A DNA stretch of 64,000 nucleotides from Panorpa germanica (lineage: Eukaryota; Arthropoda; Insecta; Mecoptera; Panorpidae). Below the pieces are notes generated by a model. It was given only the letters and a program-made list of their open reading frames with translations, did not search any database and was not told the DNA's origin. This document shows, piece by piece, positions 1-64,000 of this stretch (position 1 is its first letter; the number at the start of each line of letters is the position of its first letter). The stretch is taken from NCBI GenBank assembly GCA_963678705.1, contig OY783204.1:18486759-18550758 (forward strand), in the 5' to 3' direction. A program made the translations under genes and the position numbers.

Positions 1-235
1 GAATTTTCGGTTTAGTGTCGGTAAAACAGAACAAATCAAAACATTCGTATATTTCCTTCGGCTATGTTCGAGGTACTGTACACACATGCGTAAAATGACG
101 ACTATGGCATTAAAACATAACCTACAATGCTCAGTATAAACGTATCTGAACGTTTATTACCCATAATTAACAATTGTTGCCAAGTATTTATGTTATAGTA
201 AACAAGTAACTGTAATAGCCTAACTTTTATTTTAT

Positions 236-968
236 TTAAGGGGTTACATGGGTTTCGTGGGTTCAAAAAATCGATTTTTTTTTTGGCTTATTAATTTCTA
301 CAACATCTCAAGAATATTATCCTAAATTTTCAAGTCGATCCGAATAATAGTTTCGGAGATACAGCCTTTGAAAGGTGTGCGCTCCAAGTCAGTTTTATTG
401 TTACTCAAAACTTTAAACGCGTTTTTCTGGGAACCGTGTTTTCAAAGTCGGTTGTCAAATGTTCTCGAAAACTACTCAACCGATCTTGATGAAATTTTAC
501 ACAGGTGTTCGAGATACAATTTACTCGTGCTTGGACGAAGGATTTTTTTTTTCAATTACAACTATTTTAAAAAAAAACAAAATGTCAAGCAAATTTGACC
601 GAAATTTTCATTTTTTTGGAAAAATGTCTGCCAAAATTCCAATTTTTACTTTTTTTTTCTTTCCTTCGTTCAAGCACGAGTTTATGGTCTTAACTAAAAC
701 ACTTATTTTTGTTTTTTTCATTTTTGATGAACCTGTCAGGAGTTATGCTGACAACGCGGACGAACCTTTCTTTCGAGGGGTCACCGGAAATGACGTCACA
801 ATGGAGGAGTTTTAATTTTTATTTTTTTCTAAATTTCAGAAATTATTCTTTAAATATGTATCTATAAGACAGAAAAAAGTTTGAATTAAATAAATAATTT
901 TTTACATAGAAAAAAAAATATTGAAAATAGGCCTTTTTTTACCCGACGAAACCCATGTAACCCCTTAA
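236..968. mobile_element. TTAA-flanked MITE, piggyBac-like ends (copy 1)
   Basis: Two TTAA tetranucleotides (236-239 and 965-968) enclose inverted ends. The left end reads GGGGTTACATGGGTTTCGT and the right end is its reverse complement with one or two changes. TTAA target use is the hallmark of piggyBac-type transposition. No transposase frame exists inside; the reading frames at 368-815 are T-rich and have no recognisable domain, so this is a non-autonomous element. A diverged relative with the same TTAAGG...TTA start, a shared AAAAAATCGATTT stretch and the same right end lies at 29735-30321. Confidence 0.75.
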
Positions 969-2741
969 ACGAATAGGCCGAAACTTTAGACGAATTTTCA
1001 AGTGTTGAATAAAATGGGCAAATAGTATTATTAATCTAACACGTGATAGCGAGGGTAAATATTGACAAAGCAATAAAATATTATTACAAATTATGAGTTC
1101 CAATGCACATTTATCCAATATTAGCAATTCGACCTTACTTGATCATACGAAACACGTGGCTGCCTTTGGTTTTCTAAATATTAAAAATAAAACCAAACAG
1201 AATATTAGGAACCATTGAACATTAAAATACCATATGATATTGAAATTATTAATTAAAATCGATGTGATTGCTGCTATCACAAAATTGTTTCTCTTGTTGC
1301 TTTCTCAATTTTGTGCTGAAGAAGCCATTGTTCGATAGTTCTCGAGTTTCCTCGGATGCTTGCTGGAGGTAGTTGGAAAGTTTTCTAAGAAAACTTTACC
1401 TAAAATTAGCCTGGGTTTAGAGTCGGTTCGGTGATGGCATCTAGACTAGATGAAGTATTCAATTTCGTTAGATAAGCAATTCCCGAATTCCATTCTTCGC
1501 TAACACACGCATGTGTGACCACTGCCTAAGACAGTACTTTTCATAATACTTCTATACCATATACATCCCATTTCATATTAATGTACGAGTATATGAAAAA
1601 AATAATAGAAAGGATTAACATTAAAGTTTGCACCATTAGTAGAACATTTAGCAAATGACACTTTAATGATCCAGACAACATTACGGTTTTCTTTAATTCA
1701 ATACAAGTTTATCTGCATTATAATTTGTATAAATCAATTAAAAGTCAATACTTATAAAACATTCATTTATTAATAATGGGTTCCAATCGAAAATGTATAT
1801 TATCAGGTCTCTTAACTGATCTGTATGTGTCAAAGTTTCAATACTTTCAACTCGAGGTCCCCATGTTCCCCTTGTCCAAATCCGTCAGACACGTGTCTTG
1901 ATCCATAAATCCTGAAACAGTTATATTAGTATCCCTGATGAATGGGCACCTTTCATGATATCATCACTATGCCTGGATTGAAGTTCAGCGATGTACTGGC
2001 GGTATTTATACAGCCAAATAATGGACACAATCTCATGTTCCAGCATTTCAAATTTCTAACAATATCTCGTAAATTAGAACATTCTCAATTATTACTGGTT
2101 TAATTAGATATTAGATAGATAACGATTTAAGTAATATCTGTACGTAAAGGCATCACACTATCAACATTATGTAGTACTTGCAGCGGGCCTGAACATGCAT
2201 AGAGCAGAAGCAGAGAGTAGTTTTATTCTTCCCGCATGCTCAGTTCATCTGGAAGTTCTGACAGCTGACTCGTGACCTTCACGTTTTATATTTTGGCAAG
2301 GTGCCAGTCTGCGTTTTGTTGTATGATCATATCTCTCTGCGTGGATTACTATTTTCAAAAAACTTTCGATAATCTAAATATAAACATCCCAGCATTCATT
2401 CATTAATGAAATCGCTATAAGTATACAAATATTTAAATGATGTCAGATGAATTAATATGACATTTAACTACTAACTTTATTGAACTAACACTGATAATAT
2501 GAATATTATAACCACAGACTGGAAACACTTCACAAATAACGTAACCGAAATCGGAAAGGAAATTTTTTTTTCAGTAATTCTGGTTACTGCAAGCGGAATA
2601 TGCGAAAGCAAAGAAAAAAAAAACGAGTTTCATTTGCGTCGAGTTATTAAAAGCTGCGGTCGTCATTAACTTAAACTATTTGCATTTCATGAGTATAAAA
2701 TTATTGTTCTTACCCAATCTTACACAAGAATTCAACTATAG
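969..2741. other. No gene seen; AT-rich sequence upstream of the eiger-like exons
   Basis: I see no exon-like frame with splice sites, no RNA gene and no clear repeat in this stretch. It is probably intronic or 5' flanking to the TNF-ligand gene. The missing membrane-anchor exon of that gene was looked for here and not found. Confidence 0.4.
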
Positions 2742-3406
2742 ACAACTGGCTTGTGAACCACGTCTTAATTTCTATAAAACTGTACTATGTATTGATTAAA
2801 TGGGCTACCAGAACCTCAAATGTCCGTTATTTGTTAATAAGTCATAATATTATAGAAGCTATTAACAACTAAGAAAATCATTATTGACCGTTTTAACCAT
2901 TAAAATTATACAAAGTTATAGTCAAATAATCTGCATGTGATGTCACATCCGATGATTTGCTGTCTCTTTTATGCAACAGATAATAGCTAGGTGGCAAAGC
3001 TACATTTAAATTTGTTATATATATAACTCCGTCAACTTATGGTTATTTAAAAAATAGAAACTTTAAAAAATTAGAAATAGGACCCCCAAACAATGATTTT
3101 ACAAACCTATTTGGTTTTGAACTAGTGAACGACTTGTCAATAACTATAAATCTATTCTAAAATAAGACGTTCATGTTCAAATTGGCTATCTGGACATAAA
3201 ATGTACAATTACTTTTTAATAAGTCAAAATATTATTGGACATTAAGAATTAAAATAATCATTTTTGACTTTTTTCAATAAAATGAACAAAAATTACATAA
3301 GCGGAATTGTCTCTCGACGTCACGTCAGATTTCTACGCTCTTCTTTTCTATGAATCTCCTCTTTTATAAAATTTTTCATAATATGTTATATATAACACTA
3401 GCTGTC

Positions 3407-3730
3407 CCGGCTACGCGTTGCTGTGTCTAACGTTACATAGCGCCATCTATTGAATATTTACTCAATCTAGTCAACAGAATATTTACTCAATCTAGTCAAC
3501 AGATGTCGTTATCATCGTCGCCAGATGTCATATGTCATATACAGATAATTAATAGACAAATAATTTGCAATAAGATAATATTGCAATCATAAATTGAGAT
3601 GTAAGCTATCCTATCTTTCAAGTTGGATCAAACTGCACACGGTGTACAAATTTGATTAAAATCGGTCAAGTAGTTTAGGAGTCCATCGCGGAGGAACAAC
3701 GTGACACGTAATTTATATATATTAAGATAA
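3407..3730 (+). mobile_element. Non-LTR retrotransposon (RTE/CR1-type) 3' tail
   Basis: The segment begins CTAGCTGTCCCGGCTACGCG and ends with AAAATCGGTCAAGTAGTTTAGGAG followed by an AT-rich tail. This arrangement (CTAGCTGTCCCGGC... then GATTAAAATCGGTTCAGTAGTTT) is a widespread 3' tail of insect non-LTR elements; the clade is not certain. It contains a 25-bp perfect tandem duplication (3453-3477 and 3478-3502). Confidence 0.6.
3453..3502. repeat. 25-bp perfect tandem duplication
   Basis: The unit AATATTTACTCAATCTAGTC (first 20 of 25 bases) occurs twice head to tail inside the LINE tail. It is probably a local replication-slippage duplication. Confidence 0.85.
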
Positions 3731-4358
3731 GATTATGGTATACTGATACGGCACGGCACATATAGCAGGTTCGAGAATCATTTCAAATTTGTACATTTGT
3801 CGTCATAGAAGGTTCCAGAGCCAAGACTCCCTTCTATTCCTTACACGCCCTTACAAGTCTGTATTCTTTGGTGTTAGAAGCTGGAGAGGATAGCTGCAAC
3901 CTACACACCTAAATTGTAACAATATATTATTTTGATAACACTCGTATGATAATACATTTTGATATTATGAATGTTTTGAACAAAGACAAATAAAATTCAT
4001 TACTTTTTAGTCAACAGAATTTATTATTTATCCCCAGACGCAAATGGTGGTTAAAAATCAAGCAGTAAAATAGAAATTAAAATTTTCAATAGCTATATCT
4101 TCGTCAACTACATTATTTTAATGAAAAATTAGAAAAACTACCCCTCAAATATGGCGTTTTTTATGAATACGAGTGTATTGCCGTTCTTTACTAATTTTAA
4201 GATTTCTTTTAAATTTTGAATGTATATCTTTTATATTTTATAAACAAGCTTTCCTGTCTCTGATGTTTATTGACAATATATGTAGCAGCAGTCATCGTAT
4301 TTATTCTAATACTAACTTGTCACTGGCAGAATACTTATTTCAATATTATTGTCAACAG

Positions 4359-4849
4359 GTTTATGCCGAAGAATCGAACCGACGGCATAACACAGTGAAC
4401 GACAGGGAAGACGATGATGAAGACGACGATGAATCCGAAGAAAGTGGCGACTACGATGACATCTCTTTTGATAGTGATGAACTACCAGACGAGAACGATA
4501 TCCTAGAAACACACCGTCCTACTTTACATGAGAAAACAAGTCACGACATGCTGGAGCACGAACAAATACAACGAGGATACCACGACGGGGATTACAGTGA
4601 CAGTCTCGAGGGATATCTCAATGTACACGAATTAAAACAAAGTAATGATGAGGCTTCAAGAAATAAACGTGAAGTTGTCTCCGCAACTGCTCAAGGAGTA
4701 CCTGTTATCGAAGAATCATACGCTCTTCGCAAGAATAGAACTTATGGGGATGAAACTGCTTATAAATTGTACGAGGCAATGTCTGCACATGCTAGTAAGG
4801 AGCCCCGTATGGTTGGACGTGGCTGGGATCCTGTACAGGACGCAAATAG
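4359..4849 (+). CDS. egr: Eiger-like ligand, stalk exon
   Basis: The acceptor is TTGTCAACAG at 4349-4358 and the donor is GTTAGG at 4850. The exon encodes about 163 residues of extracellular stalk: a run rich in Asp and Glu, then a hydrophilic region ending in RNKR|EVV, a good furin consensus that would release the soluble ligand. The frame stays open into both flanks, but the flanking residues are hydrophobic intron translation. The exon starts in phase 0, so the upstream anchor exon must end on a codon boundary. Confidence 0.82.
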
Positions 4850-7800
4850 GTTAGGACTCTTCATCTATTTCAAGAACAACTTTCATATAAGAAAATTATT
4901 TAATTTACTTCTGCATCAGTAGAAAATAGAGCCTGTTTGGCTTAATTTATTACAATATACATAAGTTGAAGATATAGTTTTTTCCAAACGGTATTAGTAC
5001 AGAGCCTGCAAAGTTAACGGTCTGCCCTGGTTATAATACGACCCAGTAATCAATTTGTTGAAGTGTCCTGTTTTCTGACGTTTCTATCACTATTGCACAT
5101 CAATTATAGTTTGCATCAACTTTATTTTCATTTGTATCCCGACAGGTGGAGTGGTTTCGCCGTTTGTAGCCGATAAAGGGTGCGTTCCACTAAGCGTTCA
5201 CAACGTACAAAATATTTTAAAACGTCACTAATGACGTCATTAATTTCAGTCACGCCAAGCTCATAACGACCCATCTGAAGAGTTGGGTCGTAGTGGTCGT
5301 TGTTGAGCATTTCAGCGCAATGTTTAAACTTAACGCAAAACTTAAAGATGACGATGACAGAAAAAATTACTTTATATGATTCGGAAAGAGATATTTCATT
5401 GGATTTTATTTCATTATATAATTATGTTAAAAAAGGTTAATAAAATTAATTTTAATTGATATTTAACTGCCATTTATACATTTTTCCTCATACCATAACC
5501 TAACTTAATAAATAAACAATGTTCATTATCATTCTTTTATGAAAAAATTATTTTGTTCGTAGATATTGCTTTTGCTACAGAGCTTTTTAATCAAATGTCA
5601 CAATCCTTATTTTTTCAACGCTCAAAACCATTCAAAACTTCGTTGCTTGCAATGCTCGCAAGCAAGTGGAACGGGAAAAACTGCGGTCGTGAGCGTGCTT
5701 GTGGTGAACGCTTAGTGGAACGCACCCAAAATAAACATTTCATATGAACAACTGTGAGAAACTGAACTGTAAATGAATTCTTTCATGACATAAAAATTAT
5801 ACTCATCTTCAATATGATGGCAAATTGACTCCAAAATGTTTACTAGGGAGGTGCCTATATATTAGTGGCTTGGTGCTAAAACGTCATTTTATATCTTCAA
5901 AATATGAATTTCATGTATGAAAACATGAAATAGATAATCAGATTCTCTGCAAACATATCTTAGTCAAAATTGGAACAGACGTTTTATGTCAATTGAAATT
6001 AAAATTATTTTAGATAAAAATTTTCAATGTAATTGTTTTAAACTTATATTTTAATCCCAAATTTGGAATTGGATCTTTTAGCACAAAACACCATAACAAT
6101 ATATTACGAATCGCACGTGTAGTTAGAGTTAAGGGTTGTGCTTTATATGTCTTAAATATCAGGATGTTTAAATGAAACTCTTTTTAAAATATATTTTACA
6201 AACTGGTGTATTACGTCTTAAACTATGACGGTCCTCTTGTATTCTTACCACTCCATGTTTCTAACTGCATATATACGAGTAATCGTGTTAAACTAACAAT
6301 CAATAGGTGACAGCAGTAGTTGATAGTATGAACTTTACTACTCGATATAGCTTAAATAGCTAAATAAGAAATAAATGTTTACATTCTTATTATTATTTTC
6401 CAAAATTTTGTTTTCTTAGAAATCCTTCCTTACATGGAAAACATCACAAGAAATACATTCCATCAAATTTGGACTATTCCACTCTGGAGCGCACTGATCT
6501 TCCAAAACCATACACAAATCAAGGATCTCCACAAGTCGCCATCAGGAGGTCAAGGGTCATGCAAACCGATGAAGATAAGTCCAAGGCTTTCCGTAAGGTT
6601 GTGAAGAAAATCAGACCAAAGCAATTCCACCAGGAGAGTAGATATCTGGTGAGTTGGCTAAACATGTATACCATAACATCTATTACAGAGAATTTTGCTG
6701 ACTGACTTAGTATAATAAGATATATTTTGAATTTAATTGGGAAATACAAGCTTGAAATGCTTGTAAACGATAGTAAATTCGTAATATTAGAAAGAGATCA
6801 TCCGGATTAAATGGTAATATGGATTATTAAAGAGTTAAGAAGCAACGTTAGATAGGATATATCTTTATTTAATTAATAATAAACAAGTTGCTACATAAGA
6901 ATTAACTATATATTTAATCTAAGTGCCATTAACTTTTTCTAAGATTTAACGATTATTCTTTAGTAGACACATTACCTTATCAGTTTGTGCCTTATTCAAT
7001 TTTAAATTAGTATTATTTACATTTGTTTATCGAATCCACGATCCTGTACACAGGTTAGTAATTATAGAACGTTGTTAATGAAAATTGTGGGACAGTTCTA
7101 TTGGAAACTTAATTGGAAACTTGAGAACAAGTGCACAATGTTGCATTATCTTTGCCTTCGTTACTAACTCCGATTAAATATAAGTATACGACGGAAATTT
7201 AAAACTTACCACAGTAAGAAAATGACAAGTTCATACCTGACTTATATTTCGGAACACTACCAGTCCTAGGTATTTTTAATATGGTTGCATGAATGAAAAT
7301 GTTAAAAATTGTATAGAAACAACACTTTTCTTTCATACTAACACTTATATCATATCAATACGATTATGTTGAAGAATAGGCCGTTTTTTGGTGGTAGTTT
7401 CTTAATTTTTGATTGATATAATGTTTGATATATTGAGATTTTTATTATTTTAAATACCCAATCGCTGACAAAGATATAGCTATTGAAAATTTGAATTTTT
7501 GTTTTTCTGTTTGAGTTTTAACCACCCCTTCAAGTTTGTTGATTAAAAAGTAATTATATTTGTTTATCTTTGTTCAAAACCTTCATAATATCAAAACTTT
7601 GTGTTGCACGAGCGACCCGTTACTGAAAAAGGACTTTTTATGCTTCTCTTTTATAAAACAGGAAATTCATAGAAAGGAAGAGCTTAGAAATCGCACGTGA
7701 CGTCGTAGAACAACTTTTTTTTTTATATTTGGTAATCTTTTAAATAAAAAGGGTCAAAAGTGGCTATTTTAATTGTTAATATTCAATAATATTGCGACTT

Positions 7801-10800
7801 ATTAAAAAATATATGACGAGTATTTTAAAGTTACCTCGGCAAGATAAGGACAACTTCACACTTGACTTACATTTCGGCACACTGTATGAATTGAAATGTT
7901 AAGAAGTGTATAAACACACTAACACTTGTACTAATACTAAGGTTAGAAATCGCCAGTATGTTCTTATTATGCCTTTCCCAAAAAATGTACGAGACTTGAC
8001 GCGATCCTAGTTAACTAACAACAAACCAAGTGAGTGGTTAGGGTTCAATTAAGGGGTTAGTTCACCCTGTGATTTTCAAATTAATGAAATTTATTTGCTA
8101 ATATTTTAACAAAAATCGACTTTTCCTTATCAAATAACCATCATTGTCACAAAAAATCCACATGCAGTTAAATAGCAATTAGATTTTTGAGTTTTTTATT
8201 TAAAACAATTCGGTGCGGTGGGTCTCCCGGCAAAAGGTTTCCACGGAACATATTTTAATAATTTTTAATGTAAACATATTCACAAATGTTAATAATAATA
8301 AAAAATATATAATGTACTTGAATGTTGAAACAAAAAAGTTTTTTTTGTTCTTTTTGTGTGATCTAATCTGAGGAAAAAATAAGTTATGTATTATAATGAC
8401 TGTGATTTCACCAGGCGCCATTAGAGTCATTGCAGATGTCTGAATCGTTTATTGCTTCTATTGTTTAACAATTAGTATATTAACATTAAATAAAATAACT
8501 TTTAATGGCCATTATATAAGCGTGCTTCTTTGAATGCAAATAAATAAAAACTATTTGAAAAATGTATGACATAAGACATAATTAGTATTTAGTTATTTAA
8601 ATAAATTAATAACAATTAATATTGAATGTGCTAATTACATTCTAAAATTTCGTTCCTTATTGTTACAATAACAACCGAGTGATTTAAATGTTTCCGCGTT
8701 AGAATGCGCCAGACACGCAACGCCAACTCGCAAATTGAATAGCAACAAAAAAAAACTATCTTAATGATAATTTAAAGAATGCAGAGTCAATGCCAAGGCA
8801 ATAAGACAAGAACGGAGAGAGCAAGAAACGTAATTACAACAATTAAAGAATCAGTGGCGGCAATTACAACTAATGAGCCTCCATTAGATAATTAACATAC
8901 GCTTTGCATTAAGCAGTACCAGCAATGGCTTATTTTAGACATTAAATACTCGCGTACATAATTTGACCTTATATGGGGTCAGAAATTTTCATTATTCACA
9001 CTTAATAGCTCTTTAGAGATTCTGGTTATTAAATTCTTGTAGACTTACATGCTTTGAGCTGTACATTTATCTATATTTTGTTCCCTTTGTTAAAGTTGCA
9101 CAACCCGGATAACACACTAAAGAAAAATTGTAACTAGCTCTTTATATTAAGGGTAGTTTATTTTCCAAAAAACATTTGGATATACATACCATATTATACA
9201 TATAACATCCTATATATAGGGTGTCCCAATATTCAACGATAAGCGGGCACCAGAGTGTGGTCCTGGTCATGACTACACAAGAAATCTACACAAAAAATTT
9301 ATCTCATTTTGTTTAGGAATTAGAAAAAAAAATTAAAAAAATGTTTTTAACTACCATGACCACAATTTTTCAAATATTTCTGATTTTTTTTTTTATCGGC
9401 AACCTAAATAGCACTTCTATCCACCACAAAAATCCCAGAATGCTAGTAGTTTTTACACAAAAATCAATCGAAATTATTTTTTTTCCCTAAATTTTTAAAG
9501 ATTTTTACTTTCAGTCCACTTTAACTCATCGCTCAAAGTATGAACACTACTATGGCAAGTTTTTTTTAAAAATTAACGCAACTCTTCAGGATTCCAAAAT
9601 GTTATAATACTCCAGGAAACTAACAATAAAAAAGAATTATTATTATTTAAAATTATTATAAAATTATATCTTATGTAGTCATGAGCAGGACCACCCTCTG
9701 GTGCCCGCTTATCGTTGAATATTAGGACACCCTGTACTATATATATAACATACATATATATCCTATGTTTTTGCGTTTCTTAGAAAAAAAGTATAAGAAT
9801 AATTTTTATAGATAATTTCATGATTTACAACTTTGGTCTGATCTATTTTTATGATAAAATTTGCCGTTTACCGAGAAAATTGGAAAAACCACTTTTATTG
9901 ACCTTTGACTTTGAATAACTTGTTATGCAGATGTGCGATCGGTGAGGACTTTTAGTATTTTATTTGTAATAATGTCCCCAAGGTTCGTTCCAACTTTCAG
10001 CTCTATGCGAGTTATAGTCATTTGAAATGTCTATTTTTATCGGGCTACGTTATTTGTTTTTAAATAATCAAGTCAAGTCAAGAAAAGCACGGATAAAAGA
10101 AACTGACCGAGAACTGAAACAAATAAATTTTAGTTAAAAACAAAACCACAGGAAATTAAATTAATTGATAAATGTACAACGCAAAATATTTTCGGTAATC
10201 GGTATGAAGTGGATAAAGAGTAATTTAATTAAAAATGGATACACTCTCCCTCTCCCTTTCTTAATTAGGTAATGCAAAAGAAATCTTTGAGAAATATATA
10301 CCTATTAAAAAAATTAAAAATTAATTATAATCTTACAAAGTCTTCAGATTCTGTAATAACTATGACTATCTAAAGTACAGCGATTACAGATTTCAAAAAT
10401 TGTAATTCCTTATGTTTACATTGCATATGTATACTAATTTAATAATACATTATTTTTAGGAACAAGTTGCTGCTCCAGAAGTATCAATTCCTATTCGCAA
10501 TAATCCTCAACGAAGACGTAGAACTCATCGACCAATGAGGAAAAACTTGGAAACAATGGGAGCCCCACAAGGTGCAGGAACTAGAACGCGACCTCTGGCT
10601 GCGGCTCACTTTAATGGAGATACCAGCAGATTCGTTGTAGGCCAACATGAACAATACAATGGTAAATAGCATATGTTGATTCAGTTAGTACTGTAATAAA
10701 CTAGACTCTAACTTTAGAATATTCTTTTGGACCTATTTGCTAAGTTTAAATAGGTCCAATGGGCTTGTGTACTCATTTTTAGGGGTCGATATTTTATTTA

Positions 10801-13800
10801 TTGATTGAAATAGATGTTAATAAATGTATATTCTAATAAATATCTAAATTTTGACGAAGATATAGCAATTAAAAATTCGAATTGTAGTTTTAGCGCTACA
10901 GATGTCGGCCATTTGTTAGACGTAACATGTTCTACTATTAAGGGATGGGTGAGTTATTTTTTATATCTCTTTTACGCTTGTTGTATAAATGAGATAGCGA
11001 TTTAGCGGACTCCCTTTAATAAATAAAAAAAAAAAAATACTATTTTACTTGTGAATAACTCCTAAAATCGATTGGACGTTTGAGGTTCAGGTAGCCAACT
11101 TTATCAACATATAGTACAGTTTTATAGAAATTAAGACATGGTTTAAAGATCATTCATAGGAAGATATATGTAGATGTAGAATTAAAGAAACCTTTGTTTT
11201 TACATACGGTTTAAGGTTTGTTTAAATCCTATAATTACTACCTGGAAATATTAACTACTAAATAATAAATCCGTAAAGTAACTAGACTAAACTAAGGTAT
11301 AAAGGGCTTGTGTCCTATGTCTTAACTTCTATAAAAGTGTGCTATATATTGATAAAGTTGGTTACTAGAACCTCAAATGTCGAATTATTTTTGAATAACT
11401 CCTTCTATTTCAGGAGATATTAACAATTAAAAAAGTCACTTTTTGTCTTTAATTATTAAAGGGACTCAACGTTGGACAACATTACAACTGCATGTTACAT
11501 CACAGCCGCTAGTTTCTATCTCTTTTATACAACAGAGCGTAAAAGAGATAGCATATTCAAGATAGAACTCTGGCAAGTTTACAGGTTACCAACCTTACAG
11601 CTCTGCTATATGTACGAGTATTTACATATCAAAATATCAAATATTGTTTACAGCTATTTCAACGAACAATAAAATTCCAATATTGTCCAATATGTCTGCC
11701 GCAACAGGGTTAAATAAAATAAAATCGTATTATTCTTTGACTTGACTTGATTATTTTGACTACCAACGGCTACAAAACATTACCACAGCACTGACCTACT
11801 CAACAAATAACGTTAAAATGCATTTCACGTCATACAAATATGGCCGACCATTTCTAGCGCTAAAACTACAATTCAAATTATTAATTGCTATATCTCCGTC
11901 AACATTTAGATATTTAATAAAATACACGCCAATACACATTTATTAACATCAATTTCAATCAACAATAGAAAAATCGACCACTAAAAACTGAGGACGCAAG
12001 CCCATTATAATAATACTAGCTTTTACCCCCGTCGCAAGCGACGTTTGTTTTTTGTGAGTGGCTTGAATTTCAAGTCAAAATTTAATTCCATTTCTAAATT
12101 GAAATAATAAATAAACTCGTCCTATATTGATTTAACACTTAATAACAATTAATTTTTCATACAAACTGACTAAGAAAATACATTTTTTATATCAAAATAA
12201 AAAATATTTTGAACTTATGCGACATTTGAACAACTTTTTTTCAAAATTTGGGATTTTTTTTGATTCGTAAATAAGTTGCCAAGGTTAGCCTATATACAAA
12301 ATTTCAACTTTCTAGCACAATTTTTACTCTCGGCAAATGCTGCCCCAGTGCCCCCCAATAAAATTTTAAAATTTTGAATTTTTTTTTTATTAATAATATA
12401 CTTAATTATTCTAGAATCCAGAAAATGAATTTTCTCCAAAGTTCCCTACCGGGCCCCCGAATTTCTTTAACCTCCCCTTTTTTAATTTTTGAATTTCTAA
12501 TTTTTGAGAAATGTCAGCATTGAATACCTTAATACACATGCAAAATTTCAACTTTCTATCTTATACGAATTAAAAGTAATACAGCAAAAAAGGGATCACT
12601 TTATTTCCAGTTTTACCAAAATTACGGGTTTCCAGGAAATTCAGGGAAAAATCCGGGGACGCCAAAAGTCTTAGAATTTTTTTCTCTACGAAATATGAAA
12701 TTTTTAAAAACTTCCCTGGAGCCGTTTTCGAGATGCTATACAAAATTCGAACCAAACATATAAACACATAAACATATAAGAATATAAATATACACCTGGG
12801 ACATTATAATATACTTTAGTTTACCCTTGTCGCAATGCGACGTCTTTTTGGGGTGTATCATTTTAATCCAATAAAATAATTCGTAATTAAATTTCATATT
12901 TCACTGTTCTATTTTTAAATTGAAATAATAAATAAACTCGCACATATACATTGACACATATAAATTGACTAAAAAATATATTTTTTTTATCAAAATAAAA
13001 AATATTTTCAATTTATGCTTTATTTGACCAACTTTTTTTCAAAATTTGGAATTTTTTTTTTCGATTCGTAAATAAGTTACCAAGGTTAGCCTATATACAA
13101 AATTTCAACTTTCTAGCACAATTTTTACTCTCGGAAAATACTGCCCCCGTGCCCCCAAAAAAAATTTTGAAATTTTGAATTTTTTTTTATTAATAATATA
13201 CTTAATTATTCTAGAATTCAGAATATGAACTTTCTCTAAAGTTTCCTACCGGGCCCCCGAATTTCTTTAACCCCCCCTTTTTCAATTTTTGAATTTCTAA
13301 TTTTTGAGAAATATCAGCCTTAAATAGCTTAATACACATGCAAAATTTCAACTTTCTATCATTTACGACTTAAAAGTAATACAGCAAAAAAGGGATCACT
13401 TTTTTTCCAGTTTTTCCAAAATTACGGGTTTCCAGGAAATTCAGGGAAAAATCCAGGGACGCCAAAAGTCTTAGAATTTTTTTCTCTACGAAATAGGAAA
13501 TTTTTAAAAACTTCCCTGGAGCCGTTTTCGCGCTGCCATACAAAATTCAGTACCAAACATATAAGAATAGATTCAAACACCTGGGACATTATAATATAAG
13601 ATTAAAAATTGTAATTAATTAATTACTAATGATCACTCCACATACTGAATAAATAAAAGAGAATTATTGTTTGCACAGGAAATGGACACTTACAACACCC
13701 GGACGGCGTTTTCACTGATTGGGCAGCCGCACCCTGGGTGACTGCCCTTGGAATGGACAGACACTTCCAACTTCAGGACGGTGGTGTTACTATTAGAGAC

Positions 13801-14155
13801 ACTGGAATATATTTTATATACGCACAGGTTTGTACATTTACCTGAAACGTTTTTTAAACGTTATATAAGTTCAATGCTAATTCAAATTCTTCTGCAGATA
13901 TATTATCTCGATAGTCATGACGTGAACGGCTTCCGTGTCTACCAGAACAACGAACCTCTACTTCAGTGCACAACGATGACACACACCGGAGACAGCTTAG
14001 CCAAGTCCAACACCTGCTTCACCGCCCAAGTTTCACACCTTACAGCTGGAGATCGGATTTCTCTGCGTGACTTAGGCGGTCACAGATACTCGCTCTTTGA
14101 ATCTACAAAGAGTTTCTTCGGAGTTGTTAAATTTGGCGACGCAAGGATCAAATAA
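4359..14155 (+). CDS. egr: Eiger-like TNF superfamily ligand, five C-terminal exons (5'-partial)
   Basis: Exons 4359-4849, 6420-6648, 10460-10661, 13679-13827 and 13898-14155 join in frame (phases 2, 0, 1, 0) to 442 codons plus stop. Every border is GT/AG. Eiger is the insect TNF: a type II membrane protein, shed to signal through Wengen/Grindelwald receptors to JNK. Visible features are an acidic stalk, a furin-type RNKR site (4659-4670), an RRRR cluster (10511-10522), then the TNF homology domain. That domain contains the GIYFIYAQ strand, SHDVNGFRVYQ, LLQC, NTCF and the terminal SFFGVVKFG strand. The SHD.NGF, LQC and SFFG motifs fit Eiger better than other TNF ligands. The cytoplasmic and membrane-anchor exons are missing and must lie left of the window or be unrecognised. 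AATAAA signals follow the stop, for example at 14663. Confidence 0.88.
5050..5850. repeat. Dispersed repeat, copy A (split by MITE)
   Basis: The sequence on either side of the MITE (about 5050-5177 and 5728-5850) matches 57415-57665 in order and orientation. Shared blocks include GAAGTGTCCTGTTTT, GAGTGGTTTCGCC and CAAATTGACTCCAAAATGTT. The nature of the repeat is unknown. Confidence 0.75.
5178..5727. mobile_element. PIF/Harbinger-like MITE with matched empty site
   Basis: Inverted ends GGGTGCGTTCCACTAAGCGT (perfect over about 23 bases) bound 550 bp. The insertion sits inside a dispersed repeat (5050-5850). A second copy of that repeat, at 57415-57665, reads straight through the site (CCGATAAAATAGAC) and so shows the empty target. 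Comparing them gives a 3-bp duplication (AAA), the length used by Harbinger-type elements. There is no transposase. Confidence 0.78.
6420..6648 (+). CDS. egr: Eiger-like ligand, basic linker exon
   Basis: Acceptor TTTTCTTAG ends at 6419; donor GTGAGT starts at 6649. Joined to the previous exon it reads DANRNPSLHGKHHKKYIPSN, with no stop across the junction. It is lysine- and arginine-rich and has no domain that I recognise. It lies between the stalk and the TNF domain. Confidence 0.8.
7375..7830 (-). mobile_element. Foldback-family repeat, uninterrupted copy
   Basis: This is the reverse complement of the 3100-4165 element without its insertion. Matching blocks include the reverse of GACGTCACGT...GCTCTTC.TTTCTATGAAT near 7660-7710 and CAAAGATATAGCTATTGAAAAT at 7470-7492. 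It is non-coding. Confidence 0.6.
7831..9217. other. No gene seen; AT-rich intron sequence
   Basis: This lies within the second large intron of the Eiger-like gene. A TTAAGGGGTTAG start at 8049 resembles the left end of the TTAA-flanked MITE family, but no matching right end was found. Nothing else is recognised. Confidence 0.4.
9218..9733. mobile_element. MITE with about 60-bp inverted ends
   Basis: The left end AGGGTGTCCCAATATTCAAC continues through GATAAGCGGGCACCAGAG to about 9282. It returns inverted at about 9670-9733 with only a few mismatches. The 516-bp element has no frame of its own; the - strand frame at 9573-9755 is built from the inverted end. The flanks are TA-rich, so the target duplication cannot be called. 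Confidence 0.8.
9734..10459. other. Intron sequence, possible MITE remnant, no gene
   Basis: The block around 9890-10030 (TTGACCTTTGACTTTGAATA then TTCCAACTTTCAGCTC) looks like the interior of a degenerate MITE, but no paired ends were found. The rest is AT-rich intron. Confidence 0.35.
10460..10661 (+). CDS. egr: Eiger-like ligand, start of TNF homology domain
   Basis: Acceptor TATTTTTAG ends at 10459; donor GTAAAT starts at 10662. The exon carries the NPQRRRRTHR basic cluster, a second possible processing site. It ends in the first strand of the TNF domain (PLAAAHFNGDTSRF), the usual AAH(Y/F) opening of this fold. Confidence 0.83.
10759..12006. mobile_element. Foldback/MITE element, family AATGGGCTTGTG (longest copy)
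   Basis: The ends AATGGGCTTGTG (10759) and CAAGCCCATT (to 12006) are the tips of inverted arms about 200 bp long. The arms share GGTCGAT, GATATAGCAATTAA and GTTTTAGCGCTA. The interior carries the family core ACTAGAACCTCAAATG and a Ser/Tyr-rich spurious frame at 11472. The element sits in the intron before the TNF-domain middle exon. Relatives occur at 2742, 3100, 7375, 35037, 43810, 45441, 56212 and 61570. Confidence 0.72.
12012..13605 (+). mobile_element. Two tandem LINE 3' tails of about 0.8 kb
   Basis: Copy one (about 12012-12811) and copy two (about 12815-13600) are collinear and closely similar. Each starts with TTTACCC..GTCGCAA.GCGACG. Each continues through ACCGGGCCCCCGAATTTCTT and CCGTTTTCG, and ends CACCTGGGACATTATAATAT. 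This arrangement is a common 3' tail of insect non-LTR elements. A third, truncated copy of the last 185 bp lies at 43195-43380. No reverse transcriptase is present in any of them. Confidence 0.65.
13679..13827 (+). CDS. egr: Eiger-like ligand, TNF domain middle exon
   Basis: Acceptor TTGCACAG ends at 13678; donor GTTTGT starts at 13828. It encodes the W-rich loop and the GVTIRDTGIYFIYAQ strand. That strand corresponds to the GIYYVYAQ signature of TNF ligands, the most diagnostic piece of the family. Confidence 0.87.
13898..14155 (+). CDS. egr: Eiger-like ligand, terminal exon
   Basis: Acceptor TTCTTCTGCAG ends at 13897; the stop TAA is at 14153-14155. It has the two conserved cysteines of Eiger (LLQC and NTCF), the basic-residue loop AGDRISLRDL, and the closing strand SFFGVVKFGD. 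The intron before it is only 70 bases long. Confidence 0.88.
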   Translation: MYYLDSHDVNGFRVYQNNEPLLQCTTMTHTGDSLAKSNTCFTAQVSHLTAGDRISLRDLGGHRYSLFESTKSFFGVVKFGDARIK

Positions 14156-15475
14156 ATCACGCATCATAGTATAGGTTTAAATGCATTCATTGTAAAGTTA
14201 TGTGTACATTTTGTTGTACCAACATTATGGCTGTCAAGTTCTTCATTATTTAGTTGGTAACTAATCGAATAACGAAAATTTTTAAAAGATATTTAAGATT
14301 TTCACATCATTTAGTGAAAGTAACGCTTTTTTTGTAGGTGTGAACTATTTTTATATTTATATTTAGTACGTTTTGATAACGTTTTGAGATTTGTGGCATT
14401 TTAATCTTTTTTAAATATTTATTATAATCGTAATTCATATTAATATATTTATAATTAAAAATAACTAAATTAATGATGGAAGAAAGCCACAAATCTTAAA
14501 ACTTATCAATATTTATTGTTATAGCCATATATGCCATTTGTAATATTTTTGAATTTTTATATTTGATTTAATTTTTCAAATTATTATTTCTCTAAATGAA
14601 ACTAATATACTGTAAGATATATTTGTATTTTTTTTAAATTCTTAAACTAAGTTTTATTTTCTAATAAAATAAAAAAATAATTAACAAATATTTTTAAAAT
14701 TTACGATGAATCGAACTTTAATTTTATTTAAATTAATTTTTATAATAATAATATAAATTCTAAATTATTTTTGTATATTTGATAACATAATCAAAAGGTT
14801 AGTAATATCTAGGATATAGGAATAATACAATAATTATTATTTAGTGATCTCAGAAACTCCGCAGCGCTGTAAATACTTGATAAGACAGTTGTGGCATTTC
14901 AAATTCTTATTTATGGGGTCTTAGAAACATAACGATCAAAATAAAACTATTGCTTTTACATTGAACATGTAAGTTTACAAACATAAATTCTGTTTTAAAA
15001 CTTTGAGGATACGAGTATAAATAGAACAGCAAATAAAAAATTAATTACGTCTGTTTCGCAGACATATCCTATTACTCTGTTTTTGAAATTTCTCTTACAT
15101 AAAAGAATAACAAATTGCAAACATTTCTTGCTGAAATGAATTTGTATCTTCTACTTTATTTAAAATGATTTTTCAAGTGCCACAGCTGCAACGCTTCTAA
15201 CTAACGTAAGACATAATCATTTATCATCATAATTAGCAAATAATTAGCAAAACTAAATAAATCCTATGTATTATTAAACATATACTGTTCTTGTTATTCT
15301 GCTATAATAATTTATATTGCATCCGCTCATATTTTTAGTAAATAAAATGTTTATGTAAAAATCATGTTTTTTATTTAAAGAGTGAAGAGAATATTTTCCC
15401 TAATGTCAATTCAATGGGCGGACGAAAGAAATAATCCTACAAATAACATGAATCAGGAACGTATAACATTTTTTT
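14156..15475. other. Eiger-like 3' UTR and downstream AT-rich sequence
   Basis: Immediately after the stop the sequence is AT-rich with several AATAAA signals (overlapping the stop, and at 14663), consistent with a 3' UTR of up to about 0.5 kb. From there to the LINE fragment at 15476 I see no gene. Confidence 0.5.
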
Positions 15476-16090
15476 TTTTAATATAGTTTCTCGGGCTTGC
15501 TAGGCACGTAGCCTTTTATCGCCCCTTATATTGTTCTGCTTCTTCTTATACGTTATATCCAGACAACAAGAACGATCTATTCATATGGCTACTGCAGTTA
15601 TAAATTTCGGTTTCTCAATCAAAAAGGGGTGTTAACAGGATGCGTTGCGAAGTCTGTAGCACCGCCCTTTGGAGTCCATTTCTTGCAATTGCTGTATTTT
15701 TACATTGCCACAGAATGTGGTCAGGGTCTGCCTGATCTTCACCACATTCGTATTTAGAGTTTGAAATGATTTTGTTTCTTGCTAGATGTTTCGGAGCTCC
15801 AGTATGATTCATTCTTAGTCTTGAGGTCATTGTTATTAATCTTCTTGGCCATGTTAATTTGGCAAACCATGGCTTACGTCTCAGTATTGGTTGTATTTTA
15901 TAAAATTCTCCACCTTTATCAGAATTATTCCACTTGTCTTGCCAATTTAGGATTTTTTGGTTATTCCTTTTATTATATTATATTTCTTTGGTTATGTATT
16001 GTTCTGAAATATTTAGTTTTAATTTGTTTTTTGTTGTTGGCTGTACTAATCACTCTTAATACAGCTCGCAAACCATCAACAGCAAACAAC
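15476..16090 (-). pseudogene. 5'-truncated LINE with RNase-H-side C-terminal zinc motif (copy 1)
   Basis: Read on the - strand, an open stretch from about 15976 to 15615 gives WQDKWNN..., then MNHTGAPKHLARNKI, then ECG...ADPDHILWQC. The C.C...H....C pattern closes the ORF2 of many RNase-H-bearing non-LTR elements. The 3' tail reads TTATACGTTATATCCAGACA through GGCTACGTGCCTAGCAAGCC on the coding side, ending in an A tract at 15470-15480. Upstream the frame is broken. Two relatives on the + strand are at 32330-32412 and 36516-36912. Confidence 0.72.
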
Positions 16091-18440
16091 AAAATAAGGG
16101 TAAACTAAATAAAATTAAGAAAAAACATTTTTTGTACAATATAAATGTGTTAAAATACATTCCAGAGCTGTTTCACTTACTAAAACCAGTTCCAAACGAT
16201 GCTACGAACACCTTCTAACGTTGGACGTATCGTGTGGCCGATGCTGAATCTAAGTGTGTCCAACGTTCATGTTGGAAAAAGTTCAGGCTGTTGTAGGTCT
16301 TTTGACCTACACACACTTGATCGAAATATCATGCACTGTTGCACGAATCGTCCAACAAAGGAACGTTTTATACTTGAAAGTTTATTTATTTACTTGAAAG
16401 CTTTTGTAAAACACTGTCACTGTCAATAATATCAACAAATTAATAAAATAAATAAATCATTCGGATCAAATATTCCTTCCACCGTGTAGCAGGAAACTTG
16501 CCATGTCAATCTTCGAATATATGACTCACACGTTCACCACATCGTCTGGAGCCGGCTTAAGCCAACCAAATTCAGAGAAGGTATTTTTTGAACTACAAAT
16601 CTACAACAAAACAATACCTCTCGAATATAATGCTTCTGCCATGAGGGTGGGACATATACGTAAGCTCTCAATTATATCACGATTATTAAACATTTTCAAA
16701 CCCTCTGACAAAAACTTGGCGATGACATTAATTATTGTAATTAAGATTACGCTGTAGGGGTGTGTATCACCCTACACCCACTCTGCTAGCATTAAAACTG
16801 GTATCATCATTAAGCAGCCTACTATACTCCACTATATATCTCCGATTGGCGGTGTGGAGACATGAGGCATCATTTGAAATACATAAAAGCATTGGGAGGG
16901 GATGAAAGGAGAAATAACCTAGAGGAATGTGGTGACAGCCGGGAAATTTAATAGTCGTGGAATTTTCACAGATGATAATATAACGGGAAACTGGGGCTTG
17001 TGGAAAACGTGTTCTGAATTGTGCCAAGGTGTGTCCCTCAGGAATCAGCCTCGAATCAATTGGAGTGCCGAGTGGTGGAGGGATTACTTATTGGAAATTA
17101 TGTAACATATTTGTAGAATTATATAGTTTGAAAATTAAGATATATCTTGAAACATCTTAAGCGTTAGAAAATAAGTTAGCAATAATTAAATTGTCACTGA
17201 GCTTAAGCTTAGCTTTAAATAAAACCATTTCTTTGCGGAGTTTGGACCTTATAGAGAACTATAGGCTGGCTAGGGCGTATCTGCGATCTGTCGGCGGTAT
17301 CCAAGTTCTCGAACGGCAAATGTCGCTCAGTTCCTTTCAATAGCTTAGTGGGCGCACAATTTTGTTATGAACGACCTTTTAGCTATTAACTAATTAATAG
17401 CAATTTTTTATTTATATCAAAAGACACAGCAAAACATCAGAACTTTTTAGATTACATTTATTTTAAACTACACTATTCAATTACATATTAATTGATTAAA
17501 TATTTTAGTTAATAAGAATATTAGTTACGACATTAGGTAAATGTAACTCGCGGTTTAAGTTATAAATAAAAATATGTGTATTTATTATTTTATGTATATG
17601 CACCAAAAAGGTTAATCGTGCTGTAGGTTTGAGCGTTGAAACAATAAGAACGAATTAGGACCAAATGCGTAGTGTCGACCCTAGTAGAAGTGAATCGTAA
17701 AACAAAGGATGTTTACATAAGAAATATTATAGCTTGCCCACAGAGAGTAGTGTATATGAAACAACTAGGCATAAAATATAAATGAATTGAGACAAAGAAA
17801 TCTTAAATCTAACATTAATTAAAAATAAAAGCAAGATATTGATGTACAAATATGAATATTGCATGCATTTATTATCACCATTTAAACATTTTGAAGTCGC
17901 TTTGACATCATATATAAAATCGTATGATTTTTTTTTTTTTTCATGAAACAATTCAATTAGATTTTATTCGTTCAAACGAAATGTCAGTGATATAAACTAC
18001 AAATGACAAAATCACTTCACCAGGCCTCACTACCATACCAGTATTGAATGAAGTTGCAAATAAACCATTAAAATATGTACAGATATATCTTGTTTCTTTT
18101 TCTATGACATTCTGGTGAAATGAATGTGGAAATTTTTTTCTACTAAAATAAGTATTTTCAAATGTAAAAGACACAACAACTATATCTCTATTTAATTGTA
18201 TGATGTTGGAAAAGAAAACAATAATCTTAGGAAAAGATTTTGACAATTATTTTTTCATAGGTGACTGAAAATCTATCTGAAATCTGAGTGAAAAGGAATT
18301 GATTTCTTGACTGGAGCTTCACCTAGCTATACTATTTCACCAAAACGTTTACTTGGAAGTCATTTCAAGAAGTGGTGCTATATATCCTAAATAATGTCCA
18401 AAATTGAAGAACAATAGCACTTGTAATAGTTGAAAATTTT
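16091..18440. other. No confident gene; one coding-like fragment at 16923-17105
   Basis: This stretch is mostly AT-rich. Between 16760 and 17105 base composition is more balanced and one + strand frame (16923-17105) looks protein-like, including WGLWKTCSELCQG before a stop at 17103. That pattern recalls a thrombospondin type 1 repeat, but only one strand of evidence supports it. No splice partner was found. The frames at 16199 and 16503 have no recognisable features. Confidence 0.35.
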
Positions 18441-18459
18441 TTGTGCACATGCCCTAACT

Positions 18460-18493
18460 TCCGCCATGTTTTTCGGGCACTTTATTTACAAAT
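18460..18493 (+). repeat. Left inverted end of the THAP/YqaJ transposon
   Basis: The blocks TCCGCCATGTT (18460-18470) and TTTCGGGCACTTT (18471-18483) are adjacent here. The right end has 19 bases between the same blocks. It lies about 140 bp before the transposase start codon and is the likely THAP-domain binding region. Confidence 0.72.
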
Positions 18494-18631
18494 GTATGAG
18501 CAGTGCATATATTTATAAAGAAATTAGTAATAAAACAAGTAATAATTAACAATTTTTTATAAACAGTTCAATTCAAATTATTGTGCATACATGATAAAAT
18601 AATATTACAAGTATTGTAGTTAAAATATATA

Positions 18632-20477
18632 ATGTTATCTATAAGGAAAGGGGCAAAAAAACGTTGTTGTTATGGAGTATGCCGCAGTGATACGCGTAGT
18701 AAATCCTTTCAGGAGAATTTATATTATTTTATTAGTTTTCCAAAACCTTGTTTACAATATCGACGGAAACTCATTAAAATAAGTAAGCAAAAGCACTTAA
18801 AAATTTGTCACAAATGTGCTAAATGTGATTTGTGGGTAAAGCGGTGTGGACGAGGTGATGGTAGATTCCAAGGAATTGATAATGTAAATAAAGACACATA
18901 TATTTGTTCACTTCATTTTGAAGGAGAATCTGGTCCAACAACCGAATATCCAGACCCCATCAGTTGTGTAAAAAAAAGGAATAGTTATAAGGTAAATATA
19001 TTTAATTAAATATGAATATAATAGCTCGCGCTATAACCTCAAATAATAAAATTTGTCCTAGGTAAAAGTCACAAGAACCTCGCTGGCTGAAAAATATAAG
19101 GAATCAAAAGATGTAAGTTCATATAAAAAAAAAATTATATCTTACATGACAGAATATTGTAGTGTTGAGAAACAAATTCTTCAATGTTTCAAATTTAATT
19201 AAAAAATTGTATGTTATAGAGTATGAATCAAGTTGTAGACGTTTCAAACTGGTCTGCAGAAAAAATGGTGTATGAAGATAGAGATATCCGTAATGTGGGT
19301 ATTGATGAAGGAAAAAACGATGAAACAACCAGTTTTATTAAATCCAAGTATAACTTCAATATTGAATCCAAACTCAGGTAACGGAGACAGTGACATACTC
19401 AGGTCAAGTGTCACCAACCAAAATGTTGAGATTTCAACCACAGAGACTTGTGTACAAGATGAAATTACTCCATCCACTACATGCAGTCAAGGTGTTCAAA
19501 CTGATATTAAAAAGTTCACTAGTAAAAGGATTCAAGTTAGTTTACGTCAAGTTTCAGTGATAGATAATTTCGAAGAATCTTTAAAAAAGAACAGTAAAAA
19601 ATGTAAATTTTACACAAGCTTGGAGTATGATGAAGTAGTTATTTTACATAATTTTGTAAATCCGGGTTGTAAAAGTGTAACAGATAAAGTAGGTCAAGAA
19701 ATGAAGAGCAATAATTGTATTAAAAAATTAACATCAATACAGGAATTAATTTTAGTGCTTATCCGATTACGTATGGGCACACTAGTTGAATATTTAGCTT
19801 TCAGATTTGAAATTTCAACAACTTTAGTTTCTAAAACCATAAAGTCTTGGATACAACATTTATATGATGAATTTACATCCAATTTGAAGCCATTCATGTT
19901 CCCTTCAAAGAAAAAGCTTGCAGAGACTTTACCAAAAACTTTTAAATTCTTAAAAAATATACGAGTTATTGTTGATTGTACAGAATTCCAATGTCAGTCA
20001 CCGTCAAACTTCGAACATCAAGGAAATTTATACTCTTCTTACAAAGCTCGAACTACTTATAAAGCTCTAATTGGATGTACTCCAAATGGAGGTGTATGTT
20101 TTGTATCCGATGTATACGAAGGTAGTATTTCAGACCGTGAAATTTTTATAAAATCAAATATTTCTGACTTTTTGGAGCCGGATGATTTAGTTTTGGCTGA
20201 TAGAGGATTTACCGTTCATGACATTGTTGAATCGAAGCAAGCGCATTTAAATATACCACCATTTTTAAATGGAAGAAAATGTTTATCTCCTCAAGAGGAA
20301 ATACAGACAAAGCGGATTGCCAAACAACGTATATACATAGAACATGTTATTGGAAGAATTAAACAATTTCGACTGCTTCAGAAAGTTCTACCTTTAAGTT
20401 TACGTCCATACATGTCCCAAATTCTTTTTGTGTGTGCATGCTTAGTAAATTTCCAACCGCCGATTATTATAGATTAA
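18632..20477 (+). CDS. THAP-like zinc finger / DDE (Harbinger-type) transposase
   Basis: Four exons are inferred: 18632-18991, 19062-19112, 19220-19298 and 19378-20477. Together they give 529 codons with all junctions in frame. The last small intron (19299-19377, GTATTG...CTCAG, 79 bp) is my inference; it removes a stop and a frame change. Exon one encodes a THAP-like C2CH module: Cys13/Cys17, Trp68, Cys92 and His95. Its internal spacing is longer than the family norm, with extra cysteines. Exon four carries the DDE_Tnp_4-type core. The catalytic residues are Asp in IVDCTEF (19974), Asp in LADRGF (20199) and Glu in YIEHVIGRIK (20340), all present. It should bind the inverted ends and cut and join DNA in the nucleus. 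No internal stop remains after splicing. Confidence 0.82.
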
Positions 20478-20688
20478 ATAATTGGCCTGGAAAATTGCAG
20501 TTAACGTCGAAAAAGAGGTTTTTTAGAATAAATAAGTTTGGTTTATTAAAAATTGTTGCCCGATAAGTCGCGAAAATACAGTTTTTGAATTGTAATTTAC
20601 TATAAAATTACAACTGTAACTCTTATACCAATTGAAATTGTAAATAATATACTTATATAAATAATATATATTTTTTATTTCTTTGGTT

Positions 20689-22570
20689 TTAATTTTTAGA
20701 TAGATCAAATGGCGCTAAATCACGAGGAATACGCATTTCAAAATACTCAGGTGCCAAAACGTTTTGATGAAAAATACTTATACGATTTAATACTGGTTCA
20801 ATGAAATTTGCATCGTATTTAATTCTTTCGATGTGATAACCTTTCGCTGTCCACACAACAAAGTCACACCACTGTCTTCCAGTCATTGCCATTTGCGTCT
20901 GAATTTGATAGTAATATTGATGATTACGTTTTAATTTTATACATCTAGGTTTAAGCAAGATACAACAAAATGCATTTCTTTGCTGAGGTGTTAATACATG
21001 TAAATCAGTTGCTCCAACGTGTTCTAAAATTTTTGGACATTTGATTTCAAGCAATCCATATGTTTTATTTCGTACATCTTCAACAAGTCCATCAGGAGAA
21101 GCTTCTATCCCTGGAAATTTTGGATTAATCCACAATCCACAATTTGATATTTCAAATCCAAACTTTCGAGATGTAAAATCTATATACTTTCTTCTTGCTA
21201 CTTCTTCATTTTCACGACCATATTTTAACGCTGCATTGTCAAAATTTTTATCAATCCACAGGGTATATTTAATCCAATTAAAAATTTGCTCCTTGCTTTT
21301 TTCCGAGCTCAGATATTTTATTTTAGAAGCCGTAATTAATATTTTTCTATATTTCCACCAATTATCACAATCTGATTGAATTCCAGCAGTTATATCTACT
21401 GGTACTTTTTGATCTTTGTGCAGGGAAGCAGTTAATTTATACACCAGACTACGTAAAATACCTTTCCTAGGCAAGCACAGGTCGTAATCATCATAACTTG
21501 GAGTAATGACAAGTTCCCATACACTTGGGCGTTTTTTGGACCCGTGTAAAATTTGTAAGTCACGTGCGAAATTTAATGTTTTCTGTACGTCTGGTTTTAC
21601 ACATTTGATGTTACTACTTTGATAATTATTGGATTGCTTATTATTTTTTTTGTTGTTATTATCATTTTTATCGATGTTATATAGATAATCAACTTTATGA
21701 GCTTCTTTCTTCTTAGACCCTTGATTCCAAACACAAAGCTGACTTGTACAAGCAACGTTTTCTTTGGCAGCATCTTTACATTGCATCAACAAAACATGCA
21801 GGAGAGCAGCAACGTGTGCACAACGTCCTAAACTCGATGCTTTACATTCACAGGTCCCTCGCAAAATCTTTCCACTTTCAGCATTTATCATTGCACGAAC
21901 AGCGTAGCTTGTTTTTACTTTATAGGAAGCTTTGATTTTACTTTTCAGATAAATATCTTGTGATATCTTCGAATCAAAAATATCTGTAACATGGTTACTG
22001 TCGACATAAAGCTTTCCTCTTTTCAAAGGCTTAGCTGTACTATAATCTAATATATTTGGTTCATTTTCCTCATCACTAGAATTATAATTTTCTTTTTCCA
22101 CTATGCAAGATGAAATTAAATAATCATAAATAGAGGCTTCATTAAATGATTTTGGTAAATCATTAGATGGAAATTTTTGCCACACATCTGGAAAAGTCAA
22201 ATTGGTGCTAGTTGCTTGATGATTTTGGTTTCTTTGAACTTCCTGCTTCAACCATTTTCCTTTATCTAAACCTGGATCTACTGGCACACAATTACGCAGA
22301 GCGTTTTTGACCCTAAAAGAAATAGAAATAAGAATTATTCTTTTTTGTAATTACTTTTACTTATTACTATTAAATTATTATTATATATCCTAACCTCTCA
22401 ACTAGTTCGGCTTTATTTCCTCCTTGAGGACGACCATGGCACTTCAACCATCGTCGTAACTGAACACAGTTGTGGGCTTCTACGGTAGGATGCACTAATG
22501 AAGCACCGTCAATTAATTTTTCATTTAATTGCACTGATATTAGAGGTGATAATACTTGTTGCCCAGCCAT
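20689..22570 (-). CDS. SAP-SWIM-YqaJ exonuclease accessory protein of the transposon
   Basis: Two exons, 22570-22395 and 22312-20689, join at GAGAG|GTTAGG...TTTTAG|GGTC to 599 codons. The first ATG inside the right inverted end is taken as start; an upstream in-frame ATG at 22639 is possible. Domains in order: a SAP-like helix-turn-helix (LRRWLKCHGRPQGGNKAELV, residues about 38-57), a SWIM finger (CECKASSLGRCAH), and a C-terminal YqaJ/lambda-exonuclease-type domain. That domain shows GRENEE, the Asp of SPDG (21091-21093), the E.K pair of LEIKCP (21040-21048) and YYYQIQTQMAMTG. All catalytic motifs of the family are present. It probably acts with the transposase in the nucleus, processing DNA ends; that role is inferred from neighbourhood. 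Confidence 0.82.
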
Positions 22571-22621
22571 ATTTATAAAAAGTGCCCGAAACTGCGATTG
22601 CCGCGTTTTTAACATGGCGGA
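22570..22621 (-). repeat. Right inverted end of the THAP/YqaJ transposon
   Basis: The reverse complement reads TCCGCCATGTT, 19 extra bases, then TTTCGGGCACTTT and TATAAATAT. The nuclease start codon lies directly at its inner edge, so promoter and transposase-binding site probably overlap, which would allow autoregulation. Confidence 0.7.
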
Positions 22622-22640
22622 CGCGCTTGCGCTAAGCATA

Positions 22641-23430
22641 CCCTTAAAAGGTCTATTGGGAGAAAGTTTGGCGAGTTATAATAGACAATGGTTATTAAAG
22701 AAATTATTTAGTATTTTTGAAATGAATCGTATTAATAAATTTAATCATATGAAATATGTTAAATAAATTACTATAAAAAATGAAAGCTGTCTTTTATTTG
22801 GCAAGCTAGAACCCTTTCAAATTAACCCTACTAGACTGACTACCCTATTCGGTTCCCGACTAGAACCCTATCAAGTTTTCCTGTAGGGCAGTAAGGCAGC
22901 TGCGTTCTTTTTAATACTAGAACCTTGTAGTTCTCTTAGATAGTGTAAAATTATACGGCTCTGTTTTATAGATAACAAGATATGAGTAAATACATTAAGT
23001 TTTGCAGTTCTCAAGATTTAAATCAATGTGACCTTGAAGAGATAATTTCGTAAGAAGTAAAAAACATAAAGAAGAAATTCAATTAACCTAAGAAAGAAAC
23101 CCGTAATAGTCGTTTTATTACAAAGACGTAGAATATTGTATTATAACAAAGTAAATTTTAATTATTCAACTACGTAATACTAGCGGATAAGTCATTAACT
23201 TGAACTCTTTGTGAGATAAAATCACGTAGACAATGAACAGCTTCAGGTACTGTGACCTTTGATGTTTCAGAGGTTTTATTATTTTTGTTTTAGATTGCTT
23301 TTTTCAAATTTAAATAAAAGCTTATAAGCAAACAGATGTTCCAAAACAAACATATTTACATATACTGGTACAAAAAAAAATACATTAAATACGTTACATA
23401 TTTTTAAAAAAAAGTTACGGTGAAATCTGA
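22641..23430. other. No gene seen
   Basis: This is AT-rich sequence to the right of the transposon. A short direct repeat, CTAGAACCCT.TCAA, occurs twice about 54 bp apart (near 22807 and 22861). Nothing else is recognised. Confidence 0.4.
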
Positions 23431-23900
23431 CATCATGGATGAGGGAAAAGAGAAAAAGAGAGGTGAAAGTAGGGGACAGGAAAATATGCGTGGAAGCCGA
23501 GGGATGGGTGTAGAAGGAATGGATTTAGAAAAGGAGATGATTCAGAGAACAGAGGCTTAAACAAAAGAGGAGTAACTAAATAATATGAGCAACCTGGAGT
23601 GAAAAAGAGTGACGAATCAGTTAGATGAGGAGGAGTGGAGGGTATGAAAGGAAAGAAAGAAGGAAGCAGAGAAGGTAAGTCTCTGTATTAAGTGTTACAC
23701 GGGGTACTGGTGCTGGAGGAAGAATATCTGGAGCACATGAAGAGGGGAATTTAAGGGGAAAAAGAAAAATGCAAGAAATTACATGAGGAGAGAGGTAGAG
23801 AAGAAAAGGAGAGGTAAAGAAGCTATGACTCTACAGGTGGATGGCAAAACTAGAAGTTTAGGTTCAGGAAATTGTTTTATTTGAGATGTGATTAATTTTA
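23431..23900 (+). pseudogene. Degenerate purine-rich LINE ORF2 C-terminus, possible
   Basis: This A/G-rich block on the + strand translates in broken frames to Glu/Lys/Arg-rich protein. It includes, near 23700-23750, a run (LVLEEEYLEHM) resembling the ETLEHL of the cysteine motif seen in the LINE copies at 24190, 37000 and 51500. Every frame has stops. Confidence 0.4.
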
Positions 23901-23939
23901 AGAAGAATGAAATAGCAGAACTGCAAATGAGAATTAAAT

Positions 23940-24740
23940 GATATATCAATATTTTTTTATTTTAATGTTTTTGCCATTCATCCGCTTAAATCATTAACTT
24001 ACATTCAATTGTGCTTAATTACATTTTGTGATCCTTATTTTATCTACCCATTCTCACTTCTTCCAAAAAGTAAAAAGGAAAATATAAACAAAACAGATAA
24101 ATTTAAACCTCTCTGCTTCTCTCTACCTGCTACTCTCTCTCCTGTTTCTACTCTGCCCTTCCTTCTCTTTCCTCGGTCCTTGTCTCTATCTACGCCATCA
24201 TCCGCTTCTCTTCATTACCTCCCATTAATAACTGCACAATCTTCTTTTCACTTTTTACTCTTTTCTCACATGAATACTTAATGTGTTTCAGCATTTCTAG
24301 TTCTCTCTGGCACATCTTGCACACCTTTTCCTGTCTATTTTTCCAGTATCTGTTGCCTTTATCTTCGTTTCTCAATCTAAATGCTGCAATGTTCCTTGTC
24401 TCTTTTCGTCGTATGAATTGCGATATCTCTCTCTATCAAATCCTCTTGTATCTTTCATTATATTTGCTATTATCAATTTTTTCCATTCTTTCCTGCTGCT
24501 GTATCTCTCTGTCTCTGCTCCTTAACTCCTTTTCTACATTTGTGCCTTTTTCTCTCTCTCTTTTCTATCACCATTCCGTTCCTCTCAAAGGATTCCTTAT
24601 TACTTTCCGTTCCACTTCTTCCACCCTCCTTTCTACTTACCTCCCATGTTTTGCTTAGGATCTCGTTTTCAGCATTTCTTGCTTTTTCCTCGAATCTAAT
24701 TACACACCTGTTATATCCTGGATATATTTAAAGCTAGAAG
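23940..24740 (-). pseudogene. LINE ORF2 C-terminal fragment and 3' tail (R1-like type, copy 1)
   Basis: Read on the - strand this runs from a Glu/Arg-rich region (about 24740-24400) to FRLRNEDKGNRYW, then CKMC...ETL-like...C (24375-24190), and a 3' tail ending near 23960. The same tail motif (CACAATGATATGTAATTTAA then GGCGGA.GA) closes the copies at 38770, 51438 and 52680. The RFR.GNEE....YW....C..C pattern is a C-terminal signature of R1-like endonuclease/reverse-transcriptase proteins in insects. The copy is frameshifted and truncated. Confidence 0.65.
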
Positions 24741-26190
24741 AGTATGATTTTCACATGAGTATACTAATAAATCTGCAAAGTATTACGTGTAGGTTTAAGT
24801 TCCCAAAGCACTTATCTACTGATAAGTCAAGTGTTCTAGTCAGTCTATTTATTTCATATGTGCGAGCTGATTTATGTAAACATTCCCAGCTAATTGTGTT
24901 GGCCTGTATCTTTTAAATCAACCCTTGGAACTTTAGATAACAAACCCTAGATGTAACAAGTCAGGATATGTTTTGTCTCACACACTAAAGTTACCTATAA
25001 GAGAATCTTGTACTGAAGATCATTCACAGTCTATCCTTCAAACTATTAACACTGAATAATCGATAGACTAATTGTTGGTTACATTACTTTTTATAACTTA
25101 ATGTGAATCACTAATTCTAGTAGAACTTTTATATATCAATAAAGTTAAAGTATATTAATAATATTTGTTTTATTATCCTGCAATAGAAAACTAAACTAAC
25201 TTACAAGCTCTAAACGAAATACCAAACTTTAAGAAAATTCAATAAGTCTGTTCGGCAAAACCTAACACACCTTACTACTATGATTTTTTATGTGTAATAC
25301 GTGTATATTTATGTATTATTTAACGTAATATTTTTTACCTAACATGTTTAATGATATATATATTATAGATATATGTATGTAACTGTATTTAGCGGGTTTG
25401 TCTTGGTTATATCCAAAGCTTGCAATTATATATGGAATATTACGAAAGTTTTACATTTTCAATGGCACACCAAATTGTCACTGCAGACCCTAAGGTACAA
25501 AAGTATTTTTTTACCTTTAAAAATATTTTCTTTTTCATAAAATATGATAAAATAAAACATAGAATTTTTTTCCATTATTTCACCCTTAGAAAAAGACAAA
25601 ATTTAATTATGTGAATAGGTGAATAAAAAACTATCCGTAAACAAGAGAGGTACATGAATTTTTGATACGGGAATAACGATACTTGATACGTCTATTTGAT
25701 TTCCATTTTCATTCCCCATGCACTAGAGGAGCTACAAGTTGTTTGGTTGTTTGTTGGTGCTCGTATTCGTATATATCTCTCCGCCGCGCCATGGAGACGA
25801 GGGCCTTCAGAGCTTTCAGAGCTTTCAGAGCTTATTCAGTTTACTAAGTCTTCTCATATTTCAGTAAAGCCGTGTTTGGGCATACACATAGTTGTATTAT
25901 GACGTAGGTGGTCTTCTATGGCGTGTACTGTGTATGTTCTGCGCTCTGCATGACCGTTCTGAAGGATCTGTGAGTACACAGATGCGGGTCGGTATATTTC
26001 CCTGAAGAAATAACTTATACAGACAGAAGTGCCGGCACAGTGGTACACACAACACCAAAAGTTTGTTCATATTTTTTTTCTTAGTATTCTTGGTATAGGA
26101 AAATGAGATTGGTGTTAAAAAATAACTTGCTAAATACAAAGGTATTATTTTCTAGATACTCAGTAATTTCTTTATCTTTAAAAAGGTTTA
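24741..26190. other. No gene seen; small GC-richer island near 25750-26060
   Basis: The sequence is AT-rich, with one more balanced patch at 25750-26060 that holds three copies of AGAGCTTTC (25805-25830) and CCGCCGCGCCATGG. It may be a promoter or an untranslated exon. No frame is convincing on either strand. Confidence 0.35.
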
Positions 26191-26193
26191 TAA

Positions 26194-26515
26194 GGCCGTC
26201 TGCACACGGATCGACTGATTGGAAACTAGTCGCGCAACGTTTCCAACGAAAACGAAAAACGAGCCATGTCGAGCCGTGTTTCGTGACTCTATAGAATTTT
26301 TAACAATAGTATAACAGTGTATATTATATAATAGTATATAATAGTATCAAAAGCATGCAACGTAATTGACCTGCGACCAAGGAACATAGTCGCTCAAAAC
26401 GTGCTCAAACCAATATCAAATCAGTTTAGTTTCGTTCGTGCCGTGTGTGTTCTCTCACTCGTATACACGCGCGTTCTTGCAGTTGCATTGTCAGTCGACC
26501 CATGTGCGGACGGCC
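26194..26515. mobile_element. PIF/Harbinger-like MITE with TAA target duplication
   Basis: The inverted ends are GGCCGTCTGCACACGGATCG on the left and GGCCGTCCGCACATGGGTCG as the reverse complement of the right. They lie between direct TAA repeats (26191-26193 and 26516-26518). TWA trinucleotide duplications are typical of PIF/Harbinger. At 322 bp it has no transposase. Confidence 0.8.
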
Positions 26516-26959
26516 TAAGGATTATTTAATGTTAGAAAAGGTGTTTTTAAAGTTTCAAGACTAACCACAACCGCACTGACAGCACCGATCTATATTTATA
26601 TATACATACTAACCCAAACATGTATGGTGAAAAAAGTGGTAAACCTCGGAATGAAATATAATAAGCTAATAACTTGTATATAATATTTATTTTGACATTT
26701 TATAAGTTAGCTCAAAAATCTCATAGAAACTTGTCTTCAAATGCAAGTCTTGATTTTCAAGATCAAACTGTAGATATCTTGCTTCCTTTTGACATGCCTT
26801 AAATGACATTTAGAGATATTAGTAAAGTTGCGAAGCATAGATTTCTCTACGAATTTGATCCGTCTTCTGGGTTGCCGACATAGTCAGGTCATATCCTCTT
26901 ACACTCACCTATCCTTAGGTCCGGGTTCTCGAACGGAATACGGAGACGTGTGTAGACGT

Positions 26960-27600
26960 TCTATTATTTATATTATATTAAGTGTGTGCCTTTCGGCTTT
27001 ACAATCTACATTATTATATTTCTTAATTCATTTCATATAAATTCAAAGTTAAAACTAAACTTAAACTATTCTAGACTATTACTACTTCGAATAATACTTT
27101 CTGTTTCTTCTTTTCTTGATCCTCTCTCATCATGTCCCCTACTCTTCCTTTATTCACATCGTTTCCTGCTACTCCTTCCTTATTGCCTGTATCTTCATCT
27201 ATCACCTCTTGCCTTCCTTGTCTCCTCCCGACAAACCCTCTATTATCTTTTCCCTATCCTTCCTGCCTTCTCTCTTCGTTTTCACTTCTCCACTTATGTC
27301 TGTTACAGGCATAGGCGCTCTATCTTTACTATTTCCTCTTGACTCTCTTACTTTACTATTTCTTCTTAACTCTCTTCCTTTACTATTTTATTATTGTCTC
27401 TATCTCCCTCATCCACCTCTTGCCCTTATCTCCTTTCCGCAAATCCTCTATTTTTCTGGACTGAAGTTTAACTGTTTCCTAGCTACTTCTTTCTTTCTCC
27501 TGCTTCCCTTCACTGCCTCTTTTAGTACTTCCTCTCTCTTCATGTTTCTTATGCAACCCAGCTACGAGCTTATTTATTGTCCTATGTAGACGTTTTATAA
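26960..27600 (-). pseudogene. Pyrimidine-rich block, probable degenerate LINE C-terminus on - strand
   Basis: The + strand is C/T-rich and yields long Ser/Leu/Phe frames, which are shadows. The - strand reads Lys/Arg/Glu-rich with several stops, like the other R1-like C-termini here. The flank ACTTAAACTATTCTAGA.T is shared with 46020-46060. Assignment rests on composition and that shared flank. Confidence 0.4.
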
Positions 27601-28171
27601 TTCTAGTAATCCAAAAAAGGTTTTTTGAGTAGTAGGAACAATAAGGAACAAGTCTTAAAGTATTATATAACAGGCAAATTTGTTTATTTATTATTTACAG
27701 GTATTATCGTACCTGTGTTAAGCGAGTATTGAGATCAAACTTACACTAAAGATATAACAAATGTGTCTTGAGTTTTTCCCTTCAATAAGGAACGTATACG
27801 AGTACGCAGACTTTGTCGAGAAAGAGAGACGGCATCATCATATTTACAATTAAACAAATAGAGACACCTATCTATTATTTCATGGTATACAAATACATTA
27901 TAATAATCCGTTTTTAACACCAGACGCTGTTGTAATTACTTGTATCTTTCACTTTCTACGAAAATGCACCTAATATTACAATGGGATGATAAAAGAACAG
28001 AATAATTATCATGTATCATTTTAACAAAACGCTACAAGAGAATTGGTATCTAGGTTATCTTCTCCCTCTTCCTGTAGTCTTATACAAATCTACATTACTG
28101 CTAAAACTACTAACATTTATTTCAAGTTTAGTTCTATTTCAAATTATCGTAAATTGAGAGAACTGATGATA
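27601..28171. other. No gene seen
   Basis: This is AT-rich sequence up to the hAT element. I recognise nothing in it on either strand. Confidence 0.4.
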
Positions 28172-28179
28172 CTTTAGAT

Positions 28180-29289
28180 CAGCGGTTCTCAAACTTTTTA
28201 CTTAGAGCCCCCCTGCATAATCCAGCTGTAAGCCGGGCCCCCCTACATGTTAACATACTATATATTATAAGGAAGTCGCATTTGACATTATACAATCAAT
28301 TTGTTTTTAGTTAAGTTTTGCACATTCTATGCATACTCTAATGGGGCAATAGGTTTAATCGTAATCAAGCAACAAATTCTATACAAAGAATTACAATTTA
28401 TTTAATTATTTTAGCTACTATAGTACATAATTGTTATTTGTAAGTCAAAGCAATAATAATAAAAAGAGCTTCAGTGTGAAGGATGTGCTTGTTTTTTTTC
28501 TGCGCATAGTTTCTTGAAATGCGGTGTCAGTTCTGATAACGCTATTCTGAATTCCTTGGTCGCATCCAGTCTTGAGCGATATTTACTCTCCATGGCAGCT
28601 AGAGCAGAAAACTCAGTTTCACAAGAATAAGTGGTGGCGAATGGAGTGAGTATTTTCAATGCCCTTTCACTCAAAATTGGGTGTTCCTTTTGTACACCAA
28701 TCCAGAAGCATGTGAGAGAAGATTCTTTAAACTTCATTTCAAGTCCAGTGTCACCTTGGAGGTCAATGGGATTTTCTTTTTCCTTCATGTTGAGGGAGCA
28801 CTCATCAACTGATGGTTTGAACGGGTTTTGAATCCATGCCAAACCATCCAAGTTCTCATTAAAATATTTTTCAAAACGAGATTTGAGGATTTCTACGTGT
28901 TTAAGAAAGCATTTCTTTGCATTGGTTGAAATAGTTTTGAGATCCATTTCTTCAATCATAATTTTAAGATTAGAAAATAGCTCCAAATTGTCACTTTACA
29001 GACCGCCCTCGTACAAACTTAGCTTCATTACAAAGCTTTTCACCTTTTCAGTCCATTGCAGCAGGTTTGCATCTTTTTCTGTATTTTCTGATAAACTAAA
29101 AAGTATAAAATGTTCGGCACTCTTACGACTTTGACTAAAAATTATACACTTGTTGTAATTTTAAAAATAAAAAGTTTGCTTTATTATTTTGTAAGTAAAT
29201 TTAATTAATTTTTCAACCAAGCTTTGGGCCCCCCTGAGCCATCATTGCGCCCCCCTTGGGGGTCGCGCCCCACACTTTGAGAACCGCTG
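28180..29289 (-). mobile_element. hAT element with perfect 8-bp target duplication, internally deleted
   Basis: The ends CAGCGGTTCTCAAACTTTTT and its inverse (GCAGCGGTTCTCAAAGTGTG on the other strand) are the classic hAT (Buster/Charlie-like) termini. The target duplication CTTTAGAT is perfect (28172-28179 and 29290-29297). Only 1.1 kb remains; inside, on the - strand, is the end of a hAT transposase. Confidence 0.9.
28471..28986 (-). pseudogene. hAT transposase C-terminal fragment (ZBED5-like)
   Basis: A 171-codon frame ends in LTPFATTYSCETEFSAL followed by SKYRSRLD. This is the hAT C-terminal dimerisation motif, with the (Y)xCExxFSAL core. Its nearest look-alikes are the transposases that gave rise to ZBED5/FAM200-type vertebrate genes. 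The BED zinc finger and the catalytic acidic residues are absent; a normal protein is about 600 residues. Upstream sequence (28987-29135) continues the homology in broken frames. It cannot catalyse transposition, though the fragment itself has no stop. Confidence 0.8.
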
Positions 29290-29297
29290 CTTTAGAT

Positions 29298-29734
29298 AAC
29301 AATGTTGATTACTACCATATTGCTCAATCTACGCCTGATTTATAAGCAACCTGTCTAACACGTAGTATTCGTATCAAATTTACATCTATTGAAGACTATC
29401 TATTAGTATTCAAGACTATACCTACGAATGTGCTACATGCAGGTGTATATGTAAATATATATACATAATCACAGATATCTTAATATATGTACGCTGTGAA
29501 TATAATATCTAAGTATATAGCTGCATATTAAAACTGCTAATGATTTTGACTCTAATGAGTTGGCACTCAATATTTCTGCTTCATTCTAAATTATTTGTAA
29601 GTATACATTGCATATTTATCAACATATTAAATTAAATAACATTCGGTATTATTTGTCATGAAACATAATTAAATTTATTTAAACTAAGACCAATAATTTG
29701 CTGTTCCAAAATTCAACCTACATTTAATTTTCGC
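29298..29734. other. No gene seen
   Basis: This AT-rich stretch lies between the hAT element and the next MITE. Nothing is recognised. Confidence 0.4.
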
Positions 29735-30321
29735 TTAAGGATTATATACAGTTAGCATTTTAAAAAAATCGATTTCTTTTTAATTTAATTTTCGTAATGT
29801 ACATATATTTAAATACACACACACAGAAAATTTCAAGTCAATCTGAACCGATTACTCTCAAATTTTAACACAAGCTTTTTAAGTATATTTTTTAGTAATT
29901 AATCGAAGGTTTTTTCTCACCGATAAATATTATTGTTATAAACAATTTAAGGCCAAAATGTTGGTCAAAAATCTTTTCTTTTTTTTGAGGAGCCGCCATT
30001 TTGTCAAAAGAAATTATTTTGCTTATTCCTTAGATTAATTACTAGATTATACATTACTTTAACGAAATCCGTTTGATTTTTCATTTTAAATGATCCAGTC
30101 CAGTGATATCGTTGTCACCTTTGCAAGATGCATTTTTTGAGAGGAGCTCCTGGAGACCAGCTATAGCAAGTTTCAAAATTATTATTCTTACAAATTCAAA
30201 AATGTTAAAATACAGTTAAAAGATACCATAGTTCGTGTACAAATTTTTATATTAATAAATTTAATAGTCTTCTCAGGAAAAATTCTTTTTTTGGTTCTCT
30301 TGACTGAATGTAACCCCTTAA
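29735..30321. mobile_element. TTAA-flanked MITE (copy 2)
   Basis: TTAA at 29735-29738 and at 30318-30321 enclose a relative of the 236-968 element. The right end reads GAATGTAACCCC before TTAA. The left end is decayed (GGATTATATACAG), but the internal AAAAAAATCGATTT and AAGTC.ATC.GAA blocks match copy 1. Confidence 0.62.
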
Positions 30322-30605
30322 GATTATTCTTGGTTGGCATCTACCAATGTTTAAGTAAAAAGTTCTTATATATGCGTAGCTTAATAAAATTTCAGATATA
30401 TCTCATATATTGATCTGACACTCCTGCTGTGCCGAACTCGGACATGTAGTCCACAAACAACAAATTTAATCAAAATACTATTCACGTTGCATAATACACG
30501 AAAATTTGTTTCATAAATTGAAATGACGCGATTCCGAATAACGTGTAGAACTTTCATGGTAGATTATGAAGAAAGTGTCCGCGCATATCGATCGTCGTTA
30601 GTTGG

Positions 30606-30889
30606 TATAAAACGCCGCGCTCACCCTGTGTCTCACATTACTCACAGGGGGTCCAGTGGATCAGCACACGTCGGTGATCGTCAACACAAACCCAAACACT
30701 AACACAAAACATCCAAACCAGTCAAAGCAATATCTCTGTACAGAGATATCATTTAAAATCAAATATTTTCAAGTGATGTGTTATACTTCTAATGAACTTG
30801 TTTTAAATTGTCGTCAATTTTAAAGAAAGAGTGAAAACTAGGATCGTTTTTGACGCGTGGAGGAGCTTTTCATGGTAGAGGACTAAATT
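30606..30889 (+). promoter_or_regulatory. TATA/initiator core promoter and non-coding first exon (putative)
   Basis: TATAAAA at 30606-30612 is followed 29 bases on by an initiator-like TCACAT (A at 30635). The next 255 bases have only very short reading frames and end at a strong donor, AAATT|GTAAGTAG (30890). This reads as a spliced 5' untranslated exon on the + strand. The partner exon is not known. The secreted-precursor gene at 63423, whose first coding exon opens with an acceptor and a short leader before ATG, is one candidate, implying a 32.5-kb intron. Confidence 0.55.
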
Positions 30890-30890
30890 G

Positions 30891-32329
30891 TAAGTAGATT
30901 TTGTTTATAAGTACCGATAAATATATATCAGGGTGGAATTTGTATATCGTAAAAATACAACAACGCATAAAACTGTGGATCAGGTATAACATTATACAGA
31001 AGTATATACTCAAATTTATTATTTATGTAACCAATATAATACACCTAGTATTTTATTTGTGTTCGAGTTATTACTTTATTATACTACGGCTTAGAATATA
31101 ATACGGCATGTCAAAGTTATGGTTCATTTTCTCTGCTTTTGCTTTAGGTACCCGTGAAACAAAATTACACGTCATAAAGTTTTATTTAACATGAAAATTT
31201 ACCTTTTATATAAAAATGTATAGGTTTGTATGAGGTCTCATTATATAAATTAAATTATCAATATTATTATTAATTAAAAATAAATAAAACTTTTTGTTTA
31301 AGATTACAGGCTAAACACAAAATGTAAACTCATGTATTCTATAACGTAATATTTTCTACTTAACGTTACGATTTGTTATTTACACTTGCTAGAATGCCAC
31401 AAGCTAATTGCTAGGTTCATTGTCTACTTCTACAGAAATTGTCTCGCAGTACAAAATTCACATTTACAAGCTTACTACAAACTAACTGAGGTGTTACATT
31501 GCGTTACATTTTCTACATAAAATAATTCTGCTACATAGTCATTAAATTAAATTTTAAAAAGCATTAAAAATCTTTACTAAACATGTAAATGTATTTATAT
31601 TACATAATAATAGTTACCATTTAATAATTTTGTTTAAGAGAACTCCCAAAAAAAATCACTTTTATTAAATAATGTCCTTTATACGTAGAAAAAGTTTTAA
31701 TACTCCTGCGGCACTAAATTTTTAGTTTAAGTTTGCATTTTTAACATACGAACCCAACACCAACCTATGTTGAAACGGTTGTTTTATGATAAAACAATGG
31801 TAATTTTCTTACGATTGTTTTGAAAAACTTAGAATTATTTACTGAGAATATGACAAATATTGTCCAGTAAAGAAAATTATAGCAACCGGTTTTTTTTATA
31901 AAACATGTTGAAAGTGAGGTACTTTTGATCGTCTTCGACTTTCTTCACGTAACCTAGTGACTAGAAGATCGCAATGCGACGGGACATGGCGAAAGAGAGC
32001 ACTGTGCATCAACTATTTTTTTACTGTGCACATAGGTTTGTAGGTTGAGGACGATTGCTCTTGGAAACATCCTTAAAAAGCTCTCTTGACTTCAGAAAAC
32101 ATAAACTCATGTCGAAAGGATACTCTGTTATTTAATCTTACATTATATTAACCTAAACATGTGTATATATAAGTTTTATATGTTAAATAAACGTAATATA
32201 TACGTAACGGGTATAGCAAATGTACTAATATATTAGTTTAATATTTTAATTGTGCTTTATATTTTAATGCAGTTGTGATAATTATACAATTTAACATTAA
32301 AATATCTTTCAAATATAAATATCAGTCTT
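30891..32329. other. No gene seen
   Basis: AT-rich sequence with no convincing frame. If the upstream promoter is real, this is intron. Confidence 0.4.
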
Positions 32330-32412
32330 GTTGTCGGAATATAAAGTATAAGAAAAAGCAGAACACTGTTAGGGGCGATAAAAGGCTACGTGCCTAGGAA
32401 GCCCGAGAAACC
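32330..32412 (+). mobile_element. LINE 3' tail (relative of 15476 and 36516 copies)
   Basis: GTTGTCGGAATATAAAGTAT through GGCTACGTGCCTAGGAAGCC, then an A-rich tail, matches the 3' ends of the other two copies. It is a strongly 5'-truncated insertion only 55 bp before the coding-like exon at 32468. Confidence 0.75.
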
Positions 32413-32467
32413 ATAATAAAAAAAGAAATAAGCTTTTTTCGATAGCCATTTTCTTTTTTAAAACAAG

Positions 32468-32611
32468 CCGGAAACAACGCCAGGAACTGATCATCCTGTG
32501 ATAGAAGAAGTTGTTTATTTAGCAAGACAATTAGATTTTGTAGCCGACACTTCAGACCCACCAGGAAAACACATTACAATTGCAAGCTTTACGGGAGTTC
32601 ATCTTAATTAA
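32468..32611 (+). CDS. Orphan coding-like terminal exon, function unknown
   Basis: After a pyrimidine-rich run and AAACAAG, a 48-codon frame with balanced composition and no low-complexity bias runs to a TAA at 32609-32611. It encodes PETTPGTDHPVIEEVVYLAR and then LDFVADTSDPPGKHITIASF. It stands out from its surroundings, which are stop-ridden in all frames. It could be the last exon of a gene whose other exons are outside or unrecognised, or a retrocopy fragment. I do not recognise the protein family. Confidence 0.4.
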   Translation, partial: PETTPGTDHPVIEEVVYLARQLDFVADTSDPPGKHITIASFTGVHLN

Positions 32612-32879
32612 AAATGTATAGCTTCATAATGCTTTTAAGCGCTTTATATCTTTTAACCAAAACATTTTAAAAGATTTTATAGTTTCAATAATTCATAAAA
32701 TTAGTTCAATGAATAGTATTCCGAAAAAGGTCATTTTTTTATTTTAATAACATTCCAATACCGATCGAATAAATGGTGTAATAAGCAGACCTTTACAAAC
32801 CTAAAATAAAAATACACTCTCATAAAAAAAACTGTATACATTTTAGAACAGTTCTAAAGCATAGTTATCATGTATTAAA

Positions 32880-33075
32880 AAAAAATCAGATTCCAGTAAA
32901 TTAATTTTCATAATATATACAGTGGATTTTCATAGAATTATTTAACAAATTCAGACATAAATTCATCTTAAAAAATTCTTATCATCATAATAACCAGTTC
33001 TTAATTTTAATACACAATTGTCTATTAAATTTGTATTAAAAATTAAGAACATTTTCAAAAGTGTATAGATCATTT
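32880..33075 (+). repeat. Dispersed repeat, copy A (pair with 63045-63215)
   Basis: It shares, in order, GATTCCAGTAAATTAATTT-like sequence, GATTTTCATAGAATT, ATCTTAAAAAA, ATAACCAGTTCTTAATT and TTAAATTTGTATTAAAA with 63045-63215. Its class is unknown. Confidence 0.7.
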
Positions 33076-33082
33076 TAGATTG

Positions 33083-34090
33083 TAGCTAGGTATGGGCGAG
33101 TCGGTGCAGTGCACCGGGGCCCCCAAGCTTAGGGGGCCCCCGAACTTTTATAACTTATATTTATATTTTAACGGTTTCACAGTGAAGTAATACTCTTAGT
33201 AAATAGTTATTCCCGACAATGCATACAAAACTTTTATAACGAAAACATAAACAATAACAAAAATTCTAAATAGGAATGAATTTTTTTTATTGAGAGTGTA
33301 TTTCATACTCACTTGTGTACAAATTTATCGCTGAACATGAGGGAGGGGGGAAGCATGGACCAGGCAAGGGTCTAAGTCTATTACGTAATTCTCTGAGGCA
33401 GAAGTACGCATTCTAGAGTTGTTTATGTTGAGATTAAGCTGAAACAAAAGTAGCTGCAGGATTGTACTTAGAGTCTTAGAGCGTAATATCGCTAACAATA
33501 TACAGAAAAGGCAGATGTTTATTTCCTTTGGTCTACTATTAAAACATCATAATAATTGATCTGGATAAGATAGAAGGAGTGACATAAGTGCACATAATTT
33601 GGTGCAAAAAAGTATACCCGCTAGTGAAGAAAGTAGGATATTCCAGTCCGCGTGTTTGCCACCCTTGCCTTCGGATAGGGGTCAGTTTTACTCGCGGGTT
33701 GAAATGTTTTACTTTCTTCCCTCGGTGTGTAATATACTATTAATGTTTTATGTACAATAAATGTTTTACATACATACATGCATACATTTACATTTTTTGA
33801 TTTACTTCGTTTTATTAATTAATACCAATAATATAAATCCAAGTATACATTCCCAAACTCTTCACCTAGGCGATCACTAAAGCTCACACAAGACATACAT
33901 ACACATACATGTAGTAAGTAGTTTTACTGTGTAATGCAGTGTACGATAAAGAGCTGATGATAAACTAATAGCTTTGTACCTTTAAAGCATTTATATATAT
34001 TTATATCTGACTTGAAAAACCTAAACAGTTTAGTTAGGGGCCCAGATTTTTTGCACCGGGGCCCTTGGTTAGCACCTAGCTACGCCACTG
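33083..34090. mobile_element. hAT-like non-autonomous element, one end decayed
   Basis: The right end, reversed, reads CAGTGGCGTAGCTAGGTGCT, followed by a GGGGCCC / GCACCGGGGCCC motif. The left end begins TAGCTAGGTATGGGCGAGTC and reaches GCACCGGGGCCCCC, lacking only the terminal CAGTGGCG. CAGTGGCGTAGC termini are common in hAT elements. No 8-bp duplication is recognisable, and no transposase is inside. Confidence 0.6.
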
Positions 34091-35036
34091 CTTGCAACAA
34101 AGTAATTTCAATGTTCATTTTATGTAGTGTGTAAGATTCAACTTGATACCGTCTATTTTTACATTTCTATCTGGGTTAATAGGTTTCCTTTACGTAAAAT
34201 TTCACTAAATTTTTAAGTTAATATGTTTTAAGTTTACCAATAAATTACAAAACATTAAAAAAGCAATATACTTACAAGCAACTTTTAATGGAGTATCACA
34301 ATATTCAACCAGAATAGAAAACAACCCAGTTCGTTTCTGTATTTCATGTAATTAGTAGACTAATGAACCATACCCGTCATACCTATAGCAGAAAACCTGT
34401 AGCACGTAATAAATTATATTTAAATGATACAGCGTATTTTTCCGCACAAAGATAAAATAAAAAATAAGATGCCAACACAAGCACCATCTATCTACTACCA
34501 TTATAATTGCCACTTACGTATCAACTGAAGGAAAGCTCCCGACAGCCATGACCTTTGAAAGTATAGAAGCTTCCAAGAACTTTGTGCTTTTAACGATTAC
34601 TTATATCCATTTTTTGCTATCATTTTATCAATATTATTCCACATTTTATCATTCCCGTAATACAATAAAAGCTTTTTAGAAGCTGCAATAAATTATAAAA
34701 GCAACAAATTTAAGAAAGCTTTTTTTATTATCAAATATTTACTATAATATAACTTAAATGGAAATCATCATTAAAGGGAGCTTTTGTGTCTCCAAGGAAA
34801 AGCTTTTAGAATATTATATATATTAGAAAAAGATATAAGCTTATTTGTTCTGCGGATTAAGTAGTCTTATTGAAAGCTCTACCATAGAAATGACCTTACG
34901 GAATCTTGATAAAGCGTCCCTTTATCTTTTTTTATTGGTGAACTTAAACAATATTGACGAGTTACTCCATGTACGTTGATAAAGGCACCGGCATAAGTCA
35001 CATATACGGAGCTTCAACACCATAAACTAACAATTT
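34091..35036. other. No gene seen
   Basis: AT-rich, no convincing frame or repeat. Several AAAAGCTTTT and AAGCTTCC-type words recur, but without a periodic unit. Confidence 0.4.
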
Positions 35037-35414
35037 TAAGCAATGCTTTATTTTTGCAGAATATTGTCTATAAGGACTTTAATAACTAAAGGGACAAATA
35101 GACTTTTTTAATTGTTAATATCTCCTAACATATAAGGAGTTAGTAAAAAATAATTGGACATTTGAGGTTCTAGTAACCCACTTTCTAGTAACCCACAGCT
35201 GATGTAGTTCAATTAATGGGCTTGTGTCCTATGTCTTAATTTCTATAAAACTGTGCTATATATTGATAAAGTGGGTTACTAGAACCTCAAATGTTCAATT
35301 ATTTTTTACTAACTCCTTATATGTTAGGGGATATTAACAATTAAAAAGTCTATTTGTCCCTTTAGTTATTAAAGTCCTTATAGACAATATTCTGCAAAAA
35401 TAAAGCATTGCTTA
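35037..35414. repeat. Long near-perfect hairpin (about 148-bp arms, 83-bp loop)
   Basis: The left arm 35037-35184 and right arm 35268-35414 are reverse complements with only about three differences. The loop contains the family end TTAATGGGCTTGTGTCCTAT, and the arms carry the family core ACTAGAACCTCAAATG, so this is a foldback derivative of the AATGGGCTTGTG family. Arms this similar imply recent formation or gene conversion. Transcribed, it would give a long double-stranded RNA stem. Confidence 0.85.
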
Positions 35415-36229
35415 ACATGGGCTCGTAGACAATGTATTACCATAAATATAAGCAATGTCCACGTGAACTGATAACACAACTAGAGGATAACATAAAATTG
35501 GGTTAGGTATCCATCTTCTTCAAACCGCGTATACATAATTTAAAGCTTATTTATTTCCTGGAAGTTATTACCTTTTCTAAAATTCGATTCTGGAGTAAAT
35601 CATAAATTAAGTGAGCTTAAAACTATTAGTTGATTTATTTTGCTGCTTCCTGGCAACAACAGCTGCAGGCTACTAATGTAAGCCGACGCTCTGGCGGCGT
35701 CGACGTCGGTGTCACCATATTCAACTCTACTGCTATATAAAACTCCGGTCGTCGGTATTTCCATTACGTTTAATAATGTTTACTGGAAATGAGAAAAATA
35801 TTAATAAAAAGCGTCACAAGTCGAGCTTATGAAAAGCTCTGGTTCAGCAATGAGGCGGCATATTTTATTAAAAATAATTCTCGATGTAGAAGTCGTTGGT
35901 AGGTATATTCCTCTCGTGTTATCGATCGATCTTATCAATTTATAACATCAAGCATTCGCGATCAGTGATAGATTATAGTCTATATATGTGTAGGTGCTAA
36001 TGCAGATGTATTTCATTGGTGTATTAGAAGCGATATAGCCTTATGCACGTAATATCTTGTTGGTTTCTTCCGATGTTGTCTTTATATACCATTACCGTGC
36101 AACATATGTAAAACATATTCAATAACTACGTACACAGCAGCCATAGGCCATAGGATTTAACCATAACCTTTAGAAGGCCCCGCCTTGGAAGGCAAGTCAA
36201 CGTTTAGAACATTCTTCAACATTAATTCT
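35415..36229 (+). promoter_or_regulatory. Candidate TATA promoter near 35736 with possible untranslated exon
   Basis: GCTATATAAAACTCC (TATAAAA at 35736-35742) is followed 27 bases later by TTCCATTACG, a reasonable initiator (A at 35763). The region is locally more GC-rich (GGCGGCGTCGACGTCGG at 35693-35709). Downstream to about 35897 no frame is long, and GTAGGT there could serve as donor. No downstream coding exon was identified. Confidence 0.35.
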
Positions 36230-37340
36230 AATAATTGCATTGCATTTCTTTAGTCTATATCACTTTTCTATTTTATTATTTATTTAACCTAGGTGCTGTT
36301 CATTACATTCTTTCATCTTAACTTCACAGATTACATTTCATTTCATTACGTAAATCTCTATCTCTATCTTTATCACTATACTACATATTAAGCTTCGTCT
36401 CCTATGTGGTTAATTTCGCTTTGCTTACTCCTAACTTCATTCCATTTTATTTCTTCTTCCCCTGTAAGAGGTCTACTTCATTTTCCAACTTTTTCGTACA
36501 CCACCTCTTAATGCGAAATGGCGAAGAAGATTAATAACAATGACGTCAAGACTAAGAATGAATCATACTGGAGCTCCGAAGCATCTAGCAAGAAACAAAA
36601 TCATTCCAAACTCTAAATGCGAATGTGGTGGTGTGGTGTGGTGAAGAGGCAGACCCTGACCACATTCTGTGGCAATGTAAAAATATAGCAATGGCAAGAA
36701 ATGGACTCCAACGGGCGATGCTACAGACTTCCTAGACGCTTTCTGTTAAAACCGCCTTTTTAATTGAGAAACCGAAATTTATAACTGCACTAGCTATGAA
36801 TAGATCATTCTTATTGTCTGGATATAACGTATAAGAAGAAGCAGAACAATATTAGGGGCGACAAAAGGCTACGTGCCTAGGAAGTCCGAGAAACTAAATA
36901 TATAAAAAAAAAACCTCATAATGCGCCCTAATGTTTCTACTTCCTTGCCACACATCCTACATAATTTCTCTTCCTCTGTACCACAGTACCTACGACACCT
37001 TTCTTCAACTCCAAGTCTAAACCTCGCGTGTTTTTCAATGTATTCCGGCATTACTTTAGAAAATAATTGGCTGTATTAGGTTTTATACTTTTTTTCATAT
37101 ATCCTCTTCATCTTATCCTGTTGTTGAACCTCTATATCACTTTCGTTTATCAAATTCCGTACCTATCTTCCTTCCTCTCTTAGTTATATTATCTCTGCCG
37201 TCGCTATCACTCTTCCTTTTCCCCCATCTTGTATTTCTTCCCTTTCAAACTTATTTCCTCACTACTCTCACGAGTCCACTTTCTGCCTTCTTTGTGGTAT
37301 CCTGCAGCCTTATCTTTCTCATCCCTGTGTCTATTCTCAA
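36230..37340 (-). pseudogene. LINE ORF2 C-terminus (R1-like type, copy 2), split by a nested LINE
   Basis: On the - strand, 37340-36926 gives Glu/Lys-rich sequence and then ARFRLGVEERCRRYC, CRMCGKEVETL, the cysteine-motif region. The purine-rich - strand sequence at 36515-36230 appears to be its continuation. The two halves are separated by an oppositely oriented LINE fragment with duplicated target (36503-36515 and 36913-36925). Several stops and shifts make it non-functional. Confidence 0.6.
36516..36912 (+). mobile_element. Nested 5'-truncated LINE with 13-bp target duplication
   Basis: The fragment reads MTSRLRMNHTGAPKHL-like sequence, then the ADPDHILWQC motif in a frame disturbed by a GTGGT repeat near 36630. 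The GGCTACGTGCCTAGGAAG tail and an A tract follow. The flanks ACCTCTTAATGCG (36503-36515) and ACCTCATAATGCG (36913-36925) are a 13-bp duplication with one change, a normal result of target-primed reverse transcription. Confidence 0.85.
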
Positions 37341-38760
37341 TTGTTCCTCTTTACCTCTTACAACACTAGGTATCCTGGAGTGATTTATCCCCTCCCAATA
37401 CCTATTTTATATAGGAAGACAATTATGATTAGATACAAATTATTTCACCGAAACGCAATGGATGCTAAAAAAAAGATTTTGGCTAACATGTACTTTTATT
37501 TTCCAAGTATTATTTTCAGTAGGAAGAGCTCAACATATTTTTCGCGCCTGTGGCATCCACCTACCTAAATGCAAACGTGAAAGGGAGTGTCATTTTGAGA
37601 ACCAGGACCATTATAGAGACAAACAAATAGTGTCAAGTCCACCTTCACTGTACAGATACGCTTTAGTTTATTATTTATAGAATTTAACTATATGGTATTT
37701 CAACAAGAGCGGCCATTTTAAAGGTGCTTCAATAAGAGGTATTATTTTAAATCAACAGAAAAACCCAATATTTTCGCGAAAAGTGGCGAAATTTTTGTTT
37801 TAATCCAAAGAACAAACTCTGAGGTTAGTAATGGAAGACAATATCGTTTAAATGCCACTGTAATAATGATGATTTTATATTGATAGTCCGAAATTTAAAA
37901 TGACGGTGTTCAAATCAGAGTCGGTATATTTTTTACGACTCCACTGACCAGAAATTCCTCCCAACATCTGCTGTACATCATGTGACACTCTGACACTTTT
38001 GAAAAAGTTTAATAAAGTAATTTTCTTGTTTACGAGCTTTGTATATTGTTCCGAGCTTTCCATATAAAAGTATAACACTCGTATTAGAAAGGCAAATACA
38101 CACCTACACTGGCCATTAAATATTTACGCCTCTTCTGTAACGTGATTGAGGGGACGAGGGATGGGGAGTGACGGTGGTAAACAGGAGCTGTATTATTTAT
38201 AATTAACAATGCTATATTTTATTATTGATTTGTAGTGAAACAATAAGAAGTAATCAAATAAATCATATATTATGTACAAGTGGGTTGAGAACGTTTAATG
38301 GCGTTCTTGCATTACTCATGTTTGAAATGTAACGACCGTTACTGGTACTGGTACATGGTGGAACTAATTGTATCAATTTGTAACACGTATATAAAGCTTT
38401 AATAATTAATGAAGTAGCCTTTGCATATGGTGTATGTTAGTGGATATAATTGTTTCTGTCACGGTTGTTACAGAGCTGATTTTAGCCTCCAGCGGAACCC
38501 ACGCTGTAAACTGAAACACGTAAAATTAATTTATTCAATTACAATTGCCTACCCAAATCATCAGTATATCTAGTTACAAATACCTGCCACAATAAATTAT
38601 ATCTTTTAATAATTAGATTTTAACAAAATAATTATAATTTTTATAATTAAGTTTTGACAAAATCAAAAAACAATGTATTAACAAAATTTAAACTACAGAA
38701 AATACGATATTTAGTAGTTATTTAGTTTTGAATGTTACAATAAAACTACCGCATTCTCGT
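37341..38760. other. No confident gene
   Basis: Overlapping + strand frames at 37341-37680 have mixed composition but no motif or splice support. The rest is AT-rich. Nothing is called. Confidence 0.4.
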
Positions 38761-38769
38761 ATGTTTCAT

Positions 38770-39290
38770 GATGGTTGTAATATAGTTCATTTGAGAGAGA
38801 GAAAGAGAGAGAGATACCGGAATACATACGAGAAAAAGAGACAAGGAACATAAGTAGAATCGCAAGATTTAGATTGGGAAACGAAGAGAAAGGCAGCAAA
38901 TACTGGGAAAATAGAGAGTAAATCATATGCAAGGTGTGCTGGAAAGAGATAGAAACGCTTAAGTACATTAAGTATTCATGTGAGAAAAGAGTAAAAAGTG
39001 AAAAGAAGATTGTGCAGTTATTAAAAGGAGGAAGTGAAGGGAAGCAATGGACGGCGTAGGTAGAGAGAAGGAACGTGAAAAGAGAAGGAAGGGCAGAGGA
39101 AAGACAGTAACACAAGGGATCAAAGCAGTAGGGGTTTAAATTTATCTGTTTTATTTGTATCTTTTTTTTCTTTTGGAAGTGAGAATGGCTAGATAGAATA
39201 ACGATCATAAAATGTAATTAATCACAATGATATGTAATTTAATGATTTAAGGCGGAAGGATGTAGTGCCTAATGGTAAAAACATTACAAT
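38770..39290 (+). pseudogene. LINE ORF2 C-terminus and 3' tail (R1-like type, copy 3)
   Basis: The + strand reads ERYRNTYEKKRQ, then RFRLGNEEKGSKYW in a shifted frame, CKVC...IETLKYI...C, and a tail TAATCACAATGATATGTAAT followed by GGCGGAAGGATGTAGTGCC and an A-rich end. It is collinear with 24740-23940 (-) and 53390-53440/51438-51935 (+). Frameshifts and stops are present. Confidence 0.68.
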
Positions 39291-39385
39291 AAAATAATAG
39301 CCAAAAGATTCATTATACCACTTTAATTAACAAATAGACATTTTTCATGGTTACAGTTGGCCAATAAATATGAAATATAGTTAAA
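39291..39385. other. Short spacer, no gene
   Basis: AT-rich spacer between the LINE tail and the next MITE. Confidence 0.4.
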
Positions 39386-39606
39386 ATCACGATAGTTCGG
39401 CGGCGACTTATACTTAAAAGAGGTTATAAGAGGTATTGAGATATAAAGGTATAATAAGAGGTATAAATCTATACAATAATGAAATTTGTCTTATTCGTTT
39501 CTATACAAATTATAGAAAAATAAGTCAGTCAGTGCATTTTAGTTATATCGGCAGTATATACCCCACAACTTGTTTTAGGTATGAGTCACCGCCCAATTCT
39601 CGTAAT
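39386..39606. mobile_element. Short MITE, family CGATAGTTCGGCGGYGACT (copy 1)
   Basis: The left end TCACGATAGTTCGGCGGCGA and the right end (reverse complement TTACGAGAATTGGGCGGTGA) are imperfect inverted repeats. The second copy at 60623-60818 is collinear, including CTTATACTTAAAAGAGGTTA and TTCGTTTCTATA. Confidence 0.7.
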
Positions 39607-42600
39607 TTAAACTATACTACGCCATTTTTACTTGTAAATAACACATTGTCACTTTATTTCTAATCTTAAATTAGAAATTTCAACTTTAATTATTATTATT
39701 GTCTCTTTCCAAATAAAAAGTGATAAAAGGAATAATACATATTAATTTGTACATATTTTGAGTATAAATAAAGTGCCATAAAACATACTGAAATGCAGTA
39801 GTTTTTCTGTAACATTCAGAACAAAAGGTGGGGCTACACTAAATAATTATCCGAAATTTTATTAGGGCTGTTTGCAAATGTGTTCGCCGCTCCGTTCATT
39901 CGTCCGGAGCTCTGTTTATCGTTCTGGTTGGTGTTCTGTTTTTCACTCACCGTATATTCATAGGTAAGCGTCCACAGCCCAGCACGTAAAGCAGTCGACG
40001 CATTCTGTTTAATGAATGAAACATACGACGGAATAGAAGTGAGAGAAAAGCGTATACAGCGGAATCTCTACCACTAACACACGGATTGCTTTTTAAACCA
40101 ACTCACACTGAAACATGGCTGTAAGCTTGCAGAACGCATTTATAGGAGTGAACATAACGATACTGCTTCTATACGACTTCCCTTTCGATTTCTACCACTC
40201 CTACATTTCATGTCTTAAGAAAAATGCATCGACTGTTTTCTTTGCTTGTCCATGGCGCTTATCATAAGAAATTTAAGAATATTTAATTCATACTAATCTT
40301 AGTCTTATTAATCACTTTCACCTTTTACGTTGGTTAATATTCATAATGGCCGGTTGTTATTCATTTTAACCTGCTAGCTACTTGAACCGTTACATATATA
40401 TCTTTATTTTAAGACGTCCGGTTCTCATGACTTCTTAGAGAATTACAATAACATGAAATGAAACTGATGACAATATAAATATTTTTTCACCGATATCACC
40501 TTTGAACTAATCAAATAAATGCCGTATACAAATTGCTACTTCATTCGAACAAGCTTTCGAAACACCGTGGCATCTCCCTTCCCCCCAACCAACAAGGGTC
40601 TATCGGAACGGGACGTGTATGTTAATTCCTTCCAAACACTCAGTTTGATTAAATTGACCGTCTCCGTTTATATTCGCATGATTAATTTTACCTTTGTTTG
40701 AATTTAATTTAGATCACTTGTTTGTTTGGCGGGAGAGGCAACGGTGGTGGAGAGATAGGGATGTATAAGTAGAAAGGGAAGAAAGTTCGTGAAACTAGAG
40801 TATCTGTCGCTTTAATTAGAGACTTGCACACTTATGGTTCAAGATGATTATAAAATAATAACGACCTCAACATTGTGGAATGATAAAGTAATCAGAAATG
40901 GATTGGTATTTACCATAGAGATATAAGAATAAAGTGCGCGAAGGGTACAGCCGCGTGTAAGAGGAAGCGATAAAGGCAAAGAGGGTGATAGCTGCTGTTA
41001 ATGTCCTATATGTTTTTTTTTGGCCGAACCGCTGCTGCTGGCTTGATTGACTGGCGATGAGGTAGTGGGTAAGCAGACACAGTGCTCGGCTAGAAAGAGA
41101 CACAGAGAGTCTTTCTTTGTCTTTATCGCAGTATTCAGCCTCTTGCGCACTCTATTCTTATTCCTCTATACCATAAAGTCATACCTTATTTTACAGATAA
41201 ACTTTTATATTAAATACTAATTTTAGTGCATCAACTTTTGATAGTTAAAACCACTTAAAACAATATACCTCCCACATCGTTGTATATTGAAAAAAATCGT
41301 TGATATACTGTAACAGACAACTTGAGGTATTTTAGATAAGCGTTAAATACTACATGTATTCCTACATGTATATTCTTAAAAGACTATACTTTTAAAATAG
41401 AAAAAAAAATAAAAATCAATTTTTTTAAATTCTAGACCTTAATTCTAATTTATATACGCATGTACATAGAAGATAGTGGTAAGTTTCATCAGTGAAGACG
41501 GTCCTTTAAATAGCAAGACAGCCAACTGTATTAACATCCATTACAGTGCCCCCTTGCTCTCGATTTGTAAAGGTCTTACAAAAGCAATATCATCATCCAA
41601 AGAAACCCATAAATTTTCTTAACTATTTTCATTACATGACCGCATACGACTTCTTATTGTCAAGTCACCCTAAAGGGATTCTATCTATGATTCTAGAGGC
41701 TCACTGTCCTAAATATCTAATGCCAAGTTATCCCACATCGCACCACAATCCTTCTGGAATCCTCCCTCTCAGCCCTTTAAAGGCATCCCTTTTATTCTCC
41801 TTGTTAGTATTATCTACCCCTTTGTACCCTAGCAATGTTCTGGAGGGCACTGACCACCTAAACACAACAGGTGCGCCGTTTGATCTGCATTACCGGCCGT
41901 CAATTCAGCACTAAAGAAGTTAGCCGTCGGACACGCCCAACGTAACCATGTTTTCTTAACTTCCACGTGATTTCAATGGAATAATTAATTCGCTTTCTTT
42001 GAGCTTTGTGTTAAAATTGAACAATTTTCTTTATCTTCTTTTTCCTTTTTGTGAAAGACAAATATTTATTTTGTTTCGGATATTAAAACAGAAATCTTGA
42101 AAATAAAATAATATTTTTCTCTACTGGAAAAACAAATATAATTTGTCAGAAACTTTGTCAAAAGGTTTTAGCTGAGAGATAAAAAATAAAAATGACAAAT
42201 GTTGTTTTAGTAAAGTTTAAGCGACCTAAATCATACAGTTGAGTGAGTTTAAATTAAATTAGTACAAACAGATAAGGTTACTAGCTTTTAATTTCATTAT
42301 TAAAATAGAAGTAGAGGCTACCACTAAACACAAAATGTAAATTTACGTATTTTGTGATGTAACCGGCTAAACAAACTTACATATATTAAACGTTTATTTA
42401 ACATAAAAAGAGTAGGTATGCCATAACATCTTTAGGTATTGAACACTGCGTGTGTATACTGGGCCTTTAAAGGGACAGTTGAAATTTTAAACTTCTATTT
42501 CTTTCTTATGAGTGTAGAGCGCGCTTCACCTATGCCCCCTAAAATATCTAGGTAGTGGTAGGGACTCAAGGTTAAGCGTCCGGCAGTTTACTGGCAACGG

Positions 42601-42815
42601 TCAGTCCCAGAAAAGGGTCAGTGTACAAACGACGTTAGTATTTTCCAATGTTAGTAAATACACTTTTTCGTTATACAGTTTTACAGTTACAATTGTTTTA
42701 CAGTTTTTTCCTGGGTAAAATAAATGTTTTATGTAATTTAATATATTGTTTCTTAGATTATGTATATATAGATATTTTTTTATTAGTTCATCTTTTCACT
42801 ACAATAAGTTTTTGA
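39607..42815. other. No confident gene in 3.2 kb
   Basis: Several medium frames (for example 41546-41914 on +, 40867-41103 on -) were inspected. None shows domains, splice borders or a codon pattern unlike the background. The block 39880-40200 is less AT-rich (CCGCTCCGTTCATTCGTCCG) and might be regulatory. I call nothing here. Confidence 0.4.
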
Positions 42816-42825
42816 AGATGGGTGA

Positions 42826-42955
42826 CCATTCAACGGGTAAACTAGAAAAGCAAAATCTCTTTGCACTTATGAGGAAAACAGAAAAACAATGTATTCTTGT
42901 GTATCGTGCGGGGGGCCGGTTTGCGATAATCATTGTTCAATTCTCTTTTTGATAC
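42826..42955 (+). pseudogene. piggyBac transposase C-terminal cysteine domain, fragment
   Basis: In the frame ending at about 42955 the sequence reads KSLCTYEENRKTMYSCVSCG followed by GPVCDNHC. The C....C..C....C...C/H spacing is that of the C-terminal cysteine-rich finger of piggyBac transposases. Only this tail is present; an overlapping frame begins MGDHSTGKLEKQ. TTAA borders were not resolved. Confidence 0.45.
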
Positions 42956-43194
42956 TAATTATTATTAACTATTATCATTTATTATTTTATAACTTTTGTA
43001 TTTTTAGCAATAAAAACTTATTTTGTGCCGAATAATCACCGTTCCGTTTATTACGACATGCCTGAATCCGTAAAATATTCCCCACTTTCAGGTGCACAAA
43101 TAATTCAACTTTTTGGAGCTCACGCCAAAGACACTACATTTTTTCGAAAGCTTATAGTCTGAGATAAGAAATCTACAACCGTGTAATGTAATGA

Positions 43195-43380
43195 TGTAAT
43201 GATGTAATAATGTTTAGGGGAAAATCCGGGGGCGCCAAAAGTTTTAGAATTTTTTTCTCTACGAAATAGGAAATTTTCAAAAACTTTCCTGAAGCCGTTT
43301 TCGAGGTACCATACAAAATTCAGTACCAAACATATAAACATATAAACAAGTCAGATACACCTGGAACATTATAACATAGG
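43195..43380 (+). mobile_element. LINE 3' tail, truncated copy of the 12012-13605 family
   Basis: GGGGAAAATCCGGGGGCGCC through AATTTTTTTCTCTACGAAAT and ACACCTGGAACATTATAACA matches the last 185 bp of both tandem copies at 12.0-13.6 kb, with scattered substitutions. Confidence 0.8.
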
Positions 43381-43809
43381 AGATCTAAGTTGAAAGCATA
43401 AAGTAATAAAGTGACAATATGTCGTTTTTATATTAAAATGGAAAGATGTATTTGCGGGGGATTTAACCGTTACAAATATTTATAATGCATTTTACAGAGA
43501 CATTTGTACGCTACATACATACTAGTTATTTTATATACTATGCGAATGTAGCTATAGTTATAAAAGTTTCATATAAAAAACCTTTTAGGGAATATTACTA
43601 AAAATGTTGTATTGCTTGTGTAACACATGTTATATTATTTTATATGACATTTTTATGTAAAACTATTTTTTTACTGATATATGAAATATACATTTAGTCC
43701 TCAGGATAGTTTAGGTAGTTAGGTATTGGCTCAGTGCGCGGCATCAAGGCCAAATAATTTGTGAACTACATAGAGAACATATTCCATTATCACAATACAG
43801 TTATTAATA

Positions 43810-44040
43810 GGCTTCTGAACCACGACGTTTTAACTTCTATAAAACTGAATTATATATAAGTGGCTGCCAGGATCTTAAATATCCAATTATTTGTAAATAA
43901 GTTGCAATTAAAATAGTCATTTTTGACTGTTTAATTATCAAAGTGATCCAAAAGTAATAAAAATAAATCTGCGTGTGATATCACGTCCGATGATTTGCCA
44001 TCTCTTTCATACAACAGAGCAGCTGGATCGTGCATCTAGC
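43810..44040 (+). repeat. Foldback-family fragment
   Basis: The core GAACCACGACGTTTTAACTT, GTGTGATATCACGTCCGATG and TTGCCATCTCTTTCATACAA matches the 2742 and 61570 copies of the AATGGGCTTGTG family. Confidence 0.65.
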
Positions 44041-44458
44041 TTATAAACTTTTGCTCTGTTCGATCACGATCATTGCTCGCAAGACTCAAGAAGGCGAGTC
44101 CAGGTCCCACACTGTTTATGCCTCGGCACTGGTAACGACGTTATAGTTTTGTTAATTTTATAATTTTGAACGATACCGGACAATATTGATAATGAAAGAT
44201 AAACAATCACTGATTAAAATAAAACAGCCGCGGGTGATACAATATGCAAATGAGGCTTTAAATAATAGATGTGTTCAAAACAATTAAAAAAACATATTTA
44301 AATGTTTATCTTTGCACTAACATAATAATTTATGTTCCTGAAATAACCTAACAAAAACAATAAACAATGTACCCTGCCATCTGTTGCCGGTAGGCAAACC
44401 GGGAGTAGTTGGTACACAAGAGGAAGGGGGAGTGAGGAAGGTGAGCGTTCGGTTAATT

Positions 44459-44464
44459 CTTAGA

Positions 44465-44501
<37 letters not shown>

Positions 44502-45042
44502 GAGTGAATGCTGGACTTGAAAGTGTGTCCAAAATGTGTGCGAGAGAGAAAGGTATATGTTCCTATTTTTTCTCCCTATGCGCATGCGTAGAAAGTAACA
44601 GTTGTCAAGTCAGAGTTGTCTAGATATAATACGTGACAGTTGTTAATAATGTAGGTATGTATAAATATAAATAAACTATATATAAATGTAAATATAACTA
44701 AACACGTGAGATCTATTCTCTCCAAAAATCAACTGTGTTGGCCGTTAGCCCTACAGCGACATCTATGGCGTGCATGACCATATGTCTTCACTGAACGGTC
44801 AATGTTTTACCGACAGACGATCTTTGTACCATCTAAATAAATATTATTTCTTTACATATTTAATATTCATTATATCTTAATAGAATATTATTATTTATTA
44901 TATATAGACAGCTGTCAGTTGTCTATGCATGCGCATAGAGAACAAATAGGAACATATACCTTTCTCTCTCGCACACATTGAGGACACACTTTTAATCTAT
45001 AGGAAACATAGGCTATTCACACTCCATGTATATATGCTCTAA
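44459..45042. mobile_element. MITE with long subterminal inverted repeats and TA microsatellite
   Basis: The ends CTTAGAGCATATATA (left) and TATATATGCTCTAAG (right) bound 584 bp. Inner inverted arms share GTGTGCGAGAGAGAAAGGTA, TATGTTCCTATTT and GCGCATGC. The left end has grown a TA run (44468-44498). Spurious frames at 44317-44623 arise from this repeat. Confidence 0.72.
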
Positions 45043-45440
45043 GGGTTTGATAGGCAACTGTTTATTATTACTCTCTAGAGTGTGGCTGGCTATGGGGGTG
45101 AACTTATTGGAACAGGAAAAAGGAAACCATGAAAGCGCTGCGAAGAGGTTGTCCGACGGTCTGTCCATTCCTCCGTCCGTCCAGCGGTCCGTTTAACGTC
45201 TGTGCTTATTTGAGATAGTTGTATCGATCGACTAGTTCACCGCTCACACGAAAGTTCGCTTAAAAAGAAAACTTTGAGCTTTAAATCAGTGATGATCAAG
45301 ATGAACATTGATGTATACTATATTTATATATGTAAAAATGTGTCTTTTTTATTTAGTAATACGTTACTTCAACAGTAGCCTGCCTTGCCTAACTGTAAAA
45401 GCCCCATTAAATAAATATTTTACATTTATTTAAAAAGTGT

Positions 45441-45756
45441 AATGGGGCTTGTGTCTATTTTATTAAATATCTAAATGTTGACGGAGATATAGCAATTAAA
45501 AGTTTGAATTGTAGTTTTAGCGCTAGAAATGGTCGGCCATATTTGTATGACGTGAAATGCATTTTAACGTCAGTTATTTGTTGAGTAGGTCAGTGCTGCG
45601 GTAATGTACTGTAGCTGTTGGTAGTCAAATAATCAAGTCAAATCAAAGAATAATAAGTTTTTATTTTATTTAACCCTGCTAAGGCAGTCGTAATATTGAA
45701 ATTTGATTGTTCCTTGAAATAGCTGTAAATAATAATAAGCAGGAAACAAGCCCATT
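45441..45756. mobile_element. Foldback-family MITE, short copy
   Basis: It runs from AATGGGGCTTGTGTC to ACAAGCCCATT. The interior (GACGGAGATATAGCAATTAA, GTTTTAGCGCTAGAAATGG) matches the right half of 10759-12006 in inverse orientation. A partial second end (AAGCCCCATTA at 45399-45409) lies just outside and forms a small stem with it. Confidence 0.72.
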
Positions 45757-47198
45757 TTATTAAATAATTATCTAATATTTTTTTACATTATGCTTTTACC
45801 ATTTTTGTATAGATAATGGAATCTACGACTAAAAATTATTTAATTATATATTTAATTAAAATTAGTTTGTATATTTTTTAATTTATAATTTGGCGGGCTC
45901 CTTGAGACCTCGGTCCTTTCTTCATCCTTATTATTACACTATACATTAATGTATATTTATTTTTAATGCAAGCCGCTAGGTTTGACATTCTTACACATTT
46001 CATCATTAATTACATTTCAATAAATCAACTTAAAACTATTCTAGATTCTAATTAAACTGAAACTAATGATATCTCTTCCTTCTTCTTGTCGCGTCACTTT
46101 CACATTCTAAACTCCATATTTCTTCCTCTTTTCCTCACTCTTCTTGTTTCTTCTTTATATCTCCGTTATCCACATATTCTTTTCACTGACAAACCAAACA
46201 TTCTTCACATCCATAATTAAGTTTAGTATATGTTTAAAATTAGTAGGTTGCCCAAAATAATTTTAATTATGTTTTCTTAAAATAAAAATTTGGTTTTATC
46301 GAAATATTTCTTTATACTGAATGCAGGCCTGTGAAGTTGGATAAAATTTCTGGTCAGAAGAGTCTGAGTCGACTAAAATGTAAAAACTCAAACTCTGGCT
46401 CGAACTACTAGTTTTACAAAAAAAAAAAAATTAAAATAAAATAATAATTAACTAATAGGTGTATTACAATTTTCAACACATTAAATATTTCTTTAATATT
46501 TTAGAGTTATGTCTCTTTAATCTTAATCTTTAAATGACGGTTTTAATTGCTAATAATATTGTCTTAATTATTTATAATAATTTCAAAAGATCACATTACC
46601 TTTATCGGAACAGATAACACACATTTTTAGAATTTAAATTATAATATGATATAATAATAGAACCCACATTAACTACATTAACATTCACATCACAACCCAA
46701 ATTAAAGTGTGTTACTTTGTGAGATTTGTACTTTGGGACAATTGTATGTGCCCCACTTTAAAAAGGGGATCCCAATAACAACTTATTATTGTACTATAGC
46801 AAATTTACACTGGATTAAATGGTCTGAGATAAATTTGTTTAATGGATACAATGGAATCAGTCGAAGATTAATTATGGAACTCTAATCGACCCTGGGATAA
46901 ATTTAGAGTTAAAATAGAATTTAAAATAAATAAAATTTACAAATTCGCAGTAGTTAAAAGAATCTTAGCAGTTAATGGTTTATTGTAAAATTTAGTTTCA
47001 TTACAATTTTAATTTCAACTCAAATTTTGAATCGTTTCTTTCTACCCATGTTACCTGACAAATTTGTATAACTAATTCTTTATTTTAATTAACTAAGCTG
47101 TATTGTTGCGTATTATATTAACTTTTCATGTTAATGATTTCATTATTTAAACAAATATCTGCCGCAAAGGGGTCTCGCAATGGCTAAGGGCGCCACTG
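45757..47198. other. No gene seen
   Basis: AT-rich. The segment 45890-46200 shares ACTTAAAACTATTCTAGA and pyrimidine-rich sequence with 27040-27120 and is probably another decayed - strand LINE tail. Nothing else is recognised. Confidence 0.4.
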
Positions 47199-47335
47199 CC
47201 ACTGGCACTGGCCTGTTATAAATCCAAATAAATAATCCGCTAAGATGATCACGATTGTCCTGGTAGAATAAGATGATAACTACCTTTGATTATGTGACAC
47301 GGACCAATCAGTGTCTTTGATGATCCAATGTAAAA
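47199..47335 (-). repeat. Duplicated promoter-like segment, copy A
   Basis: It matches 49164-49290 over about 135 bp, with blocks CACTGGCCT..TATAAAT.CAAA, TGGTAGAATAAGATGATAAC and TTTGA.TATGTGACACG.ACC. In the 49-kb copy this segment lies just upstream of a - strand gene. Here no intact gene follows on the - strand. Confidence 0.75.
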
Positions 47336-48571
47336 TTGTCACTAATTACATTTAATAGAGTGTAAATTAGTAAAATCTCACAGTGATGAAATCGCAAAAC
47401 ATCAGATTTCAACGGATTTTCATTATCACTGGATAGTTTAAGTGAGCTTAACTTCATTTATGCTTGTTAATGCAAGGATATTAAAATTACAGAAATGTAA
47501 TAATCCCTGCCGCCAAATCTAGGTACAGACTTGTTTTTGTTGTAAATGAGTGAGACAAAACATTAAGAAAATAGTTAAACAGGCAGGAACAAAAGATTCC
47601 ATAATCTGGACTGAATCCGCTGTGTCTTAAACACAGTCTTGTCTACAGTGTGTGTCTAACCTAACACGATCTGTAGTAGTTACTTTTATTCCTGTAAATA
47701 AAACTAATAAATAATATTCATGCAGCAGTAGACACGTTCCATTAGAATTGTATTATGACGTCACTGTATATTGCAGAAATGAAATAAGACATTTTCGGGC
47801 GAAATATAATAGTACAATAGTAATTTCTTCTTGTAACGAGTAAACTATTCCAATTAAAGCAATTAATTATTTTCTTATTGATTATAGATTGTGATGTAGC
47901 GCCACCTACCACGCATGCGACTTTTATATTATTCCTATTCACTGATTTTAGTTTTAATTTGTTTTTACCTTTAGTGTAGATGCTTAATACTTTTAACACA
48001 TTGTTGCAATGAGTGTTGTAGTAAAACAAAAGGACCAACATAGCCGACAAAGGTTCACTAACCAAGCATACGGACGTATCGGTTCCAATGTGAGTCCAGC
48101 CTTACAAAGCAATGAAACAAATAGATGTTGTTGCTCCAGTGCAGATTTAAAACGTTGATGTTCACTTTTCATACTGTTGTTTAGTATTCATATTTCAAGC
48201 CCCACACATGCTTATTTCATCTCTACATACCGACTCTACATGCGTCCATTGTCTTCACAACTTCTAAATGAGCGTGTCTATCCTCCAACACCATTATGCG
48301 TAAATAAATAGAAATATAGTTATTAAATCACCAACAAAAATGAATTTTATTTAAAATAGAATCAATGAGATATTGTAAATTCAATTAACAAATGATTTTT
48401 TTTTCATTAATAATTTCATATTGTTTTTTATTACCCACTTCCGTTTTCAAAATCCTGATTGTAGAAATTAATTGATTTTGGCTACATCCCTAAATTGCAT
48501 AAATTCCAGTGTTTGATTGTTTGTATTTTGGTGTCGAAAGTTTTGATTTACGTTTAGGGTGCTCCGTTGAA
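47336..48571. other. No gene seen
   Basis: This contains the 3' flank of the - strand secreted-protein gene and AT-rich sequence. The - strand frame at 47742-48065 has no support beyond length. Confidence 0.35.
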
Positions 48572-48997
48572 TTAGTAAGCTGCAACTGCTAATATAATTA
48601 ACGCTGCTCCTATGATGAGTCGGGTCCCCAATTCCATCATCGATTTATTTGACGCTGCTTTACGTTTGGACCGACGCTTCTTACGCTTGGCTGTTGTTTT
48701 TGCTGGAGCACAAAAAAACTCACCATCCACTGCAACGTCAGTATCCGCTTTGTCTCTTGCAAGCTCTTTCAATCCCTCGCAATAGCACGGAGGATTTACA
48801 ACTTCGACGTCGTTTTCTTTCACGATTGATCCTTCCGTATTCACACAACTCGGGAGACATTTTTCTTGAGCCACACAGAATTACTCCTCCATCTTATCGG
48901 ACTTCGTCCAAACATTAGTCACAGCTTCAGTTTTCTCCACTTTTTGGATCAGGATGAGACATCCCACAAAGAACAAAGTTGCTACGGTTCGATACAT
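48572..48997 (-). pseudogene. Small secreted/anchored cysteine protein with one in-frame TAA
   Basis: From ATG at 48997 the frame has a good signal peptide (MYRTVATLFFVGCLILI), then a TAA at codon 39 (48883-48881). It then continues open to a stop at 48572, 141 codons in all counting the interrupted one. The second part has CLPSC, PPCYC and FFC, a Lys/Arg-rich block, and a C-terminal hydrophobic segment (LIIGAALIILAVAAY) that would anchor the protein. I do not recognise the family. A single stop in an otherwise intact frame suggests a young pseudogene, a polymorphic null, a sequencing error or readthrough; TAA is the least leaky stop. A promoter-like TATA and a 5' splice donor lie upstream on the same strand. 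Confidence 0.55.
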
Positions 48998-49134
48998 TTT
49001 TATTTTTTTGCGTTAATTGGGATGTCTGTTCAAACGCGCGTCTCACCAAACTAATTTGTTTTAGTCAAAACAGTTGCCTCGTTAACAATTAAACTCAAAT
49101 GTTTTTGTGAGTCACAGACATTGCAGTAGGCCAA

Positions 49135-49190
49135 ACTCACCTCGGACCAAGTGTAATCAGGGAGTCCACTGACACTGGCCTTCTATAAAT
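49135..49190 (-). promoter_or_regulatory. TATA box and short untranslated exon for the - strand gene
   Basis: On the - strand ATTTATAG (49190-49183) is followed about 18 and 30 bases later by initiator-like GTCAGTGG and CTGATTAC. Then comes a donor, CCGAG|GTGAGT (49140). A splice to an acceptor such as TTTGAACAG near 49022 would place the ATG at 48997 shortly after. The surrounding 130 bp is duplicated at 47199-47335. Confidence 0.45.
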
Positions 49191-49290
49191 GCAAATAAAT
49201 AACCCACTAAGGAGATCATGAATGCTCTGGTGGAATAAGATGATAACTATCTTTGACAATGTGACACGAACCGCTAAGACTCTTTGATTA
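49164..49290 (-). repeat. Duplicated promoter-like segment, copy B
   Basis: This is the partner of 47199-47335 in the same orientation. The duplication covers the TATA element and about 100 bp upstream of it (to the right), as expected for the remains of a tandem gene duplication on the - strand. Confidence 0.75.
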
Positions 49291-51437
49291 TGTAACAAAT
49301 AATTAACAGAGCAGTGTTAAACAATTTTTATTCTATCTATTGCACAATTATTATCAATTACATTTTACGGGGTGTAAATTTGTCTCGGAATCTTAAGGAG
49401 TTTTATGATAATATTAATTCAGAAATAGGTCATTTTACGATTATGGCAGCAATACATTTCGTTTTTATAAGATATTATAAACCCTACAAACATGCAACTG
49501 TATTCAATTACCTTGAAGCATAGTTTTTTGCTTATTACAATGTAATTCCAAGGTTCATTATGTACATATCACAGAAATTTTAAAAGAGAATAATTGTATT
49601 TCTAATGTTCTAAATTCAACTAATAAATATTCTGAGACAGTAATTAGTAAAGTATTACATGCATTAATTAATAAAGTTAACTATTTGTATAAATTTAAAA
49701 GGAATTATAGGTTTGTAAACATTTCTTGTATGTGTGTAACATAATTCGCAAACATACATGTTTATTCTGACATCTAAATTTAAAAAATTGATATGTACGT
49801 GTTAACAAGGTTGCCAATCACTGCACAAGTCTTTGAATTTCCACTGAACTTACCACGGAAACTGCATTAAACGAGTTTGTGTAATACTGTCTCCAGATAA
49901 TAGGTTGGAAATTGCATTACGGTCGTGCATTAAAGTGCATTGTCTACACAAAGAGAGGTTAGAATAACGGTAAAGCTACATGATTCTAGGAGGATAATGT
50001 TATTCTTATAATCTGTTTGCTTTGCTTGATAGTTTGCTCAAAGGCAACAATACTACGTGTACAGTACATGCAAAAAATACCTTTTAACGAATATCTTGTC
50101 AAAAAAAAAAAGTTTGTCTTTCATATTAGGGGTCATCCATAAATTACGTCACACGCAAAGGGAGGAGGTCCAGAAATTGTAACAAGATGTAATAATGGAA
50201 GTCATACGTCGCGTGTTATAAAGAAATATATAAAGAAACGGAATTTCGTGAAAAAATATAAATTTCCGTGAGAGATCTTGTAAAATTATAAACAAATATG
50301 TTTAATAATTTATTAATTGTGACTGGATACAATTGAATTTTGAAAAAATTCAAACGGAAGTTTTATAAGGTCTAGACATTACGTCGAGTCTGGCTCGATA
50401 TCAACCCGGTAAATGCAATTTATTTGAGTTTTATCAAAAAAAAAAAAGAAAAGGAACTTAAATTACCTATTGCGCAAATGATATTACATATTATATATGG
50501 TTCTGTGACTTTTTTATTTGTAAAATGATCTTTTTATAACTATAAAACTTCCTAAGAAAATTCTATTACGCGCGTATTAGAAAACCTTTTGTTACAAAAC
50601 CCGTCTTGAAGCGACCGAAAATTGTGTAATTCGGATCGAAGTGATGTAATGTTGATTTGTAGTGAATTTGTAGGAAAATAGATTTTGTAATTTTATATAA
50701 AATGCGTTTATTGACTTCTATAAACTTTACCTCACAGATACAAATAAAAATATGTTTAATTAATCGAAGAACAAAATAGATAATTGATTAGATTATAATC
50801 ACTGGATATTAATTTTAAATACTTATTAGGTTAGGATCTGAGAGAATTCTGTCGAATTGTATCAACTAATGCTTAGAAGAAATCAAAATAGAGAGAGAAA
50901 TTAATATGTAAAGGAAAGAGATGTAAAGAATTACTGAACGTATAGTTATAACAGCCATCTAGCATGAAATAGATTAATTAAATAGTAAATACAACTGCTA
51001 TTTACATTGAATTAATAGTATAACTAATAAATTACATATTTCATAATAAGGAATACAACAAATATAAAAATATATCTTGTTACAGAAATAGATATTATGG
51101 TTAATTTTAATCACCTTTAGAAGAGCTTTTTAAGTAGTAAAAGATTTTAAAACATGTTAATATTACTAAATTTCGTCAAAGTAAAACTTTACGTTTCTAT
51201 CAGGTGATTTTGCGTGTTTTCTGATAACGGGTTTTCTACATATTTAGTAAACTAAGGGTTGGTGCAATTATTGTGGCTTTGCAGTAAAAATTTGTACACG
51301 ATTGACTTGGTTGTTCTCGGACAGATCATGGGGAACCAATTTCATTGCTTTTCCGAGTTTTTTGAGACGACGAACGGAGATCCAATTGCCCACATTGAAG
51401 TCTCCAGTCAATATTCTCGTTCTAAAGCTTTTAAAAA
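49291..51437. other. No gene; one MITE-type end at 50130
   Basis: GGGGTCATCCATAAATTACG followed by TCACACGCAAAGGGAGGAGG (from 50130) matches a widespread insect MITE terminus, but the opposite end was not found. The rest is AT-rich with no convincing frame. Confidence 0.4.
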
Positions 51438-51935
51438 TTGTCGAAATTTGATGGTCGACCTCGAATGAAAATTTTTACAAGTTTTCAAGCCAGATTCAGA
51501 TTGGGAAACGAGGAGAAAGAAAACAGATACTGGGCAAATAGCGAGGAAATGATGTGCAGGGTATGCAGAACGCAGATAGAGACGTTGGAGCACTTAATTC
51601 AATTTTCATGTGAGAAAAAGGTAATAAGCCAAAAAAAAATATTGGGCAGTTATTAAAGAGGTGGATGACGGAGATAGAGAAAAGGAACTAGGAAAGAGAA
51701 GGAATGGCAGAGTAGAAACAGGAGGGAGATTAGCAGGAGGAGCGAAACAGTAGCAGTAGCAGTTTTGTTTTTATTTTTATAAGGATAATTTTTTTTTCTT
51801 TTGGAAGCAGTGAGAATGTTTAGATATAATAAGGATCAAAGCACAATGATATGTAAATAAAAGAGTTAAGGCACAAGAATGTAGTGCCAAATGGCAAAAA
51901 CATTAAAAATAAAATATTAATACAAGTTTTTATTA
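51438..51935 (+). pseudogene. LINE ORF2 C-terminus and 3' tail (R1-like type, copy 4)
   Basis: The + strand frame reads QARFRLGNEEKENRYW, CRVCRTQIETLEHL, FSC, then loses frame at the run of A near 51640. The tail AAGCACAATGATATGTAAAT, GAATGTAGTGCC and an A-rich end (about 51900-51930) matches the other copies. This is the best-preserved version of the cysteine motif in the window. Confidence 0.72.
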
Positions 51936-52679
51936 TTACTAGCTTATTGCCTTTCATTCCAAGGTAAATCTCTATTTAACTAGGATAAAATACTACAGTT
52001 AACTAACGAGAAGCTACAGAAACAGACCACAAATAAAAGTTTCTAAAAAATGGTTACTTTTTTCCTCAACTTTAAAATAATTTTCACTTTATTTTCGTTT
52101 AACTGAGCTTTTCACAGTGTTCGCACACTTCACTCTAGTTGCTGGTCTGACAAAATCCCTATCGCTTCTCTTTGAATACATTGCGCCCTTTCTAGATTTA
52201 TAGAAGAACCTTACCCTGTTTCGTTACTCAACAATATTTTATTTCCACACGTCCCCCTCTTCAACCCTTGCTTTTACTCCTGAGTCGTGAATATAACTTT
52301 GACGTCATTTAAATTCAGCACCCCTCGCACTCCCCCATTCTCTGCTTAATGTTGGCTATTTTTTTCACGTCATTTAAAGAAACAAGCAAACTCATTTGAT
52401 AGAAGCCATATCAGTACAAAAGCGGGCTGAAAAGCAGGAGGGGTGGGTAGGTTGGAACATGAAGCCAATTTGTTTTTGTTTGTTTGTTTTATCATACATG
52501 AAACATCATTTAATGAGTTTGATTCGTCCAATGTTTCAAATAATAGACAATGGAAAACATAACGGGATAATAAGTGGAGACAGAGGCGAATCAAGCTGTA
52601 GAACGTCCATGGAAAATACGTTTTTATTTTTAACTCTGATTGGAGAGCAAGACCATTTGTATTAAAACAAATACGGAAA
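51936..52679. other. No confident gene
   Basis: Overlapping frames on both strands at 52370-52665 have no motif or splice support. The sequence is otherwise AT-rich. Confidence 0.35.
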
Positions 52680-52760
52680 TTATTTTATAAAATGGAATTA
52701 AGCACAATGATATGTAATTTAATTATTTAAGGCGGAAGAATGTAATAATAATAAGAAGAA
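52680..52760 (+). mobile_element. LINE 3' tail only (R1-like type)
   Basis: ATTAAGCACAATGATATGTA, ATTTAAGGCGGAAGAATGTA and a run of AATAATAAGAAGAAG is the family tail without coding sequence. Confidence 0.6.
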
Positions 52761-53024
52761 GAAAGTTACGGAAATGATTTTATTTAATATATAACGTGGT
52801 GGCCTATTTCATTATTTTCTGAACAATAAATCCACCCTTTTGTGCATTAGCATACTCATAAAACCCCGTACGAATATCTTTTTAATGATTATGAAATGTT
52901 AAGAAGTTGTTTTAAGGATAAGAAGCTTTTAGAATAGTTGCAAAATAGTAAAATGTTTGACAGACTCAAGACGAGCATGATGCTGCACGAAACAGTAAAT
53001 TGTAAAAAATTCAAGAGAGATACA

Positions 53025-53475
53025 TCAAAAGGGTACTAGTGCTGGACAAGTATACGCTGGGATATTTGGTAATCGAGGAGGTGAAAAGGAACAAAATAAA
53101 AATCGATGCAGGAAGGAGGTCAATTGGATTCGAGGAGAAAATGAGAAATGCTGAAAGCGAGATCCTAACGAAAATAAGAGAGGAGAGTAAAGGGAGCGTG
53201 AAAGAGGAGGAACGAAAAGGTGAAAGGAGTACTTTGAAAGGAACGGAATGGCAACAGACAAGGCAGAGAGAAGAAGAGAAGATGACATACGTGTGGAAGA
53301 GGAGCTAAGGAGCAGAGACAGAGAGATACAACAGCAGGGAAGGATGAAAAAAAATCATAATAGCAAATATAATGAGAGATACAAGAGGATTTGGGAGAGA
53401 GAGAGATACAGGAATGCATACGAGAAAAAGAGACAACAATTAATTGGCTGTAATTCAAAACAATTGTACTAAAAA
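53025..53475 (+). pseudogene. LINE ORF2 charged region (R1-like type, copy 5)
   Basis: VLDKYTLGYLVIEEVKRNKI then GFEEKMRNAESEILTKIREE continues, in a second frame from about 53248, as Arg/Glu-rich sequence ending YRNAYEKKRQQ. This is the segment that precedes the cysteine motif in the fuller copies (24.7 kb, 38.8 kb). The typical opening LDKYTLGY and the charged follow-on are characteristic of R1-like insect endonuclease/reverse-transcriptase C-termini. One frameshift separates the halves; the cysteine motif is missing. Confidence 0.65.
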
Positions 53476-54314
53476 TAAAACGTATTTTAACAAACGTAAT
53501 AATAACTTTACTTCAATTAAAACTTTCGATTAGTATTAAAAAGTTTTCTTTTACAAATAATCAGATTTAATTTACGTACAGAAATATTTGAATCATTTTT
53601 AATCTTGTAGCAACCAATTTTACACCTTATAATTAAGAATTAATTATTATTTTCCAAATGAGAATATACTCGTATATTAGAAAATTCATAATTATAACTG
53701 TAATTACTAAACTAAAAGTAATTGTATTTCGAAACAATTTACTTGGGAATTAAAAGTTTTGGATTATGGATTATTATTTTCAAGGGTGGTTTTATATATG
53801 CCTATTGACGTTTTTAATTATTTTACATATCAACCAGTTGACGAATAGATGTGAAGATATTTGAAATTTGTGTTTCTGTGCTGCCGCTTAATATTTAAAA
53901 GGGTAGCTTTTTCTAAATATAATTAAATGTCTTTTGGATCGTAATGACTAAATTTCCTACATAAATAGATAAACCTATATAAATTAACAGACAACATAAC
54001 ATTAGTTTTCAACATATGTACTTATTATATTAATTGTACATGCGAAATTATTTCCTTGTTAATTTAAATTACTTCAAAATACTTAATTTACTAATCACCG
54101 GTTGGTTGATAGTTGTACTAAATACAAGATAAAAATGATCTTAAATCTTATAACCACCACAAAATGGTAACCTTATACTTTTGTCGACATTTTTTTTCGC
54201 GACTACAGTAAATTATCATCAGAATACCATCATTCAGTGACGAAATTTTAGCCCTTATGAAATTCATCCAATTATATTGAATGTATACTCGTATATAAAA
54301 TAAAGTGTGTGTAT
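53476..54314. other. No gene seen
   Basis: AT-rich; two occurrences of TACTCGTA. Nothing else is recognised. Confidence 0.4.
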
Positions 54315-54322
54315 GATGGAAC

Positions 54323-54806
54323 TAGGGATGTAGCGAATATTCGCATTCGTGAATATTTGTAAATTTTTTATTATTCGCATTCACAATAGATTATGCGAAT
54401 TTTTTGCGAATGTATTCGGCAACGAAAAGTGAAAATAATTTATAAAATAACAACGCAACTGATTCGGTTTACAATATTTTTGTTTTAGTTACTACTTAAA
54501 CTTACAATATAAAATATATAACAATTATATAATAACCAAAATAAACTTTCAACTTTTTAAACACACAATGGAGCTAAGTAAATTACCAAATTTTTAATTA
54601 CACTAAACTACTTTAAATGATATCTTTACTGAGAACACAAATGATAGGCTTTATATTATATTACTAAGTGAAGCATTTAGCAATTAAACGATCAACGCAC
54701 GATCGAAATGTGAGATAGAAATTCCTTACTTTTGGCGCCATATTTAAAAAACCGATATTCTCATTCGCATTCGGAATGTAGGAAATTGAATTTTTTTTCA
54801 TCACTA
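54323..54806. mobile_element. hAT-type MITE with near-perfect 8-bp target duplication
   Basis: The ends are TAGGGATGTAGCGAATATTC on the left and TTTTTTTTCATCACTA on the right, with interior GCATTCG repeats on both sides. The flanks GATGGAAC (54315-54322) and GAAGGAAC (54807-54814) differ at one base, an aged 8-bp duplication. TAGxGATG ends plus 8 bp fit hAT. No transposase is present. Confidence 0.78.
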
Positions 54807-54814
54807 GAAGGAAC

Positions 54815-56110
54815 AATGGATGTCTCATGATGCTTGATGCCAGACAACAATACTACATTTTCTGGGATTGGTTGTTTTCAAAGTTTAATTGATGATGTAA
54901 GAACTCACAAATATCATAAACTTAATAAGCAGTGGTGTACTTCACATATACGAGACTACGACGCCTTAAAAACTACCAACAATAGTAGGAGGTCGTCAGC
55001 GATAAAACTTGGCATCGGAGATAGGCAAATATTAAATAAATAAATTTAAAAAAATTATTTGTGTATATTTTCATAAATACGCATGTTCAAAGATTGGTTT
55101 AGAGTGTCATAACCGCTTGAAAAATGAGTTTATTTACTAGTAAGCAGTGGCGGATTATGATAGGGCAGAAGAAATTTTGCACCTTTACATTTTTTTTAAG
55201 TTACCACGCCGAATATTATTGTATCCTTACGAGATGGGTTCCCTCGGAATTCAGTGCCACAAGTGCGTGCTTTGTACTTCACCCAGGAATGTGGCTAAAT
55301 CCGCTGTTGCTAGTAAGACTAAATCGCAAAAATATTTCAATCTTTAACAAATCAATAAACATAAAGATAATATTATATTGTTTAAAGACAGTGTATAAAG
55401 CTGATCATTCAAATACAGAGTCTGTCTTGAGAAATAACCTATCGAATATCCTGTTTTATAAAATAAACACCCGATATGGCGTTCTGGGTGAAATACTCAC
55501 AAAAGAATAAAACACAAAATATGGATTTTCGCTTCTGTTTGCTAACTTTGTTTGTGTACGATTCATGATGCAGCGTTTGCTGAATTTGCACTAAATATAA
55601 AACATGCAAAGTTGGAAGGAAAAACGCAAAAGAAAATACAAATGTAAATCAATCATATCGCGTGTGGAAAGTGGAAAGTTTGCAAGTTGTTAATTAATCA
55701 TGTGATACGGGATATTTTAAAATGGTATGTTAATTTATTCAAAGCGAGGGGAGAGGGGAGAGGGTATTATCCGTTTTAAGTTTATTTTACACGTATTTGT
55801 ATCAAAACGTTTATCTACATATACAATATTTTACGAGTAAAATGGAAATATATCAAAACAAAATGAAAAGCTTATTAATATTCTTCGATTATGGATTTTT
55901 GTTTGTTATTTTTGCTTCTATCAACAAGAAAAACAAGATGTAATCTACAAGGTTACGTGTAGTCGCGAAAGTTATTTGTAAACAACATGAAGATGTTTAA
56001 GAAAAGTTTGTTGTTCACATATTAACTTGTTTTAAAAACAACAAGTTATTGTAAACAAAGACAGATATGATTCATCTGACATTACTGTTTGAAAAGAAAA
56101 GTGTATTATT
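54815..56110. other. No confident gene
   Basis: Frames at 54834 and 55124 lack motifs. AAGCAGTGGCGGATTATGAT at 55142 resembles a hAT-like terminus (CAGTGGCGGAT) without a partner. The rest is AT-rich. Confidence 0.35.
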
Positions 56111-56114
56111 GAGA

Positions 56115-56178
56115 GATCAGTGGTTGCAGCATTGGTGCTTGAGGCTGGCTGCTATGTCTTTGAATTCGAACCCCGGAC
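56115..56178 (+). repeat. tRNA-like A/B-box pair, possible SINE head
   Basis: TGGTTGCAGCATTGG resembles a pol III A box. About 40 bases later AATTCGAACCCC fits the B box core (TTCGANNC). No cloverleaf can be drawn, so this is not a functional tRNA gene; a tRNA-derived SINE head is the likeliest reading. Confidence 0.35.
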
Positions 56179-56191
56179 CAGATTTAATGGG

Positions 56192-56861
56192 TTTGGTTGT
56201 TATCAAGTAATGGGCTTGTGTCCTATGTCTTAATTTTTATAAAAGTGTACTACATATTGATAAAGTGGGTTACTAGAACCTCAAATGTCCAATTATTTTT
56301 TAATAACTCCTTATATGTTAAGAGATATTACCAATTAAAAAAGTCATTTTGTCTCTAATTATTAAAGGGATTCAACGTTATACAAATTCCGAATGCATGT
56401 GACAACATAACCGCTGCCAACCTTACAGCTCATAAATCTCTACTATATGTATTTATATATCAAAATATCAAATATTATTTACAGCTATTTCAAGGAATAA
56501 TTAAATTTCAATATTATATCTGCCTTAGCACGGTTAAATAAAATAAAAACCTATTATTCTTTGACTTGACTTGATTATTTGATCACCAACAGCTACAAAA
56601 CATTACCACAGCACTGACCTACTCAACAAATAATTGACGTTGAAATGCATTTCACGTCATAAAAATATGGCCGCCCATTTCTAGCGCTAAAACTACAATT
56701 CAAACTTTTAATTGCTATATCTCCGTCAATATTTAGATATTTAATAAAATAGAAACGCCAATACACATTTATTAACATCAATTTCAATCAACAATTGAAA
56801 AATCGACCACTAAAAAATGAGGACACAAGCCCATTAATTAATTTGGTTGTTATCAAGTAAT
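56192..56861. mobile_element. Foldback-family element flanked by 20-bp direct repeats
   Basis: The element core, 56212-56841, runs from GGGCTTGTGTCC to GGACACAAGCCCATTAATTA. It carries the family blocks ACTAGAACCTCAAATGTCC and TTTCTAGCGCTAAAAC. The direct repeats TTTGGTTGTTATCAAGTAAT (56192-56211 and 56842-56861) are identical over 20 bases. That is unusually long for a target duplication of a MITE. Confidence 0.75.
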
Positions 56862-56962
56862 TAATTCGCAATTATGCTACCTGAATATTTTTGCTGAGTA
56901 ACACTACCTTCATGTTAAGGTTAGAAACTTTTGGGACTATTCTCGTATAGTTGTACTTAGGC

Positions 56963-57387
56963 TTACCATACGTCTGGATTTAGTCCGGATTGTCCGGATT
57001 TTTGTCCGGAATTGCAAATTTCTTTAAGAAGCAAGAACCAACCTCAGAGGATCTGCAATGCGTGGTTAAGGAATTAGTTTTTGCATACCATGCTGTTAAA
57101 CATGACATTAGTCTCAATGCTTTAGACTACAGATCTAAATTAATAACAAAACTAGATGATTCAAAGTTTAGAGCAGGTAAAACCAAGTTAGAAGCATTGG
57201 CTATAGGTGTGATTGGGCCATACATTTTCTCCGAAGGTTTAGAAGAACTGAAAGTCGCGCAATTTGTATCCATCATATAAAAAAGACTGCAATAGAAAAG
57301 ACCTAAAATTAATACCGGCATTTAAAAGAAAATTCAAAAAAAGAAACCCGCGACCATCCGAACTTGATTCTAAAAAATTATGGTAAC
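56963..57387 (+). mobile_element. hAT-like remnant with transposase fragment
   Basis: TTACCATACGTCTGGATTTA on the left and TATGGTAA on the right are possible inverted ends. Between them, a frame (about 57000-57280) reads FAYHAVKHDISLNALD, SKLITKLDDSKF, GKTKLEALAIGVIGPYIFSE and VAQFVSI. This resembles the region just before the first catalytic acid of a hAT transposase subgroup (pattern F.YH.VKH...., K.EAI..NV..P, FVSI..DAS). The DAS motif itself is cut off by a stop. No 8-bp duplication was found. Confidence 0.55.
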
Positions 57388-57414
57388 CCTAATGTTATAC
57401 TTAATCTAAAATTT

Positions 57415-57665
57415 TTGATTAAACAATTTGGTGAAGTGTCCTGTTTTGTGACGTTTTTATCACTATTGCACTTCAATTATAGTGCGCATTAACTGTATCT
57501 TCATTTGTATTCAATAAGTTAGAGTGGTTTCGCCATTTGTAACCGATAAAATAGACTTTTCATATGAACGACTGTGAGAAACTAAATTGTAAATGAACTC
57601 TTTCATGACAAAAAAAAGCATACGCATCTTCAATACGATGTCAAATTGACTCCAAAATGTTTACT
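57415..57665. repeat. Dispersed repeat, copy B (empty site of the 5178 MITE)
   Basis: This is collinear with 5050-5177 plus 5728-5850, without the 550-bp MITE. It shows that the MITE inserted into an existing member of this repeat family. Confidence 0.78.
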
Positions 57666-58122
57666 TGGGTAACCTATAAATTTAGATTAAATATATACCC
57701 TTAAAAGCCTTAATTTGTTATTTCCAAGCCTTTAATCTATAGGCGTTCTGAAGATTCTATAATCCTTAAATAGGTCTTCTTTAAACATTTTATGATTATG
57801 TTAATAGATAGAGAGGTAGACTTACTTTTCAAAAAGCCGAATAATGGGTCACAAAACATTGTACATCAGGTAATATTATTAACGTAAGAGATAACTTTTC
57901 TTATGTTAGATAAACCTTTAATACACATAACTGCGCTTAACGAGATATACACGAGTATAATAAAAGTTGATATTAAAATAACGATTAAAATAAATATAGG
58001 GATCATATTGAGGTCATTTTGTACTAGAAGCCATACATTATTTTAATATTTAACTTTTATAGGTTATGAAGTAATAAACTTTAATACATTTTTATACACA
58101 ATCTTGACAATTTAAAATAATC
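57666..58122. other. No gene seen
   Basis: AT-rich. The words GAGGTCATTTTGTACTAGA and CATACATTATTTTA recur after the next MITE (58372-58404), so the MITE may lie inside an older local duplication. Confidence 0.4.
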
Positions 58123-58130
58123 ACTCTTGC

Positions 58131-58306
58131 CAGGCCCGGATTTGAGGGAGAGCAAGCGGGGCTACTGCCCCGGGGTCTCAACTATAGTGAGAAAAGCAAT
58201 ACATTTTTAAAAGACTTGACGAAATGAAATTATTCCTTTTATTCGGAATTAGGGGCTTTCACTCCCTCGTTGCCCCAGGGCCTCAACACCTCTAAATGCG
58301 GCCCTG
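58131..58306. mobile_element. Small hAT-type MITE with 8-bp target duplication
   Basis: The ends are CAGGCCCGGATTTGAGGGAG (left) and, reversed, CAGGGCCGCATTTAGAGGTG (right). The inner stretch contains GCCCCGGGGTCTCAAC and its near inverse. The flanks ACTCTTGC and ACTTTTGC differ at one base. At 176 bp it has no coding sequence. Confidence 0.8.
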
Positions 58307-58689
58307 ACTTTTGCCTTTATGCATTGGGACCATTACACTTGTGCAAAAAATAAATATTAAAATCATATGTATGTCATTTTGTATTAGATGCCATACATTA
58401 TTTTACCATTTTAACTTATATATAATTTTGAGTAAATTACCATCTATATTGTTACAATTTTTGGAAATGGGATAGAAGGTTCGAAATATTTAGGGGAAAC
58501 TTAAAAAACGGAAATTTGCATTCAGTATTATGTTATAGTGTGCTCTGAAAACTCGGTGCGGTACCAAATTTCTAACCGCTACGTTAATAGATTTTCTTTT
58601 TTCCCCTTTTAATTAATTTACAATCTGTCCAAGGACATTAAGTAAAACTGTATGACATAAATGACATGTGAGGTTGCCATCCATTGATG

Positions 58690-59275
58690 ACTCCCCCTTA
58701 CACCTTACCCCTTTATACTATGTACAATAACTGAGTTTCGTATATATTTTATTAGTACGATGACATTTCAATTTTAGTTTTCATTTGGGATTAAATTCGC
58801 TAAGTCCTTGGGATCTGCTCTTTTCAGTCGTCTTACGGGCCTATGATGGAAAAACTTCACTGCTGCTTCATTGGGATGATTCTGCAATCGAAGGTGGTAC
58901 TTCCTACTGTAGCTTTAGATTTCCTCTTTGACCAGGGGCATTCGAAGGTCTTTATCTACTAACCAGTTAGGGACATATCTTGGGGGTTTAATATTTGTTT
59001 CAATATTTTGTTTTGGAAACGCTGGAGAATTTCTATGTTTGACATGCTAGTGCAGCCCCATAGTTGTATACCATAAGTCCATATTGGCCGAATTATTGTC
59101 TTGTATATTAGCAGTTTATTTTCCAGAGACACTTGCGATTTCCAGCCAAGGAGCCAATATAGTTCTCTTCGTTTTTCTTCTAGTTGAAGCCTCTTTTTCC
59201 ATATGTGGGTTTTCCAAGTGCATGCCTAGATACTTCACTGTCTCTGCCTGAGACGTTAATACATGATTCTAAGTA
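58690..59275 (-). pseudogene. Jockey-type LINE reverse transcriptase C-terminus
   Basis: The - strand reads LLIYKTIIRPIWTYGIQLWG, CTSMSNIEILQRFQNKIL, then after a frameshift YVPNWLVDKDLRMPLVKEEI and finally HPNEAAVKFFHHRPVRRLKR with ADPKDL and a stop. The RPIWTYGIQLWG block and the closing RRLKR..P.DL are signatures of Jockey-clade ORF2. The palm with its FADD-type active site is not present. At least one frameshift and a stop make it dead. Confidence 0.8.
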
Positions 59276-60099
59276 ACCGCCCGTTATATGAAATAAGCGA
59301 TACATTGCCTAATAATATTCATATTTCGAAATACATTCTTGCACATATAGGTGCATCCAAAAATCACGAATATACAACTATTCAATGCAACCTTCTTATA
59401 TAAGTTTGGGTGGGCTTTAGCTGCTTATATCGTACACAGCAAGTTAACAACCGAAAAGGAAACCGGCAGACTTTTGAAACCACATTCACAACGGTCACCC
59501 CACAAAAGCACAGTCAATAAACTTCTTGCTTTACAAACAAGATAATTCCGTTTCGTTGCCTTTCCCTAATCAACTTTACGACTTGTCTGTTCTCATAATT
59601 TCATCCTAAAAACTTAATTTCATTAAGTGGAGATTCAGTGGTCCATTAGCTGCCCAAAACTCCTACAGACGTAGATTTAATCCTTGTCACTACTAGACCG
59701 CACTAATAGATTTATATGTCTTATAAAACTTGGAGGAAAATAAAAGTTTTCCTCAATCTACTGAATTATCTACCACCTTGTGAAGTTCTCAACTGGATTC
59801 CAGAATACGCAGAGAACGTGACTAGTGTCTTAAGATGAATGCCGCGTTCTAGCTTCTTGGGATTCTGGAAACCTATTCGCTGTGCATAAAATGTGTGCAG
59901 TAGCACGGAATTATCTTTATTTCCTATATCCATAACATTTTTTTTATTTATTTGGCTTTGACTTTCATTTATCATAGCCACCTTTCTATTCAAACACTTT
60001 CTTTTTATATTTAACATAACATTTATAATTCTATTTTAGAATCTAAATATTTAAATAATTCACTAATTAATTTTGAATCACTTAGCAAAAATTTGATAT
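59276..60099. other. No gene seen
   Basis: AT-rich. The frames at 59351 and 59766 have no motif. TGCATCCAAAAATCACG at 59352 is not part of a recognised repeat. Confidence 0.4.
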
Positions 60100-60560
60100 T
60101 AGGGAAATGTTTTAATCACATCTAATATTTCACTATTCAATTTTGATCTTTGTATATTATAATTTTTGCATTCAAATATAATATGATCTAAAGTTCCTTC
60201 TTCACCACATTGACATCTATCGTCAGATTTAATATTAATTTTGTACAGGTGAGCTGGAGTTTTGCAATGATTACTTTTGATTCTGATTATAGTTGATATA
60301 ATTTTGCGCGACTCATTTCTAAACCATCTCTTCTTACTTAAATTTGGACATATAATAATCTCTTCCTTTTAACTGACTTTTGTTAATGAAATCTGTGTTT
60401 CTCAAATTGAAGTTTAATTTTTTGATTATATTAAAAATTTCATATGTAGGTAATTTCACTTTCATCTCAATTTCCAACTTTATAGATTCCTTGGCCAATT
60501 TATCAGCAATTTCGTTTCCTCTTATTCCACAACGTCCCAGTATTCACATAAATTTTATGG
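60100..60560 (-). pseudogene. LINE RNase H and C-terminal zinc motif (I/LOA-like)
   Basis: On the - strand, GRCGIRGNEIADKLAKES is the last catalytic block of a LINE RNase H domain (consensus GH.GI.GNE.AD.LAK, here with the His changed to Arg). It is followed by KLPTYEIFNII, then HCKTPAHLYKI, CQCGEEGTLDHIIFECK and a stop at about 60106. RNase H plus a C.C...H....C tail marks the I/LOA/Outcast-like groups. The frame between the two parts is shifted. Confidence 0.75.
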
Positions 60561-60622
60561 TAGTCTCTATTGTTATATACATTGTCAATAAATAAATGTA
60601 AAATACGAGTATATAGTCAAAA

Positions 60623-60818
60623 TCACGATAGATCGGCGGTGACTTATACTTAAAAGAGGTTATAAGAGGGATATAAATTTATAATACGATAAAAAAATTG
60701 TCTTATTCGTTTCTATATACATTATAGAAAAATAAATGAGTCAGTGCTTTTTAGTTATATCAGCAGTTTATTTCCCACAGCTTGTTTTAAATATGAGTCA
60801 CCGCCGAACTCTCGTAAT
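60623..60818. mobile_element. Short MITE, family CGATAGTTCGGCGGYGACT (copy 2)
   Basis: TCACGATAGATCGGCGGTGA on the left and the inverse of AGTCACCGCCGAACTCTCGT on the right are better-preserved inverted ends than in the 39386 copy. The interior matches that copy. Confidence 0.74.
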
Positions 60819-61569
60819 TTGAACCATATTAATAAACTTTAATATATGTATCATACTCGTATAATCTTGTTTCAATAGCATTTTTAACATTCTGTAATGT
60901 GAATTTATGTCGAATGATAATTTTGTTATGTAATCTTACATTATATTAACCTAAACAATGTTATGCAATATAGGTAATAGATAAACTTATTTATGTTAAA
61001 TAAATTTTAAATATATGTAACTGCGTTTAGCGTAATATTTTTACATCTTATTATTATTTATTTTTATCTTCTTACTTCTGTTACTTCTATCCAAAAAACC
61101 AATAAATATGCAACTACAAGAAGACTCATTGTCTTCCCAGTTTCCCCCAGTTCGAGACTACCCAGCTCATTCACCCCATAACATTTCATAGTGTACAAGT
61201 GTTAAAATAGTTCCAGCATCTTTCGTACGTCATAAATGTGAAAATTCCAGAAATATCTCAAGACGTTTCGAGGCTTTAGGATTCCAGAATTCTTGAGGCG
61301 TCATTCGTTAATTAAAGACAAAGTTTTTTATCTCATTTTCTTTTTGTTTAGAAGTCACGATTCTGACATTATTTAAATGACAATAAACAGAGCTTTCAAG
61401 CTTTCGTTAAGATGTGATAAAAGCTTCAAAACTTCTTAATGCTTTTGAATTACGTTAATTAATTATATTAGGAAAGTAAATTTATAATAATAAAATAACT
61501 TATTAAAAACATTTATTTTATCGTATTTTTTTGCTTTTCAATTTCAAGTAAAATTACTTTGTTGTTGGA
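60819..61569. other. No gene seen
   Basis: AT-rich. ATCTTACATTATATTAACCTAAACA at 60931-60955 also occurs at 32137-32158, hinting at another dispersed repeat. Confidence 0.4.
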
Positions 61570-62030
61570 ATAATGGAACGGTTGATAAAGTTGCTTATCG
61601 GAACCTTAAATCTCCAATTGTTTGTTAATAAGGCGCATATTATAGAAGATATTAACAATTAAAACAGTTATTTTGGCCCTTTAACCATAAAAGGGATCCA
61701 AACTTATAAAAATTGAATCTGCGTGTGAAGTCACAACCATCTACTTGCCATCTCTTTTACACAACAGAGATAGAAAAGCTAAGTCGTGCACCCCATTAAG
61801 TTTTATATTATAATTACTGTGAAAGAAGAAAAATTATCTTGATTACTTATTTCTAATATGACGTAACATACAAAGCTAAAGCAACAAAACTGCAAACAAC
61901 TTAACTTTCGGATATTTAACTTAGTAGAAACGCCAATATACATATATTTAACGTATATTTCAATCAAAATTTAAAAAAATCAACCCCTAAAAAATGACTA
62001 AAAATGAAAATCCCATTGCGATTTCTTTAT
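61570..62030 (+). mobile_element. Foldback-family element (copy near 61.6 kb)
   Basis: GATAAAGTTGCTTATCGGAA, GCGTGTGAAGTCACAACCAT and TTGCCATCTCTTTTACACAA are family core sequence. The right part (AGAAACGCCAATATACATAT to GAAAATCCCATT) is the family's right end. The left terminus is decayed. Confidence 0.62.
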
Positions 62031-62840
62031 AATGGAATGTGTTATGTGTATTATTATACAACTGAGTGTTACTGACATTTATCTCACTCAATATTCTCTA
62101 TTGTAATTCACTTATGCACACTGTATCACATTGTATTAAAATACCTCTCCATTACGTCACTTTAGCCCCCTGCCCCTCATTCACTAATCACTCAACAGCT
62201 ATTGCATTCAAGTCTCTTTATTTAGAACGTCTATATTATTGTTATATGTACGCCAAATATTCGTACTCGTGTTTCACATCCAAATCAGTGCGGGTTAAAA
62301 TTCTTCCATCAAATTTTGATTAGGAGTGTTTTAATGCAGTTCAAGTGCTCAGTGTTTAAATGAAGATATAAGAGTAGTAGTAATAGTATAAGGCTTTTTG
62401 GAAGGCGTACTCGTTTTACAAATAGTAGTGATAGTGGTAGTACTAGTATAATTAAAATTATTAGTTAGTGACACTTCTATTGGATTTTAAAAAAAATAAT
62501 TAATGTTAGTAATAGTAGATTAGGAGTGATTAGAAGATTCGTTAAATACATATTTAATGTAAAAGGACACGGACTAGTAAAAACAAATTCACCACATTTG
62601 TTCAATCGTCCATGTCTCCGAAATTAACAGGGAATTACGCATCAATTAACATTGCACCCCTCGTGCCATCGGTGAGCAGTATTCGATTCACTACATACTA
62701 TATTTCCCTTCCGGACGAACACACTTCAGCGATCATGATCATACTAGTTTGTGATGTTCCTCCCCGCGCTACATACTTTAAGTTCCTGCTTCCTCGTACA
62801 TGGCATGCAGATGCAATTTCTACACAAACTTTGCGAGTTT
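62031..62840. other. No confident gene; flank of the secreted-precursor gene
   Basis: The stretch is unusually non-repetitive near 62600-62850 and less AT-rich, compatible with a promoter-proximal region. Frames at 62066 and 62612 have no signal peptide, domain or splice support. Confidence 0.35.
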
Positions 62841-62846
62841 AAGGTC

Positions 62847-62854
62847 TATAAAGG
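62847..62854 (+). promoter_or_regulatory. TATA box candidate upstream of the secreted-precursor gene
   Basis: GTCTATAAAGGCTGGC is a good TATA context 590 bp before the start codon at 63436. No obvious donor lies between it and the acceptor at 63422, so either a weak donor (such as TC|GTAAAA near 63000) is used or this is not the promoter. Confidence 0.35.
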
Positions 62855-62909
62855 CTGGCATCACACACCTTTAGGACTGGAGGAAAATCAACCATGATTT
62901 AATGCAGTC

Positions 62910-63002
62910 GAATCACTTTTAAAAGAGTATTTATGAACAATAATAATAATTAATAATTAAATTCAGGAATAGTACAGGAATACTCTTTTAAAAGTGATTC
63001 GT
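62910..63002. repeat. Short perfect hairpin
   Basis: CGAATCACTTTTAAAAGAGT (62910-62929, continuing ATT) returns inverted at 62980-63002 with a loop of about 47 AT-rich bases. The stem is about 23 bp and perfect. Confidence 0.8.
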
Positions 63003-63044
63003 AAAATGTTTCACACATATAAATCAGATCCATATTAAAAATAA

Positions 63045-63215
63045 ATCAGATACAGGTATATTAATTTACCAAAACATATACAGCGAATTTTCATAGAATT
63101 GAAAAACAAATTAAGATCAAAATGTATCTTAAAAAAATTATAACCAGTTCTTAATTATAATACGCATTTTTCTGTTAAATTTGTATTAAAATTAAGAATA
63201 TGTTTAACAGTGCAG
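63045..63215 (+). repeat. Dispersed repeat, copy B (pair with 32880-33075)
   Basis: It is collinear with the 32.9-kb copy: ATTTTCATAGAATT, TATCTTAAAAAA, ATAACCAGTTCTTAATT and TTAAATTTGTATTAAAA. It lies directly after the hairpin. Confidence 0.7.
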
Positions 63216-63422
63216 CTTCAAGTTACATTGCTCTGTAAGCTACATAAACTTTAGAAATGGTCAATGTATTTGCTACTATAATTTCCGCTCAACTCAAAAC
63301 GTAGATATTACTATAAATACATGTAACATTTTACTTATGCTAGTAATATTCATGTCAAAAGTTTCCAATTTTCATCATTATTTCATTCAAGAATATCGGC
63401 TTAACAGTTCTCTTTCTTTCAG

Positions 63423-64000
63423 AGCGTTCGTGGCAATGGCGCTGCGCTTCGGCAGTTTAACATTGGTAGTCTTGTGGGCTGTCGCAGTCTTAGCTAGAGG
63501 TTCCTGGCCTCGTGATGACTCTCTCCGTGGGGCTATCGATGCCTTAGTACTTCGTCAAAAGGAGTTGTCCTACTACCCTCCTGGTTTCAATCGAGGAGGT
63601 CCCGGAGAAGATGAAAATGAAGCTATCGATTCATCTCCTGACTTAAATGGTAAGTAAATTTCACGCAATAATCAAAGTTATTAAGAAACTAAATAATAAG
63701 ATCATTCATTGTCTTTATAACAGATATCGAAGAGATTGAGCGTGAGATGGAATTACGTTCCGGAAATAAACGAACGTCATTCAGGGAACGTGTTCCTCAG
63801 GAACCTCTCCAGCGAATGTACAGGAAACGTGGTTCAGCATTTAGAGAGCGAACTGCCAATGTTCATCAACCTCAAGGACGATTGGCTGAGCTCTTCTTAA
63901 ATAATCTTGAAGAAGAAGAGAAGCGAGAGCAGGAGCGTGAAGAAGAAGAAGAAAGGAATGAAGAATATAATGAAATGATTCAAGACCTCGTGCAAAGGTA
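63423..64000 (+). CDS. Secreted prohormone-like precursor, first two coding exons (3'-partial)
   Basis: After the acceptor TCTCTTTCTTTCAG (to 63422) the exon has a 13-base leader and ATG at 63436. A hydrophobic signal peptide follows (LTLVVLWAVAVLARG), then SWPRDDSLRGAIDALVLRQK. The donor G|GTAAGT is at 63650 (phase 1). The next exon starts at 63724 and stays open to the window end. It is rich in Arg and Glu, with KR (63768-63773) and RKR (63822-63830) convertase-type sites and a long Glu/Arg run. Signal peptide, dibasic sites and acidic spacers suggest a neuroendocrine or granin-like precursor entering the regulated secretory pathway. I cannot name the family. The last bases, CAAAGGTA, could be a donor or continue the frame. 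Confidence 0.7.

Follow-up and report, generated by a model that had tools for sequence, protein, structure and literature searches.

The transposons closest to the element analysed here are those of the ISL2EU type, which combine a THAP-DDE transposase with a YqaJ open reading frame (ORF) and use A|AT|T as their target (PMC4482050; PMC9179366, both in the portions available). In those portions of PMC4482050, the defining paper of the group, the inverted ends measure 6-259 bp, the first bases are usually GG and the role of the second or extra ORF is called unknown. Spy, the reported sister clade of ISL2EU, contains a transposase gene only and is active (PMC11304231; PMC4482050, likewise in part). 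KolobokE couples a DDD/E transposase with a lambda-exonuclease-like nuclease (PMC9587614, in the part accessible).

We analysed a two-gene element in a window of 64,000 nt (the whole stretch of DNA under study) from the genome of a panorpid scorpionfly (order Mecoptera). The host is identified by COX1 on contig C249 of the assembly, whose protein matches several Panorpidae at 100% identity (8,000 closest candidates scored). Based on domains, gene content and target site, we take the element, at a probability of roughly 0.88, for a copy of a cut-and-paste ISL2EU transposon (PHIS) that lost its activity recently. The original prediction had made the same assignment, and the domains, the YqaJ ORF and the AT duplication in A|AT|T bear it out. 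As in the ISL2EU elements of PMC4482050, in the text available, a THAP-HTH-DDE transposase and a YqaJ ORF lie in an element of 4-5 kb, with an AT duplication in A|AT|T and an animal host; in contrast, the scorpionfly element starts with AG rather than the usual GG, all its aligned copies are broken, and its second protein contains SAP and SWIM parts that go unmentioned in that text. Spy (PMC11304231, as available) shares a related DDE transposase with the element but has the transposase gene only, makes no target duplication and was shown to be active. The points against this reading, with the mechanism proposed below, are the outer AG, the breakage of the genes (transposase in 6/6 copies, nuclease in 5/6) and the activity of Spy without a nuclease. 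The kind of element is already known, the family is new and inactive, and what it provides is a lead on the function of the nuclease, not a new machine.

The element, its target site and its decay

The original prediction had placed an apparently complete transposon at 18448..22640 and looked to near-identical copies and common ends for its confirmation. Searching the 464-Mb genome at the DNA level yielded at least 13 matches, seven of which (window copy included) measure at least 3.6 kb at 97-100% identity, all copy counts being lower bounds. Six near-full copies, which are 98.4-99.9% identical in pairs, were aligned (L007, split by an insertion, and truncated copies were omitted), and their shared breakpoints fixed the termini at 18416-22654, next to an AT duplication (Table 1). 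Thus, an element of 4,239 bp does exist, but it extends beyond the proposed span by 32 bp on the left and 14 bp on the right. Its outer inverted ends are short (AGCCCTTGTAA and AGGCCTTTTAA, in the sister copies) and come in addition to the subterminal repeats.

Table 1. Features of the scorpionfly element (positions in the window)
Feature	Position	Strand	Evidence and remarks
Whole ISL2EU-type element, 4,239 bp	18416..22654	.	First bases AG, last bases CT; common breakpoints of six near-full copies
AT target site duplication, left, preceded by A	18414..18415	.	Copy alignment
AT target site duplication, right, followed by T	22655..22656	.	Copy alignment
Left subterminal inverted repeat, blocks TCCGCCATGTT and TTTCGGGCACTTT	18460..18485	+	Sequence; second block in repeat pair I1
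Right subterminal inverted repeat, same TCCGCCATGTT and TTTCGGGCACTTT blocks	22579..22621	-	Sequence; pair I1; spacer longer than on the left
Transposase exon 1, THAP domain	18632..18991	+	THAP 29.4 bits (cut-off 23.9); GT donor in 6/6 copies
Transposase exon 2, linker	19062..19112	+	AG/GT borders in 6/6 copies
Transposase exon 3, linker, HTH_Tnp_4 and DDE_Tnp_4	19220..20477	+	Frame broken near 19329
Nuclease exon 1, SAP domain	22395..22570	-	SAP 28.5 bits (cut-off 23.9); splice sites in 6/6 copies
Nuclease exon 2, SWIM-like zinc finger and YqaJ (lambda-exonuclease-like) domain	20689..22312	-	Open frame in the window copy

AT flanks the element on both sides in all six aligned copies; an A precedes it in 6/6 and a T follows in 4/6, the right junction being ATA in L005 and L006, two copies with a common duplicated left flank. 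An internally deleted copy, L020, ends at the same bases, with A-AT on its left and AT-T on its right. Because the AT might belong to the element itself, an empty site was sought and found for a sister copy, L003. Joined by a single AT, the flanks of L003 had 41 matches in the genome DNA, eight of them spanning the whole query (1-218) at 94-100% identity. The junction was read at nine of the ten loci that were cut out, as GAATTTG (7) or GAAATTG (2), where the filled L003 site reads GAAT-element-ATTTG; what sets the filled site apart from the empty ones is thus the element plus a clean AT, and no bases are missing. These uninterrupted sites establish that the duplication is AT and the target A|AT|T, its 2-bp size being taken from the empty sites of L003 and not of the window copy.

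The THAP, HTH and DDE domains of the transposase all score over their Pfam cut-offs (HTH_Tnp_4, 39.7 bits; DDE_Tnp_4, 152.5 bits), and in all six aligned copies, that of the window included, the introns of both genes are bounded by GT and AG. Exons 1 and 2 of the transposase are 76% identical to an annotated protein of Cotesia typhae (P0102); none of the 28 DDE relatives aligned carries an ISL2EU label. Near 19329, the window copy is 2 bases shorter than each of the five other copies, which leads, with these exons, to a stop at residue 191 of the transposase. A 25-nt intron was considered as the cause of this frame change and rejected, since the five sister copies hold two more bases there. 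Of the two genes predicted to be free of stops once spliced, only that of the nuclease has an open frame in the window, and the copy is not the intact one that had been proposed: an open transposase occurs in 0/6 copies and the nuclease carries a private substitution. Its residue 405 (codon at 21104), in GxSPDG and four residues ahead of the catalytic Asp, is Glu. Among 50 aligned sequences this position is Gly in 38, Ala in 10 and another residue in 2, the window copy being one of these; the Gly-to-Glu change occurs in none of the five other copies.

Lesions mostly differ between copies (L005 and L006 are near-identical). In five independent copies, the mean distance was 0.0126, with 16-38 private substitutions in each, and departures from the majority codon, counted as replacement/stop/silent, numbered 36/7/8 in nuclease exon 2, 17/4/6 in the DDE exon and 2/0/3 in the small THAP exon. 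From these sequences, we read the history of the family as mostly neutral decay following a recent burst. L003, L005 and L006, which lie at different sites, all lack the same 2 bp within a run of A in the transposase exon (19509); this shared deletion reflects either slippage that occurred twice or a copy that moved with its transposase already broken. Around C5:10750850-10806487 (loci L005, L006, L007, L021, L043 and L044), three copies have a duplicated left flank in common. The right flank of L005 departs from those of the other two from the element end onward, a pattern that recombination between copies, or a duplication ending at the element, could produce.

Pairings of nuclease and transposase in the scorpionfly genome

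Outside the window family, YqaJ occurs in at least 69 places (80 of 133 candidates scored, less the 11 of the window family) and the DDE domain in at least 43 (56 less 13). Three YqaJ-DDE pairs lie less than 1 kb apart, on contigs C5, C3 and C6, all of them convergent; the next nearest pairs are 5.6 kb (convergent) and then at least 7 kb apart (not convergent). The paired copies on C5 and C6 are 96-99% identical, so that the three pairs amount to two families. Pfam detected YqaJ and HTH-DDE in all three, the C6 copy having its THAP end under the cut-off. AT stands on both sides of the AGGGATTGAGAAA-type ends of the C5 copy, and GT (left) and AT (right) border the C6 copy. These loci (L042, L062 and L063) represent two further divergent ISL2EU-type families with convergent YqaJ and HTH-DDE genes in the same genome. 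Among the relatives listed for the two proteins, those on contigs of equal length (3,958, 4,459 and 3,799 bases) probably lie side by side as well. A SWIM-YqaJ frame, L041 (C3:26529500-26538500), has no DDE match nearby and is probably a remnant. That the two convergent genes form one mobile unit, as originally predicted, is upheld by the shared ends, the several copies, the clean target duplication and the recurrence of the pair in two divergent families.

Finding the two genes independently had been named as an outcome that would speak against this unit. YqaJ does also occur apart, fused to Kolobok-type transposases, and this does not undo the pairing. We scanned four other YqaJ loci: in three (L022, L027 and L034), YqaJ is fused to a transposase of the Mutator/Kolobok type (PF20700, E values down to 1.5e-75), and in the fourth (L025) a stop parts the PF20700 frame from YqaJ. 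An element of this type at C11:5681032-5685353 measures 4,322 bp, has TTAA on both sides and encodes such a fusion in a single long open frame, with 927 codons from stop to stop. Across the KolobokE-like loci (L031, L032, L034, L035, L037 and L045-L049), TTAA borders the left end of all three copies in which that end is visible, and the right end of 8/8. Five copies, compared across 2.5 kb, are about 98.5-99.8% identical, suggesting that the element is probably young. The fusions fit the KolobokE elements of PMC9587614, as described in the part available, and hence this arrangement is already known. KolobokE and the ISL2EU-type element have in common a transposase coupled with a lambda-exonuclease-like nuclease, and elements of both descriptions occur in the same scorpionfly genome; KolobokE differs, as far as that part of the paper goes, in its transposase superfamily, in the TTAA on both sides and in a nuclease that is fused behind the transposase instead of being encoded by a separate convergent gene. 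ISL2EU-type and Kolobok-fused nucleases may have had one origin or two, 26 of the 95 inner branches being open in a quick YqaJ tree (98 rows; 91 of 99 listed relatives, omitting P0007, P0008, P0035, P0058, P0087, P0094, P0095 and P0098).

A possible role for the nuclease at the donor break

The YqaJ domain of the window nuclease scores 58.1 bits in Pfam (cut-off 22) and its SWIM domain 12.6, under the cut-off of 19.6. The catalytic residues, which the original prediction had recognised, are present: the active site is kept in 50/50 aligned sequences, and so is the Trp of the 5'-phosphate pocket of lambda exonuclease, the Arg of that pocket being kept in 48/50 (the structure alignment, A2, covered 49 of 99 listed relatives). 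The predicted structure adopts the fold of lambda exonuclease, and the solved structures nearest to it are those of exonucleases, within the broad PD-(D/E)xK nuclease group to which structure matches assign it; families missing from the fold-match lists are uninformative. The predicted protein thus resembles lambda exonuclease and LHK-Exo in fold, active-site residues and Trp/Arg pocket, but adds SAP and SWIM-like domains, and the element has no annealing partner gene. Pfam found SAP in 15 and SWIM in 10 of the 50 aligned sequences, and both also appear in databank names of relatives; the combination of SAP or SWIM with YqaJ is therefore not new to databases. Literature searches on YqaJ together with SWIM and on YqaJ together with Mutator-like transposases returned nothing related within the collection of papers covered. 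The viral sequences searched gave six stretches, two of which encode a relative at 25-26% identity in bacterial-phage-looking genes, and these were put aside.

Because the lambda-exonuclease fold, the catalytic residues and the Trp/Arg 5'-phosphate pair are all kept, the protein is most likely a 5'-to-3' exonuclease, which would act at the donor break, and not an end trimmer. In the mechanism that we propose, the THAP and HTH domains would bind the element ends and the DDE core would excise the element and insert it at A|AT|T, both steps following what is known of the family. The nuclease, brought to DNA by SAP and perhaps by SWIM, would be a 5'-phosphate-dependent 5'-to-3' exonuclease of the lambda-exonuclease type, as its conserved residues suggest; it would enter the 5'-phosphorylated ends of the donor break and resect them, leaving 3' single strands. 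These strands could then direct repair towards the sister or homologue as a template; the donor site would thereby be refilled and copy number would rise. We regard resection of the donor site as having slightly less than an even chance of being right on the sequence evidence. The nuclease would probably shape the outcome and not be required for cutting, given that Spy, as far as it is described, is active with a transposase gene only, and cut-and-paste as such would not need a nuclease. The kept pocket predicts 5'-phosphate-dependent 5'-to-3' resection, and the same kind of nuclease with two unrelated transposase types in one genome suggests a function worth having. More tentatively still, a dedicated 5'-end resection enzyme might make cut-and-paste yield net copies through homologous repair of the donor break, a solution that would have been reached twice, by a separate convergent gene beside the PHIS transposase and by the Kolobok fusion, with both in one scorpionfly genome; we think it rather unlikely that the proposal holds in this full form.

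Three other roles were weighed. The second protein could mainly be a helper for DNA binding and import, like the Myb-like protein of Harbinger, with the nuclease serving elsewhere, for example in clearing extrachromosomal by-products. Its SAP and SWIM-like domains would suit such a helper, and its gene takes the place of the Myb/SANT ORF found in other PHIS groups, extra ORFs whose function is called unknown (PMC4482050, in the portions available). Yet active-site residues kept in 50/50 aligned sequences argue that catalysis matters, and the fusion of a same-type nuclease to an unrelated transposase in the scorpionfly genome also speaks against a mere helper, which leaves this role doubtful.

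A further role would be that of a second-strand cutter: at each end the DDE transposase would cut a single strand and leave the opposite one to YqaJ. TnsA, a restriction-enzyme-like endonuclease, acts beside TnsB in Tn7 and would be the model. Membership of the PD-(D/E)xK group and a gene beside the transposase in three families of the genome (that of the window and two more) are consistent with this role; however, the nearest solved relatives are exonucleases, the kept 5'-phosphate pocket is made for action from an existing end, and Spy, as reported in the text available, does without a nuclease, so that we judge a TnsA-like cut improbable. Least likely is the trimming of transposon ends put forward in the original prediction, which the fold and residues of an end-acting nuclease would allow but which constant ends and clean duplication disfavour, because the six aligned copies and L020 stop at the same bases and the filled and empty L003 sites match but for the element and AT, where routine trimming should leave ragged ends.

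Likeness to transposases of other insect orders

Behind the frameshift, the window transposase closely resembles a protein of the braconid wasp Cotesia glomerata (Hymenoptera), with 96% identity in HTH-DDE (235/246) and 84% in the linker (112/133). The C. glomerata protein itself is 91% (HTH-DDE) and 54% (linker) identical to a C. typhae protein, which may be of another element family and hence is no strict control. By descent, a fast-evolving linker would hardly remain so similar from one insect order to another. Protein likeness of this degree favours the horizontal transfer that had been raised as a possibility, and the element may have come to the scorpionfly lineage in this way; as a transposon with two genes, it is a candidate for having crossed from one insect order to another. 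Transposases of the same group from a sawfly (Neodiprion, P0105) and a lacewing (Chrysoperla, P0108) share 93% of the residues in HTH-DDE and 74% of those in the linker, possibly another such transfer.

In the scorpionfly assembly, 19 of 20 COX1 matches are partial and lie on contigs other than the mitochondrial contig C249; they are probably nuclear copies of mitochondrial DNA. The window also contains a TNF-like exon at 13742-14152 (+), whose 19.9 bits fall short of the cut-off (23), and the C-terminus of a hAT transposase at 28474-28995 (-), with 30.4 bits.
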